A stretch of DNA of 64,000 bases from Saccoglossus kowalevskii (lineage: Eukaryota; Hemichordata; Enteropneusta; Harrimaniidae), in the NCBI RefSeq assembly GCF_000003605.2, contig NW_003139820.1, positions 31,918 through 95,917 on the forward strand, given 5' to 3'. The translations under genes were made by a program, and so were the position numbers. Positions 1 through 64,000 of the stretch are shown piece after piece. Under the pieces are notes generated by a model. It was not told the DNA's origin. It saw nothing but the letters and a program-made list of their open reading frames with translations, and did not search any database. Position 1 is the stretch's first letter. Every line of letters begins with the position of its first letter.

Positions 1-3000
1 TTTTGTGTCGCGGACTTAGTGGCTCGTTCGTCGTAGTTGTTCTGCTTGACTGGAATGATCACTGTGACATTTGACCTATATAATTCACCACGACGTGTAA
101 ATTAATCAATGGAAAAAAAATTATTACCAGTTTCAAGAATAACATTACCACTGGAGTTTCGTAGCCTGTGGTAGTAAAAGTGCTCTACGTGTCATGTGAC
201 TTGTTATGGCGTCCATAACAACATGACATCACCCTAACACTTTGAACGACATGAAAGTCACTTTTACTCCCAAACAATAGTTTACAAAGAGCGGTACTTG
301 GTGAGAGAGTAACACACATTTTAACACATCTTCTCATCTTTTAGCAGACGCCAGGCGAGCTCATAACCCAACTGCTTCAGATAGTTGCACGAACTAATAG
401 TATATATACCATTTTAATTGAGTACGGAGTCCGCAGCATTAATGTGCTAAATAGTTTGTGTATCGTATTGAATTTGCATCAGTACGCATACTTGGCACCA
501 TATCGCTCAATGTATCATGTCGCGTGGGCGGATGATTGCGGGCCAATGTAACACATGACCAATCGCGGTTATCACATAATGATCGCGGATGACGGATCGA
601 TAATATTTAAAAACATTTTACCTTTGAGTGTTCTAGAACTTAGAGCTATTTATAGTTCTATGGTTATATCAATGTAAATCCGAGTACGTACTATTTGTTC
701 ATGTGACATATAAAACTTGGCGGCCACCAGGCATGAGACAGAAACAATCGACATAACGTTTCACGTGACACCCTTTACCTATTTGAGCGTTTAGATGTTT
801 AACAATCATGTGCGATGCGCGCAGTGATATTTATTCTATCGGAAATTTTAGATTTTGTCAAAAAATAAACAGAGAAAATTTCATAATACAAACGTTTAAA
901 AAATAACTTACTTCTATAATAGAGCGAAGACAATATTACAGCTGCACCATCGTGAAAAAATCCAGCTCAAAACTTAAGAACAAAGTAATTGTCTTTTTAC
1001 CTTCTAACATTTCTAATGTTCAACTCTATATTTTTTATAGCGTCATCCACAGTGATTCAGACAATCAAAGTCCGTTTTGCGATTTAATACAATGCTTGAA
1101 AATTCACCCAAGCAAAATTTACTTACAAGTTACAACGCAATTTTACAACGCGCGAGACTCTCCTTTGTGAAAAATGCGTTGTAATATCCCTCCATCTTTA
1201 AGGAACAGGCCGCGCGATACAGAGCAACATAATAAATAGCGCCTTTTATTTTTAATGTAATTTTACAATATTTTCATTCTCACTAGACAGTTTTTTTGAT
1301 GCATTTTGTTTGTTTTTCTATTTCCAGCACAGCTTGGAAATAGTAGGTTCAAATTTTATTTATGTATTTAATTAATCATTATTGCGATGCCTTATTTAAT
1401 TAGTTCATTTACTGGTTACTTCTTAATAATTATCTAGTAAAGTGTTTATTTTGTTAAAAACTATTTATTACTAAACATTATTATGCATTAGTTTGTTTAT
1501 TGTGTTTAGGGATTTTTATTAATTTATTGTTTCGTTTGAGGATAGCGCCCCAACTGCCAGTTCGAAGTATCCTTTCAAAATTGGATGATCGCCCTTTTTT
1601 ATTTTGTTCCTAATTTTGGTTCGTTTGGGTAGTTTTTGTCCGTTTTTGGAGTTATCTGGCTCGTTTTGGGGTAGTTTGGCTCGTTTTGGTTCTGAAACTC
1701 GTGTATGTCTCGCACCAAATCTATCGCGAGATATTTCGTTTTACGCACAATGGAGGACGTGGATAACCGGATTTAGGCCCCGGTGCGAATCTCCCAATTT
1801 CATAAAAATAATCGTATTCGAATCTCAGGCTAGTTAATTTGGCGTGGCGAGGAGCATACTTCCATTTATACCGCCTGAGGGAACGAACAACTGATTTGTC
1901 AAATAAAAATAAATAAAATACAAATGTGGCAATTTCTGAACATTACAAAATACGTGCTTCACAGAAAAATAAACAAGACGAGAGCTGAGTCTGTGTCGTG
2001 TCCCCGCCCGAGAAATGATAGCGTCCAAAAGTACCGCTATCCAACGTAAAGCTGAGAACTACACATCGATGGTTTCTAAGTTATAGCCAAACCGCCAAAA
2101 ACATGAACAATTGCAGGGCAATATAACTCCAAACTAAATTACTGGGGCAAAAACAGACTCTTCCCATCCACTAATTACCATGTAAAACTTACAAAGAGAA
2201 CACAATAGCTATACTGATATTGTCAGTTCTCATAACATAATACATAATACAATTATAAACCTATGTCAAAAACTGACCACGAGGCAAGTATAATCAGCGA
2301 TGACGCAATGGCGTCGCCAGAGAACACGGCCGCTCCCAGGAAATCACAACCACTCCCAATGATTCTAGGCTCCACGATCTGATGTACGTCAAGTTCCTTG
2401 AGATCTACGTTGAAAAAGATCACTCATCGCTTTTCGATCAGTTCTTGAGCGCATCAATTCGATCATCGACGATACAGTCCAACGCTGGACGTCAACAAAG
2501 TTGGATCAATACAAGTTCGACAGTCACTTTGATTTCTTCGCGGTACGGGAATATCATAAACTCGTCGTGGGCTGCAACACCCTGGACTCAGTTCTTTCCC
2601 TGCTTTTCGTACGCCGACTTGATGCTTTCCAGAACACGTTCGTGTTCGTAGTCCCAACGCAATCCTGCTTTCGGCTCCTGCCATTTTTTTGTCTCTGTTC
2701 TGCACCTTCTTCTCTTGCGCGTGGAGGGGCGTGACATCCTGGGACGCACCAATCACTGCATCGCGTCTCAATGGGCGTCAATCGTGAGGCCAAAACTTTT
2801 CCATGACGTAACAAATACAGGTTACCTTAATAAATAATGCACGGGCCCGTAGTAACAAGAAATATAAAGAAAAACTACATAGATTTAGAGAAACAGTAAA
2901 ATTACCCTGGTTTCACACTCCCCCGGTCTGTCCAATGGTGCCACAGCGCAGAGAAGCACTCAAAAAGCACAGCATTAGCGAAAACGTTCATCAATAGAAT

Positions 3001-3559
3001 CTTTACATATAATGTCCTTTAATGTTTTCTTTAGAAATGTTTCAAAAGATACACCTAAGTGATTCACACTAGACAATACGCACACTCATCCAAACTCCTC
3101 CTCACGAGTTGTCCTTAGCCAGAACTAGAGGATATAGGGAATACAGTGCTGATGTCTTCCTAGGGCAGTGTCTGTCGCAATCGTGCGAGTCTCACCCCCT
3201 GATATGCCCACGGTCAACCCACCTGTTGGTGGCTCCGCAAACAACATCACAAGGTGAAAACTAATTCATGAAAGTTCAGTAAAGCAGATCAACCATTCGT
3301 GTTGCAAGTATACGCTACCAAAGTGATGGTTATACTGCGAACCACAGATGCATACTATGATGACAATGCACATCGCACTGCAATCTCAAACAAGGCAACG
3401 GCTGATCAAACTGACCCTCTCTAACTGATACACTGATACACACTGGGTGACAGTATCTAAACGCGGAGAAAACGTCAACACAATATGGGCCATGGCAAGT
3501 CGACGCAGGTACCACAACGCAATGCCACCTTAGTAAGCTTTAGTAAATGTGCCGCGATG
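1..3559. other. Left flank without a recognisable gene
   Basis: No protein family was recognised in any frame. A hairpin lies at 191-227: the arm GTCATGTGACTTGTTATGG faces CCATAACAACATGAC across a three-base loop, with a small bulge. The stretch from about 2290 to 2820 is more GC-rich than its surroundings and has overlapping short open frames on both strands, none resembling a known protein. The bases near 1838 (TTTGGCGTGGCGAGG) look a little like the leader of an LTR element, but no paired repeat was found. If copy A of the acyltransferase has its signal-peptide exon upstream, intron 1 would cross this region. Confidence 0.5.
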
Positions 3560-6500
3560 CACACCCACTAACCGTACCGAACTCCTTTTGTTTCGGTTAC
3601 CTTAATGCAGAAGGGAAATCCCCATCTATTCGGTGGATGGTGTACCCTCCAAGATCTACGTATCGGGTCAACACCAGACGTTGCAACATCAATAGTCGTC
3701 GCCATACTCTTGCTTAACCGACTCACATGGAGAAAACTTCCAAGTCCTAGGCGCATGACGTACGCGCTTCGATCGCCGTGATAACATCAGATGACACGCA
3801 AGTCATCTCCGCCAAATTGTTGTCCGACTGTGCCAGAGCACTAATAGCTGATTCATCCTCGTCAGATGCATCGTACATGGCACTTTTGTTTTCTCTTTGC
3901 ATATTAACCTCGTGAACGGTATCAGACAAATGATTAACATCATGCCGACATCTATCGATATCTCCAGCACTGGCTGGTAAAGGCGAGTCTGAAATACCTT
4001 GCGAGAAAGTCTCACGACTAAACGGATCTAGGGCTTTAACGTACCTTACCCCCGCCTCAGGACGGTGCAAGCTAATTGTCATAAGCACTTACTGCTGCGT
4101 TCGTATGCGATCCCTCGATGGCTTCGTTCAGTGCCATCTATGGGTTTACAGTTCTCAACCCGTCAGCCACATTCTCACGTACAGAATAGTCAATATCGTC
4201 ACTATCGTATCCACTACTGGTGGACATATCTTCGCAGGGCTTGAGCAAATTTCGATGAACGGTGCGGGTCCTCCCGTCCTTATCAGGTCTAATGACATAA
4301 ACAGGGAGACCTTTAAGTTTGTTTACCACGTGATGGGGTGTATCTTCCCACTGTCAGCAATCTTATTCTTGCCCCGAAGATTAACAGTTTTCATCAACAC
4401 TAGATCGTTTGTGTGCAGGGTTTCATTCGGTATAATTTTAGCGCAATCATAACGACGCTTATTACTGGCTTGTGACTTTCTATTAGCCAGAATAGCAATC
4501 TGCCTAGCCTTTTCTATTCGTTGTTCTAAATCATGTATGTACTTGGAGGTAGATACAATTAGTCTCTGATCATTGGGATAAACGTTTAGTCGAACGTCCA
4601 ATGCAGTACGAGGTTCCCTTCCAAACATAAGCCTGTATGGTGAAAAACCTTTGGTATCATGATGCGTGCAATTGTATGCATGGACCAATGCGGGAACATA
4701 TGCTTTCCAATTGGCTTTCTTGTCTTTTTCTAGCGTTCAACAATGTACAATTCATCCTCTCTCCACTGCCGGTTCCCAATAGGATGGTAGGGCGTAGTAC
4801 GGGACTTCTCGATGCCCAACAATTGTAGGTGCTCAGGGACCCCATAGTGAACTATGAACCCCTCGTACAAATTTTTGGTGATAGTTTTAGTGGTCTGATT
4901 TTGGAATCGCCATAGCAAATTTAGTGAAGTGATCGGTGAGCATTAATATGTTAGCAATGCCCGCTTTTGACTCCTCCAACGAAAAAAGTCCATAGCAACC
5001 AGTTCTAATGGTTGTGTGGTCGTAATAGGTATCATATCAGCTCGGGTCTTAAAGCCTGCCGGGTCTTTTCTCCGAGTGCAATGCTTACAAGTTCACACAT
5101 AATTCCGCACATCGCTTTCCATATGCAGCCAGTAGAACCGAGATCGCAATGTTTCAAGAATACGATCACATCCAAAGTGTCCCATTTGATCATGCGCTCC
5201 AGCCATAGTGATCTTACGATGACTGGAGGGCAATACCAACTGAAAACATTTCTTATCCAAATTATCATATCTAGTTCGGTATAAAACGTTGTCCCTAAAC
5301 ATAGTTTATTCATCTCGCGTAAAACTGACAATACCAGCGGCGTCTCTTTCCATTTCTGGCGACGATCGGGACGTGTTCTGATTCGCCTCCAATGGATTAG
5401 TCATGATATAACAGGATTGTGTTCCTGCAATTCCGCCCAATCTCGAGGAGACACTGAGATGAGAGATGACTCATCATGGTACTCTGGCGGAGATATGAAC
5501 TCATTAGGTATAGCTGTGGTCGCGTGTGCAATGGCCTCCACCCATGGTGTCTCGTCAGATATAAGATGACTGGCCAATTGCACGGATCTCGGCGGAACCA
5601 AGTTCTGCGGTAGAGTCAAAGCGGTCATCCTGTTCATTTAGTGCGGTTGGCCTCGGACGTGGTCGTCTTGGCAGCGCATCATCATCTGCATTATTGTGTC
5701 TAGGTCGGTAACAAATGGACATGTTGTAGTTTGACAATGCTGCCCACCACCGGTGACATCGAGTTTAGCAGTAGTTGCTACATAAGTCAATGGGTTGTTG
5801 TCTGTTAACACAACGGTCGTATTCCCATAACAGTAATCATGACATTTTTCAGTCATCGCCCACTTAAGCGCCAAAAACTCCAGTTTAAGGGCAGGGTAGT
5901 TGCACTCACTGGGGGACAAACTGCGACTAGCATATGCGACAGGGTCTAAGTCTACGACCCTCACTGTCGTCCTGCAGTTGGTATATTGCGTACCAAGGCC
6001 TTGAGTACTAGCGTCTGTATGCTATTCAAAGGGCTTCGAATAATCGGCATATGCCAACACAGGCAGGTTACACAAGTGACGCACAAGTGTGTCAAAAGCT
6101 TCTTCAGCTTCGTCGGTCCAATGAAACAGTGGCGGCAACTGCCTCTTTAATTTAGAATTTTTACAAGGTTGGCCAGCCGTTAGTTTGTACAAAGGCCGGG
6201 CAATAGCAGAATAGTTTGGTACGAAACGTCTATAGTAGCTCGCGAACCCTAAGAAGGTGCGTGTCTCACGGACATTAATAGGAATAGGCCAATCACGCAA
6301 TGCCTGGGTCTTACCAGGATCCGTTTCTACCTCATGCTCCGACACCACGTGGCCAAGATACTTAACGCGATTTTGGAAGAACTTGCATTTTGAATGCTTT
6401 ATCTTCAGGTCGTTCTCCCTCAATCACTTCAAAACCTTATCTAACCTCTCAACATGTTCCTCAAATGTTTCCGAAAACACAACAACGTCTTCAACATATG

Positions 6501-8200
6501 CTTGACATATAAGATCTACTGCTCTTTGACAGGTCGCGCCCACGTTCATTAAGCCATTAAGGGGTGGATATAAATTCATAAAAACCAAACGAAGTGGCAA
6601 AAGCAGTTTTGGGGATGTCTTCTTCTGCCATGGCTAACTGCCAATAACCGGATTTCAAATCGATGGTAGAAAACAATTTAGAACCGCGTAAGATGTCTAA
6701 GCCTTCCTCAATACGAGGTAGAGCATAAGCGTCTGGTATGGTTTGACTATTGAGTCTTCTATAGTCAACACAAATTCGGGTAGTCCCGTCTTTCTTTTTG
6801 ACCAAGACTAATGGTGACGACAATGGGCTGCTAGACTCCCTGGTGACGCCACTGTTCAACATATCATGTAATTGTTCGATAACAGTTCGATAACAGTCTC
6901 TACACTCACACCGGCAGGGCCAGATTTAAGTGAAACAGGGATGCATGCAACGGTACCTGAGGGTTAGTCAAAGGCCTCGCAACATTGGCCCTGACCCTAC
7001 CCAGGTTACCCTGAGGACCTACGAAAGCGTCTTTCGCTTTCATAGAACACAAAGCACATCGACCGACAGGATGGATACATGGTCTATTGGCACGACTACA
7101 ACCAAGATACGGACAATCGTATAGTCCTAGCCAGTTAGTACTGGCCGTGACAGGTAAGTCTGCATTAATATCCGTGTCTTTTGCAACAACCGCCAAGAGA
7201 GTCTTAGTTGACACATCTCCAAACTTTTTACGTTCAAATTATACGTCTACCTCTATGATCCCTTTGTACTGGAGGTAAGCATCAGTGACACCTAGTATAT
7301 CAAGTGATTGGTCGAGAGACGAGTAGGGTATGTCGGAAAGGTGTTTGTGATAGAATGATAATTCAATTATGGTAACTTGGGATCCGGAATCAATCATCGC
7401 ATTGCAGCGCACACCATTGACTGTGGCCGCAGCATGATATAGGTTCCCAAGGATTCGTTCGTTTATAGGATGTCCATTATGTCGGTCATTAAGTGCTTTG
7501 TTCACCTTACCCTTCCCTTTGTAGTTTTTCATTTTGGGTCGGTTAGGGCATTGGTATGATGAATGTGCCTCGTCCCCGCAATGGGAACATGGTGAACAAC
7601 ATTCCTTAGAAAGGTGGCCAACACCACAGCAATTATAGCACGTAGGTGGCGGTCTAACGTTCTCAGACTTCGGTTTCGCGATTGCGTTCGTATTCGCTAT
7701 GGGTAGTGTATGTCCATTGTTGGCGCTAGCACTCCCCCGTTCTAGCTTTTGGGCCGTATTTGCCTCCAGGTTATCCAGGCGCCGAGTCACAACGCTGTGG
7801 ATCTGGGCCATCTGTTTCGTCAGCACAAGGAGCGCACCCTTCATATTATCCATATGCGCAGCTGAGTCGTACTCTGTATCGCCGCAATGTGTAACCTGCG
7901 CACGTGCTTTCTTAGTCACGCAACGCCTACTATCCCGCTTTGCGACTTCTCGTTCAGCCCGATGACATACCATGGCTGAGCTCGGCAAAAGTCGTGCAGT
8001 TTTTAATCTCATGTTGCACTCTGGCCTCTACGCGTTCATCTCAGAGACCCCAGAACACTGATCAAAGTGTTTTGTCTACCAGGGAGTCTTCGATGCCCCC
8101 CCCCCCCCCGTTCGCGAACGCGACCCAAAGCTATTTCCAACCGGACAAATGGGAAACTCTTTTATCTAGAGTGCTACATAGGTAAAATATATCTGGACAT
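3560..8200 (-). mobile_element. Ty3/gypsy LTR retrotransposon, broken fossil
   Basis: Parts appear in Ty3/gypsy order on the minus strand. A gag region spans about 8190-7420, with two CCHC-like zinc knuckles near 7640-7560. An aspartic protease with its DSGS motif lies near 7390. Reverse transcriptase spans about 6860-6030, including recognisable LVKKKDGTTRICVDYR and FSTIDLKSGYWQ blocks. RNase H (about 5970-5750) has the LTDNNPLTYV motif. Integrase lies at about 5300-4700, followed by a tail to about 3560. No envelope-like region was recognised. The element is broken, with about ten interruptions, so it is moderately old and inactive. Flanking LTRs could not be paired by eye, so both outer ends are approximate. 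It lies upstream of, or within the first intron of, acyltransferase copy A. Confidence 0.93.
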
Positions 8201-11116
8201 GGTCTACTCTCAATTCGGAAAATGAATGCACCTGATTAACATGGATTACTCATGTGACAGTTTATCAAACATACGGACAAGTCCTACATTTAGAAGTACA
8301 TATGCTTATTTTACAGTGTTAGGGAATCAAAATCGGACGTGAAAGAGCATGTCCACTCTAACTGGAACATGTGGCAAAAGAATATTGACAAGCAAGCCTG
8401 TGCCTCTCTCGAATTAACTTGTGTGTAAGTCTTGCGGGGACGTCTTCTGCTCAAACAGCATAAAGACGCACAACGCGTGCATTGATTTACCGGGAAGTAA
8501 TTGTGAGTATCAGTTGTCGTTTCGAAGACTCAAAAGTGTCACAATGCAGTGGCGAGAGATGTCAGCCTTTTAAAAATCACACGTGAAATGACATTCAGCT
8601 GAAATGTATGCAGCAAGTAACTAATAATACACAAAATCGCTGCACAATGCAATAACTACTTTACGTGACCATAGTACATTTACCAATTACGCCCGTGGTC
8701 TTCCATATACAAAAATACATTTTACCCACATTTAATTGTTTCTCACTTTTATTTTTCAAGTCAGTATATCATTAAGACCTGGATTATGATGTTTTAAATA
8801 TTCAAAAATTAAAAAAAAATGTATTCAATAATATTATATATTATCCTTTGATACTCAACCTCTGAGCCTCTGAGGCTCTGACCTCTGAAAAGTCAACCAC
8901 ACCCTGTCGGTCTCATCAGGGCGAAGATCTTTTCCCTTTCGTTCCAGTATCTGTAGCTGTGACGATATTTCATTGCTGTTGTTAGAGCAATATTTCTTGT
9001 TCAGATCAGAGTCTGATTCATAGATAAAATCCCCATATTTTGTAGAAATATTTTGTAGTTGTTCGTTTTGGTTTCCGATTATTGAAAGTATTTTTGTTGA
9101 TAATATACTTCCTTATAAGAATAGTTTGAATGTTTTTAGACCTATGTCGCTATTTTTGTGCCAAAACTAGCTACTTATGACGGAGTAGTGAACACACGTG
9201 ACTGGCCATTTAACTCGTATATTCTGAAGTATTCAATGTGTAGCAAAATGGTTAGCGTGTCCACTCATCTTCTCATATGCTTGACTGCATATGTAATTTG
9301 AGTATGTAATTTGGTTTGATCGGTTGACCAGAAAGGATTGTATGAATGAGTGAGTGAGTAATATACATATTCATTCCGTTAAATAACTAGCTAATTGCTA
9401 CGTATTACATATCACCAATTCTACACACACACACAACTACATTTGCATCCTCATTGTAATTTTACAATTTATAAATTTATTTTTCAGATCATCTATGCAT
9501 GTAGGGTGAAAGTTCACCACTAAGACACTTAAATAAACAACAAAAATAATGCCGCATTTCGAATAAAAATGTCGAATATTTGAGAAATAGCACTACTTGA
9601 TCACGAGCAATGAATTACTATTTGATCATGAGCACACAAGTTCTTTCAAATTTTGAACACCCTTATCAAACATAGTAGAACTTTCGATATGCAAATAAAT
9701 TTGTTTCTTTCAACTGTAGAATTAGAAGTCAAAATAAACACCGATAACAAAGTTGCGAGGGATAATCATAGTGAGATAGCGATTTTTATTATAATTAAAC
9801 TTAATAACTAGTCGTGCAATGAGATTTCTTGTTTATATCATTGTACATTTCGTTTTCCACTGATTTATTTAGAGGCAAGTCATCAATCACAGTAAGATGG
9901 CTTTTTCCAAATGATAGAGGTAGTAGTGGAGAGTTAGGCATATATGAAGGCTGACCCTGAAAACTATACTTTCTGATTTGACCTAGTTTAATCTAAGTTT
10001 AATCTAGTCACATCAATGTGAAAGTAAATGAGGCTGGAACAATAAGGGTGAAGAACATTCCTCCATTCTGCTTCCTGTAATATTACGTACACGCGATATA
10101 GTTTCTACACCGCCCAAAATCCAAAATGTTTGAAAAAGATATATTAAGTGCACATATAGATGATTTTGATCGTTCTTCTTTGATAAAAAGAAATTACCGT
10201 TAGAAAGTTTCCATTTTTGAAAATACTGAAAAAAGTAATCCACAATGCGCAACGTTTGGAATGTGCTTATAGTTTTAAAACGCCCTTTCAAGACATTATG
10301 CGTTTTCAAGAAACATATGTATTCCCACTGGCGGATCCATGAAGTCTGAAAAGGGGGTTGCGCTTCTATTGACGTGACCGCCACGTCCGCGCTCCTCCGG
10401 TGGGCTGGGTTTATCAATTGATTTGTAATTTTGTTCGTGCTGAAGGGGGCGCCTCAACAAAATAGTAGTATATGTATTAGTATTCTCAACTGTTATGCAT
10501 TACATGCTATATGCAGTGATTCTACAGGTTTATAGTCAGTGTGAAGTACGGTCTGATTCTGCGAAGCGTACCAAAAAATACCCGCTATTTCCCACGGCCT
10601 GCGGCCTCGTAAATTAGCATGTATTTTGATACCGACAGTCCCTCGGGGAAATAGCAGTATACTAGTGCATTCAATATGCACTTAATAATAATTTGACGAC
10701 CAATACAGTTAATACTTGAGCGTTTAGTTATAGTAACACGTCAATCATTGGAAGCCATTTGAGCTGCCATCTTGGATTTGTTGATTAATAACATCTGGGC
10801 ACATCTGACAACACCATAAATATATGTTGTTGACCTGTAAATTCGAGTCATAGATACTTGGTTCATTATCCTTTTACATGGAACCCAAGATATGGCCCTA
10901 TATAGAAAACGACAGTCATTGTGGCCGCCAGTTTGAATATTTAAATAGTTCCAAGAACACCATTGTGCCTTTATGCAGTTTCTCACATAATGTGTATGAG
11001 ATAAAAAAAAACATCTAAAAACATTAGGTAAACCGTAATTTTGTGTAAAGTGATCTGCAGCTAGACTATGGTGTTAACATTTCACTGAAGCATTCACATT
11101 TATTTGTTGTTTACAG
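8200..11116. other. Non-coding stretch before copy A exon 2
   Basis: No coding region was recognised. It holds a poly-C run just inside the gypsy gag end (about 8097-8109), a short CA microsatellite near 9423-9436 and otherwise AT-rich unique-looking sequence. A search by eye for the NRF signal-peptide exon, using the exons at 30403 and 49288 as guides, found nothing. Copy A exon 1 is therefore further left, lost, or too diverged to see. Confidence 0.5.
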
Positions 11117-11277
11117 TGTTTTCTGCAAATGGCGAGTTACCTTTAGACTTCATGGTTACGGGAAACACCAAATCACTTGGAACGTTCAGTCAGTGCGAAG
11201 CAGTCAAAGATACCCCAACTGAGTCGTCGTTTGATGCGAATTACTGCCTAGTTACTGTTGATGCATTATTACTACCA
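11117..11277 (+). CDS. Copy A exon 2, NRF domain
   Basis: The acceptor TTTACAG precedes the exon and the donor is CCA/GTAAGG. The first two bases complete a codon begun in the missing exon 1. The exon encodes the conserved NRF segment running from FSANGELPLDFMVTGNT through GTFSQCEAV to FDANYCLVTVDALLLP, with two cysteines expected to form disulfides outside the cytosol. It is almost identical to exon 2 of copy C and has the same length of 161 bases. Confidence 0.9.
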
Positions 11278-14200
11278 GTAAGGAAACCTTTTTTCGCATT
11301 TATTCAAGATTGTGGGGGTGTAGCCCGAAACAACTGTTCGAAGCCTCGTATTGTTAGCTACTTATACACTAGCTGCTTTAATTTACGTGTAATCAACAAA
11401 TCATTCTCTAACTTCCGCCATTTGTTGCCACTCAGAAGCCATGACCACGCCTGCTTCACTGCATAAAATAACTCTACCCATTCAACTGCAAACTGAAACT
11501 TTCAGACCAACTGCTTGATTGTGCTCAGTAACACCGTTGCTTATCTCTAATTAATGCAAGAATCACCAGCTGTTATGCGGTCACTGATTGGATTTTCGAA
11601 CTTTCAGTCACTTGGCCGGTGCATAGTATCAAATAGAGGGGGACAAGGGGGATAGCTGGTACAGGCTACAGGAAATAAAAACGACATTTTACGTTTTAAC
11701 AGGAAATAAAATGAAAGTTCCATTTACAGTAAAAAATAGGGATTTACACTTTACAGATGCAGCAAATTCCTAAGTATATTTTACATTTTTATAATATTTT
11801 TGATAATTACGACATTTAATTCGGAAAATGCTTTATACGCTTACAAAAAATGATATCTTTGTACAAATTACGAACTAATAAAATAGCTTACATTTTACAC
11901 TTTGCCGTTACATTTTACACTTTGTCTACAAATTTACGTTTTTTATTTATTTAAATTACATTATTAAGAAAAGAAAATCAATTGATTATAGCTTACGAAA
12001 ATACACTTTGCCGACCGTCCAAATACAATGACAATCGCTTTCTCTAGCAACAAAGTGTTTCTGTGCGTCAAATGCTTTAAATGGGTGTGAACAGTGTTGT
12101 TCAAATAGACTACTGTGATTGGTTGCGAAATCGTCCGTCATTTAGAATATATATATAATAAATAAAACAAATAAAATTATAATAAAATAAATATAAATAT
12201 AAATAGTATATATATATATATATATACTTATAAAACATTATTTATTTTGCGGAACACCATAGACCAAATCAATATCGATGCCCTCAACGGTGTCACTTTC
12301 ACCCATATATGTTATGGTAGCGATTTGTCGGCAGAGGGCGCCTTGTCAAAAAATGTGTTTAACTAAATGTATATCAATCAACCAGCGTAAACAGAAAAAA
12401 AAACATGTGTCCAAAGAAATGAAGCAAACCTGCGCCCGGACACCTATTTGTAAAACATAAAATAGATGAAAATCTATACGTTACAAATAAATTTGTACAG
12501 TTGGTTTCATTTGATTGTAACACACACATTAATATGTTTTTATTTATAGTCATTTATGTTAGGATACTGTGTCCCAAAGTCATGCAGGAATGAAGATGTT
12601 GTTAAAATAGTGGAAACCGGTAAGTTTAACTCATTTTCACAATTATCGTGGAAAATATTTTAAATAAAATAATAATAATCTAATTGGGTTTCGCATGCTA
12701 ACAGTCAATGCTTGTTTGTCTTTCAGTGACCAGTAATCTCCCCTTCTTTTTACGGATGCGTTCCACTTCTGTGTGTAACAAGGATTATGATCTGGATGCG
12801 GGTGCCATAGCAACAATGTACGTAAATAAATTGGTTGAATGTCTTTAATTTTGTGCCAGAAATATCTTATTTCGATATAGAAATAACCGAATGAAATGTT
12901 CATAGATGCAGTCTGTATACCCACATGTTTTGTATTGGCACGCAGAATAACACTAGACAGACAAATGACAAGGCGAACGATGGCACTAAGAAGGTGTCCT
13001 TAGCAACGACGTCTGTCAGAAATACCGGTCTAATGCGAAGTCCAACACGGAGAATTACGCTTGTTCGGTGCCAAATAGGCGACAGTTAGAAAATCACAAA
13101 AACATCTTAAAGTTTTTAAATACTTATAATTTTATNNNNNNNNNNNNNNNNNNNNNNNNNNNNNNNNNNNNNNNNNNNNNNNNNNNNNNNNNNNNNNNNN
13201 NNNNNNNNNNNNNNNNNNNNNNNNNNNNNNNNNNNNNNNNNNNNNNNNNNNNNNNNNNNNNNNNNNNNNNNNNNNNNNNNNNNNNNNNNNNNNNNNNNNN
13301 NNNNNNNNNNNNNNNNNNNNNNNNNNNNNNNNNNNNNNNNNNNNNNNNNNNNNNNNNNNNNNNNNNNNNNNNNNNNNNNNNNNNNNNNNNNNNNNNNNNN
13401 NNNNNNNNNNNNNNNNNNNNNNNNNNNNNNNNNNNNNNNNNNNNNNNNNNNNNNNNNNNNNNNNNNNNNNNNNNNNNNNNNNNNNNNNNNNNNNNNNNNN
13501 NCCATGCCCCCCCCCCCCAAAAAAAAAACGCATGACAATTCATATCATCTGGATTACGCATAGCTTCTCTGCGATTTACGCTCCGTATATCTTAAGTAAA
13601 GCTTGGACCCCCCGCCCCAATACATTTTGCTAGATCCGCCACTGGTGCTTTTCTGTCCCGATTGTACTTGATCAGACAATTTACTAGCACAGAAATGGGC
13701 GGGTCATCGACTGAACCATCCGGCGGATAGATTGAGTGACATTTTAGTTTGCACCTAGGTCTATTGGTTGTCATTCAATTACTGTTTTATTCCAGATGTT
13801 TCTGTGTCATATTTGGTGCCTTGGTTGTTATCGGTACAATATATGATTTATACATTAGACGACATAATGTCGAAAATGGTTCACCTCACAGTGACAGAGC
13901 CGCACATCAAGGTAATTTAACATACAGTAAATACAATTTTGCGTAGTTTCTAGGAATTCTTTAATAATTTTTCAAAATGTTATGACAAACTAGTGCTATA
14001 AGAATGCATAGTTACACACTGTTGCACACTAAATGATATTTATAGTGATAGAAATGTACGTTATATTGATAGGATATTTTACTATTTCTATCATGGCTGT
14101 GATGTTTGTATACAATTTGGCAATGATTTTCAAATGATTCACCGTTTTTCAAAATACGCCGTTTTTTTTATAAACACATGTTTATAAACTACAATGCATC

Positions 14201-17200
14201 GTGACGTCCTGACAGCAAAGTGTACGTATGCACACAAATCTTTCTACCTGGCTGTATAATCAAACTGTCGAAAGGATGGACACGTATATAGGCAAACACA
14301 ATAGACTAATTGTGATAGATTTTCTGACGAACCCTTGACACACTACCAAGCTGAGCTGTGAACGTCATATGGTCACACCTTAGCACAGTCATTAAAATAA
14401 CACCATTTGTATTTATCTATAGTCTAAACCCCCAACTACTACAACAATTTATGCACTATCTTGTAGTATAATTGTTAGTGAATCTTATCTCTACATCCCA
14501 TCTACTATGGCTACTATTCGATAAGAAAACGAAGGCTTGGAGGGCTATTTCATAACGGTCATTTGTGTATGCCCATACTTGCACCTCACCGGGTGGTCAG
14601 TAGTAAGTTTGAGCTCATGAACACCTACATTTGTTCCACCAGGCATATCAGTTAGGGTGCCAAAATATTGTTGAAATATTTCATTCAGCTCTTTAATCTT
14701 GCTTTCTGACAACACAGGATCTAAAGGTACATCGTCGATTGTCTCTAGCATTTTAAGGGGACAAACCCAATGAGATTTAGAGACCGAGTTCCAGGTTCAT
14801 TTTCCCCCTCATCTTCTGGTCGTTCCATGGCCAAACCTAGGGATGCACTGAATATCCGTATCAACATTCTTTATACTATCACCTTACCCTCCCGCATTTC
14901 TTCATCATATTTATACCGTACAACTTAGTTTTACCCTTTTTATCAATTCGATAATCAACCGACCCGACCCATTATATAACTTGCCTTGCATTTGCATTCA
15001 CAACTTATCAGTTTATGTGGGCAATAACAGTAACACTTTACCACCTACCACGAACTTGCAGGGTTTAGTTTTTTTGTCAAAGTGAATACAATATCGCGCA
15101 CTTGATTTACCCAGTTCTATTTGTGTCATGTGACAAGTTATTTCTAATCTGTCTTTTCAATAATAACATACTCGTATTTGGTCTTGCCTTCAGGGTTTGA
15201 CACTTCGCCTGTTCACAACTATCTAATTGTCATGGGACCCCTCACTGTCCTGTCATACAGTGGTTCAAATAGAGAAATCCCAAACTAGACTGTGGTGTTT
15301 CTCTGTACGCAAACAACAACAGTGTTACATATCTGTCCCAGTCTTTCAGACGGAATGGCTACTAATTGTTGGAATGACAACAACCGACTCACCTCTCTCA
15401 TCACCTCACTTACAAACTGGTTACTTTGATTGTTCAACAATTGTTCAGAAACCCTACACGACTATTTATATACGGCACATATGATCTTTTCTCCCTTAAT
15501 ATCATCTTGTTTTTGCTTAAATGCAATACGGAAATACTCCTCTAAAGCCTCACCTTCATAACCTTCATAATAAAATAATAAAAAACATTTTGTGAGTTTC
15601 CTTTTGGGGAGTTTCTGTTATAGGTGGCATAGTGAATTAACATGGCCACGTAAAAAATATTCAAATAAAGTGAAGGAGACGCCTATTATTGCAAATACAT
15701 GCTGAAATAAGAATTCGAGATACAACTTGTTAAACATATTATTATTGTAACACATTCCACTTTGACACCAAATGTCATGAGGTTGAATTTTTTAGCACAA
15801 ACAATACTCGTGACTGTGGGTTATTTTTACATTGGTCCTCTCAATATATAACCAGATCAGAATTCATCTAACAGTGGATAACGGTCGTAATATAGTAAAT
15901 ACGTGGTGTAACGTCACTCGCATGTAATGAAAATCATAGATGTAATATGCTTTAGCAAAACACCATGTACAATAAACAATTAACTCCCAAACAATACAAT
16001 CAATAATAACAATAACAAATACTACTCTTAAATTCGCTACACTAATGTGAATGTGTGTACGAGTCACTAGTAACAAATGCCATGTGGTCAGTCGTGGGTG
16101 TTCCTCTGAAGATGAAATCGATGATTTCCTTGTCTTTAATCAGCACACTATTTAGTGGCTTGGCATGTTAACGTCAGTTAGTGGCTTCTATTATTAACCT
16201 GGTAAAGCTCTCATGGTCCATATACATACAGCCTAGCTCGAATCTCTTCACAACTTGCATGGAGAGACCCTGACCATAACCTACTCACACATCGGTCGCC
16301 AAGGAAAGACTGCCTATACTCCCAGTTCCATTGGGGTTTTCGAGGAGTGAGGGATATGGACATAGGTTATTTCAATCCTTTGTAGCAGTAGTCAAGTCCT
16401 TCCAGTAGTCAAGTCAGTGACCTTGTCTATCGAGTTTAACAGTAATTCAGCCATTTAATTTAGTTTCCTATACAATGATTCCCAATGTTCTTCAGCCAAG
16501 TTAGTTATACAGTTTGGTAGTAATTCTCATCACAAAATTCTTCCTACCTGGCTATATAATTAAACTGTCTAGAGACATGTATACTGGTAAACAGAAAAGA
16601 CTAATTGTCACAGTGTTTTTACACTAACAAATATTTCGGAATTTAGAGTGACCGCATGTCTATTTTCTCGGTGCGTATCTGGTCTCACAAATAGTTAACA
16701 GTCATGTTTTCAATTTGCGTGAGTCAAATATTCGTCGAATGTATAAATGTTTTGTACCGAAAAATAAATCTAGATATCGTATTTAGACTAATCATGTGTA
16801 AAGTAGAATAAATTATGTGATGAATGGACTTTTGAAAAACTCATAATAACCATTCTTCTTCTGTTGTGCTTTTTATTAGGGTATGTCCATCAGTTCGTCT
16901 TGGCGTGTTCGTTCCTGGAAAATGGTCGTAAGATTCTGTCAGCCAAAGTAACCTCTCCATATCTGCTGTGTTTGAACGGAATACGTGTACTCAGTTTTTC
17001 GTGGGTGTTCATTGGTCACGTGTTTATGATACTGTTGTTTGTCACAGGTACGTATCAATGTACATGTTCAGTTACTGAATTGAATTGAAGGAACAGATAA
17101 ACAATGTATCGGAAATTCCTATATTACATTCATGTTAAAGCACGGCTCCATAATACCGAGATTGCATCAGTGCGTTATGAAAAAATGTGATTTGCATGGC

Positions 17201-20200
17201 CCGCTCAGTTGATTATTACTTGGTACATGGATGTTAGCATTTCAAACGGAGGTGTTAATTCCATGTGCTAACATCTCATGCTACACTATTACTAGTATCT
17301 GTTTTGAAAAGTCTTTCGTCACGCTTTGTTCAACACTCAAGTAAGCCACTCATAGTTTTCTGGGTTTGTTTTGTTCATAATTGACAGTGAAACACTAGTA
17401 ATATTCCATTCCTGTCAAATACAGCAATTTGACAGTTACTTTTATTCGAATCTCCTGATCGCGTCACCGAGAGTGTTATCCGCAAAATTCTTTCTATGTA
17501 GACGTATCGATGTTATTGAGAATAGTAATACACTTCGTTCTCGATTGAATGTAGTGTATCTATGCTGTAGTTTTAGTTGCTTTACGCAAGGAAATACAGC
17601 CACGCAGGACATACCGCATCACTCGTGAAAATTCATACTCCACAAACATAAGGATTAGTGTTAGGGTTGTCATGGCGTTGGCATTATCCACTGCGCTGCG
17701 CACTTCAAATAATTGTTACGTTCACACGACAGCATTTTATCTGAGCCCGAAGTCTCGAGCCAGCAAAAATGGTCGTGTATACGCGTTCGGCTCTAGCCAA
17801 GTTCGGCTCAACTCCGATAGGGTTGAGCCCCGACATACGCATCGGGGCCCTTCTATCGGAGCCCAAAACTACGTCCTCAATCGTCTTCTTCAAGTAACCT
17901 CTCATTTCAATTATGGCGGAGACAGCATCTTTCGTAATTTCACATAATTTCCGGCTTCACGAAGAGGTACTCGCCCTAATATATATTTGGCAGAGTAAAG
18001 AATTACTGCGATAGATTGAAAGGTCAATGGGAAACAGACAAAAATGCCTGCAGGATGTAAACAAACACACATTCCGGCATTATGTTATTAGCATTTTCTT
18101 ATGAAACAAACATGTACATACAAGACGACGAGATGTACTGCTTTATTTAGAATGAAGCTATATTCTTTATTGAGCATGTAATTTTTATATTTTAATTTAA
18201 AAATAATAGTTTAATTAAATTCATGTGTGAAGCAAGTCCGTGATAGCAGTCATCTTGAACATTTCACGCATTTCTCGCTGAAAACCTTTCATTGTTTGCA
18301 ATCTTTTGTTTCCTGCAAAATAACGAGTCTATTTCACAACAAAATAATATTTTTTTTATACTGATATATTGCTTTGTACTTGATAGAAAACAAGAAGTAT
18401 TTTCTCGACTGTTTCAACGGATTTTGGTATCAAGCGATATGGAACGCAACGTTTTCTGTGGACTCATTTTTCTATTTAAGGTATGTGAAGTTAGAATACT
18501 ATTAGGAAGGGGTGAATAGGGTAGAATTGGTAAATCAATGTGCATGAAGCAATATACACAAACCTCGGAGACAAACAGCACTTAAATGCTTGTTACCTTT
18601 GGTATCGATGTTTTGAATATTGAGTAAAGGTCATGATAATCATGAGGCTAACATTTCAAATTGTACGAAATAAACAACAACAATAACACCCCTGTAAATT
18701 GGGCTCCTTGATATCTCGAAACTTAAGGCATATGTATAATGGATATATAACATAAGCAACAAGTTTACGCTACACGAGTAAGGTTTAAACAACACACTTT
18801 ATTCCACACACGTAAGGGGTGGGAAGGAAATACCTGACCCGTTATAAGGGGTAGTGGGATACACGTTGCATAATAGAAAAATAATAATTACGCAATAATA
18901 TTATAATACTTCCGCGCGTGTAAGGGGTGGAGGGGTGGGTAGGAAATGCCTAAATCGGAAATGCAGATGATTGTCTAACATAGAAACATGTATCCATAAA
19001 ACTACAACACGAAATTACATAAATAACGGACAACAACGGACGCAAATAATACTGGCAATAGGACACAGCCCTGCCTACGTATATATTTTCTATCAAGTCT
19101 CCGCTAACAGTGGTGACGAAGGTAGTTGTAGAATGCAGTCAGAAGCACCTTAGTTGCAGAACACACGCTGCACACTCAGTCGACGACGCTACCAATCATT
19201 ACAGCGAGTATCCTATATTCGTAACTTGTAGAAGAAAGCTGTCCGGGTGGACTCCCGTGCATCACAGAACACACCAGTAGCCAGCAACATACATTATAAG
19301 CTGCATCTAGTTCTAAGCCAAAATCGGGAATCTCAGTTACTGGCGAGTTTCCCGACTCGTTATCAGCAGTTGGACAGATGATGCATTATGAATTTGTAAT
19401 CCAGAGTGCATTGTTCAAACATTACTGGTAAATGCATGATTAGTGGAGACATGGAAATCGGTATAATTAACTGTCTGCCAGCGAAACGACGTCCTCTAGA
19501 ATAAATCACAAACTTCCATGATGCAATACTATGGCTCACTGTACTTACAATATCGGACATTCACAGTAAGAGTGTTTCAACTCATTCAGGTATCAGTTTC
19601 ATAAGTAGGAGGTTCACTGCCATTGCTTGTTCATCATCTAACCCTTCACAAATGTGCACATCTTTAGTGCTTTCCTTACTTGCAATTGTGATTGTTTCCA
19701 CCAAATCTCATCTCATAATTTTAAGAGGTTAGCATGATCTAACCCTTTCAATCCTTTCAATCCTGTAATCTATCTGTCCCAATCTCTCTTTCACAACGTA
19801 ATTTACTTGCCATTGCATTTTTAGTTTATCATGTTCTGTGGGTAGCAGTAGTAGAACATGACCACCTACCTCAAATAGACGCTGCTTGGCCGTTTTGTCA
19901 TATTGAAATTTGTATTATGACTGGGCCTTAGATAACTCAATTCGAGCCAGTTTACATGTTCCCCCCAATCTGCCATACACCTCTAGCACTTACTTGTAGA
20001 TGGACTTCAATCTCTCCAGAAGTAGACTCACCTGTTCACAATTCTCTCAAGATTGACATGGGATCTCTGACCGTTCTCCCATACAAGTTCAAAAGGGTTT
20101 TCATTTTGTGCATTAGGCAAATAATAATAACCTACATACCGATCCCAATCCTTTGGTCTTTCGTCACACATTATCCTGAGTGTTGTGCCATTGAATATTT

Positions 20201-23200
20201 CCACAAGTCCATTGCAAGCTGGATGGTAAGAAGTGGCAGTAATACGCCTAATGGACAAGATACTTACCTCTTTCATCAGGTCATTCACAGATTGGCTTTC
20301 AAGATCAGTCAGATTATGTTCAGGAACACCCAACTGTAAATTTCAATCAATGCTTCAGACACAACTTCTGTTGTGATCCCTTTAAAAAGCACTGCATTGA
20401 AATATCTTTTGACATAATCCATGAATGTCATTCTCATTCAAATCGTATAGTTTTAACAGGGCAAATGAAGACTAACATACACTACAATGGCTTTACCCCT
20501 AAACCTACATACATGTTCAGACCAGACTTCAAGCAAATACCTCAAAATGAACCTTAAAAGCATCCATATCCATATCCTTAAATTCAGACAATTTAGGAAG
20601 TTTAACATCCATTCTTTAGTCATCTAAAATTGATCACCAGTTCCTCCTGCTCCCCCGGTTATTTGTTTTCATTCTTTCCAATTCAAATTGCCTTTCTCTC
20701 TCCTTTTCCACCATTTTCCTTTTTTCAGACCGTTCCCCTTTCTTTGTGCCTTGTGCATGTGCTTTTCACCTCTCCGCCTGCATCCCTAGTATGCTGCTGA
20801 TGCTGATTATTCTCTTATCAATGTGTTCTTCTACTCCTCTCTTCCTTCCTATCTATCGCCATAAACCAAAAACAAAACACCACCATCACAATATGCAACA
20901 TAAACATGATTTAATGTTTGACATTCGTGACAGTTATGTGTTCTCTATTTGCAGTGGTTTGTTAGTGACATACCTATCAATGAAACAGATGGCTAGTAAC
21001 AATGGTAAAATAAACTGGTTGGTGTATTACATTCATCGCTATTGGAGAATAACATGGGTGTTGTTGTTTGTAATGTTGTTTTATACATACCTCATTCTAC
21101 ACATGTTCGATGGACCGATGTATCAATTGACCTATGAAGATGCAAGGAAGAAATGCAATGAGTATTGGTGGACGAATATGTTGTATATAAACAACTGGTA
21201 CCCCTTTCCAGGTGTTGGCGGCCCCGTAAGTAGGACGTAATTTTAGTACTTGTTCTATAGTAACTATTTTTTATATAATGAAAATGTCTGAAATGTTGAC
21301 CAATAATAGTACTATTAACTAACCAATAGTATACACACATATTTCTTGTTCGAGTTTGGTAGCCAGAGTAAAATAATGCTAATTAATGTAAGTCATGCTC
21401 TGTGAAAGTTTACTGACTGAAGCGACGTTCCATTTCATTATGTGATTCGAAGTTAGTATTTTCTATATTTAGAAATGTAGACGAAATTACTTGTTAAACT
21501 TTCAATACGGAGGTCGGTTTTGCCGGGGATTTCTTAAAATTGTTAGTCAATCATCACCCCAACGAAACAAGTTATTACAGAATACATCAATATTGATAAG
21601 TGATAAATTATCTTAGGCCAATTAAAATGTGACCATTAGTGTGCCTTTGGAATCTTGGACCGTACATCTAACTGTAACGCCGTCGCTGATTGGCTGTTGA
21701 GCTGGAATGACAATTTTTGGTTTCAAATACCCCAGGAATGTGTTCTATTAGTGTGTAATTAGGTGTAGTTAGTATTTAAGGGATTTTTCCACACAAAAAC
21801 ACCGAATTCGGCCGAATTTTGTTATCGGTTGGCTTAATATAACCCCAGCGGTTCGTATTTTTGTGAAAGATTGGTATTTTTGTCCTGATTTGTAGGAATC
21901 TGAAAAACGCGTTTCACAATTTGTCTCTTATTTAGTTTTGTGCCGCATTCAAGATGGCGGCCCCCATATAGTAAATATCGCATTTCTTTTATTATCACGT
22001 GTGTGCCAGCTGACTGTGGTATTTTACTACGTGCACATGAACTTTTAAGGCATTTAATTTCTACTTCCCCGTACTTCTTGAAAGTCAAAGCTATGTCTAA
22101 AAAATATGGTATACTCGTGCTGCATCATTAAAACCTTGAAACTGGGGCATGTTAAGTGATTTCGGCTGACAGTTGACATGACCAATGTTTTCATATTCGA
22201 CATGTGTAATAAAAAAGTTATTAATGTGTAGACTAGATTTACAATCACGTTCTTATTTCACCGCGTAGTGTATTGGATGGGTATGGTATCTGGCATGTGA
22301 TATGCAGTTCTATTGGCTCAGTCCACCAATACTTATTCTGCTTTACAGGTACGTTATTTTGACAGTCTTTACTTGCCAAAGGGAATATTCAGATCTAGTT
22401 CGCATCAGTCAAAACCACTGTTACAATTTTGAGAATAATTCGTTGAAACATTAACCAGTCAGCTGGTTCTTTCAAACAAGTTACTAAAACATAGAAAGAA
22501 AACATATTTTGTTGATACGAAAATAAAGTACCAAAGTCTGGATAGATTGACTTAGATTATTTTCTTTTACCTGTTTTACAACAGCTTTCCAACCTCTCGA
22601 TACCGTTACAATATTTATGTGCGTGTATGACAACTGTCAACAAACTATCAACTGTTGATGTCTTTATGTATTATAGGTCTTGGAAATGGGGCATGGGGTT
22701 GATCGCATCGCTATGTGTTGCGTGTTGGTGTGTCGTCGCTCTTATTGCTACACATTTTGGAGAAGTTGCTTCTATTTTCCATGAGTAAATATCTTTACAT
22801 TATTTCACTGCAAATTAACTAAACTATTCACCAAAATGATGTCACGTATTAAATTTTCATGTTATAAGGAAACATAATTATGTCGTTATTGTTAATGTAC
22901 ATGAAAGGTTCATTGGTATTTACGTGTTCATAAATCTGGGTCTCTGAATATCCATGTATTTGACTTCTGTGACTGTGAATGTCCATGAACATAGGCCTAC
23001 AAATGTTCATAAACCTCTTAGTCCACGTAACAATACGGCCGTGGCACCGACCTGGGTCTCTGACTATCCACAGACTTGGTTCTCCCAGTGTAAATGATGT
23101 TTGTTTCTGAACATATGTCTCACAAATTTTGGCTTGTTCATTAATCTTCATCTGTAATATGTGCCACACCAAATGTGCGGCGAATGACTGAATGTGTGAC

Positions 23201-26200
23201 TGAAGTAGTGTGGTCGACAATTTCAGGTAAGAGCAAATATAATTACACTCTGAATTCAAGGTCAATGATTTAAAGTCATCTATGAATGTTAATTAACGAG
23301 TGGTAAGCATTATCATATGAGATACTATGATACGATATGCTTATTGTTTAAACAGGAGTAATATGCGATATTTATACTAGGTCACGTGACAGGTTGTTAT
23401 TTTTTGACACATGGTAAAACAATAACACCGACACACCGAGCGAAACCCTGGGATAGTATCATATTTTTGCAACCTAGCTAGGGCTGGCAACTTTGTGGGA
23501 ACGTAGGAGATTATTGTCAAGCATTAACAGTTTTTGTTTCTAATAAAACGTTCCATGCCAGTGCTCGCGAACGATAACGATCTCAACTTACTTGGGTGCA
23601 TATTCACAATTGTATGCAAATTTATACTACAGAAGCCAATTGTTCAGTGCCACTCATTGATAGACTATATAATTTGGTAGTTGCCAATAATACATATATG
23701 TAAATCAGTATTGTACCATCATATTTTACATCAGCATCAGTAACTTTCACATGAACAATGTTCACATTTCGTTTAAACAAATATGCATTGTATTACGTCA
23801 TATAAGAATCATTCTCAGCGTGTTGAGACGACCAAATCACTTCATCGAATTGTTATTCGATATATTAGATATTAGATATTAGATTAGCTATTAGATATAA
23901 GTCTTCATTCATTTGCTTGACAGATCAATAGTCTTATATGAAATAAATATATTCTCATGACAACCAATTATAATATGACAATTATTGATTGTGCTCGTTG
24001 GCACACATTGTTTACAGCATTTATAACATCTTCTTGTTGACAGAAACTTTGATCCATATGGTTACGCCTAATTAAATCACCTTTCTCTGTCTGACACTTC
24101 CCAAGGAGGTACAATGATAACATCAATGATGCAAATGGTAATGACGTTGTATATGGGAAATCATACACACGGTGGCCTGTGTACATGGTTGGCATGATTA
24201 CAGGATATATACTTTATAGATTGGAGGGGAAAAAGTTCGAAATGAGCATGGTAAGTAATGCTCGCAGTATTATTTGAGAAGTGGGCACGTTATGGGTCAT
24301 ATTAGTTGATGTTTCATTTACTGCGAGATTTCACGTATATATATATATACTTCTGACATCATTCTCTGGGTGGTAGGCATTTGTAGTCAGTGGTTGGTGT
24401 GTAGCCATTGCTACAGGATTGGCTATAATCTATGGTCTATGGTACACAGTAGAAGGACACTATATGCCACAATGGTTAGCTGTGTTATATATCACACTTA
24501 GTCGTCCAGCATGGGCTGCAGCATTGGGTTGGATGACAATAGCATGTGTCACAGGATATGGAGGTAATAGTAAATTTCATCATTACATATACCAGACAAA
24601 CATTACATTAATGAGAACAACAGCATATATTTCCGGATGATCATCTCAAAACACATTTTTGTCGGCCGATATATTCCCAGGGACCCACATACAAGGGTAT
24701 ATGTTATACACAACATTAACACAACTTGTTCATTTCGACCATGAATAACATGCGCAGTTCAGCCCAGGAGTATGGTGCTCTGAATTTGATATGCGAGAAT
24801 ATCGATCTTCTCGCAGCATGTATAACCCATAATTACTTGACAAATTTCTGCTTTGAAAAAGGAATAACCCGTGGCATTGCTACTTAGTCTGCTGCCGAGA
24901 AAAACGCTGTTTCTTGCGTAAGCGCAATGAAATACTAATTTCTTGTTGGGTTCTAGGTTCTACTCGTTTCGAGCTACTAACATCATATAATGTTGCGTTA
25001 TAATTTAACAAATTAGCGAGGTTGAGAAACAACAATGAGTAATGTGTCAAACAAAAGCGTATACTTTGAATAATGCAAAAGTTCAAAAGCTACAAAACCG
25101 CTGTTTATATCACGTTGCTATGTGTGAATTTCCAATTCTCCTAACGTGTTTTCTTGTAATATACTACCATAGTACGAGGTGACGAGAAGCTATGTTTGTT
25201 TTAAAAACACCTAATAGTGTCGGGTAGTAGTTTCTGAGAATATTGCATGCTAAAGTCATTCATTGATGATGCACGATAGTTTGTTGTAGAAACACAGACA
25301 GATTTGGTTTATTACATACTGACATCGAGTACAAACGGTACATAACTAATAGTTACAAAATTCACACTCTTTATAGCCGGAGTCCGAACCTAAAAGCGAA
25401 CGCATGTGATTGGTCTGAATTAAAGTGCTCTGATTGGCTGAGGAAATAAGAAATAATGTTCCATTAATTTTTCTTATAAATGATTGTGACATAAACTAGG
25501 TAGTTATCAGTACGTGGCTCGGTCGTGGCTCCGAGCAAGCAAAACAAACAAAACTAAAACAGTGAGAACAGTTGTGAATAAACTAGAACTAAAGAGTGAA
25601 AACATGGATTGATTAAACACGGAGTTAAAAAGTATGAGATTCGCTAAAAATAGTGTAATAATTCTGAATTTGAATTCAAAACAAGTAAAAAATACAATGT
25701 TTTCAGCTGAATATCTTTACATTTACAAAATAGTTGACAATTATGGCGAATGCCAACGTCACGATGACGTCATGTGTACGATTCTAACACCATACTGCAA
25801 TAAAAGCGCAGTCTATTGCAAAATGTGCAATATATTAACACGTTTGACAATAATTAGTTTTCGTACGTGTACCATGTTTCCCTGTTTTGAGCAGTTGATC
25901 ATACATCCGCAATCACTATGAACAGTCTTCACGGTTGTGTGATCTCGATTTAATCTAGTTTATTCAGTTTCAGGGAAGAGTTACAGGTCTACTAGTATAT
26001 AGGACCATATATAGGACCTTGCTTTAGCCAATCAGATGGCTAGATTCAGATTAAACACGTTATAATTAATCACGTGATTTTATATTTAGGTCCAGTCAAC
26101 ACTATTCTGTCATGGAAGATTTGGATACCATTGTCACGACTCACATTCAGTGCGTACATGATACATCTTCCTGTCATTGTCATGGGATACATGAGCCGTG

Positions 26201-27705
26201 ATAGGTTGTTATTCTATGACGTATATAATTTGGTGAGTAAACTCACACGTGATATGTTGTTGTTCTATGACGTATATAATCTTGTGAGTAAAATCACTCG
26301 TGATAGGTTCTTATTCTATGACTTTTATAATCTTGTGAGTAAATTCACTCGTGATAGGTTCTTATTCTATGACGTACATAATCTGGTGAGTAAATCCACT
26401 CGTGATACGTTGTTATTCTATGACGCGTATAAGCTGGTGAGTAAATTCACACATGATAGGTTCTTATTCTATGACGTATATAATCTGGTGAGTAAATTCA
26501 CTCGTGACAGGTTGTTATTCTATGACGTATACAATGTGATGCGTAAATTCACACGTGATATGCTGTTATTCTATGACGTATATAATCTGGTGAGTAAATT
26601 CACACGTGATAGGTTGTTATTCTATGATGTATATAGTCAGGTGAGTAAATTCACACATGATAGGTTGTTATTCTATGACGTATATAATCTGGTGAGTAAA
26701 TTCACACATGATAGGTTGTTATTCTATGACGTATATAATCAGGTAAGTAAATTCACACATGATAGATTGTTATTCTATGACGTATACAATCTGGTGAGTA
26801 AATTCACACTTGATAGGTTGTTATTCTATGACGTATATAATCAGGTAAGTAAATTCACACATGATAGGTTGTTATTCTATGAGGTTTATAATCTGGTGAG
26901 TAAACTCACTCGTGATAGGTTGTTATTCCATGACGTAGAGAATGCGAAGTGTAAATTCACCCGTGATAAGTTGGTATTCTATGACGGTGAATTTACACGG
27001 ACAGTTAAAACATTTAAATATCAGTTTGCATTTGCTACTGCACAGTTCTAGATATTATATTGTGAAGCATGAAATTATGCAAATGTTCTCTCTAGCAGTA
27101 AAACTGTTTTTATATGCAAAACTATCTAAACATTTCTACCTATGACACACAGGAAATCATTATATTTTGGTCATAAGTTAAGTATTGAAGAGCAGATTAT
27201 TTTTCTTTTATTGAGTAAGAAGGCATTTTGTCGATGACCTGATGGTGTTTCATAATAAGTTAAATTTAATATTGCTCATTTTAATTAGTTATTTGTGGAT
27301 GTGGATATCATATCTATTCCTACAGCGAATGTCTATCTCTACAAGTATTCAGATGTTCAATCTTCTCATAATAAAAAATACCCATCTCCCTCACATTTCC
27401 TGTTAGTTTCATTATATTCTATTTACTCAACTATTGCCTGAAAATCGTGGCTACACAATGATTATATGGTGTAGAAAATACACTCTGCCTTTCAGTCCTA
27501 TTATTGAGTTCGTGCCTAGAAGAGTCATTTTTTCGTCGTTCATCAATTGCAAACTAAAACATATACACTTTTTGATTTTGACTTGCAGGTTTATTTGATA
27601 CTTGGGGGAATTGTCCTGACTTTTGCTGTGGCGTTTACCATATCCGTATTTTTAGAAAGCCCAACCATTGGTTGGGAGAAAATAGTATTGAAGAGAATGA
27701 AATAA
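11117..27705 (+). CDS. NRF-6-like membrane acyltransferase, copy A (exons 2-14)
   Basis: Thirteen exons join in frame to 582 residues plus stop: 11117-11277, 12550-12619, 12727-12817, 13796-13911, 16880-17047, 18387-18480, 20955-21225, 22269-22348, 22677-22784, 24106-24250, 24377-24563, 26090-26232 and 27589-27705. All have AG/GT borders and compatible phases. The start exon (about 115 residues, by comparison with copy C) is not in the window. Exons 2-4 carry the Cys-rich NRF domain (GTFSQCEAV, GYCVPKSC). Exon 5 is a membrane span. Exons 6-14 form the AT3 domain, with the arginine and histidine of GIRVLSFSWVFIGH and the VDSFFYLSG motif made across the exon 7/8 join. Family knowledge: C. elegans NRF-6 and NDG-4 are multipass proteins implicated in intestinal lipid and drug transport, and AT3 proteins move acyl groups across or at membranes. 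The substrate here is unknown. The exon 13 donor is tandemly amplified. Exon structure is certain from copy comparison; functional integrity is inferred. Confidence 0.9.
12143..12232. repeat. AT-rich simple repeat
   Basis: Runs of TA dinucleotides and of AAATA/AATAA words occupy an intron of copy A. The long TATATA stretch at about 12209-12228 is a microsatellite that is likely length-variable. Confidence 0.85.
12550..12619 (+). CDS. Copy A exon 3, NRF domain
   Basis: This 70-base exon encodes SFMLGYCVPKSCRNEDVVKI and a few further residues, the second cysteine pair of the NRF domain. The acceptor TATAG at 12545-12549 was chosen over the AG at 12561-12562 because only the former gives phase 0 after exon 2, and copies B and C have their AG at the same place. 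The donor is ACCG/GTAAGT. Confidence 0.87.
12727..12817 (+). CDS. Copy A exon 4, NRF domain end
   Basis: The exon starts after TTTCAG and ends at AAT/GTACGT. It encodes the segment TSNLPFFLRMRST and then CNKDYDLDAGAIAT, leading into the first membrane span. At 91 bases it equals the exon of copy C (53251-53341). Only 107 bases of intron separate it from exon 3. Confidence 0.87.
13136..13501. other. Assembly gap of 366 N
   Basis: Unknown bases lie in the intron between exons 4 and 5 of copy A. The right edge is a run of C then A, a low-complexity stretch that probably stopped the assembly. Open frames that cross this gap have no meaning. Confidence 0.99.
13796..13911 (+). CDS. Copy A exon 5, membrane span and linker
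   Basis: After TTCCAG the exon encodes CFCVIFGALVVIGTIYDLYI, a clear membrane span, followed by a charged linker (RRHNVENGSPHSDRAAHQ). The donor is AAG/GTAATT. The linker is the least conserved part between the three copies; copy C has 131 bases here against 116. Confidence 0.88.
14221..16620. repeat. Pair of diverged direct repeats of about 100 bp
   Basis: The segment at about 14231-14330 and the segment at about 16521-16620 share the order CTACCTGGCT, then TATAAT and AAACTGTC, then AGACTAATTGT. They are direct repeats in the intron between exons 5 and 6 of copy A. They bracket the gypsy remnant at 14545-15500 but are not shown to be its LTRs. Confidence 0.6.
14545..15500 (-). mobile_element. 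Ty3/gypsy remnant (polyprotein pieces), old fossil
   Basis: The minus strand at 14545-14751 resembles the stretch just before gypsy reverse transcriptase. Sequence at about 14940-15300 is alignable with the integrase end of the second remnant at 19780-20100. The parts are out of normal order, so this is a rearranged or composite relic. It is heavily broken and old, and sits in an intron of copy A. Confidence 0.65.
16880..17047 (+). CDS. Copy A exon 6, start of AT3 domain
   Basis: This exon carries FVLACSFLENGRKILSA and then LLCLNGIRVLSFSWVFIGHV. The arginine and histidine of GIRVLSFSWVFIGH match the R...H pair of the first AT3 membrane helix, where the histidine is thought to be catalytic. 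At 168 bases it is equal in length in copies A, B and C (57052-57219 in C). Confidence 0.92.
17680..17900. repeat. GC-rich block with a long hairpin
   Basis: A GC-rich island in an AT-rich intron. CTCCGATAG (17812-17820) pairs with CTATCGGAG (17853-17861), and GCCCCGA (17827-17833) pairs with TCGGGGC (17842-17848), giving a nested stem. The word TTCGGCTC also recurs nearby. It could be a fragment of a small non-autonomous element or a structured intronic sequence. Confidence 0.6.
18387..18480 (+). CDS. Copy A exon 7, AT3 domain
   Basis: The exon encodes ENKKYFLDCFNGFWYQAIWN and then ATFSVDSFFYL. It ends in AG, which joins the T of exon 8 to make the serine of the DSFFYLSG motif, equivalent to the D.FF.LSG signature of acyltransferase-3 proteins. 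At 94 bases it is identical in length to copy C. Confidence 0.9.
18481..20954. other. Copy A intron 7
   Basis: The intron holds AT-rich unique sequence, two stretches with the word TAAGGGGTGG (near 18811 and 18919), and the gypsy remnant described separately. Nothing else coding was recognised. Confidence 0.6.
19360..20740 (-). mobile_element. Ty3/gypsy remnant (integrase tail and gag-like piece), old fossil
   Basis: The minus strand at 20333-20028 reads as the C-terminal part of a gypsy integrase, with TSYHPACNGLVEIFNGT followed by the usual downstream block. The purine-rich minus strand at about 20720-20660 encodes a charged Glu/Arg-rich stretch such as gag N-termini of this family have. 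The relic is broken in several places and old. It is inserted in intron 7 of copy A, opposite to the gene. Confidence 0.75.
20955..21225 (+). CDS. Copy A exon 8, AT3 membrane helices
   Basis: The largest exon, 271 bases, carries GLLVTYLSMKQMASNNGKIN, then a WLVYYIHRYWRITWVLLFVM helix, and a loop with DGPMYQLTYEDARKKCNEYW. It ends GGP/GTAAGT in phase 0. Copy C exon 8 (59210-59480) has the same length and is nearly identical in protein. Confidence 0.93.
21226..22268. other. Copy A intron 8
   Basis: An intron of about 1 kb with AT-rich sequence and no recognised gene or element. A short GC-richer patch near 21670-21710 contains GATTGGCT, a CCAAT-type word. Confidence 0.5.
22269..22348 (+). CDS. 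Copy A exon 9, AT3 membrane helix
   Basis: After GCGTAG the exon encodes CIGWVWYLACDMQFYWLSPP and then ILILLY. The WYL..DMQFY.LSP block is strongly characteristic of NRF-6-type acyltransferases. The donor is ACAG/GTACGT. Confidence 0.93.
22677..22784 (+). CDS. Copy A exon 10, AT3 membrane helix
   Basis: The exon encodes SWKWGMGLIASLCVACWCVV and then ALIATHFGEVASIFH. The acceptor is TTATAG and the donor ATGA/GTAAAT. It continues the helix bundle after exon 9, with one split codon on each side. Confidence 0.9.
   Translation, partial: VLEMGHGVDRIAMCCVLVCRRSYCYTFWRSCFYFP
22785..24105. other. Copy A intron 10
   Basis: No gene was recognised. A pair of related words near 22937 and 23053 (CTGGGTCTCTGA followed by a TATCCA motif) suggests an old local duplication. 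A short TTAGATA-type simple repeat lies at about 23862-23900. Confidence 0.5.
24106..24250 (+). CDS. Copy A exon 11, AT3 domain
   Basis: The exon encodes RYNDNINDANGNDVVYGKSY and then TRWPVYMVGMITGYILYR. The Y.K.Y.R.P.Y..G...GY pattern is the usual NRF-6 family signature for the helix after the large luminal loop. The donor is ATG/GTAAGT, phase 0. Confidence 0.92.
24377..24563 (+). CDS. Copy A exon 12, AT3 membrane helices
   Basis: The exon encodes AFVVSGWCVAIATGLAIIYG, then YITLSRPAWAAALGWMTIAC, ending TGYGG. LSRPAWA..LGW....C..GYGG is highly typical of the NRF-6 family. The donor is GGAG/GTAATA. Confidence 0.93.
24564..26089. other. Copy A intron 12
   Basis: No gene was recognised. The part at about 25370-25600 has CCAAT-type words (GATTGG), a TATAAAT at about 25475 and an AATAAA word near 25576. 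This mix is seen in retroelement LTRs and promoters, but no paired copy was found. Confidence 0.45.
26090..26232 (+). CDS. Copy A exon 13, AT3 helix and start of the repeated segment
   Basis: The exon encodes GPVNTILSWKIWIPLSRLTF, then SAYMIHLPVIVMGYM and the first repeat unit, SRDRLLFYDVYNL. The reference donor at 26233 (TTG/GTGAGT) matches the position used in copy B. Reading on through this donor stays open to 27051 because of the in-frame 51-bp units, so the exon could be extended by multiples of 17 residues. Confidence 0.9.
26197..26985 (+). repeat. 51-bp minisatellite of exon end plus 5' splice site, about 16 units
   Basis: The unit begins as CGTGATAGGTTGTTATTCTA, continues to the exon end (TATATAATCTG) and then includes the donor GTGAGTAAATTCAC. 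Unit joins fall every 51 bases from 26233 (26284, 26335 and so on to 26947). Thirteen of the fifteen joins keep GTGAGT or GTAAGT; those at 26539 and 26947 do not. The frame encodes SKFTRDRLLFYDVYNLV with few changes per unit, and no stop occurs until after the array. The loop thus encoded lies between the last two membrane spans. Whether the units are spliced out, partly exonised or mixed cannot be told from the sequence. Confidence 0.95.
27589..27705 (+). CDS. Copy A exon 14, last membrane span and stop
   Basis: After ACTTGCAG the exon encodes VYLILGGIVLTFAVAFTISV, then FLESPTIGWEKIVLKRMK and TAA. The FLESP..GWEK ending is the normal NRF-6 family C-terminus, so the gene ends here. Copy B has the same exon at 44852-44968, and the 110 bases before it are also closely similar in both copies. 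Confidence 0.94.
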   Translation, partial: VYLILGGIVLTFAVAFTISVFLESPTIGWEKIVLKRMK

Positions 27706-28388
27706 ACATTAAGAGTCTGTGATGATAGGTAACTCATTCGTTACAATGCAAAGAAGGGCAGTAGTATCAGCTGCTGCTTCAATTTGATATCAGACATCAT
27801 TAAAAGTATGTAATTGATTTTCTGATTCATGCACTCATTTGTCCTATGCTTTAGTGATGTTTTCTCCCGAAGTATGTCTTATGACACAGTGTTATGTTAT
27901 ACCAGGAAAAATCAGCACAGGACAGTAGAACACAATTCTCTGATGGAAAAAGTTATTGCGTGTTCGTATAATTTAAACTGAAACTTAAACACGTTAACTG
28001 AAACGCTATTATTTAGAAAAGGACTCTTATGTAAACCATGCAAGCCTTGCCTTAAGTGACAGTCGTTCATATTGTTTTATTATTTTATAAGCAGTGTAGA
28101 TTTATCTTACTACAAATGTTATAGCAATGAGGGGAAAGTAGTTTCAAACTTTTAGCGAGTCATGTGTTACTTAGGTTCTATGGTTAAATATACACGTGTA
28201 ATTCGCATGGAGTGATTAAGCATATCGGGAACTCAGATTCAAAACATCACAAGCTGATAACTTGGTTGGTAGGCCCCATAATATTGGTGTTGGATGCTTT
28301 CAGTTTCCAGAATATCCACTACATTAATAGTGACGTAGAAAGCAGTATTAGTTTGAATAACGAATGTTTGCAATAGTTAAATACTTAT

Positions 28389-28525
28389 GAGGGTAATATC
28401 ACGATTTGTGAGGGTAATATCACGATTTGTGAGAGTAATATCACGATTTGTGAGGGTAATATCACGATTTGTTGCCTGCCCAAGGGATGGTGGTCACCAA
28501 CAGCCCAAGGGCAGACATTAAATCG
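28389..28525. repeat. Four 21-bp units followed by an inverted repeat
   Basis: GAGGGTAATATCACGATTTG plus T is repeated four times (28389-28472), with one changed base in the third unit. Immediately after it, TGCCCAAGGG and CCCAAGGGCA face each other around a GC-rich centre (GGTGGTCACC). Confidence 0.85.
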
Positions 28526-30305
28526 TGTTATTGCCCGAATAACCATGTATTATTTATTTTATCACATCGAGCAGACATCCACCATGCACAACTCCATCTA
28601 CCATACAGCACTCACGCCCGTTCTCCCACAAAATAACAACACTTATAATTGAAGTATGCAATATTTCATTTTATGTGAGTTTCACATTACTCAATAACAT
28701 ACAAACATTATTTGCTGAAAAAATGTGAAATACACTCAATCAATGTTATTTTCAGCCACGGATACGCTTTTTAGTAACCGTGTTTCAGCAGTGTGAATCA
28801 CTCAATTTATCGAGAGTAACATTTTTGAAATGAATTGAAAAATTCTCAAACACGTAAGTTATTTTATCACTCTCCAGAGTCAGAGTGCCATGGAAGTGAC
28901 TGAAATTACTTTCTCACCAACGTACCACACATTTTATTCAAAAGTCGCACAGCTTTAGAGCGTTTTCGGTTAGCATCGGCGTGGAACGAGTAGAAAATTC
29001 TCACAGCGTAGTACGGGTCGCAGCGACCCCGGCTGCGATGTTTCAGTGGCCGCGGCTATGCCGTACATTTTTGCTTCGCATAAAAAATACCCAAGATATC
29101 AAAACAGAATATCTTACTTGATACCCATTCTCACACGTTCGCTGTCTATATCGGATGGCTAATATCCCTTCAAACCCTTGAAAGCAAACCCGAAAGCAAT
29201 AACGGCCGGGCAGTACCAGTGCAGCGAACGACAATTTGTTATGCGCAGTAGTTTCACGGACGTCATCCATGTAATATCCATTTGGCGGGCAATATACCAT
29301 GAAATATCCAGTTTTATGAGTCTCAACCAATCACATAATGCGTAACAGCAGTGAGATGTAAGAGAACATTAATAACATGCACAAAGTGTATCACACCACG
29401 ACGTTGGTGAATATGACACTACTGTCAAACTTGAAAGCTGATAGAATTAATATCACATAGCGGTGGATAGTTATCTGTAAAGTGTGATAATTCAATTTTA
29501 CAGAATAATGATGAATTATAAGTGGAGGGAGGCGTTAACTTCGCAGGGCAATAGTGCATTCAGCGCACATGGTGATATTAAATGGATTTCACAAAGTAAT
29601 GCAGCTGAAATAATTATACAGTGCAATAATGAGTTGTTAAATTAGCGAATTATTCTCACACGGTAGTATAGATATGTGGGTCTGCAAATACCAATTGTTC
29701 ATGGCTATTATCGCTATTTGGGCTACATAACCATACATTTATAGATTCAGCATAGCCTTTTGGCTTCTGCGTTTCCGCCCTTGCCTGCCAACACACCGCA
29801 AATGTGCATGATTATATGTATCAAAACGTAGCTACCAATGTGTTAATTATATTAATGTATAAAGTGAGCAAATCGCAATTTTAGTCTCTAATTGGTTAAT
29901 TAGTTTGTATTGCCAAATGTGTGAAGCCAGGGCATTATTAATCATGATCATTCAGGTCTCTTACACGATTCGATCACCATGCATATTTAAATCATTAATT
30001 TCATGCTGACGTGTTCTGGTTGATCATATAATGGTATTACTATGATTAGTAAAAAAAACGTGGCAAAGAAAAGAACAATATTTTGTAGTGTTAATTAATT
30101 AAATTGTTTCATATAATGTGACGAGTCGGACAATCAGTAGAATTATTGCAATACGTAGACATAAACATACAACATGGTTGTTCAAAAGCAAAAACAATCC
30201 ATTCACATTAAGTACAATTTTTAGTATAATTACAATTCTTGCAGTTATTAGTATTTATATAGCGCACTACCCTGTGTCTGTATATATGACGTACCTATCG
30301 CAATA

Positions 30306-30402
30306 TGATCAATGACGTAGAGATAGCGAATCGCTGAAAATAGACGAGTTAGTGATTACAAAGATATGCTGTTCAGTAAAGTTCAGCTTCATCTCAGAAA
30401 AC
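30306..30402 (+). promoter_or_regulatory. Conserved 5' flank of copy B exon 1
   Basis: CAATGACGTAGAGAT at about 30310 recurs before copy C at the same distance from the ATG (about 90 and 87 bases). The final CAGAAAACATGG is also shared. TGACGTAG resembles a CRE/ATF half-site. The segment is probably core promoter or 5' UTR; the transcription start is unknown. Confidence 0.55.
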
Positions 30403-30735
30403 ATGGCGTTGCTGTACAAACTGGTGATATTGGTGTTGTAGCTTCCCAGCCACAGTGTCCATGTATCAGCGCGAGCTCGGCAAAATATTTGCACCATTTG
30501 CCGCCAAACTATCTCATTCCAGATATTGTCGGGACTGTAGATTCCAATGACTTCGAATACTTGTCATTAGTGTAAGACGTTTGGAGGGCAGTGACCTGCC
30601 TCCCCTGTGTACGGAACAGTGAGCCGAGTAACTTGATCCACAGCACAGCGCGGATGAATATATCTGAGCAATGTCGTTGTGATCTGAAAGAATATCACTG
30701 CGATCTTGAAGAATGTAAACTATACGCTTTACATA
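30403..30735 (+). pseudogene. Copy B exon 1 (signal peptide and NRF start), damaged
   Basis: Aligned with copy C exon 1, it begins ATGGCGTTGCTGTACAAACT, but the frame stops within the signal peptide after an insertion, and further small length changes follow. The donor (CATA/GTATGT) is still present. Confidence 0.85.
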
Positions 30736-33700
30736 GTATGTATTTTTAAAAGTTCCATCGATATTTAATTTTGTTTTGCTGATTATGGTGAATTTACATT
30801 AGCGAGTTTTATTATGACATTAATTATGACGTAACATTTTTGTCATTTGTAATAACATTTGTATACGTCAACGAATGTACACGGCTAGGCAGGTACTAGT
30901 AAATGTTCGAGAATAATGTTCAAATTCCTATGAATTCAAGGTTATACATATTTGATAGTGTGCTCCTTTACAATACAAATATTAGTACAGATAGGTAAGT
31001 GTCAGCCGACCAGACTTCTAACAAATCGGGCGTAACGACACTGTCGTCTACAAAAAACTTCAATAACCCAGAATATAATTCTTAACTAAAGTTCTGTTAA
31101 GGAATTTTTTATGGGTAGTTTACAAGTTGTCGATTTGAATTGTTATTGCAATAAGTAAAACGCATTGTCATTAGGTCAGTTGCATATCATTCGATCGCCG
31201 CACGCTTTATTGGTGCCGACTCCACCAACCCACGCGGGATCAGCCTGGGTGAACGCGTATTTTATGTTAAACAAATAGCCAAGTTAGATTGTATGCGCCT
31301 GTTTGAAATGCGCCCAATCAGACGCTGTGTAACATTGCGCGATAAGCTAAAGAATAAAATCTCGGAAATGGCGACGTGTAGCACGGTTACTTCAATTTTT
31401 TTAGTAATCGTGCGTGTAGAGTTTATTAAATACACACTGTAGTGGTTTCAATCTGCTAAGGGTTAGTTTGGAGGGATGACCCGTAACAAACGTTTATTGC
31501 TTGGCGAAGATGGTGGTTGCACTGTAAACTAGTATTTAAACTGAAGTTCTCAAACATGATATTATTGCCTAGCACAAGTTTGTCTTAGATTAACTGTCCA
31601 ACAATAGACTCCAAATCAGTTTGGGTCAAGTAAGAAGAACGCTGTATTTTCATAGACCGCACCTCATACAAGGAAGGGCGATACATCACGTGATAGCTTA
31701 TGTATTGTATATTCTGAAGTTGATATGTCATAGTATGGCATTTTATCATGCAACGTACACATTCAGGTGATTCGTTCTTACGTCATGCACAATAAATACC
31801 GACCAAACGGGCCCTATGTGTGTCGGTGGGGTAGAATATTCACAAATGGCTGTCGGTGTGGGTGTATTTACAATGTATTTGTTGCCCATTTCAAACACCG
31901 CCATAGATCCATCTTCGCCAGCCAAGGTCCATTTATTCGACCGAAGCCTCGACTTTAACCCTAGGCAGATTTCACCACAATTTACTGTATTTCGCACGCT
32001 CTCAAGCGATTATAAGATTCACTCGGGCTCATTTGCATTACCCAATAAGAACTCATGATAGAAACCACACATACTTGGTAAATTTAAAATAGTGGAATAT
32101 AGAAATCAACTAACGATGAACGAGCTTATTGACCACCAAAAGAAAGCCTTTAGTGCTGTATCCGATGTAAATTATGTTTTTGTTCGCAGTTGTTAGTTGT
32201 TAGTAACCGTGGTTTGTTGCAACGAAGACAGGATCGGGCAAGTCGATATGTTATCATTTTCGGCAGTTTTGTCAGTTTAATAATTTAAAATACGATTTGC
32301 ACAAATATTTAGACATTCCATCGTCTTCATTCAATTGCCCACAAACAATGTTCAATAAAACATTTTGGTGTCAACGAATAAGACTTTTCTATTCTTGACT
32401 CGCAGTGAAATAGCGCAAAGACTGCATTCCGCCGCCAGACGTTCAAATTTATGATACAGCAACGCTGATTGATGGCGCCAGCTTCTTGGCGCGGCAAATC
32501 AAATGACTCAATTTAACTGGAGGGAAATACAGCTTTTCCTAACACGATCACGCATGGTTATGAATGGCCGGCTTTAGCGAAACTGTGCGATTCGGACGAT
32601 GCCATAAATCTTGCTGAAGTTGAACATGAGTCAAAGACACAAAGCACTCAATACGCATGCGTACGACTGCAATAAACTAATTTGATACCCAGAAATCAAG
32701 AATTTAACCAAATTGCGTCAAAGTAGAAGAGCAATTACGATTTTTCATATGTTCAAGCCTGTGTCTTCCCGTATAGCGGTGTTAAGAGTATGCAGCCGAC
32801 GAAGATTAAATCAAATATCGCCCACTGTGTCAACGCCGTGGATCCAGTGTCAGTATGTTGATTTTTTAGCTGATGTATTTTAATCTGATTATGATCGTAA
32901 GAAAATTGAGATGATTTTTTCGTTTTAGTCTCAGTGCTTCTTTTTTCACCTTAAATTCATGGGGTTCAACAAGGTGGATGTGATTTCTAGATTATTTCAA
33001 AAATAATTACGGTTGGGGACCGAGGATTGTAATAATTTGTCAATAACAAATAACATCATATAGGGCCAGATGTTACCAAAATCTCAGACCCATCATTTCC
33101 CTACGCGTATCATTATATTTTAATATAATACAGTGTTTCTATGAATGTATGGATTTTCGTTTTTGAAAATCTCCGGTCGGCGTTGTTGGAGCGTTTTAAA
33201 AAACTGTTCTTCCAGATTTATTTTGTTTTGTTTATCAAAGTATGCATTCTCATGTTTCAAAAGAGCGTTATTATAATGGATTTCATTTATGCATAGTGAT
33301 ATTTTTGGATTGTTATATGCTCATCTGACATCATCTTTAGCAGATGTCCCTGTGTACGCCTGTATTAGTGTTTCATGTACAAATCCATTTAAAATTGCGA
33401 ATTTACAGAAAAACAAAGAAATTATTTTTGTACACTGCTGATTAATTAGCATAAAAGCACAGTTTCCTTTTCTCACGCTAACATTGTCATCTATTGCATC
33501 TTTATGGTCCGGTCGAACTTTTCCTGTTGCGAAATTGAAAATTTAGAAATTGAAAGAAAATTTTATTTCCAGGTTAAACACTTTGCGTTCAATTTATCAT
33601 CATTCACCGTCATTAAATTTTCAGTGAGTTTTTATAAGTCTGTTCTGAAATCAAACAAACGAATGACCACCAGATGCATAACAAAAGTGTAAAATTATTG

Positions 33701-33822
33701 TTTTGTGGTAATAAATAAAACAGCAAAATGTTAGTGTTTTAGAAAACATTAAATATTTGGAATTCGAAAGTTTGTTTTAAACTCAAGTTCGTTGACGCAT
33801 TATACAATATAATAAATGAACG

Positions 33823-35369
33823 ACCACCATATGCCGCGGATTCCACCGTATAGCACGGATACCACCATATGCCACGGATTCTACCGTATAGCACGGATAC
33901 CACCATACGCACGGATACCACTATATACCACGGATTCCACAATATGCCACGGATACATCTATATGCCACGAATTCCACAATATGTCACGAATTCCACAAT
34001 ATGTCACGTATACCACCATATGCCACGGATTCCACAATATGCCACAAATTCCACAATATGCCACGAATTCCACCATATGCCACGGATTCCACCATATGTC
34101 ACGAATTCCACCATATGCCACGGATTCCACAATATGCCATGAATTCCACAATATGTCACGAATTCCACAATATGTCACGGATACCACTATATGCCACGAA
34201 TTCCACCATATGCCACGGGTTCCACCATACACACGGATAACACCATACGCCACGGATTCCACCACATGCCACATATTCCACTATTTGTCACGGATTTCAC
34301 CATATGCCACGANNNNNNNNNNNNNNNNNNNNNNNNNNNNNNNNNNNNNNNNNNNNNNNNNNGGGATTCCACCATGCGCACGGATTCCACCATATGCCAC
34401 GGATTCCACAATTTGTCACGGATTCCACCATATGCCACCAATTCTACCATATGCCACGGATTCTACCATATGTCACAGATACAACTATATGTCATGGATT
34501 CCACCATGCACCCGGATTCCACTATATGCCACGGAGTCCACCATATGTCACGGATACCACTATATGCCACGGATTCCACAATATGCCACGGATTCCACCA
34601 TATGCCACGGATTCCACCATACGCACGGATTCCACTATATGCAAAGGATTCCACCATATGTCACGGATACCACTATATGCCACGGATTCCACCATACGTC
34701 ACGGATTCCACTATTTGTCACGGATTCCACCATATGCCACGAATTCTACCATATGCCACGGATTCTACCATATGTCACAGATACAACTATATGTCATGGA
34801 TTCCACCATGCACCCGGATTCAACTATATGCCACGGACTCCACCATATGTCACGGATACCACTATATGCCACGGATTCCACAATATGCCACGTATTCCAC
34901 CATATGCCACGGATTCAACCATATGCCACGGATTGCACACTATGCCACGAATTCCACAATATGTCACGGATACCACTATATGCCACGGATTCCACCATAT
35001 GTCACGGATACCAGTATATGTCACGGATTCCACCATACGCACGGATTCAACCATATGCACGGATTCAACCATATGCCACGGATTCCACACTATGCCACGG
35101 ATTCCACCATATGTCACGGATTCCACTATACGTCACGGATTCCACCATACGCATGGATTCAACCATACGCACGGATTCCACCATATGCCACGAATTCCAG
35201 TATGTCACGGACACCACTATATGCCACGGATTCCACCATATGCCGCGGAATCTACCATATGTCACAGATACAACTATATGTCACGGATTCCACCATGTGT
35301 CACGGATACCACTATATGCCACGGATTCCACCATACGCACGGATTCTACCATATGTCAGGGATTCCACT
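33823..35369. repeat. 19-bp minisatellite, about 80 units
   Basis: The core unit is ATTCCACCATATGCCACGG with variants (ACAATATGTCACG, 18-base CATACGCACGG forms). Because 19 is not a multiple of three, the array cycles through all frames. By chance no unit contains a plus-strand stop, so three long plus frames stay open (up to 511 codons). A larger block is repeated: ACAGATACAACTATATGTC occurs near 34477, 34779 and 35266, the first two about 302 bases apart. Fifty N lie inside. It lies in intron 1 of copy B. It is not judged to be protein coding. Confidence 0.95.
34313..34362. other. Assembly gap of 50 N
   Basis: The gap lies inside the 19-bp minisatellite, so the true number of units is unknown. 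The even size of 50 suggests a placeholder rather than a measured length. Confidence 0.99.
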
Positions 35370-36294
35370 AGTAGAAAGTATACATGTCAAAACGCACAAA
35401 GTACGTAACAAAATATACACATCGGTGCCGTTCCATGGCAAAGTTCAAGACTCTCAGATTTTTTTGAGAGACAAATCAGTTAAGGCAAGTCCACGAAAAG
35501 TATTAAAGCGAATTTGACATTCCCATATTATGTAAACTGTTTATTAATAATATTATTATTTATTAATTAGCATTAATCATTGTAATTATATACTACAATG
35601 ATCAAACCGAAATTAAACAGGTACTAATAAGGAATAGAAATTGGATGTGTCGAAACAAAAATTATAAATAATTACAAAAAAATATTGTAAGCTGAAAGTT
35701 ATTACATATAGTGTTGGTCAAGCTATTTGTGGTGTTGGAGTATTATGGTTGGTATTACATTTGTGGTTAAGAATTTATTACACTTTTGGTTGGTAATACA
35801 TTATATTACATTTATGGATGATTCAGTTTCACTTCACCAAAACAGCAGTAATTTTTACAAGTTATACCCTTCCCTCAGATTGAAAGTGATACATGTGGAT
35901 AGTGGATAGTCCAAGTTACAATCCCAATATTGTCACATTATTCTCGCTCTTTGTATAGTGAGGTAAATCGGAGCGAGATGCCTTTTTTCACCTAATGTAA
36001 TAAGTTGTCAATAATAGAAAAAAATTAAGACCGATTCTGTAAATGATACTTTTTACTTGGAGAACATTCAATTTGCTACCGGTAATGTCACGTTTCGCAG
36101 TTGCTGGGTTAACATTCTCAGCAAAGTATGCTATGTTAATGTTGCTATATGTTTTTCTACATCGACTAACGTCTGATATGAGATACATATACATTAGGGC
36201 AAAATCGTATTACATGTATTTTGATAAGGACGCATTATACCAATTTTGAAAGATAACGTTCACACAAAACGTAACATTACCATTCTGAAATATA

Positions 36295-39200
36295 ATGTGG
36301 ATGCAATTTCTAAATATCATGAGGATATATATTAGTAATATTCGTGCTATTAAAGAAAAGCTGGACATATCATGCAATACTGAGATAACTGCCCGTGTTA
36401 GTAACGGATCAGATAGAATGGATAGTCAATATGATGGTTTGATTGTAAATTCGATAGCACCTGGCATTGAAGCTCATAACACAAATACTGTGATTCCAGT
36501 CAATTATGGTGATCGTATTGCTTATGTAAGCATGAATGACAATAACAGTACGAGTGGTGGTTATATAACACAACGCAGCCGTCGACAAAGACGAAGACGT
36601 CGTAGTTATGCCGAGGCGCTAGTTAATGGATCGACAAATGAGCTGGTGGCGTCCAAGCAAACAAAATCACACTGTACTCTGTTTATCATCAACATGACCA
36701 TAATACGGACAGCAACCGTCGTCTTCACGTTGTTTATGGCACCTGCAAACTTCCTGGGAATATGTCTATTATTCATAAGCGTGCGAGCATTTTTATCAGT
36801 AGATTTGGTCCTGATAGTGCATCGGACATGATTGAAGCTTATGTTCAGGCAAACTTGAATGAAGTCAATGTTTAATGTGCAAAATTGGTTACTAAATATG
36901 AACCATACTCCTCATTCTGTTTATCTACTACAATAACTGACTGTATTAAACTTATGAACCTCGAATAGTGGCCGAGGTGGGCGATCGTGCGTAGACTGTA
37001 TAACCGTCGTAACTAGCTCACTCTCCATGGCAGATCGCCTCAGAACTGTCACCTACAATTGTACATCTATTAAATCGAGTAGGTCAACTGTCAATAAGAT
37101 GTGCGAGGATCATGATATCTCTCTTTTTCACACTGGCTGGTAAATGATAAATTGGATTATTTATCTTCGACTTTTATTCTCTCGCTTTATCAGTTGTTGA
37201 CATAAAGACTGAAATTTGTGTTTGGCCACCATATGGAGGTGTATGAACTCGGTTATGGTTATAACGTAAAATGGTTCGATGTTGATTGGGGCTGAAATTA
37301 GGAATGATAATAGCGTGTTTTTTCTTCTATGTGTGTACTAGAAACTCATACGACAACTTAGAAGAATATATTAATTATCTCGGTAAAATTAACGTTATCG
37401 TCCAAGCTTTTGACACACCCAACGTTCGTATGTAGGGAACTGGAATGCTGACCATGCGATTCGTGTAAATACGGGTCTTATTATTTCGGACTCTGAGGTT
37501 ATTAGTGAAAGCACAGATAGCATTTCGTATGTTAGTGAGTCACATTCCATTACCTCATGGTTAGACCATTGTATTTCTGTTGTACATCGCTTTATTACAG
37601 ATAACCATAATATTTATGACTGTTGCATCCGATCATTTGCCAATGTCGATTGTGTCCAAAAGGTTGATTCACACCAACTGCCAATTCTCGAACCAGGCTC
37701 AACCACGTAACATACACATTAATTGGACTAAAGCAAAACCACACAATAAAATGATAAAATATACAAAGCATACTAAACTATACTTGAAAACCATTGCTAT
37801 TCCAGAGGAAGCCATTTGCTGCTCATATATTATTTATGAAGCTAGTTGTAACTGTAGTGACATTAATCAGCTCCACAAAGATATTGTGATTGTACTGAAA
37901 AAGCAGAACATTTATCGTTTAAAGTTACATCCACGGTCAGTTTTGTTCCAGTTCCGGGCAGGTGTTATTAAAGACGCCCATGATTTCATTTACTATATGA
38001 TGCAATCATCAAGATCAAAATTCAAGCCTGCACTTCGTAGTTGCAGTAAGAATGAAACACCAGAACCAGAAATTGTGGATATGTGCCAAGTGGCCGATCG
38101 TTTTGTAGCTATTTTGAATTCCGTGAAAAATAATCAATATAAAGCGAAAGTTCAAAATTATGTATCTAATGCAGATATTGTGAACATTACCGGTAAGCTA
38201 CCAACTCAAATGTTACGTGGCTGATGGTCTGGGCGCCGAGAATCTTAAGTATGCTAACGCATGTGTTAATGTGCCTTTGTCTATATGCATCTCATCCATG
38301 TTTTTCCACGGATATATCCCTCCTAAGATGTCAAACGTTATCATTCTTCCTCTATTGAAAAATAAAAATGGAGATGTAACCAGCACGAACAACTGTCGTC
38401 CCATTGCTATTAGATGTGAACTGTATCTCTCAATCAATTTGGTTTTAACAATTTCAGTTTTTCGTTTGAAAAGAGCTTAATCGTCATAACTCTTTTGGTA
38501 GTAATGTCTTTGTTTTTCTTAATGCGTCAGAAGCTTTTGACCGAATAAACTACTGGACACTGTTTAGCAAACTAGTAGACCGTCTGGTTCCACCATACAT
38601 CGTTCTATTTCTTGTGAACTGGTATTCCTCGCAATACTACTCGCGACTATTTTCTGTATTCAGTGTGTATGTGGATAACTTGAAAATCAAACTCAATAAT
38701 ACCATGTGCGGGTGCCTAGTTGCCAAAACCTTATTTATACAGATGACATGTGCGTGATCGCGCCCTCTATCAAGGGTTTGAGAAAACTTCTACATGTTTG
38801 TGAAATCTATGCGATCCATCATGATATTAAATATAATTATACCAAACAAAATGCACTCACTTTTCAGGATGTCTTAAACTTACCACGTTCCCTTTAATTA
38901 CTATATACGGTCATGACATTAGCTTTGTTGAGAACTGTATTTATCTCGGTCACGTATTGACAACGTGTGTAAATGACAGAAGGGATATTGACAACCAGAG
39001 ACGGTCGTTCTGCATAAGAGCTAATAGTCTTTTACGTGGATTCGCCAAATGCAGTTATCGTGTGAAATGTATTTTATTTAAAACTTTTTGTTCCAGATTT
39101 CATTGAAGCCAATTGTGGTGCACGTACCGTAAAGATAACATGAACGCTCTTAAAGTATGTTATATATGCGCTCTGCAGACGGTTTGGTTATCCAAGTGAC

Positions 39201-39400
39201 TGTAGCGCTAGTACTATGTTCGTCACAAAGCGAATTAATTTGTTTTTGTGTATTTATCGTAACCTCATTTTGAGTCTGTATATTTCTGACATACTGTGGA
39301 AGTCAGCATTTTTCTAACACTGGACAAATCAGCTGTAGTAACTTTCACAATTGCTTTTTTTAATCCTGTTCTGCTATGGATCTTATGATTTGAATTAAAG
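36295..39400 (+). mobile_element. LINE (CR1/L2-like), broken copy
   Basis: The ORF1 region at about 36295-36970 has the basic RSRRQRRRRRSYAEAL stretch and later an IFISRFGPDSA..MIEAYVQA block, followed by a WP...VRRLY motif. ORF2 follows: endonuclease start near 37040 (TVTYNCTSIKSSRS), reverse transcriptase with GLGAENLKYANACV at 38220-38290, then NCRPIAI, NASEAFDRINYWTLFSKLVD at about 38523-38582 and a YTDDMCVIAPS motif equivalent to YADD near 38740, and a C-terminal part (YLGHVLT, LWCTYRKDNMNALKVCY) to about 39380. Frameshifts split ORF1 at about 36700 and ORF2 at several places, and part of the endonuclease is missing. It is dead, and inserted in intron 1 of copy B in the sense orientation. 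Confidence 0.88.
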
Positions 39401-39636
39401 CAATAATAATATATTCAACAGCATTTTCAAAAGTTAAGATCAAGTACGGTCCGAGCGATTTTTTTTCACATACTAAACAGTTCTTTTCCGATGACCGTTT
39501 ATCGTATGACTATCGTTCGTGAAGCGTCCCAAATGGACGTTTTTTTTTCCATTACCGTAGATGCCTCTATTGAACGGGCCCGCAGCTACACTAAGTTACA
39601 GACGTAAAAGCAAAAAAATAGCTTCTATTTTGTTCA

Positions 39637-39796
39637 CTGTTTTCTGCAAATGGAGTTACCTTTAGACTTCATGGTTACGGGAAACACCAAATCACTTGGA
39701 ACGTTCAGTCAGTGTGAAGCAGTCAAGGATACCCCTACTGAGTCGTCGTTTGATGCGAATTACTGCCTAGTTACTGTTTATGCATTGATACTACCA
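39637..39796 (+). pseudogene. Copy B exon 2
   Basis: It is almost identical to exon 2 of A and C over most of its length, but the acceptor reads TTCACTG instead of TTCACAGTG, and two bases are missing in the ANGE codons. Both changes argue that this copy no longer encodes the NRF domain. Confidence 0.88.
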
Positions 39797-40337
39797 GTAA
39801 GAAAACTGTGCTTTCATATATGCATATGTACAACAAGATAAATCAATCTTTTCACATACATTTCATCGACAAACGACCACAGATCAAAACAATATTGACG
39901 TCTCCAACGGCATTCCAGAATACCATACGTATAATTAAAAGGACTAAACAAATACAAATATAATAATTGTGCACGAATACACATGTTCTGTCAAAGACGG
40001 AAAGGAAACGATTTACGCTAAACCCTCTCTATATTAACTATATAATCTTAGACACTAAACTTGGCATAGTCAATTTGGTTTCAAATAATTGTTACATGCG
40101 TGTTATCAATTATGTCAATATTATTATTAATGTAGTCAATTATAAAAGCCTTTAAATTTACAGCGTTAATATGAATGGAGAAATTCAAATTTTCAGTCAA
40201 TACACTTACAGTAATTCACTGTTTATGGTACAAATAAATTATTAGTAAAACTTTTGGCCATAAACTGCTTTATTTTATTATTCATAATTTAATTTCAATG
40301 CACTACACCATGTCTCAACTAATTAAGGTTGTCTTAG

Positions 40338-40466
40338 TCGTTTAAATTAGGATATTGTGTTCCTAAGTCATGTGGAAACGAAGATGTTGTCACAATAGTG
40401 GAAACACACAATTATAGAAGAAAATAACAACGATTATGATCTGGATGCGGGGGCCATAGTTACAAT
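40338..40466 (+). pseudogene. Copy B exon 3 and fused remnant of exon 4
   Basis: Exon 3 (SFKLGYCVPKSCGNEDVVTI) is clear, but its donor and the following short intron are replaced by a brief A-rich stretch. That stretch leads to a stop and then to the last part of exon 4 (DYDLDAGAIVTM). Confidence 0.85.
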
Positions 40467-40864
40467 GTAGGTACAGGTCCAAGGTTTTGTCGTTTTATAT
40501 CAGAAAAACTACAGTCTTAATTATTTACCTGTAGAATTTGAAATAACCGTATCTTGAAATAAAAATTGTCATAGTTGTAATTTGGCAATAAAAGACAGGT
40601 CATAAAGTATGCTAGTGTCCGGGGATACATTAGTGTTGCATCATTATCAAATCCGTTGTTCACAATCTTTTGAATTTGAAATCATGGCATAATTACAATG
40701 ACACTTCCAAAGCACTACAAGGAACGGACACACTTCCTGTTCCCGGTTGCACGTGACCAGTTACTGACAATAATGTAGGCGGGACATCACTTGAATCATT
40801 CTACCGATAGACTTGCTGGTTTTCCATTTGACAACACGATCTCTCGCGTATTGTTTTATTCCAG

Positions 40865-40995
40865 ATGTTTCTGTGTCATATTTTGTGTTTTGGTTTTCGT
40901 CGGTACAATATATGATATATACATAAAAATTAAACGGTGTAATCATGAAAAAGAGTCTTTTCGCAGTAATGCTGGCGACAGAACTATACATCAAG
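40865..40995 (+). pseudogene. Copy B exon 5, still open
   Basis: After TTCCAG the exon encodes CFCVIFCVLVFVGTIYDIYI plus a charged linker (KIKRCNHEKES). The donor CAAG/GTAGGT is intact, as is the frame. Confidence 0.85.
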
Positions 40996-41132
40996 GTAGG
41001 TTTTGAACTGGGACGATATATGCAAACATCATGATCAGAATAATTTGTATAATGTAGAAATAATGATCCATGGATTCTATGATTTGATAAGCACATATAT
41101 TACTAATCTTCTTCTGGTGTGCTTTTTATAAG

Positions 41133-41300
41133 GGTATATCCATCAGTTCATCGTGGCGTGTTCGTTCCTGGAAAATGGTCGTAAGATTCTGTCAGCCAGT
41201 ATAACCTCTCCATATCTGCTGTGTTTGTACGGAATACGTGTACTCAGTTTTTCATGGGTGTTCATTGGTCACGTGTTTATAGGACTGCTGATTGTTACTG
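41133..41300 (+). pseudogene. Copy B exon 6, still open
   Basis: The exon encodes FIVACSFLENGRKILSA and LLCLYGIRVLSFSWVFIGHV, with the AT3 arginine and histidine kept. It ends ACTG/GTACTT. It has the same 168-base length as in A and C. Confidence 0.88.
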
Positions 41301-44130
41301 GTACTTGACATTACGTTTTGTTGTTTTCATTACTCTTTGGCTGAACTAGAAATTGAAGGAACAGACAATTATTTCATTGGAAATTCCTAAATTACCGCAT
41401 GTTATTTTTGTAATAGAATTTTAACAGTATGAAACCAGACAAGTTTTTTTTTATGTTGCAAGTTCGCACACAGCTAAATTTACACATTGAAACTAATTGA
41501 AACTGATTTGACTATGTAAACATAGAATGTAAATGCACGGATCTGTTTGTACAGAATGCCAGTTCATCCCTCATTATTTATGTGGACCATGTTAAAAAGA
41601 TCTCAAACCATTATGAGGCCAAAGAAAACAAATACGGTGTTTCCAGTATTAGAGTAGTTAGGCAAGGATTTTATTATTATTTTAGATTTGTTCCCAACAT
41701 GTTCAGTCTACATCAAATACAATCATTTTGAACAATTGGTTTTTGACATGATGATATTAATATCAACTTTTGTTCATTTCCATAAAAATAAAATTTGGCC
41801 TTAATAACAACACAACACAGGTCATTGTTTCAGGTGGAGGTAAGTGACAAGAACTGTTGATCGGTGGCACCATTTCAAGAATGGCAGCTAGCGACAGCAA
41901 CATTTTCACTGATGTATATGTGTATGTAGACATCAGCACAAAGAATTGCACGAATCAGTTTCTGCCTAATAAATTACAGTTAAGTGCATTCCTGCTGTGC
42001 CCATTTATCTACAATAGCAACATCACAAGCATGATAAGAGAATTTATGTTGTACACATTGCAGCCCTTGATGTTTCTTGCATGTGACACAAATCAACCTA
42101 AATAACACAAAAAATGTAGTGGGCCGAACAATGGCCATAAAAAAGTAAGAATGGGTACAGCCAGCCATACCAATTCATGTGGTGAATGAAATGCAATTTC
42201 TTGCAGGACTTTCTGCTCAATACTACACAGTGTGTGGTAGCCTATGCCGAATAATCAATGGCGTGGCCACAAATGAAATCATGAAAATCAATCATGATCA
42301 CATACTTCATAGACACTATAACATTACATTAATAAATCATATCCATGCCCCATGCTACATCCAAGGTCATCATTTCGCCAATGCCATTCCTGCAATTTCA
42401 TTATTGGTGGCTGCATAGGCCAGACTATTAATATACACATATCGTATTTACACATTACAAGTAATATACACATAAGTATTTACACATATCGGCCCTAATT
42501 TGTGGTTTTAGATGCTAAATTGATCGATGCATCGTGACAACGGTGGCCGTGCAGGACCGGTAGGTTAGGCAATTGTAACTAGTCGCACCGTGCATGTGCA
42601 CATCACACAAATCATATGAGTTCACAGGCCATAGGCCTAGTAAATCGCTGTCATCATTTTATGTACGATTCAATGGCAACGACATGCTTCCGCGGTTGCA
42701 ATGGGACGTCACGTTTATTTTTGGCCAATAGATTCCCTGATTCATGACATCATGTGCCAATAAATCATGAAAATCGGCTTTGTTAAGCGATGAAGGCGTT
42801 TAGTTCAAAACACTGAATAATCATAGCATGGTATGCGGAGTTTTATAGGTAAAGCAACTGTTAAGAATATATTTAAATTTGTGTACCTATAGTACTCTGT
42901 ATGGCGTCCTCGGTTGGCTGGCAAAATAATCTACGTCATCGAAATGTGCGTGTACGTGTACTGTAGACAATTTCCATGACGCTGCATTGCATGCGTGGAA
43001 TCGAAGTCACGATTTTTGCGTGTTAAATTATCTCCGCGTGTTTCAACAAATAATTCACTTTTTTCCCGTGAAAACGTCGTCAATCTTATTTTATTAATCT
43101 GAACTTTGTTATAACAGCGCACATTACACCCAAATACGCGTCTTTGTTTGATTTCCGACACCCACTATTGATTCTCGATTCAGTACTAATTACGCGTTCA
43201 AGAATGACCTGGTGATCCTAAATTGACCTCGTATGAAAATACTGCCGCCTACCGCCTGCGTCTAGGAGCTCTGTGGACAAAATGCACTATGCAGTTTGCA
43301 CAGTTTGAACTACGACTTTGGTAGGTAATCTGCACAGTCCAGCCCAAGAATTCGGTTGGCAACTTGCACTATTCCTTCTAGGAGTTCGGTGGGCAGGAGT
43401 TCTAGTTTTAATTTTTAAATTTTCAAGAATTTAGTTCTTCTTGCAACACAATGAATGTCACTCATGATTACGTAGAAATACAATATGACAACTGCAGACA
43501 TTATCTCCATAAACGTCACTAAACGTCATGCACAACAAAGTACTTAGTATTCAATTTTATTTACAGTTGCGGTAACTATTTCAAGTGGTGTTCTCTCTGA
43601 AACAAGTTAAAAAACATTTTACTCGTTTTGAATCACTAATCACTGTAATTCAACAAATTAGTAAGGGTGATGAACAATAATGAACAACACTTGTTTCATG
43701 TACTGAACACAAATTTCGCATACATTTAGGAATTATGTTCAAATAAAAGTAAAATTAGGTTGAACCATAAATATAGGTGAATTCCGATGGTAATAAAATA
43801 ATTCAATGCGTTACGGATGTGTAGACTGTATTATTTTATGTAGCACGATTTGTAATACTTGGGATACCTGTTTCATGAATAAAAATGTTTGCGGCCACGT
43901 AACATTTTTTAGACATAAACACTGAATAATCTTCTTCTTCAGAACCACAGAACACATTGATATGTTCAATAGGAAGTATTGTTTTTACAAATGCAACATT
44001 TAGCTGATTATTTTGAAATTGTCTATATTGCATCTTTATACCAAACTCCTTCAACTCGCTATTTTGCTGCTGTAAATTCGTAATCTCCGGCAACTAATAT
44101 TTAAAATAATCACGTGATTTTATCATTCAG
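41301..44130. other. Region replacing exons 7-12 in copy B
   Basis: None of exons 7-12 is detectable here. The minus strand at about 42168-41980 has a Cys/His-rich frame (CVTCKKHQGLQCVQHKF) that recalls the end of some DNA-transposon proteins but is too short to assign. A minus frame at 44093-43836 (85 codons) is unrecognised. The rest is AT-rich non-coding. Confidence 0.5.
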
Positions 44131-44261
44131 GTCTTCTGTCATGGAAGATTTGGATACCATTGTCACGACTCACATTCAGTGCATACATGATACATCTTCC
44201 TGTCATTGCTATGGGATACCTGAGCCGTGATAGGTTTTTATTCTATGACGTATACAATGTG
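44131..44261 (+). pseudogene. Copy B exon 13 with a single repeat unit
   Basis: The exon encodes LLSWKIWIPLSRLTFSAYMI and then SRDRFLFYDVYNV, ending GTG/GTGAGT. It is shorter than copy A by an in-frame deletion near its start. A second, decayed unit (TTCTATGACGTATGCAATAT) follows at about 44315, showing that the repeat seed predates the A/B split or arose from a pair. Confidence 0.88.
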
Positions 44262-44851
44262 GTGAGTAAACATGTGGTACAGGTTGATATGCTGTGGCGT
44301 ATACATACACATTTTCTATGACGTATGCAATATTGAGTCAATTTACACTGAGAATTTGAATTGAGATATAAATTCCAATTCGCTACAGCTAATACCTGCT
44401 GATACATTGTGAAAGCAAGTAGAATTATGAAAATTCGTTCTCTTTAAGTAAAATTGTTTCATTTGCCAAGGGAACCATTGTATTTTAAACAAAGGTTATA
44501 TTTATTTTGCTTACTGGGTTCTGTTTAATAGTGAATTTAATCTAGATAGTAGTTGGTCATGTTAATGTGTTATCTAGCATAGCACACTTCTAAACTTAAT
44601 TTATTGAACGAGAATGAACCAAATTTGTTATATTTTCATTATATGTTTGTGCCCAAATACCATAATATTAAAGTAAATATATTGAGAATCATCACCTTGA
44701 AATTGAAGCCATATTTTCAAATCATTGTATGAAAACCCCACTCTGCCCTTCAGTCTTATTATTGAGTTCGTCCCTAGAGGTGTCATTTCTTTCTTCATTC
44801 ATCAATGGCAAACAAACAACAACATATACACTTTTTGATTTTCATTTGCAG

Positions 44852-44968
44852 GTTTATTTGATACTTGGGGGAATTATCCTAACTCTTGCTGTGGCGTTTA
44901 CCATATCCGTATTTTTAGAAAGCCCAACCATTGGCTGGGAGAAAATAGTACTGAAGAGAAAGAAGTGA
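44852..44968 (+). pseudogene. Copy B exon 14, still open
   Basis: The exon encodes VYLILGGIILTLAVAFTISV, then FLESPTIGWEKIVLKRKK and TGA. It is nearly identical to copy A, including the upstream intron end. Confidence 0.9.
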
Positions 44969-47900
44969 ACACTGAGAATCGTAACACCTGTGTTACAGTG
45001 CAAAGAAGAGCAGTAATCTCAGCTTCCACGCAATAATTTGTTCTGTGTTTTGAATACCTGACGTTTTCTCCAAAAAGTATGTCACATGTCAGAGAAAGTG
45101 ATATGTTAGATCAGAACGGGAACTTGCACCGTACGCCTAATTCATACTAAACATGTAAACTAAGAAGAAATTTGTGTGGCCGCTATTTTTGAATCACTTG
45201 ATTTTGGGATAAAGTGATAATTCACAAAATCAAATATGACGTATCTTGGAAAAAGAAAATTATTGTGACATGAAATTATAAAATATATGTGATATATGAC
45301 AATATATAAAATATATGACAATGAAAGTTAGACATGCTTTGATAATTAGATCATAAGTTTATTCTCTAGAGTGCAACCAATCACTTTTCTGTTGTAGTGA
45401 GAATAACGTTACTCGAATTACATGCATTGAACTTAGCGTCTTATTTTAAATTGGTAGCGCTCCAAAAATGAGTACCAAAAGAAAAAAAATCAACAACAAA
45501 AATCGAGCGCCTCAGACCTGCCCCTGGAACTAATTAAACATGTATGAGAGCTATTCAGTATGTTCATCATAATGATGAAGTTTCAGTCAAATATGTTACG
45601 TGATAATAAATACAAATTGGTAATAATATGCATGGTTTTCACCTCTAAAATAATACGATATGTATATTATTATAAAAGCAATATATCATTATTCATTAAA
45701 ATTTGTGGCACTGGAGATATTATTCAAATTAAGTAATTAATAATCTCAAAATCAGACACGCGGTGCTCGATTGAACAGACATACATTCTAAACGTTCTAA
45801 ACAGTGTTTTAAGAACTTTTAAACCAAGAGTTTTGTCGGAGCGATTGGCTTTGTGAACATTTTAAAAGTTTTTTTTTGGCAGATATAATGATCTTGTGGT
45901 TAAATACAATAACACCATTAAAAATATGATCGCCGTGTTATCAATATAACTTGGTTGATGACATCAGCGTCCATACAAAAACACTCGATTGGGACTCAGA
46001 ATGATATATTGTTTGTGCCACGTGTGGGGCAGATATGTGCACTCACTCGACATTACTCTATATATACTATGGAATCCTTATGCTATTCTTTTACTTATTT
46101 GACAATAAAATGTACTGCACTTGTCAGTTGTTTTGTTCCCGTGAATTGTTTTTATCAAACAGTCTTTTGTTTTTGTGTTCTTAGACTTTTGTTTTAATGA
46201 TCTACGACTGAGTATGTTATTTATATTTACATTGTGTACTACGCACATGGAAGTCAAATATAGTTTGTACTGAATGAATAGCAGCTTGACTCAATCATTT
46301 AACAGTAATATCCGTCTGTTCCATAGTAGGACATAGATGATCTTGGAATATGTACATACCTGATGAGTGTTTGGTGAAAATGTGTGCATATTAACTACCT
46401 AATTCAAATTCAAGCATTTTCACTTTTTTTCACAGATTCATCTAGTAATGTGCATCTAATCACTCTAAGTGCGCATACATGACGCGTAATTTGGAGCCGT
46501 CGTTTTGCAGTTTGTTACTGTGGCTAAGTGAGGCCCGCGTTTGTGTGCAGTGAAAAGAGACATGAGTTCAAGTCTACATCTTATGTGTTCGTAATATGCC
46601 TGTAATTTATACTAGTTCTAGTGACCAAATGACAAATCTTGGCTTGTTATGTTCAATTTAGTTCATTTTGTAATTCCATCAGTTAAGGATTCGTTATGTT
46701 GTACAAAAGTATTAATATTAAGCTTACATATTAGATTACATGACAAATTGTCAGACGGACTTAATCCAATATGGTCAAAAGGAAATTTACGAATCCAAAA
46801 CACAAAATAAGACAACCAATAAGGCTTTTAGGTACATAGTTACATCAGTACCTAACATAAATCTTCCATGAAGTGCTGCATAGAACACATTTACACTTTA
46901 CCTCAAAATTGTTTAAATTTTAAATACTGTGGGGTTTCAATCTAAAACGCAGTAATGTTCCAAAAAGTTTCGAACAATTTTGTATTCGATATTTGATGGC
47001 ATACCCATATCAACAATCAATATTGCGGAATGTATAGAGCTTATTTTTGAGATAGCATTGGGTTGAGTAAGAGGTGCCAGCACACGTATCAGCAAAACTC
47101 TTGCGCAATTTGTAAAATAATAGTAGCTATAAATTTATAGATTTTCAATAAACAGTTTTATATATATTCATAGTAGTTACTGAATTGCAACCTATTTGTA
47201 GAATAAGAAACTGTAGAAAATGCATTCTGCTTATGAATACGAATGTTGCTAAAAACAAAAACATGTGTGGACCAACGGTCAGAACAATGGATCACATGAC
47301 CAAATTTATTAATGATAAACCATAGTTGATTTACTCTGCAGTATGAATCAATTCACCAGTAAATTATTTCTTGTTCCTATAGCATCAGTAATTCTCTAAT
47401 GGGTGTGTTCAGTTATGTGTGATCATTTACTAACTTCACATCTTTTAAATACATGTTTCCATGTCGTCATGGAGGTCAGCATCATCCGTTATCAGCATCA
47501 TCAATTTCATTCGAATTGCAAAGGAAAAGTCTCATATTCTGGTGTAAAATCGCATAGAACCTATAGTATAGGTATAGTGAAATTGGACACTACAAGACAT
47601 ACATTTTGTTGTGTGATGGTTGTCTGAAGGGTCCACCAATGCCAGTAAATGCTAGTTGTTCTGTGTCTCCGTGCTGAATGGGGGGGGGGGTATTTAGACC
47701 CACGCAGGTTCCAAGCATTACTAATTTCCGGAGGTTGGCATGTCAACCAGATTCCGACTGTGTGGTCACCACAACACTGGTAGCTGGGCAGTCCGCAGTA
47801 CAGTTTTCAATGAACTAGTATATTCAAGCGTTCGAATATCAGGTGGTTTCCACGGTTATGTTGATACTCGTGATCGATAGCCAGTGTCTAATTACACAAA

Positions 47901-49287
47901 TACCTAGTTGCTCTATTCTCCAAAATTTCAGAATTTCAAATTTGTCCACGCAAGTAACAGTTCTGTCAAATTCAACTGCACTAAGCTTTGCTCCTACTAT
48001 TAAGGGTTTCTGTCCCTTTTCATTGTATTGTATGTAACCTGCATCAATGAATCTCTCTGAGTAGGGTAATAAATACCATAAAAAGAGACAGTTATTATAC
48101 AAACAAAAATCTCTTTATTTAACACTACAACATGTCTGAAAATAAATGACTCATGACATTGACGCTGCAGGTCAGCGTCCTCTCATTCATTTCAATGATT
48201 TTTTACTAAACTATACTAGCCCTAACAATTGCATACTCAGCAATCAGTTTATACTGATAATGCCTTGAATGAAATGCGTAGTTTTGCGAAAAAACACCGG
48301 CGGCAAAGCGCCATTTTAGCCAAAATTGACTAGTAAAGCGTCATATGACATAGGTCTGTGCTACGACAGCGCGTTCTTTTACGACACAACTAATTCTGTA
48401 CTTTGTTTAAAACAGTACTTTGACCTACGCTGACTACGGTGCGACCTTTACCCCAAGTTCTCTATCACACAGAGCTCAAATGTTACTTTTTCATAGGCCA
48501 AAAATTAATTTTCATTCCATCACATTATATTATCGGAAGGTTTGGACTATGCAATCATAGGAAATGTAGTAATTGCAAACAGGAAATCCGACTTATTACA
48601 ATCTTATTCCTCTGAGTTTCATTAAGAATTAAATTATTGCTTTTATTAAGAATGAAAAAACATTTTAAAAAAATGTCATCCCAGTTTGGTACAAAATTGC
48701 AACTTAATATGCAATCATTTCAAACTAAATAATCTACATATATTTAATGCCTCTGTTTAATTGGCATTGATGCGTGTAAGCTATTTATGACCTAGAAATG
48801 AACATTGTCTGAATGCACTAATCATGACGTAATTGTTCATCGCGCACCAACAATTAAGAAACCAATAGTCAACAGTATGAGTGGCTTAAATAACACGATA
48901 ATTTAGATACAATATGGGAACAGACTTCGTGAACTGCGTTGGTACTTTTACGTGGTTACCAATAGACAATTTATGTAATCTGATGTTGTTTTGGAATGTG
49001 GTCGATATCTCGGATTTTGTATTTTTTGTAGTGCATACCTTGATTCATGGCGTGTTATTTATCAATACTTGTGTCTTGATGGTGTCGTCTATATAGATAC
49101 ACAGTAAAGTAATGAATAGATAATTCAAATATGGCGGAATAGTGACTCATTATTGATAAATATTCATGATGTACACACACCTTTTGTGAACTATGACCAA
49201 TGACGTAGAGATGACTTGAATTGAAGTTGTGATTATCAAATCAAGCTGTTCAGTTGAGACGTTAAGTACAGTTTTATTTCAGAAAAC
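44969..49287. other. Intergenic region between copies B and C
   Basis: The start matches the copy A 3' region and is likely old 3' UTR. A poly-G run lies at about 47682-47692. No gene, tRNA or clear transposon was recognised; the short frames present are not conserved-looking. The last 95 bases are the copy C 5' flank. Confidence 0.5.
49194..49287 (+). promoter_or_regulatory. Conserved 5' flank of copy C exon 1
   Basis: It contains CAATGACGTAGAGATGAC at about 49198, AAGCTGTTCAGTTGAGACG and CAGAAAACATGG, all with counterparts before copy B. The ATG at 49288 is the first in frame and opens a signal peptide, which supports this start. Confidence 0.55.
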
Positions 49288-49633
49288 ATGGAACTGCTGT
49301 ACAAACTGGTGATATTGATGTTACTTCCAAGCCACTGTTCCCATGTATCAGCGCACGCTCTCAGCAAATGTTTTGCACCATTTGCCGCCAAACTCTCTGT
49401 TTCTGAATCGCTCTTTCCAGATATTGTTGAGACTGTAAATTCTAATGACTTTAAATATTTGTCATTAGTGGAAGACGTTTGGAAAGCAGCGTCCCGCCTC
49501 CCATGTGTACGGAACAATGGGTCGAGTAACTTGGTCCACAGCACAGCACGGATGAATATATCTGAGCAATGTCGTCGTGATCTGGAAGAATATTACTGCG
49601 ATCTTGAAGAATCTAAACTATACGCTTTACAGA
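49288..49633 (+). CDS. Copy C exon 1, signal peptide and NRF start
   Basis: The exon has 115 codons plus one base, ending CAGA/GTATGT; joined to exon 2 it reads ALQMFHANGELPLDF, the usual NRF consensus. Cysteines are at KCFAPF, LPCVRN, QCRRDL and YYCDLE. After the signal peptide this part should be extracellular or luminal. The same exon in copy B is broken and in copy A is missing from the window. Confidence 0.9.
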
Positions 49634-52600
49634 GTATGTATTTTTATCCATCGCTTTTATTCTCATATAACTGTTTTTACGTCAAGGAATCCACATTTGT
49701 GTTTGCCCTAAAACTTAATAGTTGCCTTATTGTTCAAGGTTAAGACAATATTTGATCACTGGCATACAATAAATACAGGTAAAGGTCAATGTCAGCGGGT
49801 GTAACGACGCTGTTATGTACAAAATATCCACGACAACCCAGAATGTACGAAATAACTGAATTATGTGTTGTTGGTTTGATATTAAATGTACGAAATAACA
49901 GAATTCTGTGTTTTTGGCGAGTTGCTGGTTTGATATTAATGTATTGTCAATGTACTAGCTGTTCTCAAGTATCACATAATATTCTACGTACATGGTGAGC
50001 ACAATCGACGTGCATTAACATTTCGTCATAGCAAATTAGTTAATTTGATATGTCACATGACATACTCATAACGTCGGATACTGACAATCATGTTTCACTC
50101 TAAATGCTTGAAAGTTGGGGTTCTATTTGATATTATTCGTACTGATCCCGGATGGTCCGAATTTTGACCCCACAATTTTGGTAATTTCTTACCAAAAAAA
50201 TGTCCCACGTCGATGTCTTTGAGTCAATTGGCTGCAGAGCATTTCTACCCAAAATGAAGGTACATACCTCTCTGTGACCGCACTACAAGTGCAGCAATTA
50301 AACGTGTTATTAAATAGAACAAGATGGTCCGAGATTAACTGCTTAGCAACAGAATCACACTTAAAAAGGTCGACCTGAGTTTACCTAGAACAATGCTGGC
50401 GTGTTTCTATAGACCGCACATTTATGATGTATATTCTGAAGTAGATGTGTCATGTGCATCATGGAATACTACGTAGTTGATCATACGATAAGATGTGCAA
50501 TGTTTACAGACAATTCAGGCTATCACTTTACTACACCTTTACGTAGAAGACTTTGATGAAGGCAGTTCGAGCATTTCTTGTCACATTGTTTACAATTTTT
50601 TTGTTTATCCCGATTTACTCGTTGTACAGTTTCCTAGTACTATAGTTTTATTTATTTTTAGTTTTATCGTTATTGATAATCACGTACAATTATCAAGATT
50701 TTCGAAGTTATAAGCACATTCCAGGCATTTTTCCCATTTTACAGAAACACTGGGCTAAGCTGTGTTTCACTCCATATAGGGATCGGGAAATGTTAGAATC
50801 ATTAATACCTGTCGAACAGTACACCCTCATTATCAGATGATAGACTCCTTGACATATGGGGTGCGTTCAAGGGTGGAGTTACCCCGACTAAAGATAATAG
50901 CTTAACTTGCAAGTTTGAATTATTCAACAGATAGTTCCCAGTTTTTTGGGACAGCTCTGTGGGAAGCAGTTGCATTCCTGCTTAAAACAGGATTTGGCTG
51001 GGATGTAGTTCTCATATTCGGAGAGCTTATGATAAGAGGAAAATCGGATCGGAATCGACGTTTCCAGCTGTATTTCAAGATTTCCTATGCAACGGGAGTG
51101 GGTGAATCTCAGCCTGAACTTTTGGTGACTCTGTGGTGACATCAGTTCTCATTCGTCAAAAAAACAGCTGACTGGTGACATCTGATGGCAGCTGTAACCA
51201 AGCTGATATAGGGTACAATAATTCTACCACTCAACTTTCTACTTTCAAACTGTCTGCTGAATAACACTTGTACTGTGAGTTGGGATTGGTAGTCAAGTTG
51301 TGTCCCACTATACAACTATTTCTGAATTATGACGATTGAATATGAACTTTTGATAACATTTTATTGCACAGCACCCTCAGCGCTGTACCTGGGTAATCCT
51401 TGTACACACCCAGGCCACGCCCGTTCTTGTTGAACAGCGCCCTCAACTATGTACCTGGATAATCTGCGGACACACCCAGGCCACGCCCGTTCATGTCGAA
51501 CAGCGCCCTCAACGATGTGTCTGGGTAATCTGCTGACACACCCAGGCCACGCCCGATTTCGTCGAGCAGCGCCCTCAACGATGGATTGTGTCAAGTCTCA
51601 GGAACTGCACACAGAAGCTGAATGTGATTGAACTGTGACCTGATGTGAACATTGATGCTGAACTGTTGATGTATTCCTGCGTTTGTTCGTTATTCACACC
51701 TGTGTTTTTTGATTGATTCATGATTATTGTTCATTTATTGTTGATAAGGCCAGACTTTTATTATCCCTTGTTTCGCGAACCCGGCGAATGAACAGGAGCC
51801 GAAAATGAAATAAAAAAAGCATTGGTTTTGTTAGGAACAAATTAGATGATTCTATTATTCATTGAGGGACCGATTAGCACATTTAAACTCTAACTAGCTA
51901 AGATTAGGTTTTCTTTTTTTGATATATTTTTGGAATATCCTACCTCACATATTTATATGCATATGCTAATTTTTGTACCTTTGTTTATTTTACTGAAATA
52001 CATTACATTAAGTATTGTGAAGTTAAAGTGCCTGTGTGTGCTGCCTGGTTTTGTTGCCCCTGCTTCCGGTCTTGGTGTTTATATCGATGAACCACATGTA
52101 TCTTTCCTGTGCAGAGCCCCAAAATTTATCTTTCCCGTACACATTTGTCCCACTGAATCAATGATTTGTGAGGCTTTGTGAACGGAGTGTTATATTTATA
52201 CCTTCATACTATTGCAGTTTATGCTTTCTGTGATGCACATATTTCGACAACATTTACGAAATCAGAGTGATGTTTTCACATGCCCTAGTGATTTATTTTG
52301 CGATGACCTTTTATCATATATTTGCAGTAATATTACACCGATGTATGTACACTAGCGTACACACTATTTTGGTGACGTAAAAATCAACTTAGTGATAACA
52401 AATATTTTATTCGCCTATTTTGTTCACAGTGTTTCATGCAAATGGCGAGTTGCCTTTAGATTTCATGGTTACAGGAAACACCAAATCACTTGGAACGTTC
52501 AGTCAGTGTGAAGCAGTCAAGGATACCCCTACTGAGTCGTCGTTTGATGCGAATTACTGTTTAGTTACTGTTGATGCATTAATACTACCAGTAAGGAAAG

Positions 52601-55600
52601 TTTTCTTACATTTAAGCGTATGTACCACACATTTAACAACATAATATGTTTCCAACAAATCCTGCCCTCTATGAATGAATGAATGAATGGCTTTCGTGGC
52701 GTTAAAATATGTAATCAGAGTATACAACGCTGTTAAGATAGATATCAATGCAAGTTTTATTAACGAGCGACAGAGTAAACCAATATCGACACTGTAAAAA
52801 CCGACCCTTACATCTACGCATTACTCAAATGAACAACGGGCTAATTAAAAAAACTGACAAATAAAAATCATATTTAACTATGAAAAGAAACATGCCTTGT
52901 AAACGTTTGTAAAATTAAAGGTTAAAAACATTAAAATAATGTTGTATGAATAATTTCGTAATTAAGATTACAAAGTAGAAAAGTAAGTATGTAGTGAAAA
53001 TATTAGCCACAAACTTTTTTTAAATGTTATCATATACAATTTTACTTTCTTTCAATGCACTAAACCATATTTTTTAACTAAATAAACCTCTCTTAGTCGT
53101 TTACATTAGGATACTGTGTTCCAAAGTCATGTGGAAACGAAGATGTTGTCACAATAGTGGAAACCGGTAAGTATGATTTATTTTATGATAATGAGATAAT
53201 GACGTGTTTTGTGTTTGCATGTTAAAAGTAAATAATTTTTTGATTTTCAGTGACCAGTATTCTTCCTCCCCATCTACGGATGAGTTCGACGTCTACGTGT
53301 AACAAGGATTATGATCTGGATGCTGGTGCCATAGCAACAATGTAAGTACAGAACTCAATTGAAAAGTATGTGACTAAAATAATCACTGTCATTATTATTC
53401 AGATGTAATAATAACCACATCTTCAAATAAAAACTCGCATAGTCAGAAAGTGAATATCCAAATGCCTTTCGTGGGCATTTAGACACACAGCAAACGGACA
53501 ACAACATGGTAGAAAAGGAAAGACTTTGGTAATAGTACTGCATCTTTATTTAAACCACAGTTAGAAAATCTGTAATCTAATAACTTTGGCCTAATTACAA
53601 TGATACTCACATGGCAAGCTTCGAATGGGTACGTTTTCTTCTGGTCGATGTTGTACGTGACTAAACGACAATTGACAGTAAAGCGGGCATGCCATCGGAT
53701 AAATCATTTTACTAATAGCTGGTAGTTGTCTAGTAGGATTACTGGCTGTTATTCATTTATTCATTTATTCCAGATGTTTCTGTGTCATATTTGGTGCCTT
53801 GGTTGTCATCGGTACAATATATGATATATACATTAAAATCAGTCGACCTACTCACAAAAAGGTTTCAGTAAACAGTAACGCTGACGGCAGAGCCACACAT
53901 AAAGGTACTTTAACATACAGTATTTTTTTAAATGTCATGACTAAGCTCAAAACCAATAATAGGACCATTTTGATGCTGCATGATATATCAGACAGGTGTC
54001 CATAGACTTCATTTGAATAATCTGTGACCATGGTTTCGTAAATAGCGTCCTCTGCTATAAAGAAACTGGTCACAGCTATAGAGAGCCAAAAAAAAACATT
54101 ACGAGAGGCGTATTATTGAAAACAATGTCTGTGTCAAGAGGTCTATATATATATATATTTGTATTAAATCTGCAATAATTCATGCAAAGCGAATGGGAAT
54201 GCCAAACAGTGATTCGTATAACTTAAACTATATAAGATCACACTTGTTGTGGGTTCTTTTCACGGGCCATAAAGGCATTGGAAATCATTAAGATGGTTAT
54301 CGTTACAAGACGACAATGATCTCAGGCCAATAACAATTGGACATCTAAGAACCATAGAGAATTTATAAATAAGGGAACGAACACGTTCATCATACACGCA
54401 CAGCACTAAATGACACCAAATTTGAATTAACTGCAATGTGCGTACGCACACTTTAATACAAGAGCAAAAGTTTGACAGTAAATACACAAATAGCTTCACA
54501 AAATCGGCTAATTAAATATTACTGCATTGCCTAAATATTTTAGACGGTTCTGATAAACGTAACCGCGGTCGAAATATGCAGGTAAGGCAAGGGGAAACTG
54601 AAACCTGGCTGTTTGTGCGTGTAACGATGTCGAACTGCAGCAACAAACGTGCGACAAACTCAGACGGCTTGGTTTCCAGGGGTGGCTCACATCACGAGGA
54701 CGCTGTACAGTACTATAGCTGACACAGGACGACCAGAGAGTGAATTCTCAATCCGGAGTTCAATGGTGACGTTATCTGTGTTATACCGTACTTCTGGTGG
54801 ATCGTCCAACACGCCAGCCAAGGCACGCTTTCTTGTTCAATTTATTGTGCACCCTATGTAAATCAAGATGACACCCCTTTGTTTACACTGCTCATTTCTA
54901 ATTGGTCGAAACCAGAAGAATTGCGAGAAACTACCACATCAGGTGCGACAGGAATGTTATGCAAACTGACAGAAATGCAAAACCGAGTTTGTTGACCCGG
55001 CTAACCAAATTCACCAAAGTTTATTGACCTCAAATTCATTCTGACTCTCGGGAATCAAGTCTTCGGTACCATAGTATTTGGAGACAAATCTCACCCCAGG
55101 TAAATTCTTTGTCGTCCAATCAGGCTGCTCCCCTTGCGAAGAATGTAACAATTCGTGCATGCAATATATGTATTAAGTATTTCTTTATTTCTCCACCTAT
55201 AACAAGTCACAAAGTATTCCCCTTTCTATGTAAATCATGTATGCATTTAAAAGCTTATAAGCCTAACAGGGAGGGCGTAATACTTGGAAATAAATTAAAC
55301 TTTGGATTCCTGACACATACGTAAACTCTATAATTAATGTACAATGCCAGCTGCTACTGCCAGCGATATACATTAGTAGTGTTACTCATGCAACAAACCC
55401 CACGCTTTATTATGACAGTGTCTCGCACAATAATAACAAACCAACACAACAATATTTTTTTTACCTATATGACACTCTTTGATCTGACTAATTTTAAGCT
55501 GTCTGTTTACTTCCTGTGCTCTCTTTCTCTTTGTCAATGCAGNNNNNNNNNNNNNNNNNNNNNNNNNNNNNNNNNNNNNNNNNNNNNNNNNNTACCTGAC

Positions 55601-58600
55601 AGTCTGATACATATAATTTGTATTATGTATCATATATGAATGTCGACGTCTGCACAATGACTGATTACTCACGTTCTCGAATAGTGTTATATTATCGAAA
55701 CATAACAGCTACATTTTCAAAACACTAGACATTTAATAATAACTACTATCAGCACGAACGCAATCAGTAAAAATTGCAAGTTTGATTCAAAACTTATCAA
55801 CATTACTGTACTATCCAATCATTGTGTTTCACCCAATTTTTAATCCAGAGGTATGAATCCTACTCAACCCTATAATAGGGCACCTCATTGTATATTTCTT
55901 CAGTTGCAAAAGTTTTTTTTCAGTTTGTTGTAACATTGTAATAATAAACAGTGTATTAATTAGATGTACATTGCGCTGCCTTTATTAGGCTGTACAATCA
56001 AATGCATGTAGCTTGAACCTGATTGAATGTGAGCGAATATATTCCACAAGCTATTCTATTGAAAACAATTTATTTGAGTATATCTAAGTGTAGCAGAGTA
56101 TCACCAATCTGATGTGGTACCCGCATACACGTATGACATGACAATTGCATTCAATTGTCTATGTCAATACGTGTTAACTTTCCCATGCTTATTACTTTAA
56201 TGTTCACATTCCTACACCTATATGTAATATCTAATGTATTGTTTAAAGCCTAGACCATATTAACACTTTTATACACGCCGTGTCAAACGTCACCATGACT
56301 GTCTAGCACTCCTTATTTGGCATGTTAGTAAGTTCTAACCAATCACGTTGACTTGTGCTAGGCGTCGTAGTGACGTCACGATATCACGTGGTTTCACTTA
56401 TAAATAGGGGGACTGATGAGAGCGGAGCTTATACGGGAGCGGAGGTTATACGGGGGCGGAGGTTATACGGGAGGTTATACGGGAGGTCTGTCTGTAAAGC
56501 CATCGCCTGGAAACCAAGTTTACACTTCACTGTATTATCACTGTATCTGATGTCTCCACGAATAAATATCCTGATTGTATCACCACTACCCTCAACAGTT
56601 CAAAATATAAGTCTGTTACAAGAGGGCATTGCTTTGCTTTATATTGGCTGGGTACTGTATAGTGTGAGGGTTGACTGCGTTGCAATATCAAGAACTATTA
56701 GCTTTTATAATTGTTTACCCTGTCTGGTTGGACTGGTACGATTTGTAGAGATATGTGTGTTGTTTCCAATAATGTGTTTTCAATGGGAGAGCTAGCTTAT
56801 ACAAAATTGTCCAGCCATGCATGCGGGCAGGTAATTACTTGAAAATATGTTTTTCAGAATAATCAGAATTCATAATAAAGTATCGTTCAAGTTATTCGTG
56901 TATTTTTGATGTCGTCGAATGTATCAATCTGCTGTGTACTAGAACGATATATGCAAATACCTTAATTAGCATGATTATGTATAAATATCATCGGGATGGA
57001 CTTTCAAAAACCACTATATAACTATTCATCTTCTGGTGTGCTTTTCATAAGGGTATACCCATCAGTTCATCTTGGCGTGTTCGTTCTTGGAAAATGGTCG
57101 CAAGATTCTGTCAGCCAGAATAACCACTCCATATCTGCTGTGTTTGAACGGAATACGTGTACTTAGTTTTTCATGGGTGTTCATTGGTCACGTGTTTTCA
57201 GGACTGGTTCTTGTTACCGGTACGTATGAATTTATGTTTAGTTTTTTTCTGTTTTGTTTTTCTATTACTATGCTGTTTAGCTGAATTATTAATCAAAGAA
57301 GAGACAAACAACACTTTGAAAGAGAAAAAAAGTTGTTGTTTTTTGCTTCATCTATACATCAAAAGATAATATCAGCATGTGTAATGTGTAATGTTGGCAA
57401 TATAACGCAAAATTTGGTAACCGATTCCAAAAAGTCATAATACAATGTACTGCTCTATTACTTATACTGATCCAAATTAATCAAACAATTGATAAATTGA
57501 TATTTAATAGATATTTCTATTTTGTTTTCAAGAAAATTATTAGGAATCACTGTTTTGTATACGCGTTGGCAACAAATATCATATATGAAAAATAAGCGTT
57601 GTGGTTTTATCGATGTAAAATTTAATAGATCAGTATTTAATCTTTAGTACATAAATCAACAAAAAATTAAATTAATGATAACAAATTTCAATATAAAAGA
57701 AAGCCACGTTTGTTTGGAGAACGTACACATCCCATCAAACAAATACTGTTTTGTTTCCAAACTAAATTTTCTGATCTACAATATTCGATTGTTCCTTTAA
57801 TGGCCAAGACATCTGAGTTTAGTGACAACTATTCTCAGTAGCTGCATTCAACGCGCCTGATCAAAGTTAGCGGGCCAAGACATCTGAGTTTAGTGACAAC
57901 TATTCTCAGTAGCTGCATACAACGCGCCTGATCAAAGTTAGCGACACGATATTGTGCATAGGGCGAGATCTTCTCATCATCCCTAGTGCCGAAGGCGCGA
58001 ATGGTCGCGCCGAAGGTCAAACTTTACAAGGGGGTTCCGGGGCATGCTTCCCCGGAAATTTTGGAATCTAGACTCTCTGAATTTTGCTGACATACATAAC
58101 ATAACATAATACAAAGTGTTTCAAATTGATTTGGGGGAGAGGCGATGACCCCAAAAATGTGTTTTCGGTAGGGCGACCGCAATATAACACATCATATCAC
58201 CAAAATGTGTGAAATATTGCTTGACCAGTATATTAAACTACAAAGCATTCCACAAATGTCAGGAGTATAATTTCTACTCTTCAATCTTGACTGAGAATCT
58301 GAAACCAGAAATATTTGCTCATAAATAATGCATTTTTTTCCGGGAAAAAATATTTGTATTCAGCATTTTGTTTTTATAACAAAAACACTTCACATATAAG
58401 TTCAGATCCTGACCATTTTTTACTATAACCATAATAAGCCAGTTCGATTATACTACGTGAGTCTATTTTGTTACATATTCATCTTTATAGTAACAACTTC
58501 GATCTTTTTCCGTCATGCAATACGCGAAACATAGAGAAAAAGTTTCAAATATGGCGCAGTTATTATATTCTGCGAAGTTGAATGATCTTCGATTTTTATT

Positions 58601-59480
58601 TTTATACAGAGAATTTCAAGTATTTTCTCAACTGTTTCAAAGGATTTTGGTATCAAGCGATATGGAATGCAACGTATTCTGTGGACTCCTTCTTTTATTT
58701 AAGGTTGGTAAATTGTGTATCTTTATATCGAATCAGATGTAGAAAACGGGTCTGCATGATGAATAATATATAATATAAAGATTTGGCATTCGTGCTAACA
58801 AATAAAAATGGATTAAGCACACACGTAAGACAGACGCGCCAATTGTTGTAATACGTCAACGAATCAATTGCGGCAAATAAACCGTGGTTTACGACAATGA
58901 AATCAAGGCAATGTCTTCATGGCAACCAGATCCAGTCGATTGGTCTCGAGGGCAACCCCTTTCAAAGGTTGTCTGACAATTATTCACGACTTTTGGGGAT
59001 TTAGCAATAGTGTGAAAAATTTTCTTAGACATTCGTCGAGTTATCCTACTTGAAAGGCGGTGGTCGTCGCGCATTGCGTGCTTGAATTTCGTGTATAAAA
59101 AATGTATTTAACACATGTTGTATACGCTATGTATGTATAGCCTTCTCGTCAATTTGTGAACATTTTCACCTTATAACGTGTGTAACTGTGTGATATTTTC
59201 TGTTTGCAGTGGTTTGTTAGTGACATACCTATCAATGAAACAGTTGGCAAGAAACAATGGTAAAATGAACTGGCTTGTGTATTACATTCATCGATATTGG
59301 AGAATAACATGGGTGTTGTTGTTTGTAATGTTGTTTTATACATACCTTACTCTACACATATTTGACGGGCCGATGTATCAATTGACATATGAAGGAGTGG
59401 CTGAGAGCTGCAAGGAGTATTGGTGGACGAATATTCTGTATATAAACAACTTGTATCCGTTTCCCGGCGTTATCGGTCCT
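49288..59480 (+). CDS. NRF-6-like membrane acyltransferase, copy C (exons 1-8, 3' end not in window)
   Basis: Eight exons join in frame to 444 residues: 49288-49633, 52430-52590, 53097-53166, 53251-53341, 53774-53904, 57052-57219, 58610-58703 and 59210-59480. A signal peptide (MELLYKLVILMLLPSHCSHV) opens the protein, followed by the NRF domain in exons 1-4, a membrane span in exon 5 and the first AT3 helices in exons 6-8. Key AT3 features are present: GIRVLSFSWVFIGH and VDSFFYLSG. Exon lengths equal copy A except exon 5. Exons equivalent to 9-14 of copy A were not found between 59481 and 64000, which instead holds repeats and retroelements. They are beyond the edge or lost, so this copy may be intact with a long intron, or 3'-truncated. 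Confidence 0.9.
49634..52429. other. Copy C intron 1
   Basis: Contains sequence shared with copy B intron 1 (GTATATTCTGAAGT near 50430, also near 31708; CATAGACCGCAC-like words near 50409 and 31650), plus the 66-bp GC-rich minisatellite. No gene was recognised. Confidence 0.6.
51368..51581. repeat. 66-bp GC-rich minisatellite, three units
   Basis: Units start with a TGTACCTGG-type word at 51384, 51450 and 51516 and share ACACACCCAGGCCACGCCCG and CAGCGCCCTCAAC; a partial unit precedes them. The unit equals 22 codons and is open on both strands, which explains short frames seen there. It is GC-rich inside an AT-rich intron. Confidence 0.92.
52430..52590 (+). CDS. Copy C exon 2, NRF domain
   Basis: The acceptor is TTCACAG and the donor ACCA/GTAAGG. 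It encodes FHANGELPLDFMVTGNT and GTFSQCEAVKDTPTESSF, then DANYCLVTVDALILP. Confidence 0.92.
53097..53166 (+). CDS. Copy C exon 3, NRF domain
   Basis: The 70-base exon encodes SFTLGYCVPKSCGNEDVVTI and a few further residues. The acceptor is TCTTAG and the donor ACCG/GTAAGT. Confidence 0.9.
53251..53341 (+). CDS. Copy C exon 4, NRF domain end
   Basis: The exon encodes TSILPPHLRMSSTSTCNKDY and then DLDAGAIAT. The acceptor is TTTTCAG and the donor CAAT/GTAAGT. Confidence 0.9.
53774..53904 (+). CDS. Copy C exon 5, membrane span and linker
   Basis: The exon encodes CFCVIFGALVVIGTIYDIYI and the linker KISRPTHKKVSVNSNADGRA. It is 15 bases longer than in copy A, all in the linker. Confidence 0.9.
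55543..55592. other. Assembly gap of 50 N
   Basis: Placeholder gap in intron 5 of copy C; the frames crossing it are not meaningful. Confidence 0.99.
56325..56597 (+). other. Solo-LTR-like or promoter-like block
   Basis: In order: TGTTAGTAAG start, a CCAAT-type word (CCAATCACG), TGACGTCA (a full CRE) at 56371-56378, CACGTG, TATAAATAGGGG at about 56400, a short direct repeat of GGAGCGGAGGTTATACGGG type (56417-56485), and an AATAAA word near 56562, ending CCTCAACA. This is the layout of a retroelement LTR (TG...CA, TATA, polyadenylation word). No matching target-site repeat or internal region was seen, so a solo LTR or a genuine internal promoter are both possible. Confidence 0.5.
57052..57219 (+). 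CDS. Copy C exon 6, start of AT3 domain
   Basis: The exon encodes FILACSFLENGRKILSA and LLCLNGIRVLSFSWVFIGHV. The arginine and histidine pair is kept. The donor is ACCG/GTACGT. Confidence 0.93.
57220..58609. other. Copy C intron 6
   Basis: AT-rich, with the 71-bp duplication and the GC-rich near-palindrome listed separately; no gene was recognised. Confidence 0.5.
57802..58062. repeat. 71-bp tandem duplication next to a GC-rich near-palindrome
   Basis: Starting at GGCCAAGACATCTGAG, 57802-57872 is repeated at 57873-57943 with only one or two changes. About 90 bases further on, TTCCGGGGCATGC faces TTCCCCGGAA (about 58036-58060), preceded by GCCGAAGGCGCGAA. The latter GC-rich words recall a dispersed repeat found in many marine animal genomes, but the family could not be named. 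Confidence 0.75.
58610..58703 (+). CDS. Copy C exon 7, AT3 domain
   Basis: The exon encodes ENFKYFLNCFKGFWYQAIWN and then ATYSVDSFFYL, ending TTAAG/GTTGGT. The join to exon 8 completes the SFFYLSG motif. Confidence 0.92.
59210..59480 (+). CDS. Copy C exon 8, AT3 membrane helices
   Basis: The exon encodes GLLVTYLSMKQLARNNGKMN, WLVYYIHRYWRITWVLLFVM and the loop DGPMYQLTYEGVAESCKEYW. It ends GGTCCT/GTAAGT, phase 0. This is the last exon of copy C in the window. Confidence 0.93.
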
Positions 59481-60826
59481 GTAAGTATAACGTATATTTA
59501 GTAATGACAGTTGCAGTCGCAGCAACATAATAAAATATTGTTAAAATATTGAATATATTAAATTATTATCCTACCCTGACTTCGTAGCAAGAGAAAATGT
59601 TTATTATTTAAAATAAATCGTAGTAAAGTAAAAAAAAGTTTACTGACAAGGCTAATTGACATGCCGTGTAACTTCACTATGAACATTCAGTACATAAAAT
59701 ACATTGTCAAGTTGAAATAATTATTCTGCAACATCATATTTCTAACGTTACAACGAATCCTAATGTAAAATCGCGCTCAGCAGCCTAACATTAGAAACAA
59801 TAACTGTTGTTAATTCTTCAAATGGCAACGATGTGATCTAATATAGAGTAGTTATGACGTGATACAGCACAAATCAAATATACATATCACTAAGTTTGAC
59901 GTCGCGAATTATTATTCAGACTTCTATTTTTAAAATGTCTATGTTCTGTTCTGTTCTGGGGTGACTTTTCCACGTGACATATATAAATACATACTTGACC
60001 AAGTCTGCAGGCCCTGGCTGTAAAAGATACATTGACCGCAAAATGTGGTAAGGTCTCGCTAGTCCCATGGGAAACATTTGTGCAAATTACTATGACACTG
60101 ACTATGTTTCACAGGTAGTCCAATCCTATATTTTAATCCAAGTTTAAAGAATTAAAAATGCAACAAAACATTTGTTTGTGTAGCTTCGGGTTAGTAAAGT
60201 GGATGATAGAGTTATATTAAATTTAATATAAATGGAACCATATCTTACCTCTTTACTAAGCAACGCAACCTTAAGTTAAATTTAATTACATTAATATAAA
60301 TTATGATTGATATAAAAGTAATGGTCATCACTTGGTCCAGTTGATAGTTCGGTTGCCAAACCCCAGTTTCTATACCTCTGAGGTCTGCACTTAAGAATAT
60401 GGATGATGCCACTCTGTCAACCTTAGGCATTCCGCACAATATGCAAATTAAGGTGGCTATTATTTTGTTTTGTCAATATCTCATTAACTACACATGGTAT
60501 CAAAATAATGTGGGTGTTTATCCCCATGTTTTACGGGGTAAAGGAATATTTCAAGCCATAATCAGTAAAGTTTACACAACTATTGTGTGCTGAATAGGCA
60601 TGCAATATGCAAATTGGGGCAGTCATTACGGAAAATCTTGTTTGTGTCAATATCCCATTAACTACACATAGAATCAAAACAATTCTGGTCTCTATCTTCC
60701 TGTGCTTTCTGGATCAAGTCCTGACATGTCAGATCTATGACCTGTATTTTATTCAAGGTTACTGTACGGACAATCTTCAGAGGTGGCAATGGAGTATGTA
60801 ACTGCAGTCTGTGCATTCGGCTCGCT
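59481..60826. other. After copy C exon 8
   Basis: AT-rich sequence without exon 9. A diverged direct duplication of about 170 bases lies at 60432-60700: ATGCAAATT occurs at 60441 and 60607, and CATTAACTACACAT at about 60482 and 60656. Confidence 0.55.
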
Positions 60827-61972
60827 TCATCGCCAGCTCAAACTGCGCGTTCCTTTTTTAATGCTAAAGTCGAAGTAGTAATCAAAGACCAGGTATGTGT
60901 CTTGGTTGGTAACTCTTTTCATCACTTTCCTCGTGAAGACGTTGACAAAATCTGCTACAGTTCCTTGATTAGACCAGTTTATAACGCAATGATCAGCACC
61001 GCCATCCAATATTTCTACCTCTGATTTCTCAACCAAGCGCTGTGACACAGTCACCTGCAGCTTCTTCTTCAGTGCGGATTTCGTAGTTGCGATTCTCATA
61101 TTGCCCTAATCATCAAACATGGTGGTTCATGCACAAGAATAGTTTTTATATTAATGCCTCGAGACTGTTGCAACCCTAGTACCTGAGAGTAGATTGGATT
61201 TGTGTCATTCACTTTACTGTTCCCAACCTTTACTGCTTTCCTCTTCACTGCCATGGTCACCACAAGCTTGGACAAGGACTCATTAAATCCGCCAGGCCAG
61301 CTCTTTTCAAATGACAAGTTGACCACTCCCAATATCCACTGCATCATGTGCGTTCAATCGTTTTAGGTGCAATCTGTCCAGTAACGACATTGATCAAACC
61401 AGCAGTTATGTGTGATGGCTTATCGTCTTTACAAGTCGTCATCTCTTTCTTTCCACTGTCATCCGACATATCCGCAATATCCTGAACAATCATGCTGCAA
61501 AAGTGCATACTGTATGCCCATCGTTTCAGAGTTTCAGGCTGCAGAGTTATGCCTATGATTCCATTTGGACTATGCTCATAATGCATGAAGGTCGTCTCCA
61601 ACCATATGTCAGACTAGATCCCATTGTGGAGTCCCGGCTTGTGGCGCATGGCGTGTACTGCAGGTGATAGTTGCTTCTGCGTTATCATCAGGTAGTACAA
61701 CCTGTATCTCGCGTAGTTTAAATGAGCAGAAGCAAAACAGTATGGCATCATTTGTGATGGAGTGGCTAGTCAGCCTATTGTTCTGTCCGCACAGAGACCA
61801 TCATGATGAAGTAAGGTTTTATCATGTTCTGAACCCACAGGCGATTTGTTATGCTTCTTAAGGAGAGAATTTCAAACGCTTTAAGCATTTCCACATGACT
61901 TTCACATCCTTCCAGGTGTGGACGCAACAGTTCTTTGGTCACTAACCGAAGAAAGATTTTCAGTAATGGCAA
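60827..61972 (-). pseudogene. Broken copy of an unnamed multi-copy protein family
   Basis: The minus strand encodes, in order, a stretch with RPHLEGCESHVEMLKAFEIL, then LNYARYRLYYL, METTFMHYEHSPNGIIGITL, QPETLKRWAYSMH, NVVTGQIAPKT, then SFEKSWPGGFNESLSKLV, ALKKKLQVTVSQRL and QDTYLVFDYYFDFSIKKGT. I recognise this order from uncharacterised proteins present in many copies in aquatic invertebrate genomes; I cannot name the family. The frame is interrupted in a few places, so this copy is not functional. The family could be carried by a mobile element. The BEL/Pao element begins just to its right. Confidence 0.6.
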
Positions 61973-62068
61973 ATTTTAAGTAATGGGGCCTTGATATGCC
62001 TGATAAATCTCTCCGTTTTTGAAAAAAATCACAATACACCCCCTCTGTCACCCTCCCCCGCACAGGCA

Positions 62069-64000
62069 TGTTGTGTAACTAGGTACAGGAAGATTGTTGG
62101 ATAGGTAATCAGACACGAAAACAAACATATGGCAGAAACATTATTCACCTACCACTAGCTATCATACATAAGTTCTGTTTCTTTTTGACAACAAACCACA
62201 GCTTATTTGCATGCAAAACAAGTGGAGAAAGGCCAAGCGGTAATACACACACATAGTGAAGAGTAACCCAAATTGGTGGACTGATTTTTCCTTATAAGCC
62301 TTCTGATTAATACCCATACTGTAAACCACTTCTCAAAATAACCACCCTCAAGTGCGTTAGAATAGGTCTGGTTTAATCAACAAACGGTGAAACTACAGAA
62401 CGAAAGTGTGAAAAGTACACTGTCATCAAACATGGCGACCTGCATATATTTGTACAGCGTTTAATGTGAGCAATTGAAATACATCGAAAACGACAGTAAA
62501 TTCGATATATATTCGAAAATAACGAGTCCTAGAGATGGTTGAAACATCAAATAAACATCGAGAATGAAATTAAACTTACATCGCGGAATCTACAATGCGT
62601 TTTGACAGGTTGACAAAAATGTGTTGAAATCTGCTTGTCGTCTGAAACTTTCCTAAACCTCTGACCCTAGCTAAAACAAAAGAACTGGGGGCGCTTTCAC
62701 AAAATCGAGAAACTAGTGTACAGCACACTCCCCGCCTAAAAACAAGCGAAATGCTAAGCTTATACTATACTATGCTATTATAACTCTAACTTATCTACAA
62801 TATCTACTAATCACTATTGACCACTTTAACACTTTCAATCAGAATAAGTTCAGTGATGAGTCTCTGGTAAATGTGCTGGACATTGTCTCTGAGAACCATT
62901 ACATCGGTTTTCCTGACCTTGTCGTCTTTACTATAATATACTTTCACCATGCGAGCGAGTGGCCAGTTGTTGCGGTGTTGTTGCAGTGTTATTCTTTGTC
63001 TTGCAGCAGAACAACATCTCCTTCTTCGATATTCGCAGTGATTTTGTTCCACTTGCATCTGGGCTGGTAGACTTTGCAAGTATTCGTTCTTCCAGCGAAT
63101 CCAGAACTGGTCAACCGAATATTGCACACGACACCAGCGTTTTCTGCTGTATAGGTCATGCTGAGTGAATACTCCAGGTGGTGGGGGGCACCGATTGGGT
63201 ATTCATGGCTAGCGGCATATTAGGACTAAGTGCTTGTGGGTCGTTACCATCAGCTGGTATTAAATTTATAGGCCTAGAATTGACTATTGCACAGACCTCA
63301 GCCATCAATGTTGTCAATAGATCATGTGTGAATTGTGGCTTGCCGAGTTGGACATACATGGCTTCCAAAACTCGCCTGACTGAGGATTTGTCTTTCCCGT
63401 ATGCCTGAAGCTTGTGGTGGGTTGAAGGCCCACTCACAGGTATGATTTGTTAAGAACTTCCCTTCCGGTTTTGAGTTCATTCTTAGCGCCAATTAAAATT
63501 AGTGCCTTGGACACATCTGAGTTTCTTGACTGGACCGCGTATAGCTATGAACTGACAAAGGGAATTGATAAATGCTGATGTGTCCATAGAGTCGATGACT
63601 TCAATGTATATAGCGGTAGTGTAAAGACACACATTATTACATCTCATCGTCTTTCTGGTTGCTACACTGCATGGTCCAAAAACATCCATACCAACATTTG
63701 TGAATGGCGGAGTGTTCTCCACTCTGTCTGCTGGGAGATCAGCTTTTAACTGGGTTATCGGTTTTGCTCTTAGTCTTCTGCAGGTTTTGCACTGATGAAG
63801 TATGCTTCTCACCAAGTTGTGTAAGCCATGTATCCAGTAGCCCTTGGTGAGGTGTGGTGACGGCCTTGTGCTGTACCTCTTTGTGTACATGTTCAATGAT
63901 TAGCTTAGAAATATGGTTGTTCTTTGGAAGTACAATTGGATGGCGGCCAAAAAGTTGAATGTCTGCATGACGTAGTCTTCCACCAACACGCATGAGTCCT
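62069..64000 (-). mobile_element. BEL/Pao LTR retrotransposon, 3' part, broken fossil
   Basis: The integrase region enters from the right edge: LRVGGRL-type block near 63990, zinc-binding and GYWI segment at about 63850-63780, then the FTNVGMDVFGP and AIYIEVIDSMDTSAFI core at about 63730-63560. The BEL C-terminal block follows (AIVNSRPIN..., about 63300) to about 62820. A purine-rich tract (GGCGGGGAG on the minus strand, 62728-62736) directly precedes a TGTGCTGTAC start, as expected for the 3' LTR, giving a probable LTR of about 62069-62727. The element is broken, with a few interruptions visible, and the rest lies outside the window. Age is uncertain without the second LTR. Confidence 0.85.

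Follow-up and report, generated by a model that had tools for sequence, protein, structure and literature searches.

Can a tandem repeat multiply a 5′ splice site so that a single coding exon is followed by a series of usable donors, and is such a series a maintained device or a by-product of repeat growth? The question is raised by a gene of the hemichordate Saccoglossus kowalevskii, whose penultimate coding exon runs into a minisatellite. The window analyzed here is a stretch of 64,000 nucleotides (contig NW_003139820.1, positions 31,918 to 95,917 of the forward strand), and positions below are those of the window, on its plus strand (+) unless otherwise indicated.

The host gene and the array

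The host gene was modeled as 13 exons, e3 to e15, with GT–AG boundaries: 11 stop-free upstream exons (e3–e13, 11117..24563, +), a penultimate coding exon (26090..26232, +) and a last exon including the stop codon (27589..27705, +). The joined exons give 582 residues with no stop and match PF20146 (NRF; 32.4 bits, cut-off 27) and PF01757 (Acyl_transf_3; 79 bits, cut-off 31). Both scores are above the curated cut-offs, and the gene is an NRF-6-like acyltransferase; an earlier note on this DNA had called it an acyltransferase. The penultimate exon is bounded by an AG at 26088–26089 and a GT at 26233, and its phase fits both neighbors. Its homologue is present in all five sister copies, partially in the one called L012. 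The last exon follows the acceptor TTTGACTTGCAG, codes over 27589–27702 before the stop, and supplies the C-terminus with, as judged by eye, the last membrane span. A run of N (13136–13501, 366 bases) lies between e5 and e6.

A protein search with the joined exons without the repeat returned 25 relatives, the best of which is P0001 (Nose resistant to fluoxetine 6-like protein, S. kowalevskii), 94% identical over joined-exon residues 330–582. P0001 is the product of the sister gene L013, with exons at C3087:81–104.6 kb (in BLAST, three of 13 pieces are 100% identical and the others 65–98%, some of these extending past the exon ends), and it uses the junction corresponding to the donor at 26233. 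Its residues 1–115 equal, by eye, part of the window frame 49258–49740. No first exon of the array-bearing copy was seen within the 64-kb window, and the contig before the window is N. The designation of the penultimate exon as exon 13, in a gene of 14, therefore presupposes the layout of P0001, in which residues 1–115 form one upstream block. Among solved structures nothing matched at E 0.001, and a stretch on the minus strand (20028–20342), guessed to be a retroelement, gave no Pfam match.

The penultimate exon ends in a 51-bp minisatellite (26197..26986, +; TRF score 1167 for 15.5 copies of period 51, with 0% indels and 87% matches), whose head-to-tail unit comprises 36 nt of exon end and 15 nt of intron start. 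In the in-register alignment, unit 1 consists of the last 36 nt of the native exon and the 15 nucleotides with which the intron opens. Thus, the tandem unit spans an exon end together with a donor-like site, and the array starts where a coding exon has its native donor, as indicated by the exon model and the homologous single donor of four sisters. GTGAGT or GTAAGT is retained at 13 of the 15 unit joins, namely in units 1–6 and 8–14; unit 7 has ATGCGT and unit 15 AAGTGT at this place, without a GT at 26539 or 26947. The native donor, TTG/GTGAGT (26233..26238, +), lies at the junction position of the four single-donor copies and of P0001. Twelve further donors (26284..26901, +) begin at 26284, 26335, 26386, 26437, 26488, 26590, 26641, 26692, 26743, 26794, 26845, and 26896. 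A stop-to-stop frame of 335 aa (26044..27051, +, stop codon included) is open across the entire array, and every donor of the array, if spliced to the last exon, joins it in phase 0 with a step of 17 residues. The earlier description of about 16 repeats of an exon end with its donor, of GTGAGT or GTAAGT at 13 of 15 joins, of a 17-codon unit with the frame open throughout, and of donors joining the last exon in one phase is borne out by these data. Its ladder of up to about 14 in-frame isoforms is mechanically possible, but 13 donors allow at most 13, and the +102-residue step is absent. Units two places apart are similar beyond chance (P 0.0065, against P 0.10 for adjacent units), which points to 102-bp duplications.

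As a known protein domain, the repeat gave three Pfam matches, all under the curated cut-offs. Among the proteins scored with repeat queries only P0001 was returned, and P0001 is without the repeat. No repeat-bearing protein was found among the approximately 8000 candidates with most shared words per search in a database clustered at 90%, a weak negative, since such clustering could hide a protein of this kind.

Tests of selection on the array

One reading is that the array is a selected ladder of isoforms: the number of units and the donor chosen would together adjust how long the loop preceding the last membrane span is. The 17-codon unit, the open frame, the 13 retained donors and the lack of indels agree with it, and so do a second open array in the sister gene C962 and a borderline excess of synonymous change. 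The 15 units hold 37 distinct changes, distributed over codon positions 1, 2, and 3 as 12, 10, and 15. Synonymous changes number 13 and nonsynonymous ones 23, and one would be a stop if alone (null means 9.1, 26.3, and 1.5, respectively); this single stop-type change makes no stop within its own unit. A synonymous count at least as high as observed has P 0.05 with 15 units and P 0.03 without unit 15. The comparison of synonymous with nonsynonymous change proposed earlier thus gives a borderline excess here, but none in the C962 array, in which two of six changes are synonymous (P 0.78). The donors are not depleted of change: positions −3 to +6 carry 10 changes, and the probability of 10 or fewer is 0.97. 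Of 20000 trials in which the changes were placed at random, 19% kept an open frame and 68% retained 13 or more donors. Selection on frame and donors, put to three tests, is therefore not needed, as random placement suffices (P 0.19 and 0.68).

Divergence along the unit tells a similar story. Within the array, exon-derived and intron-derived parts differ at 0.132 and 0.130 per site, while between the window array and the C962 array the values are 0.105 and 0.216, a contrast that would be expected if constraint covered only the native exon copy. Furthermore, the mean number of residue differences, out of 12, is 2.8 for units 2–14 and 0.93 for the six native copies, a comparison in which ages are not matched and the native set includes L012, perhaps a pseudogene.

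The indels are a separate case. None occurs among the 37 changes, while intron rates of 0.073–0.127 events per substitution predict about 2.7–4.7, and the Poisson chance of zero is about 0.01–0.07. This was considered as a mark of selection on frame, but 0% indels are found also in three of eight other arrays, and in one of two pieces of a fourth (13 sequences scanned; the count of eight leaves out same-place repeat rows and both 51-bp arrays). Together, the synonymous excess and the zero indels lean weakly toward selection. Against a selected ladder stand the explanation of frame and donors by random placement, the greater variation of units than of native copies, the four of five sisters without an extra donor, and the weak negative of the protein search, and we regard it as very unlikely. 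The ladder as a maintained device, as proposed in the earlier note, is thus unsupported by the 12/10/15 pattern, the random placements and the single-donor sisters, and the simplest null that the note itself named, recent expansion of a unit that is a multiple of three, was rightly stated, frame and donors being as random placement gives them.

Sister genes and unit remnants

The genome (572 Mb in 4830 contigs) was searched for further copies, with the best candidates scored. At least six close copies carry the array exon: the array-bearing copy with L012, L013, L011, and L010, all on one contig, and C962; seven more distant matches (L039–L045) are found beyond these among the matches listed. 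A separate 51-bp array is found in C962, with six units, five of them carrying GT, and an open frame; the consensus of its unit differs at four sites from that of the window array. L010, L011, L012, and L013 have one donor each, and the close copies, sister genes of one genome, accordingly hold 15.5, 6, or 1 full units. In all seven distant loci (about 3.1 kb each) the 51-bp array is absent; other arrays are present in three of them.

Directly behind the single donor, unit-like stretches outscore all 1000 two-base-block shuffles in four of four sisters and in neither of two controls, the margin over the best shuffle being small (1.5 to 7.5 points). L011, L012, and L013 have a common 2-base alignment gap at the donor of the remnant. 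These scores suggest that the four sisters carry partial or eroded unit remnants behind the donor. Probably, the array or its seed is older than at least some of the family members, and whether it was lost, kept or expanded differed from copy to copy.

The array copy itself gives dN/dS of 0.26–0.30 against L013, L011, L010, and C962 (13, 13, 12, and 10 of 13 exons compared, respectively) and 0.37 against L012 (7 of 13 exons compared). As values among the other copies span 0.18–0.47, it does not look relaxed. The L012 gene (30373–44965) is the next family member in the window; its first-exon matches contain stops and e8–e13 are without match, and it is probably a pseudogene. Other repeats are also found in the sisters: in C962 a 33-bp repeat, in about 84 copies, lies between e9 and e10 (L009:9537–9992 and L024:1–2330), and in L011 the intron preceding e12 contains 12 copies of a 48-bp unit (L011:2720–3307). 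Several introns of the acyltransferase family seem to have accumulated minisatellites.

The most probable explanation, in our judgment, is a donor-spanning minisatellite that expands and decays in each gene copy, with extra in-frame isoforms as a by-product and not a selected function. The minisatellite that straddles the penultimate exon's 5′ splice site is probably older than at least some of this small tandem gene family, and in every gene copy it seems to undergo its own expansion, homogenization and erosion. The present array has 15.5 units with 13 GT donors. One animal's gene family thus holds a natural series of 13, 5, and 1 GT-bearing donor copies before a homologous last exon, with both the window and the C962 arrays open in frame. 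Such a series is a natural test of how the spliceosome chooses among near-identical donors, whether the first, the last, the strongest or the nearest, and it bears on whether growth of a donor minisatellite yields protein length variation or is silently tolerated. It also suggests that donor arrays erode back to one site.

Donor choice and comparison with known donor arrays

On the transcript, the array would offer U1 many near-equal binding places. The strongest three lie deep in the array (26641..26850, +, by U1 duplex energies): CAG/GTGAGT in unit 9 (26641) and CAG/GTAAGT in units 11 and 13 (26743 and 26845) have −13.7 to −13.8 kcal/mol, while the native donor has −10.8, as have seven other units, and units 2 and 3 have −7.1. 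Pairing strength alone would favor the deep units, and exon length and order the first donor. Exons longer than 550 nt between long introns are usually disfavored. A takeover by units 9, 11, and 13, with a main protein longer by 136–204 residues, would need such an exon, and from units without the constraint of the native copy; even with the strongest pairing in the array and, in CAG/GTAAGT, the full consensus, it seems a long shot. Hairpins that hide or present donors are a still more remote explanation: a short hairpin, GUGAGUAAACUCAC, occurs in some units, but the fold of 26197–26961 is not unusually stable for its composition (z 0.25; of 20 shuffled versions, 11 equal or exceed it in stability).

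Alternatively, 26233 may be the sole donor in use, with the remainder of the repeat leaving inertly with the intron. In favor of this, the corresponding junction is the one found in P0001, four sisters lack any further donor at this place, the native donor yields the shortest exon (143 nt), and the pattern of change in the array looks neutral. However, 10 of the 12 non-native donors equal or exceed the native one in U1 pairing, so that strict use of the first donor needs an extra rule. A human counterpart is IFI6 (6-16), with a 12-nt unit in about 26 copies. There, a minisatellite at the exon end gives multiple donors, and in the available text two downstream units are reported as used (PMC4526556), which likewise speaks against an inert repeat. 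We consider exclusive use of 26233 rather doubtful. Under the donor-spanning minisatellite with by-product isoforms, most splicing would proceed from the native or nearby donors, and a minority of in-frame +17n isoforms would have a longer loop ahead of the last membrane span. That the donors serve as a splice-site copy-number dial, in which 17-codon donor steps and the choice of U1 set the loop length of the acyltransferase, perhaps differently between sister genes and even individuals, is improbable to nearly the same degree as the selected ladder.

The array is of the kind found in human CBS and IFI6, and the principle has been recorded already; its own traits are the in-frame unit and the sister-gene series. 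IFI6 resembles it in the supply of multiple donors by a minisatellite at an exon end, and differs in its short unit and in belonging to an unrelated gene and animal group. We know of no sister-gene series for IFI6. The human CBS repeat, c.1444_1467+7(16_21), is the nearest precedent, ahead of IFI6, and is described in the available text as a 31-bp VNTR of 16–21 units with invariant length and substitutions between units (PMC2630376). Read literally, this notation means the last 24 exon and the first 7 intron nucleotides, and each unit should carry a donor. As in Saccoglossus, the unit spans exon end and intron start in many copies, but 31 is not a multiple of three, which allows no in-frame ladder, whereas the Saccoglossus unit is 51 bp with 15 intron nucleotides and a second array is present in a sister gene. 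In human segmental duplications, internal tandem repeats alter the exon/intron structure of young duplicated genes; what the available text describes is lengthening of exons or introns and the creation of introns from cryptic sites, in contrast to amplification of a single donor (PMC2812944). ABCA7 and TERT also appear, in the portions of the literature available, as genes with repeats affecting splicing; nothing on the Saccoglossus locus appeared in these portions, and amplified donors were recognized there only for CBS and IFI6. With NRF-6-like acyltransferases the domain content (PF20146 and PF01757) is shared, while P0001 lacks the repeat.

How often should such arrays arise? Ten distinct tandem arrays (period at least 15, at least three copies) were counted in about 160 kb scanned. 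A genome has on the order of 200,000 donors. By rough arithmetic, random placement regardless of genes would bring hundreds of arrays into contact with a donor. Given this array density and donor number, and with one in three periods divisible by three, the configuration is unusual yet not improbable. Two further repeats lie nearby in the window, a 21-bp repeat of four copies (28388–28472) just behind the gene and a 19-bp array of 82 copies with 78% matches (33824–35368) in the neighboring gene region.
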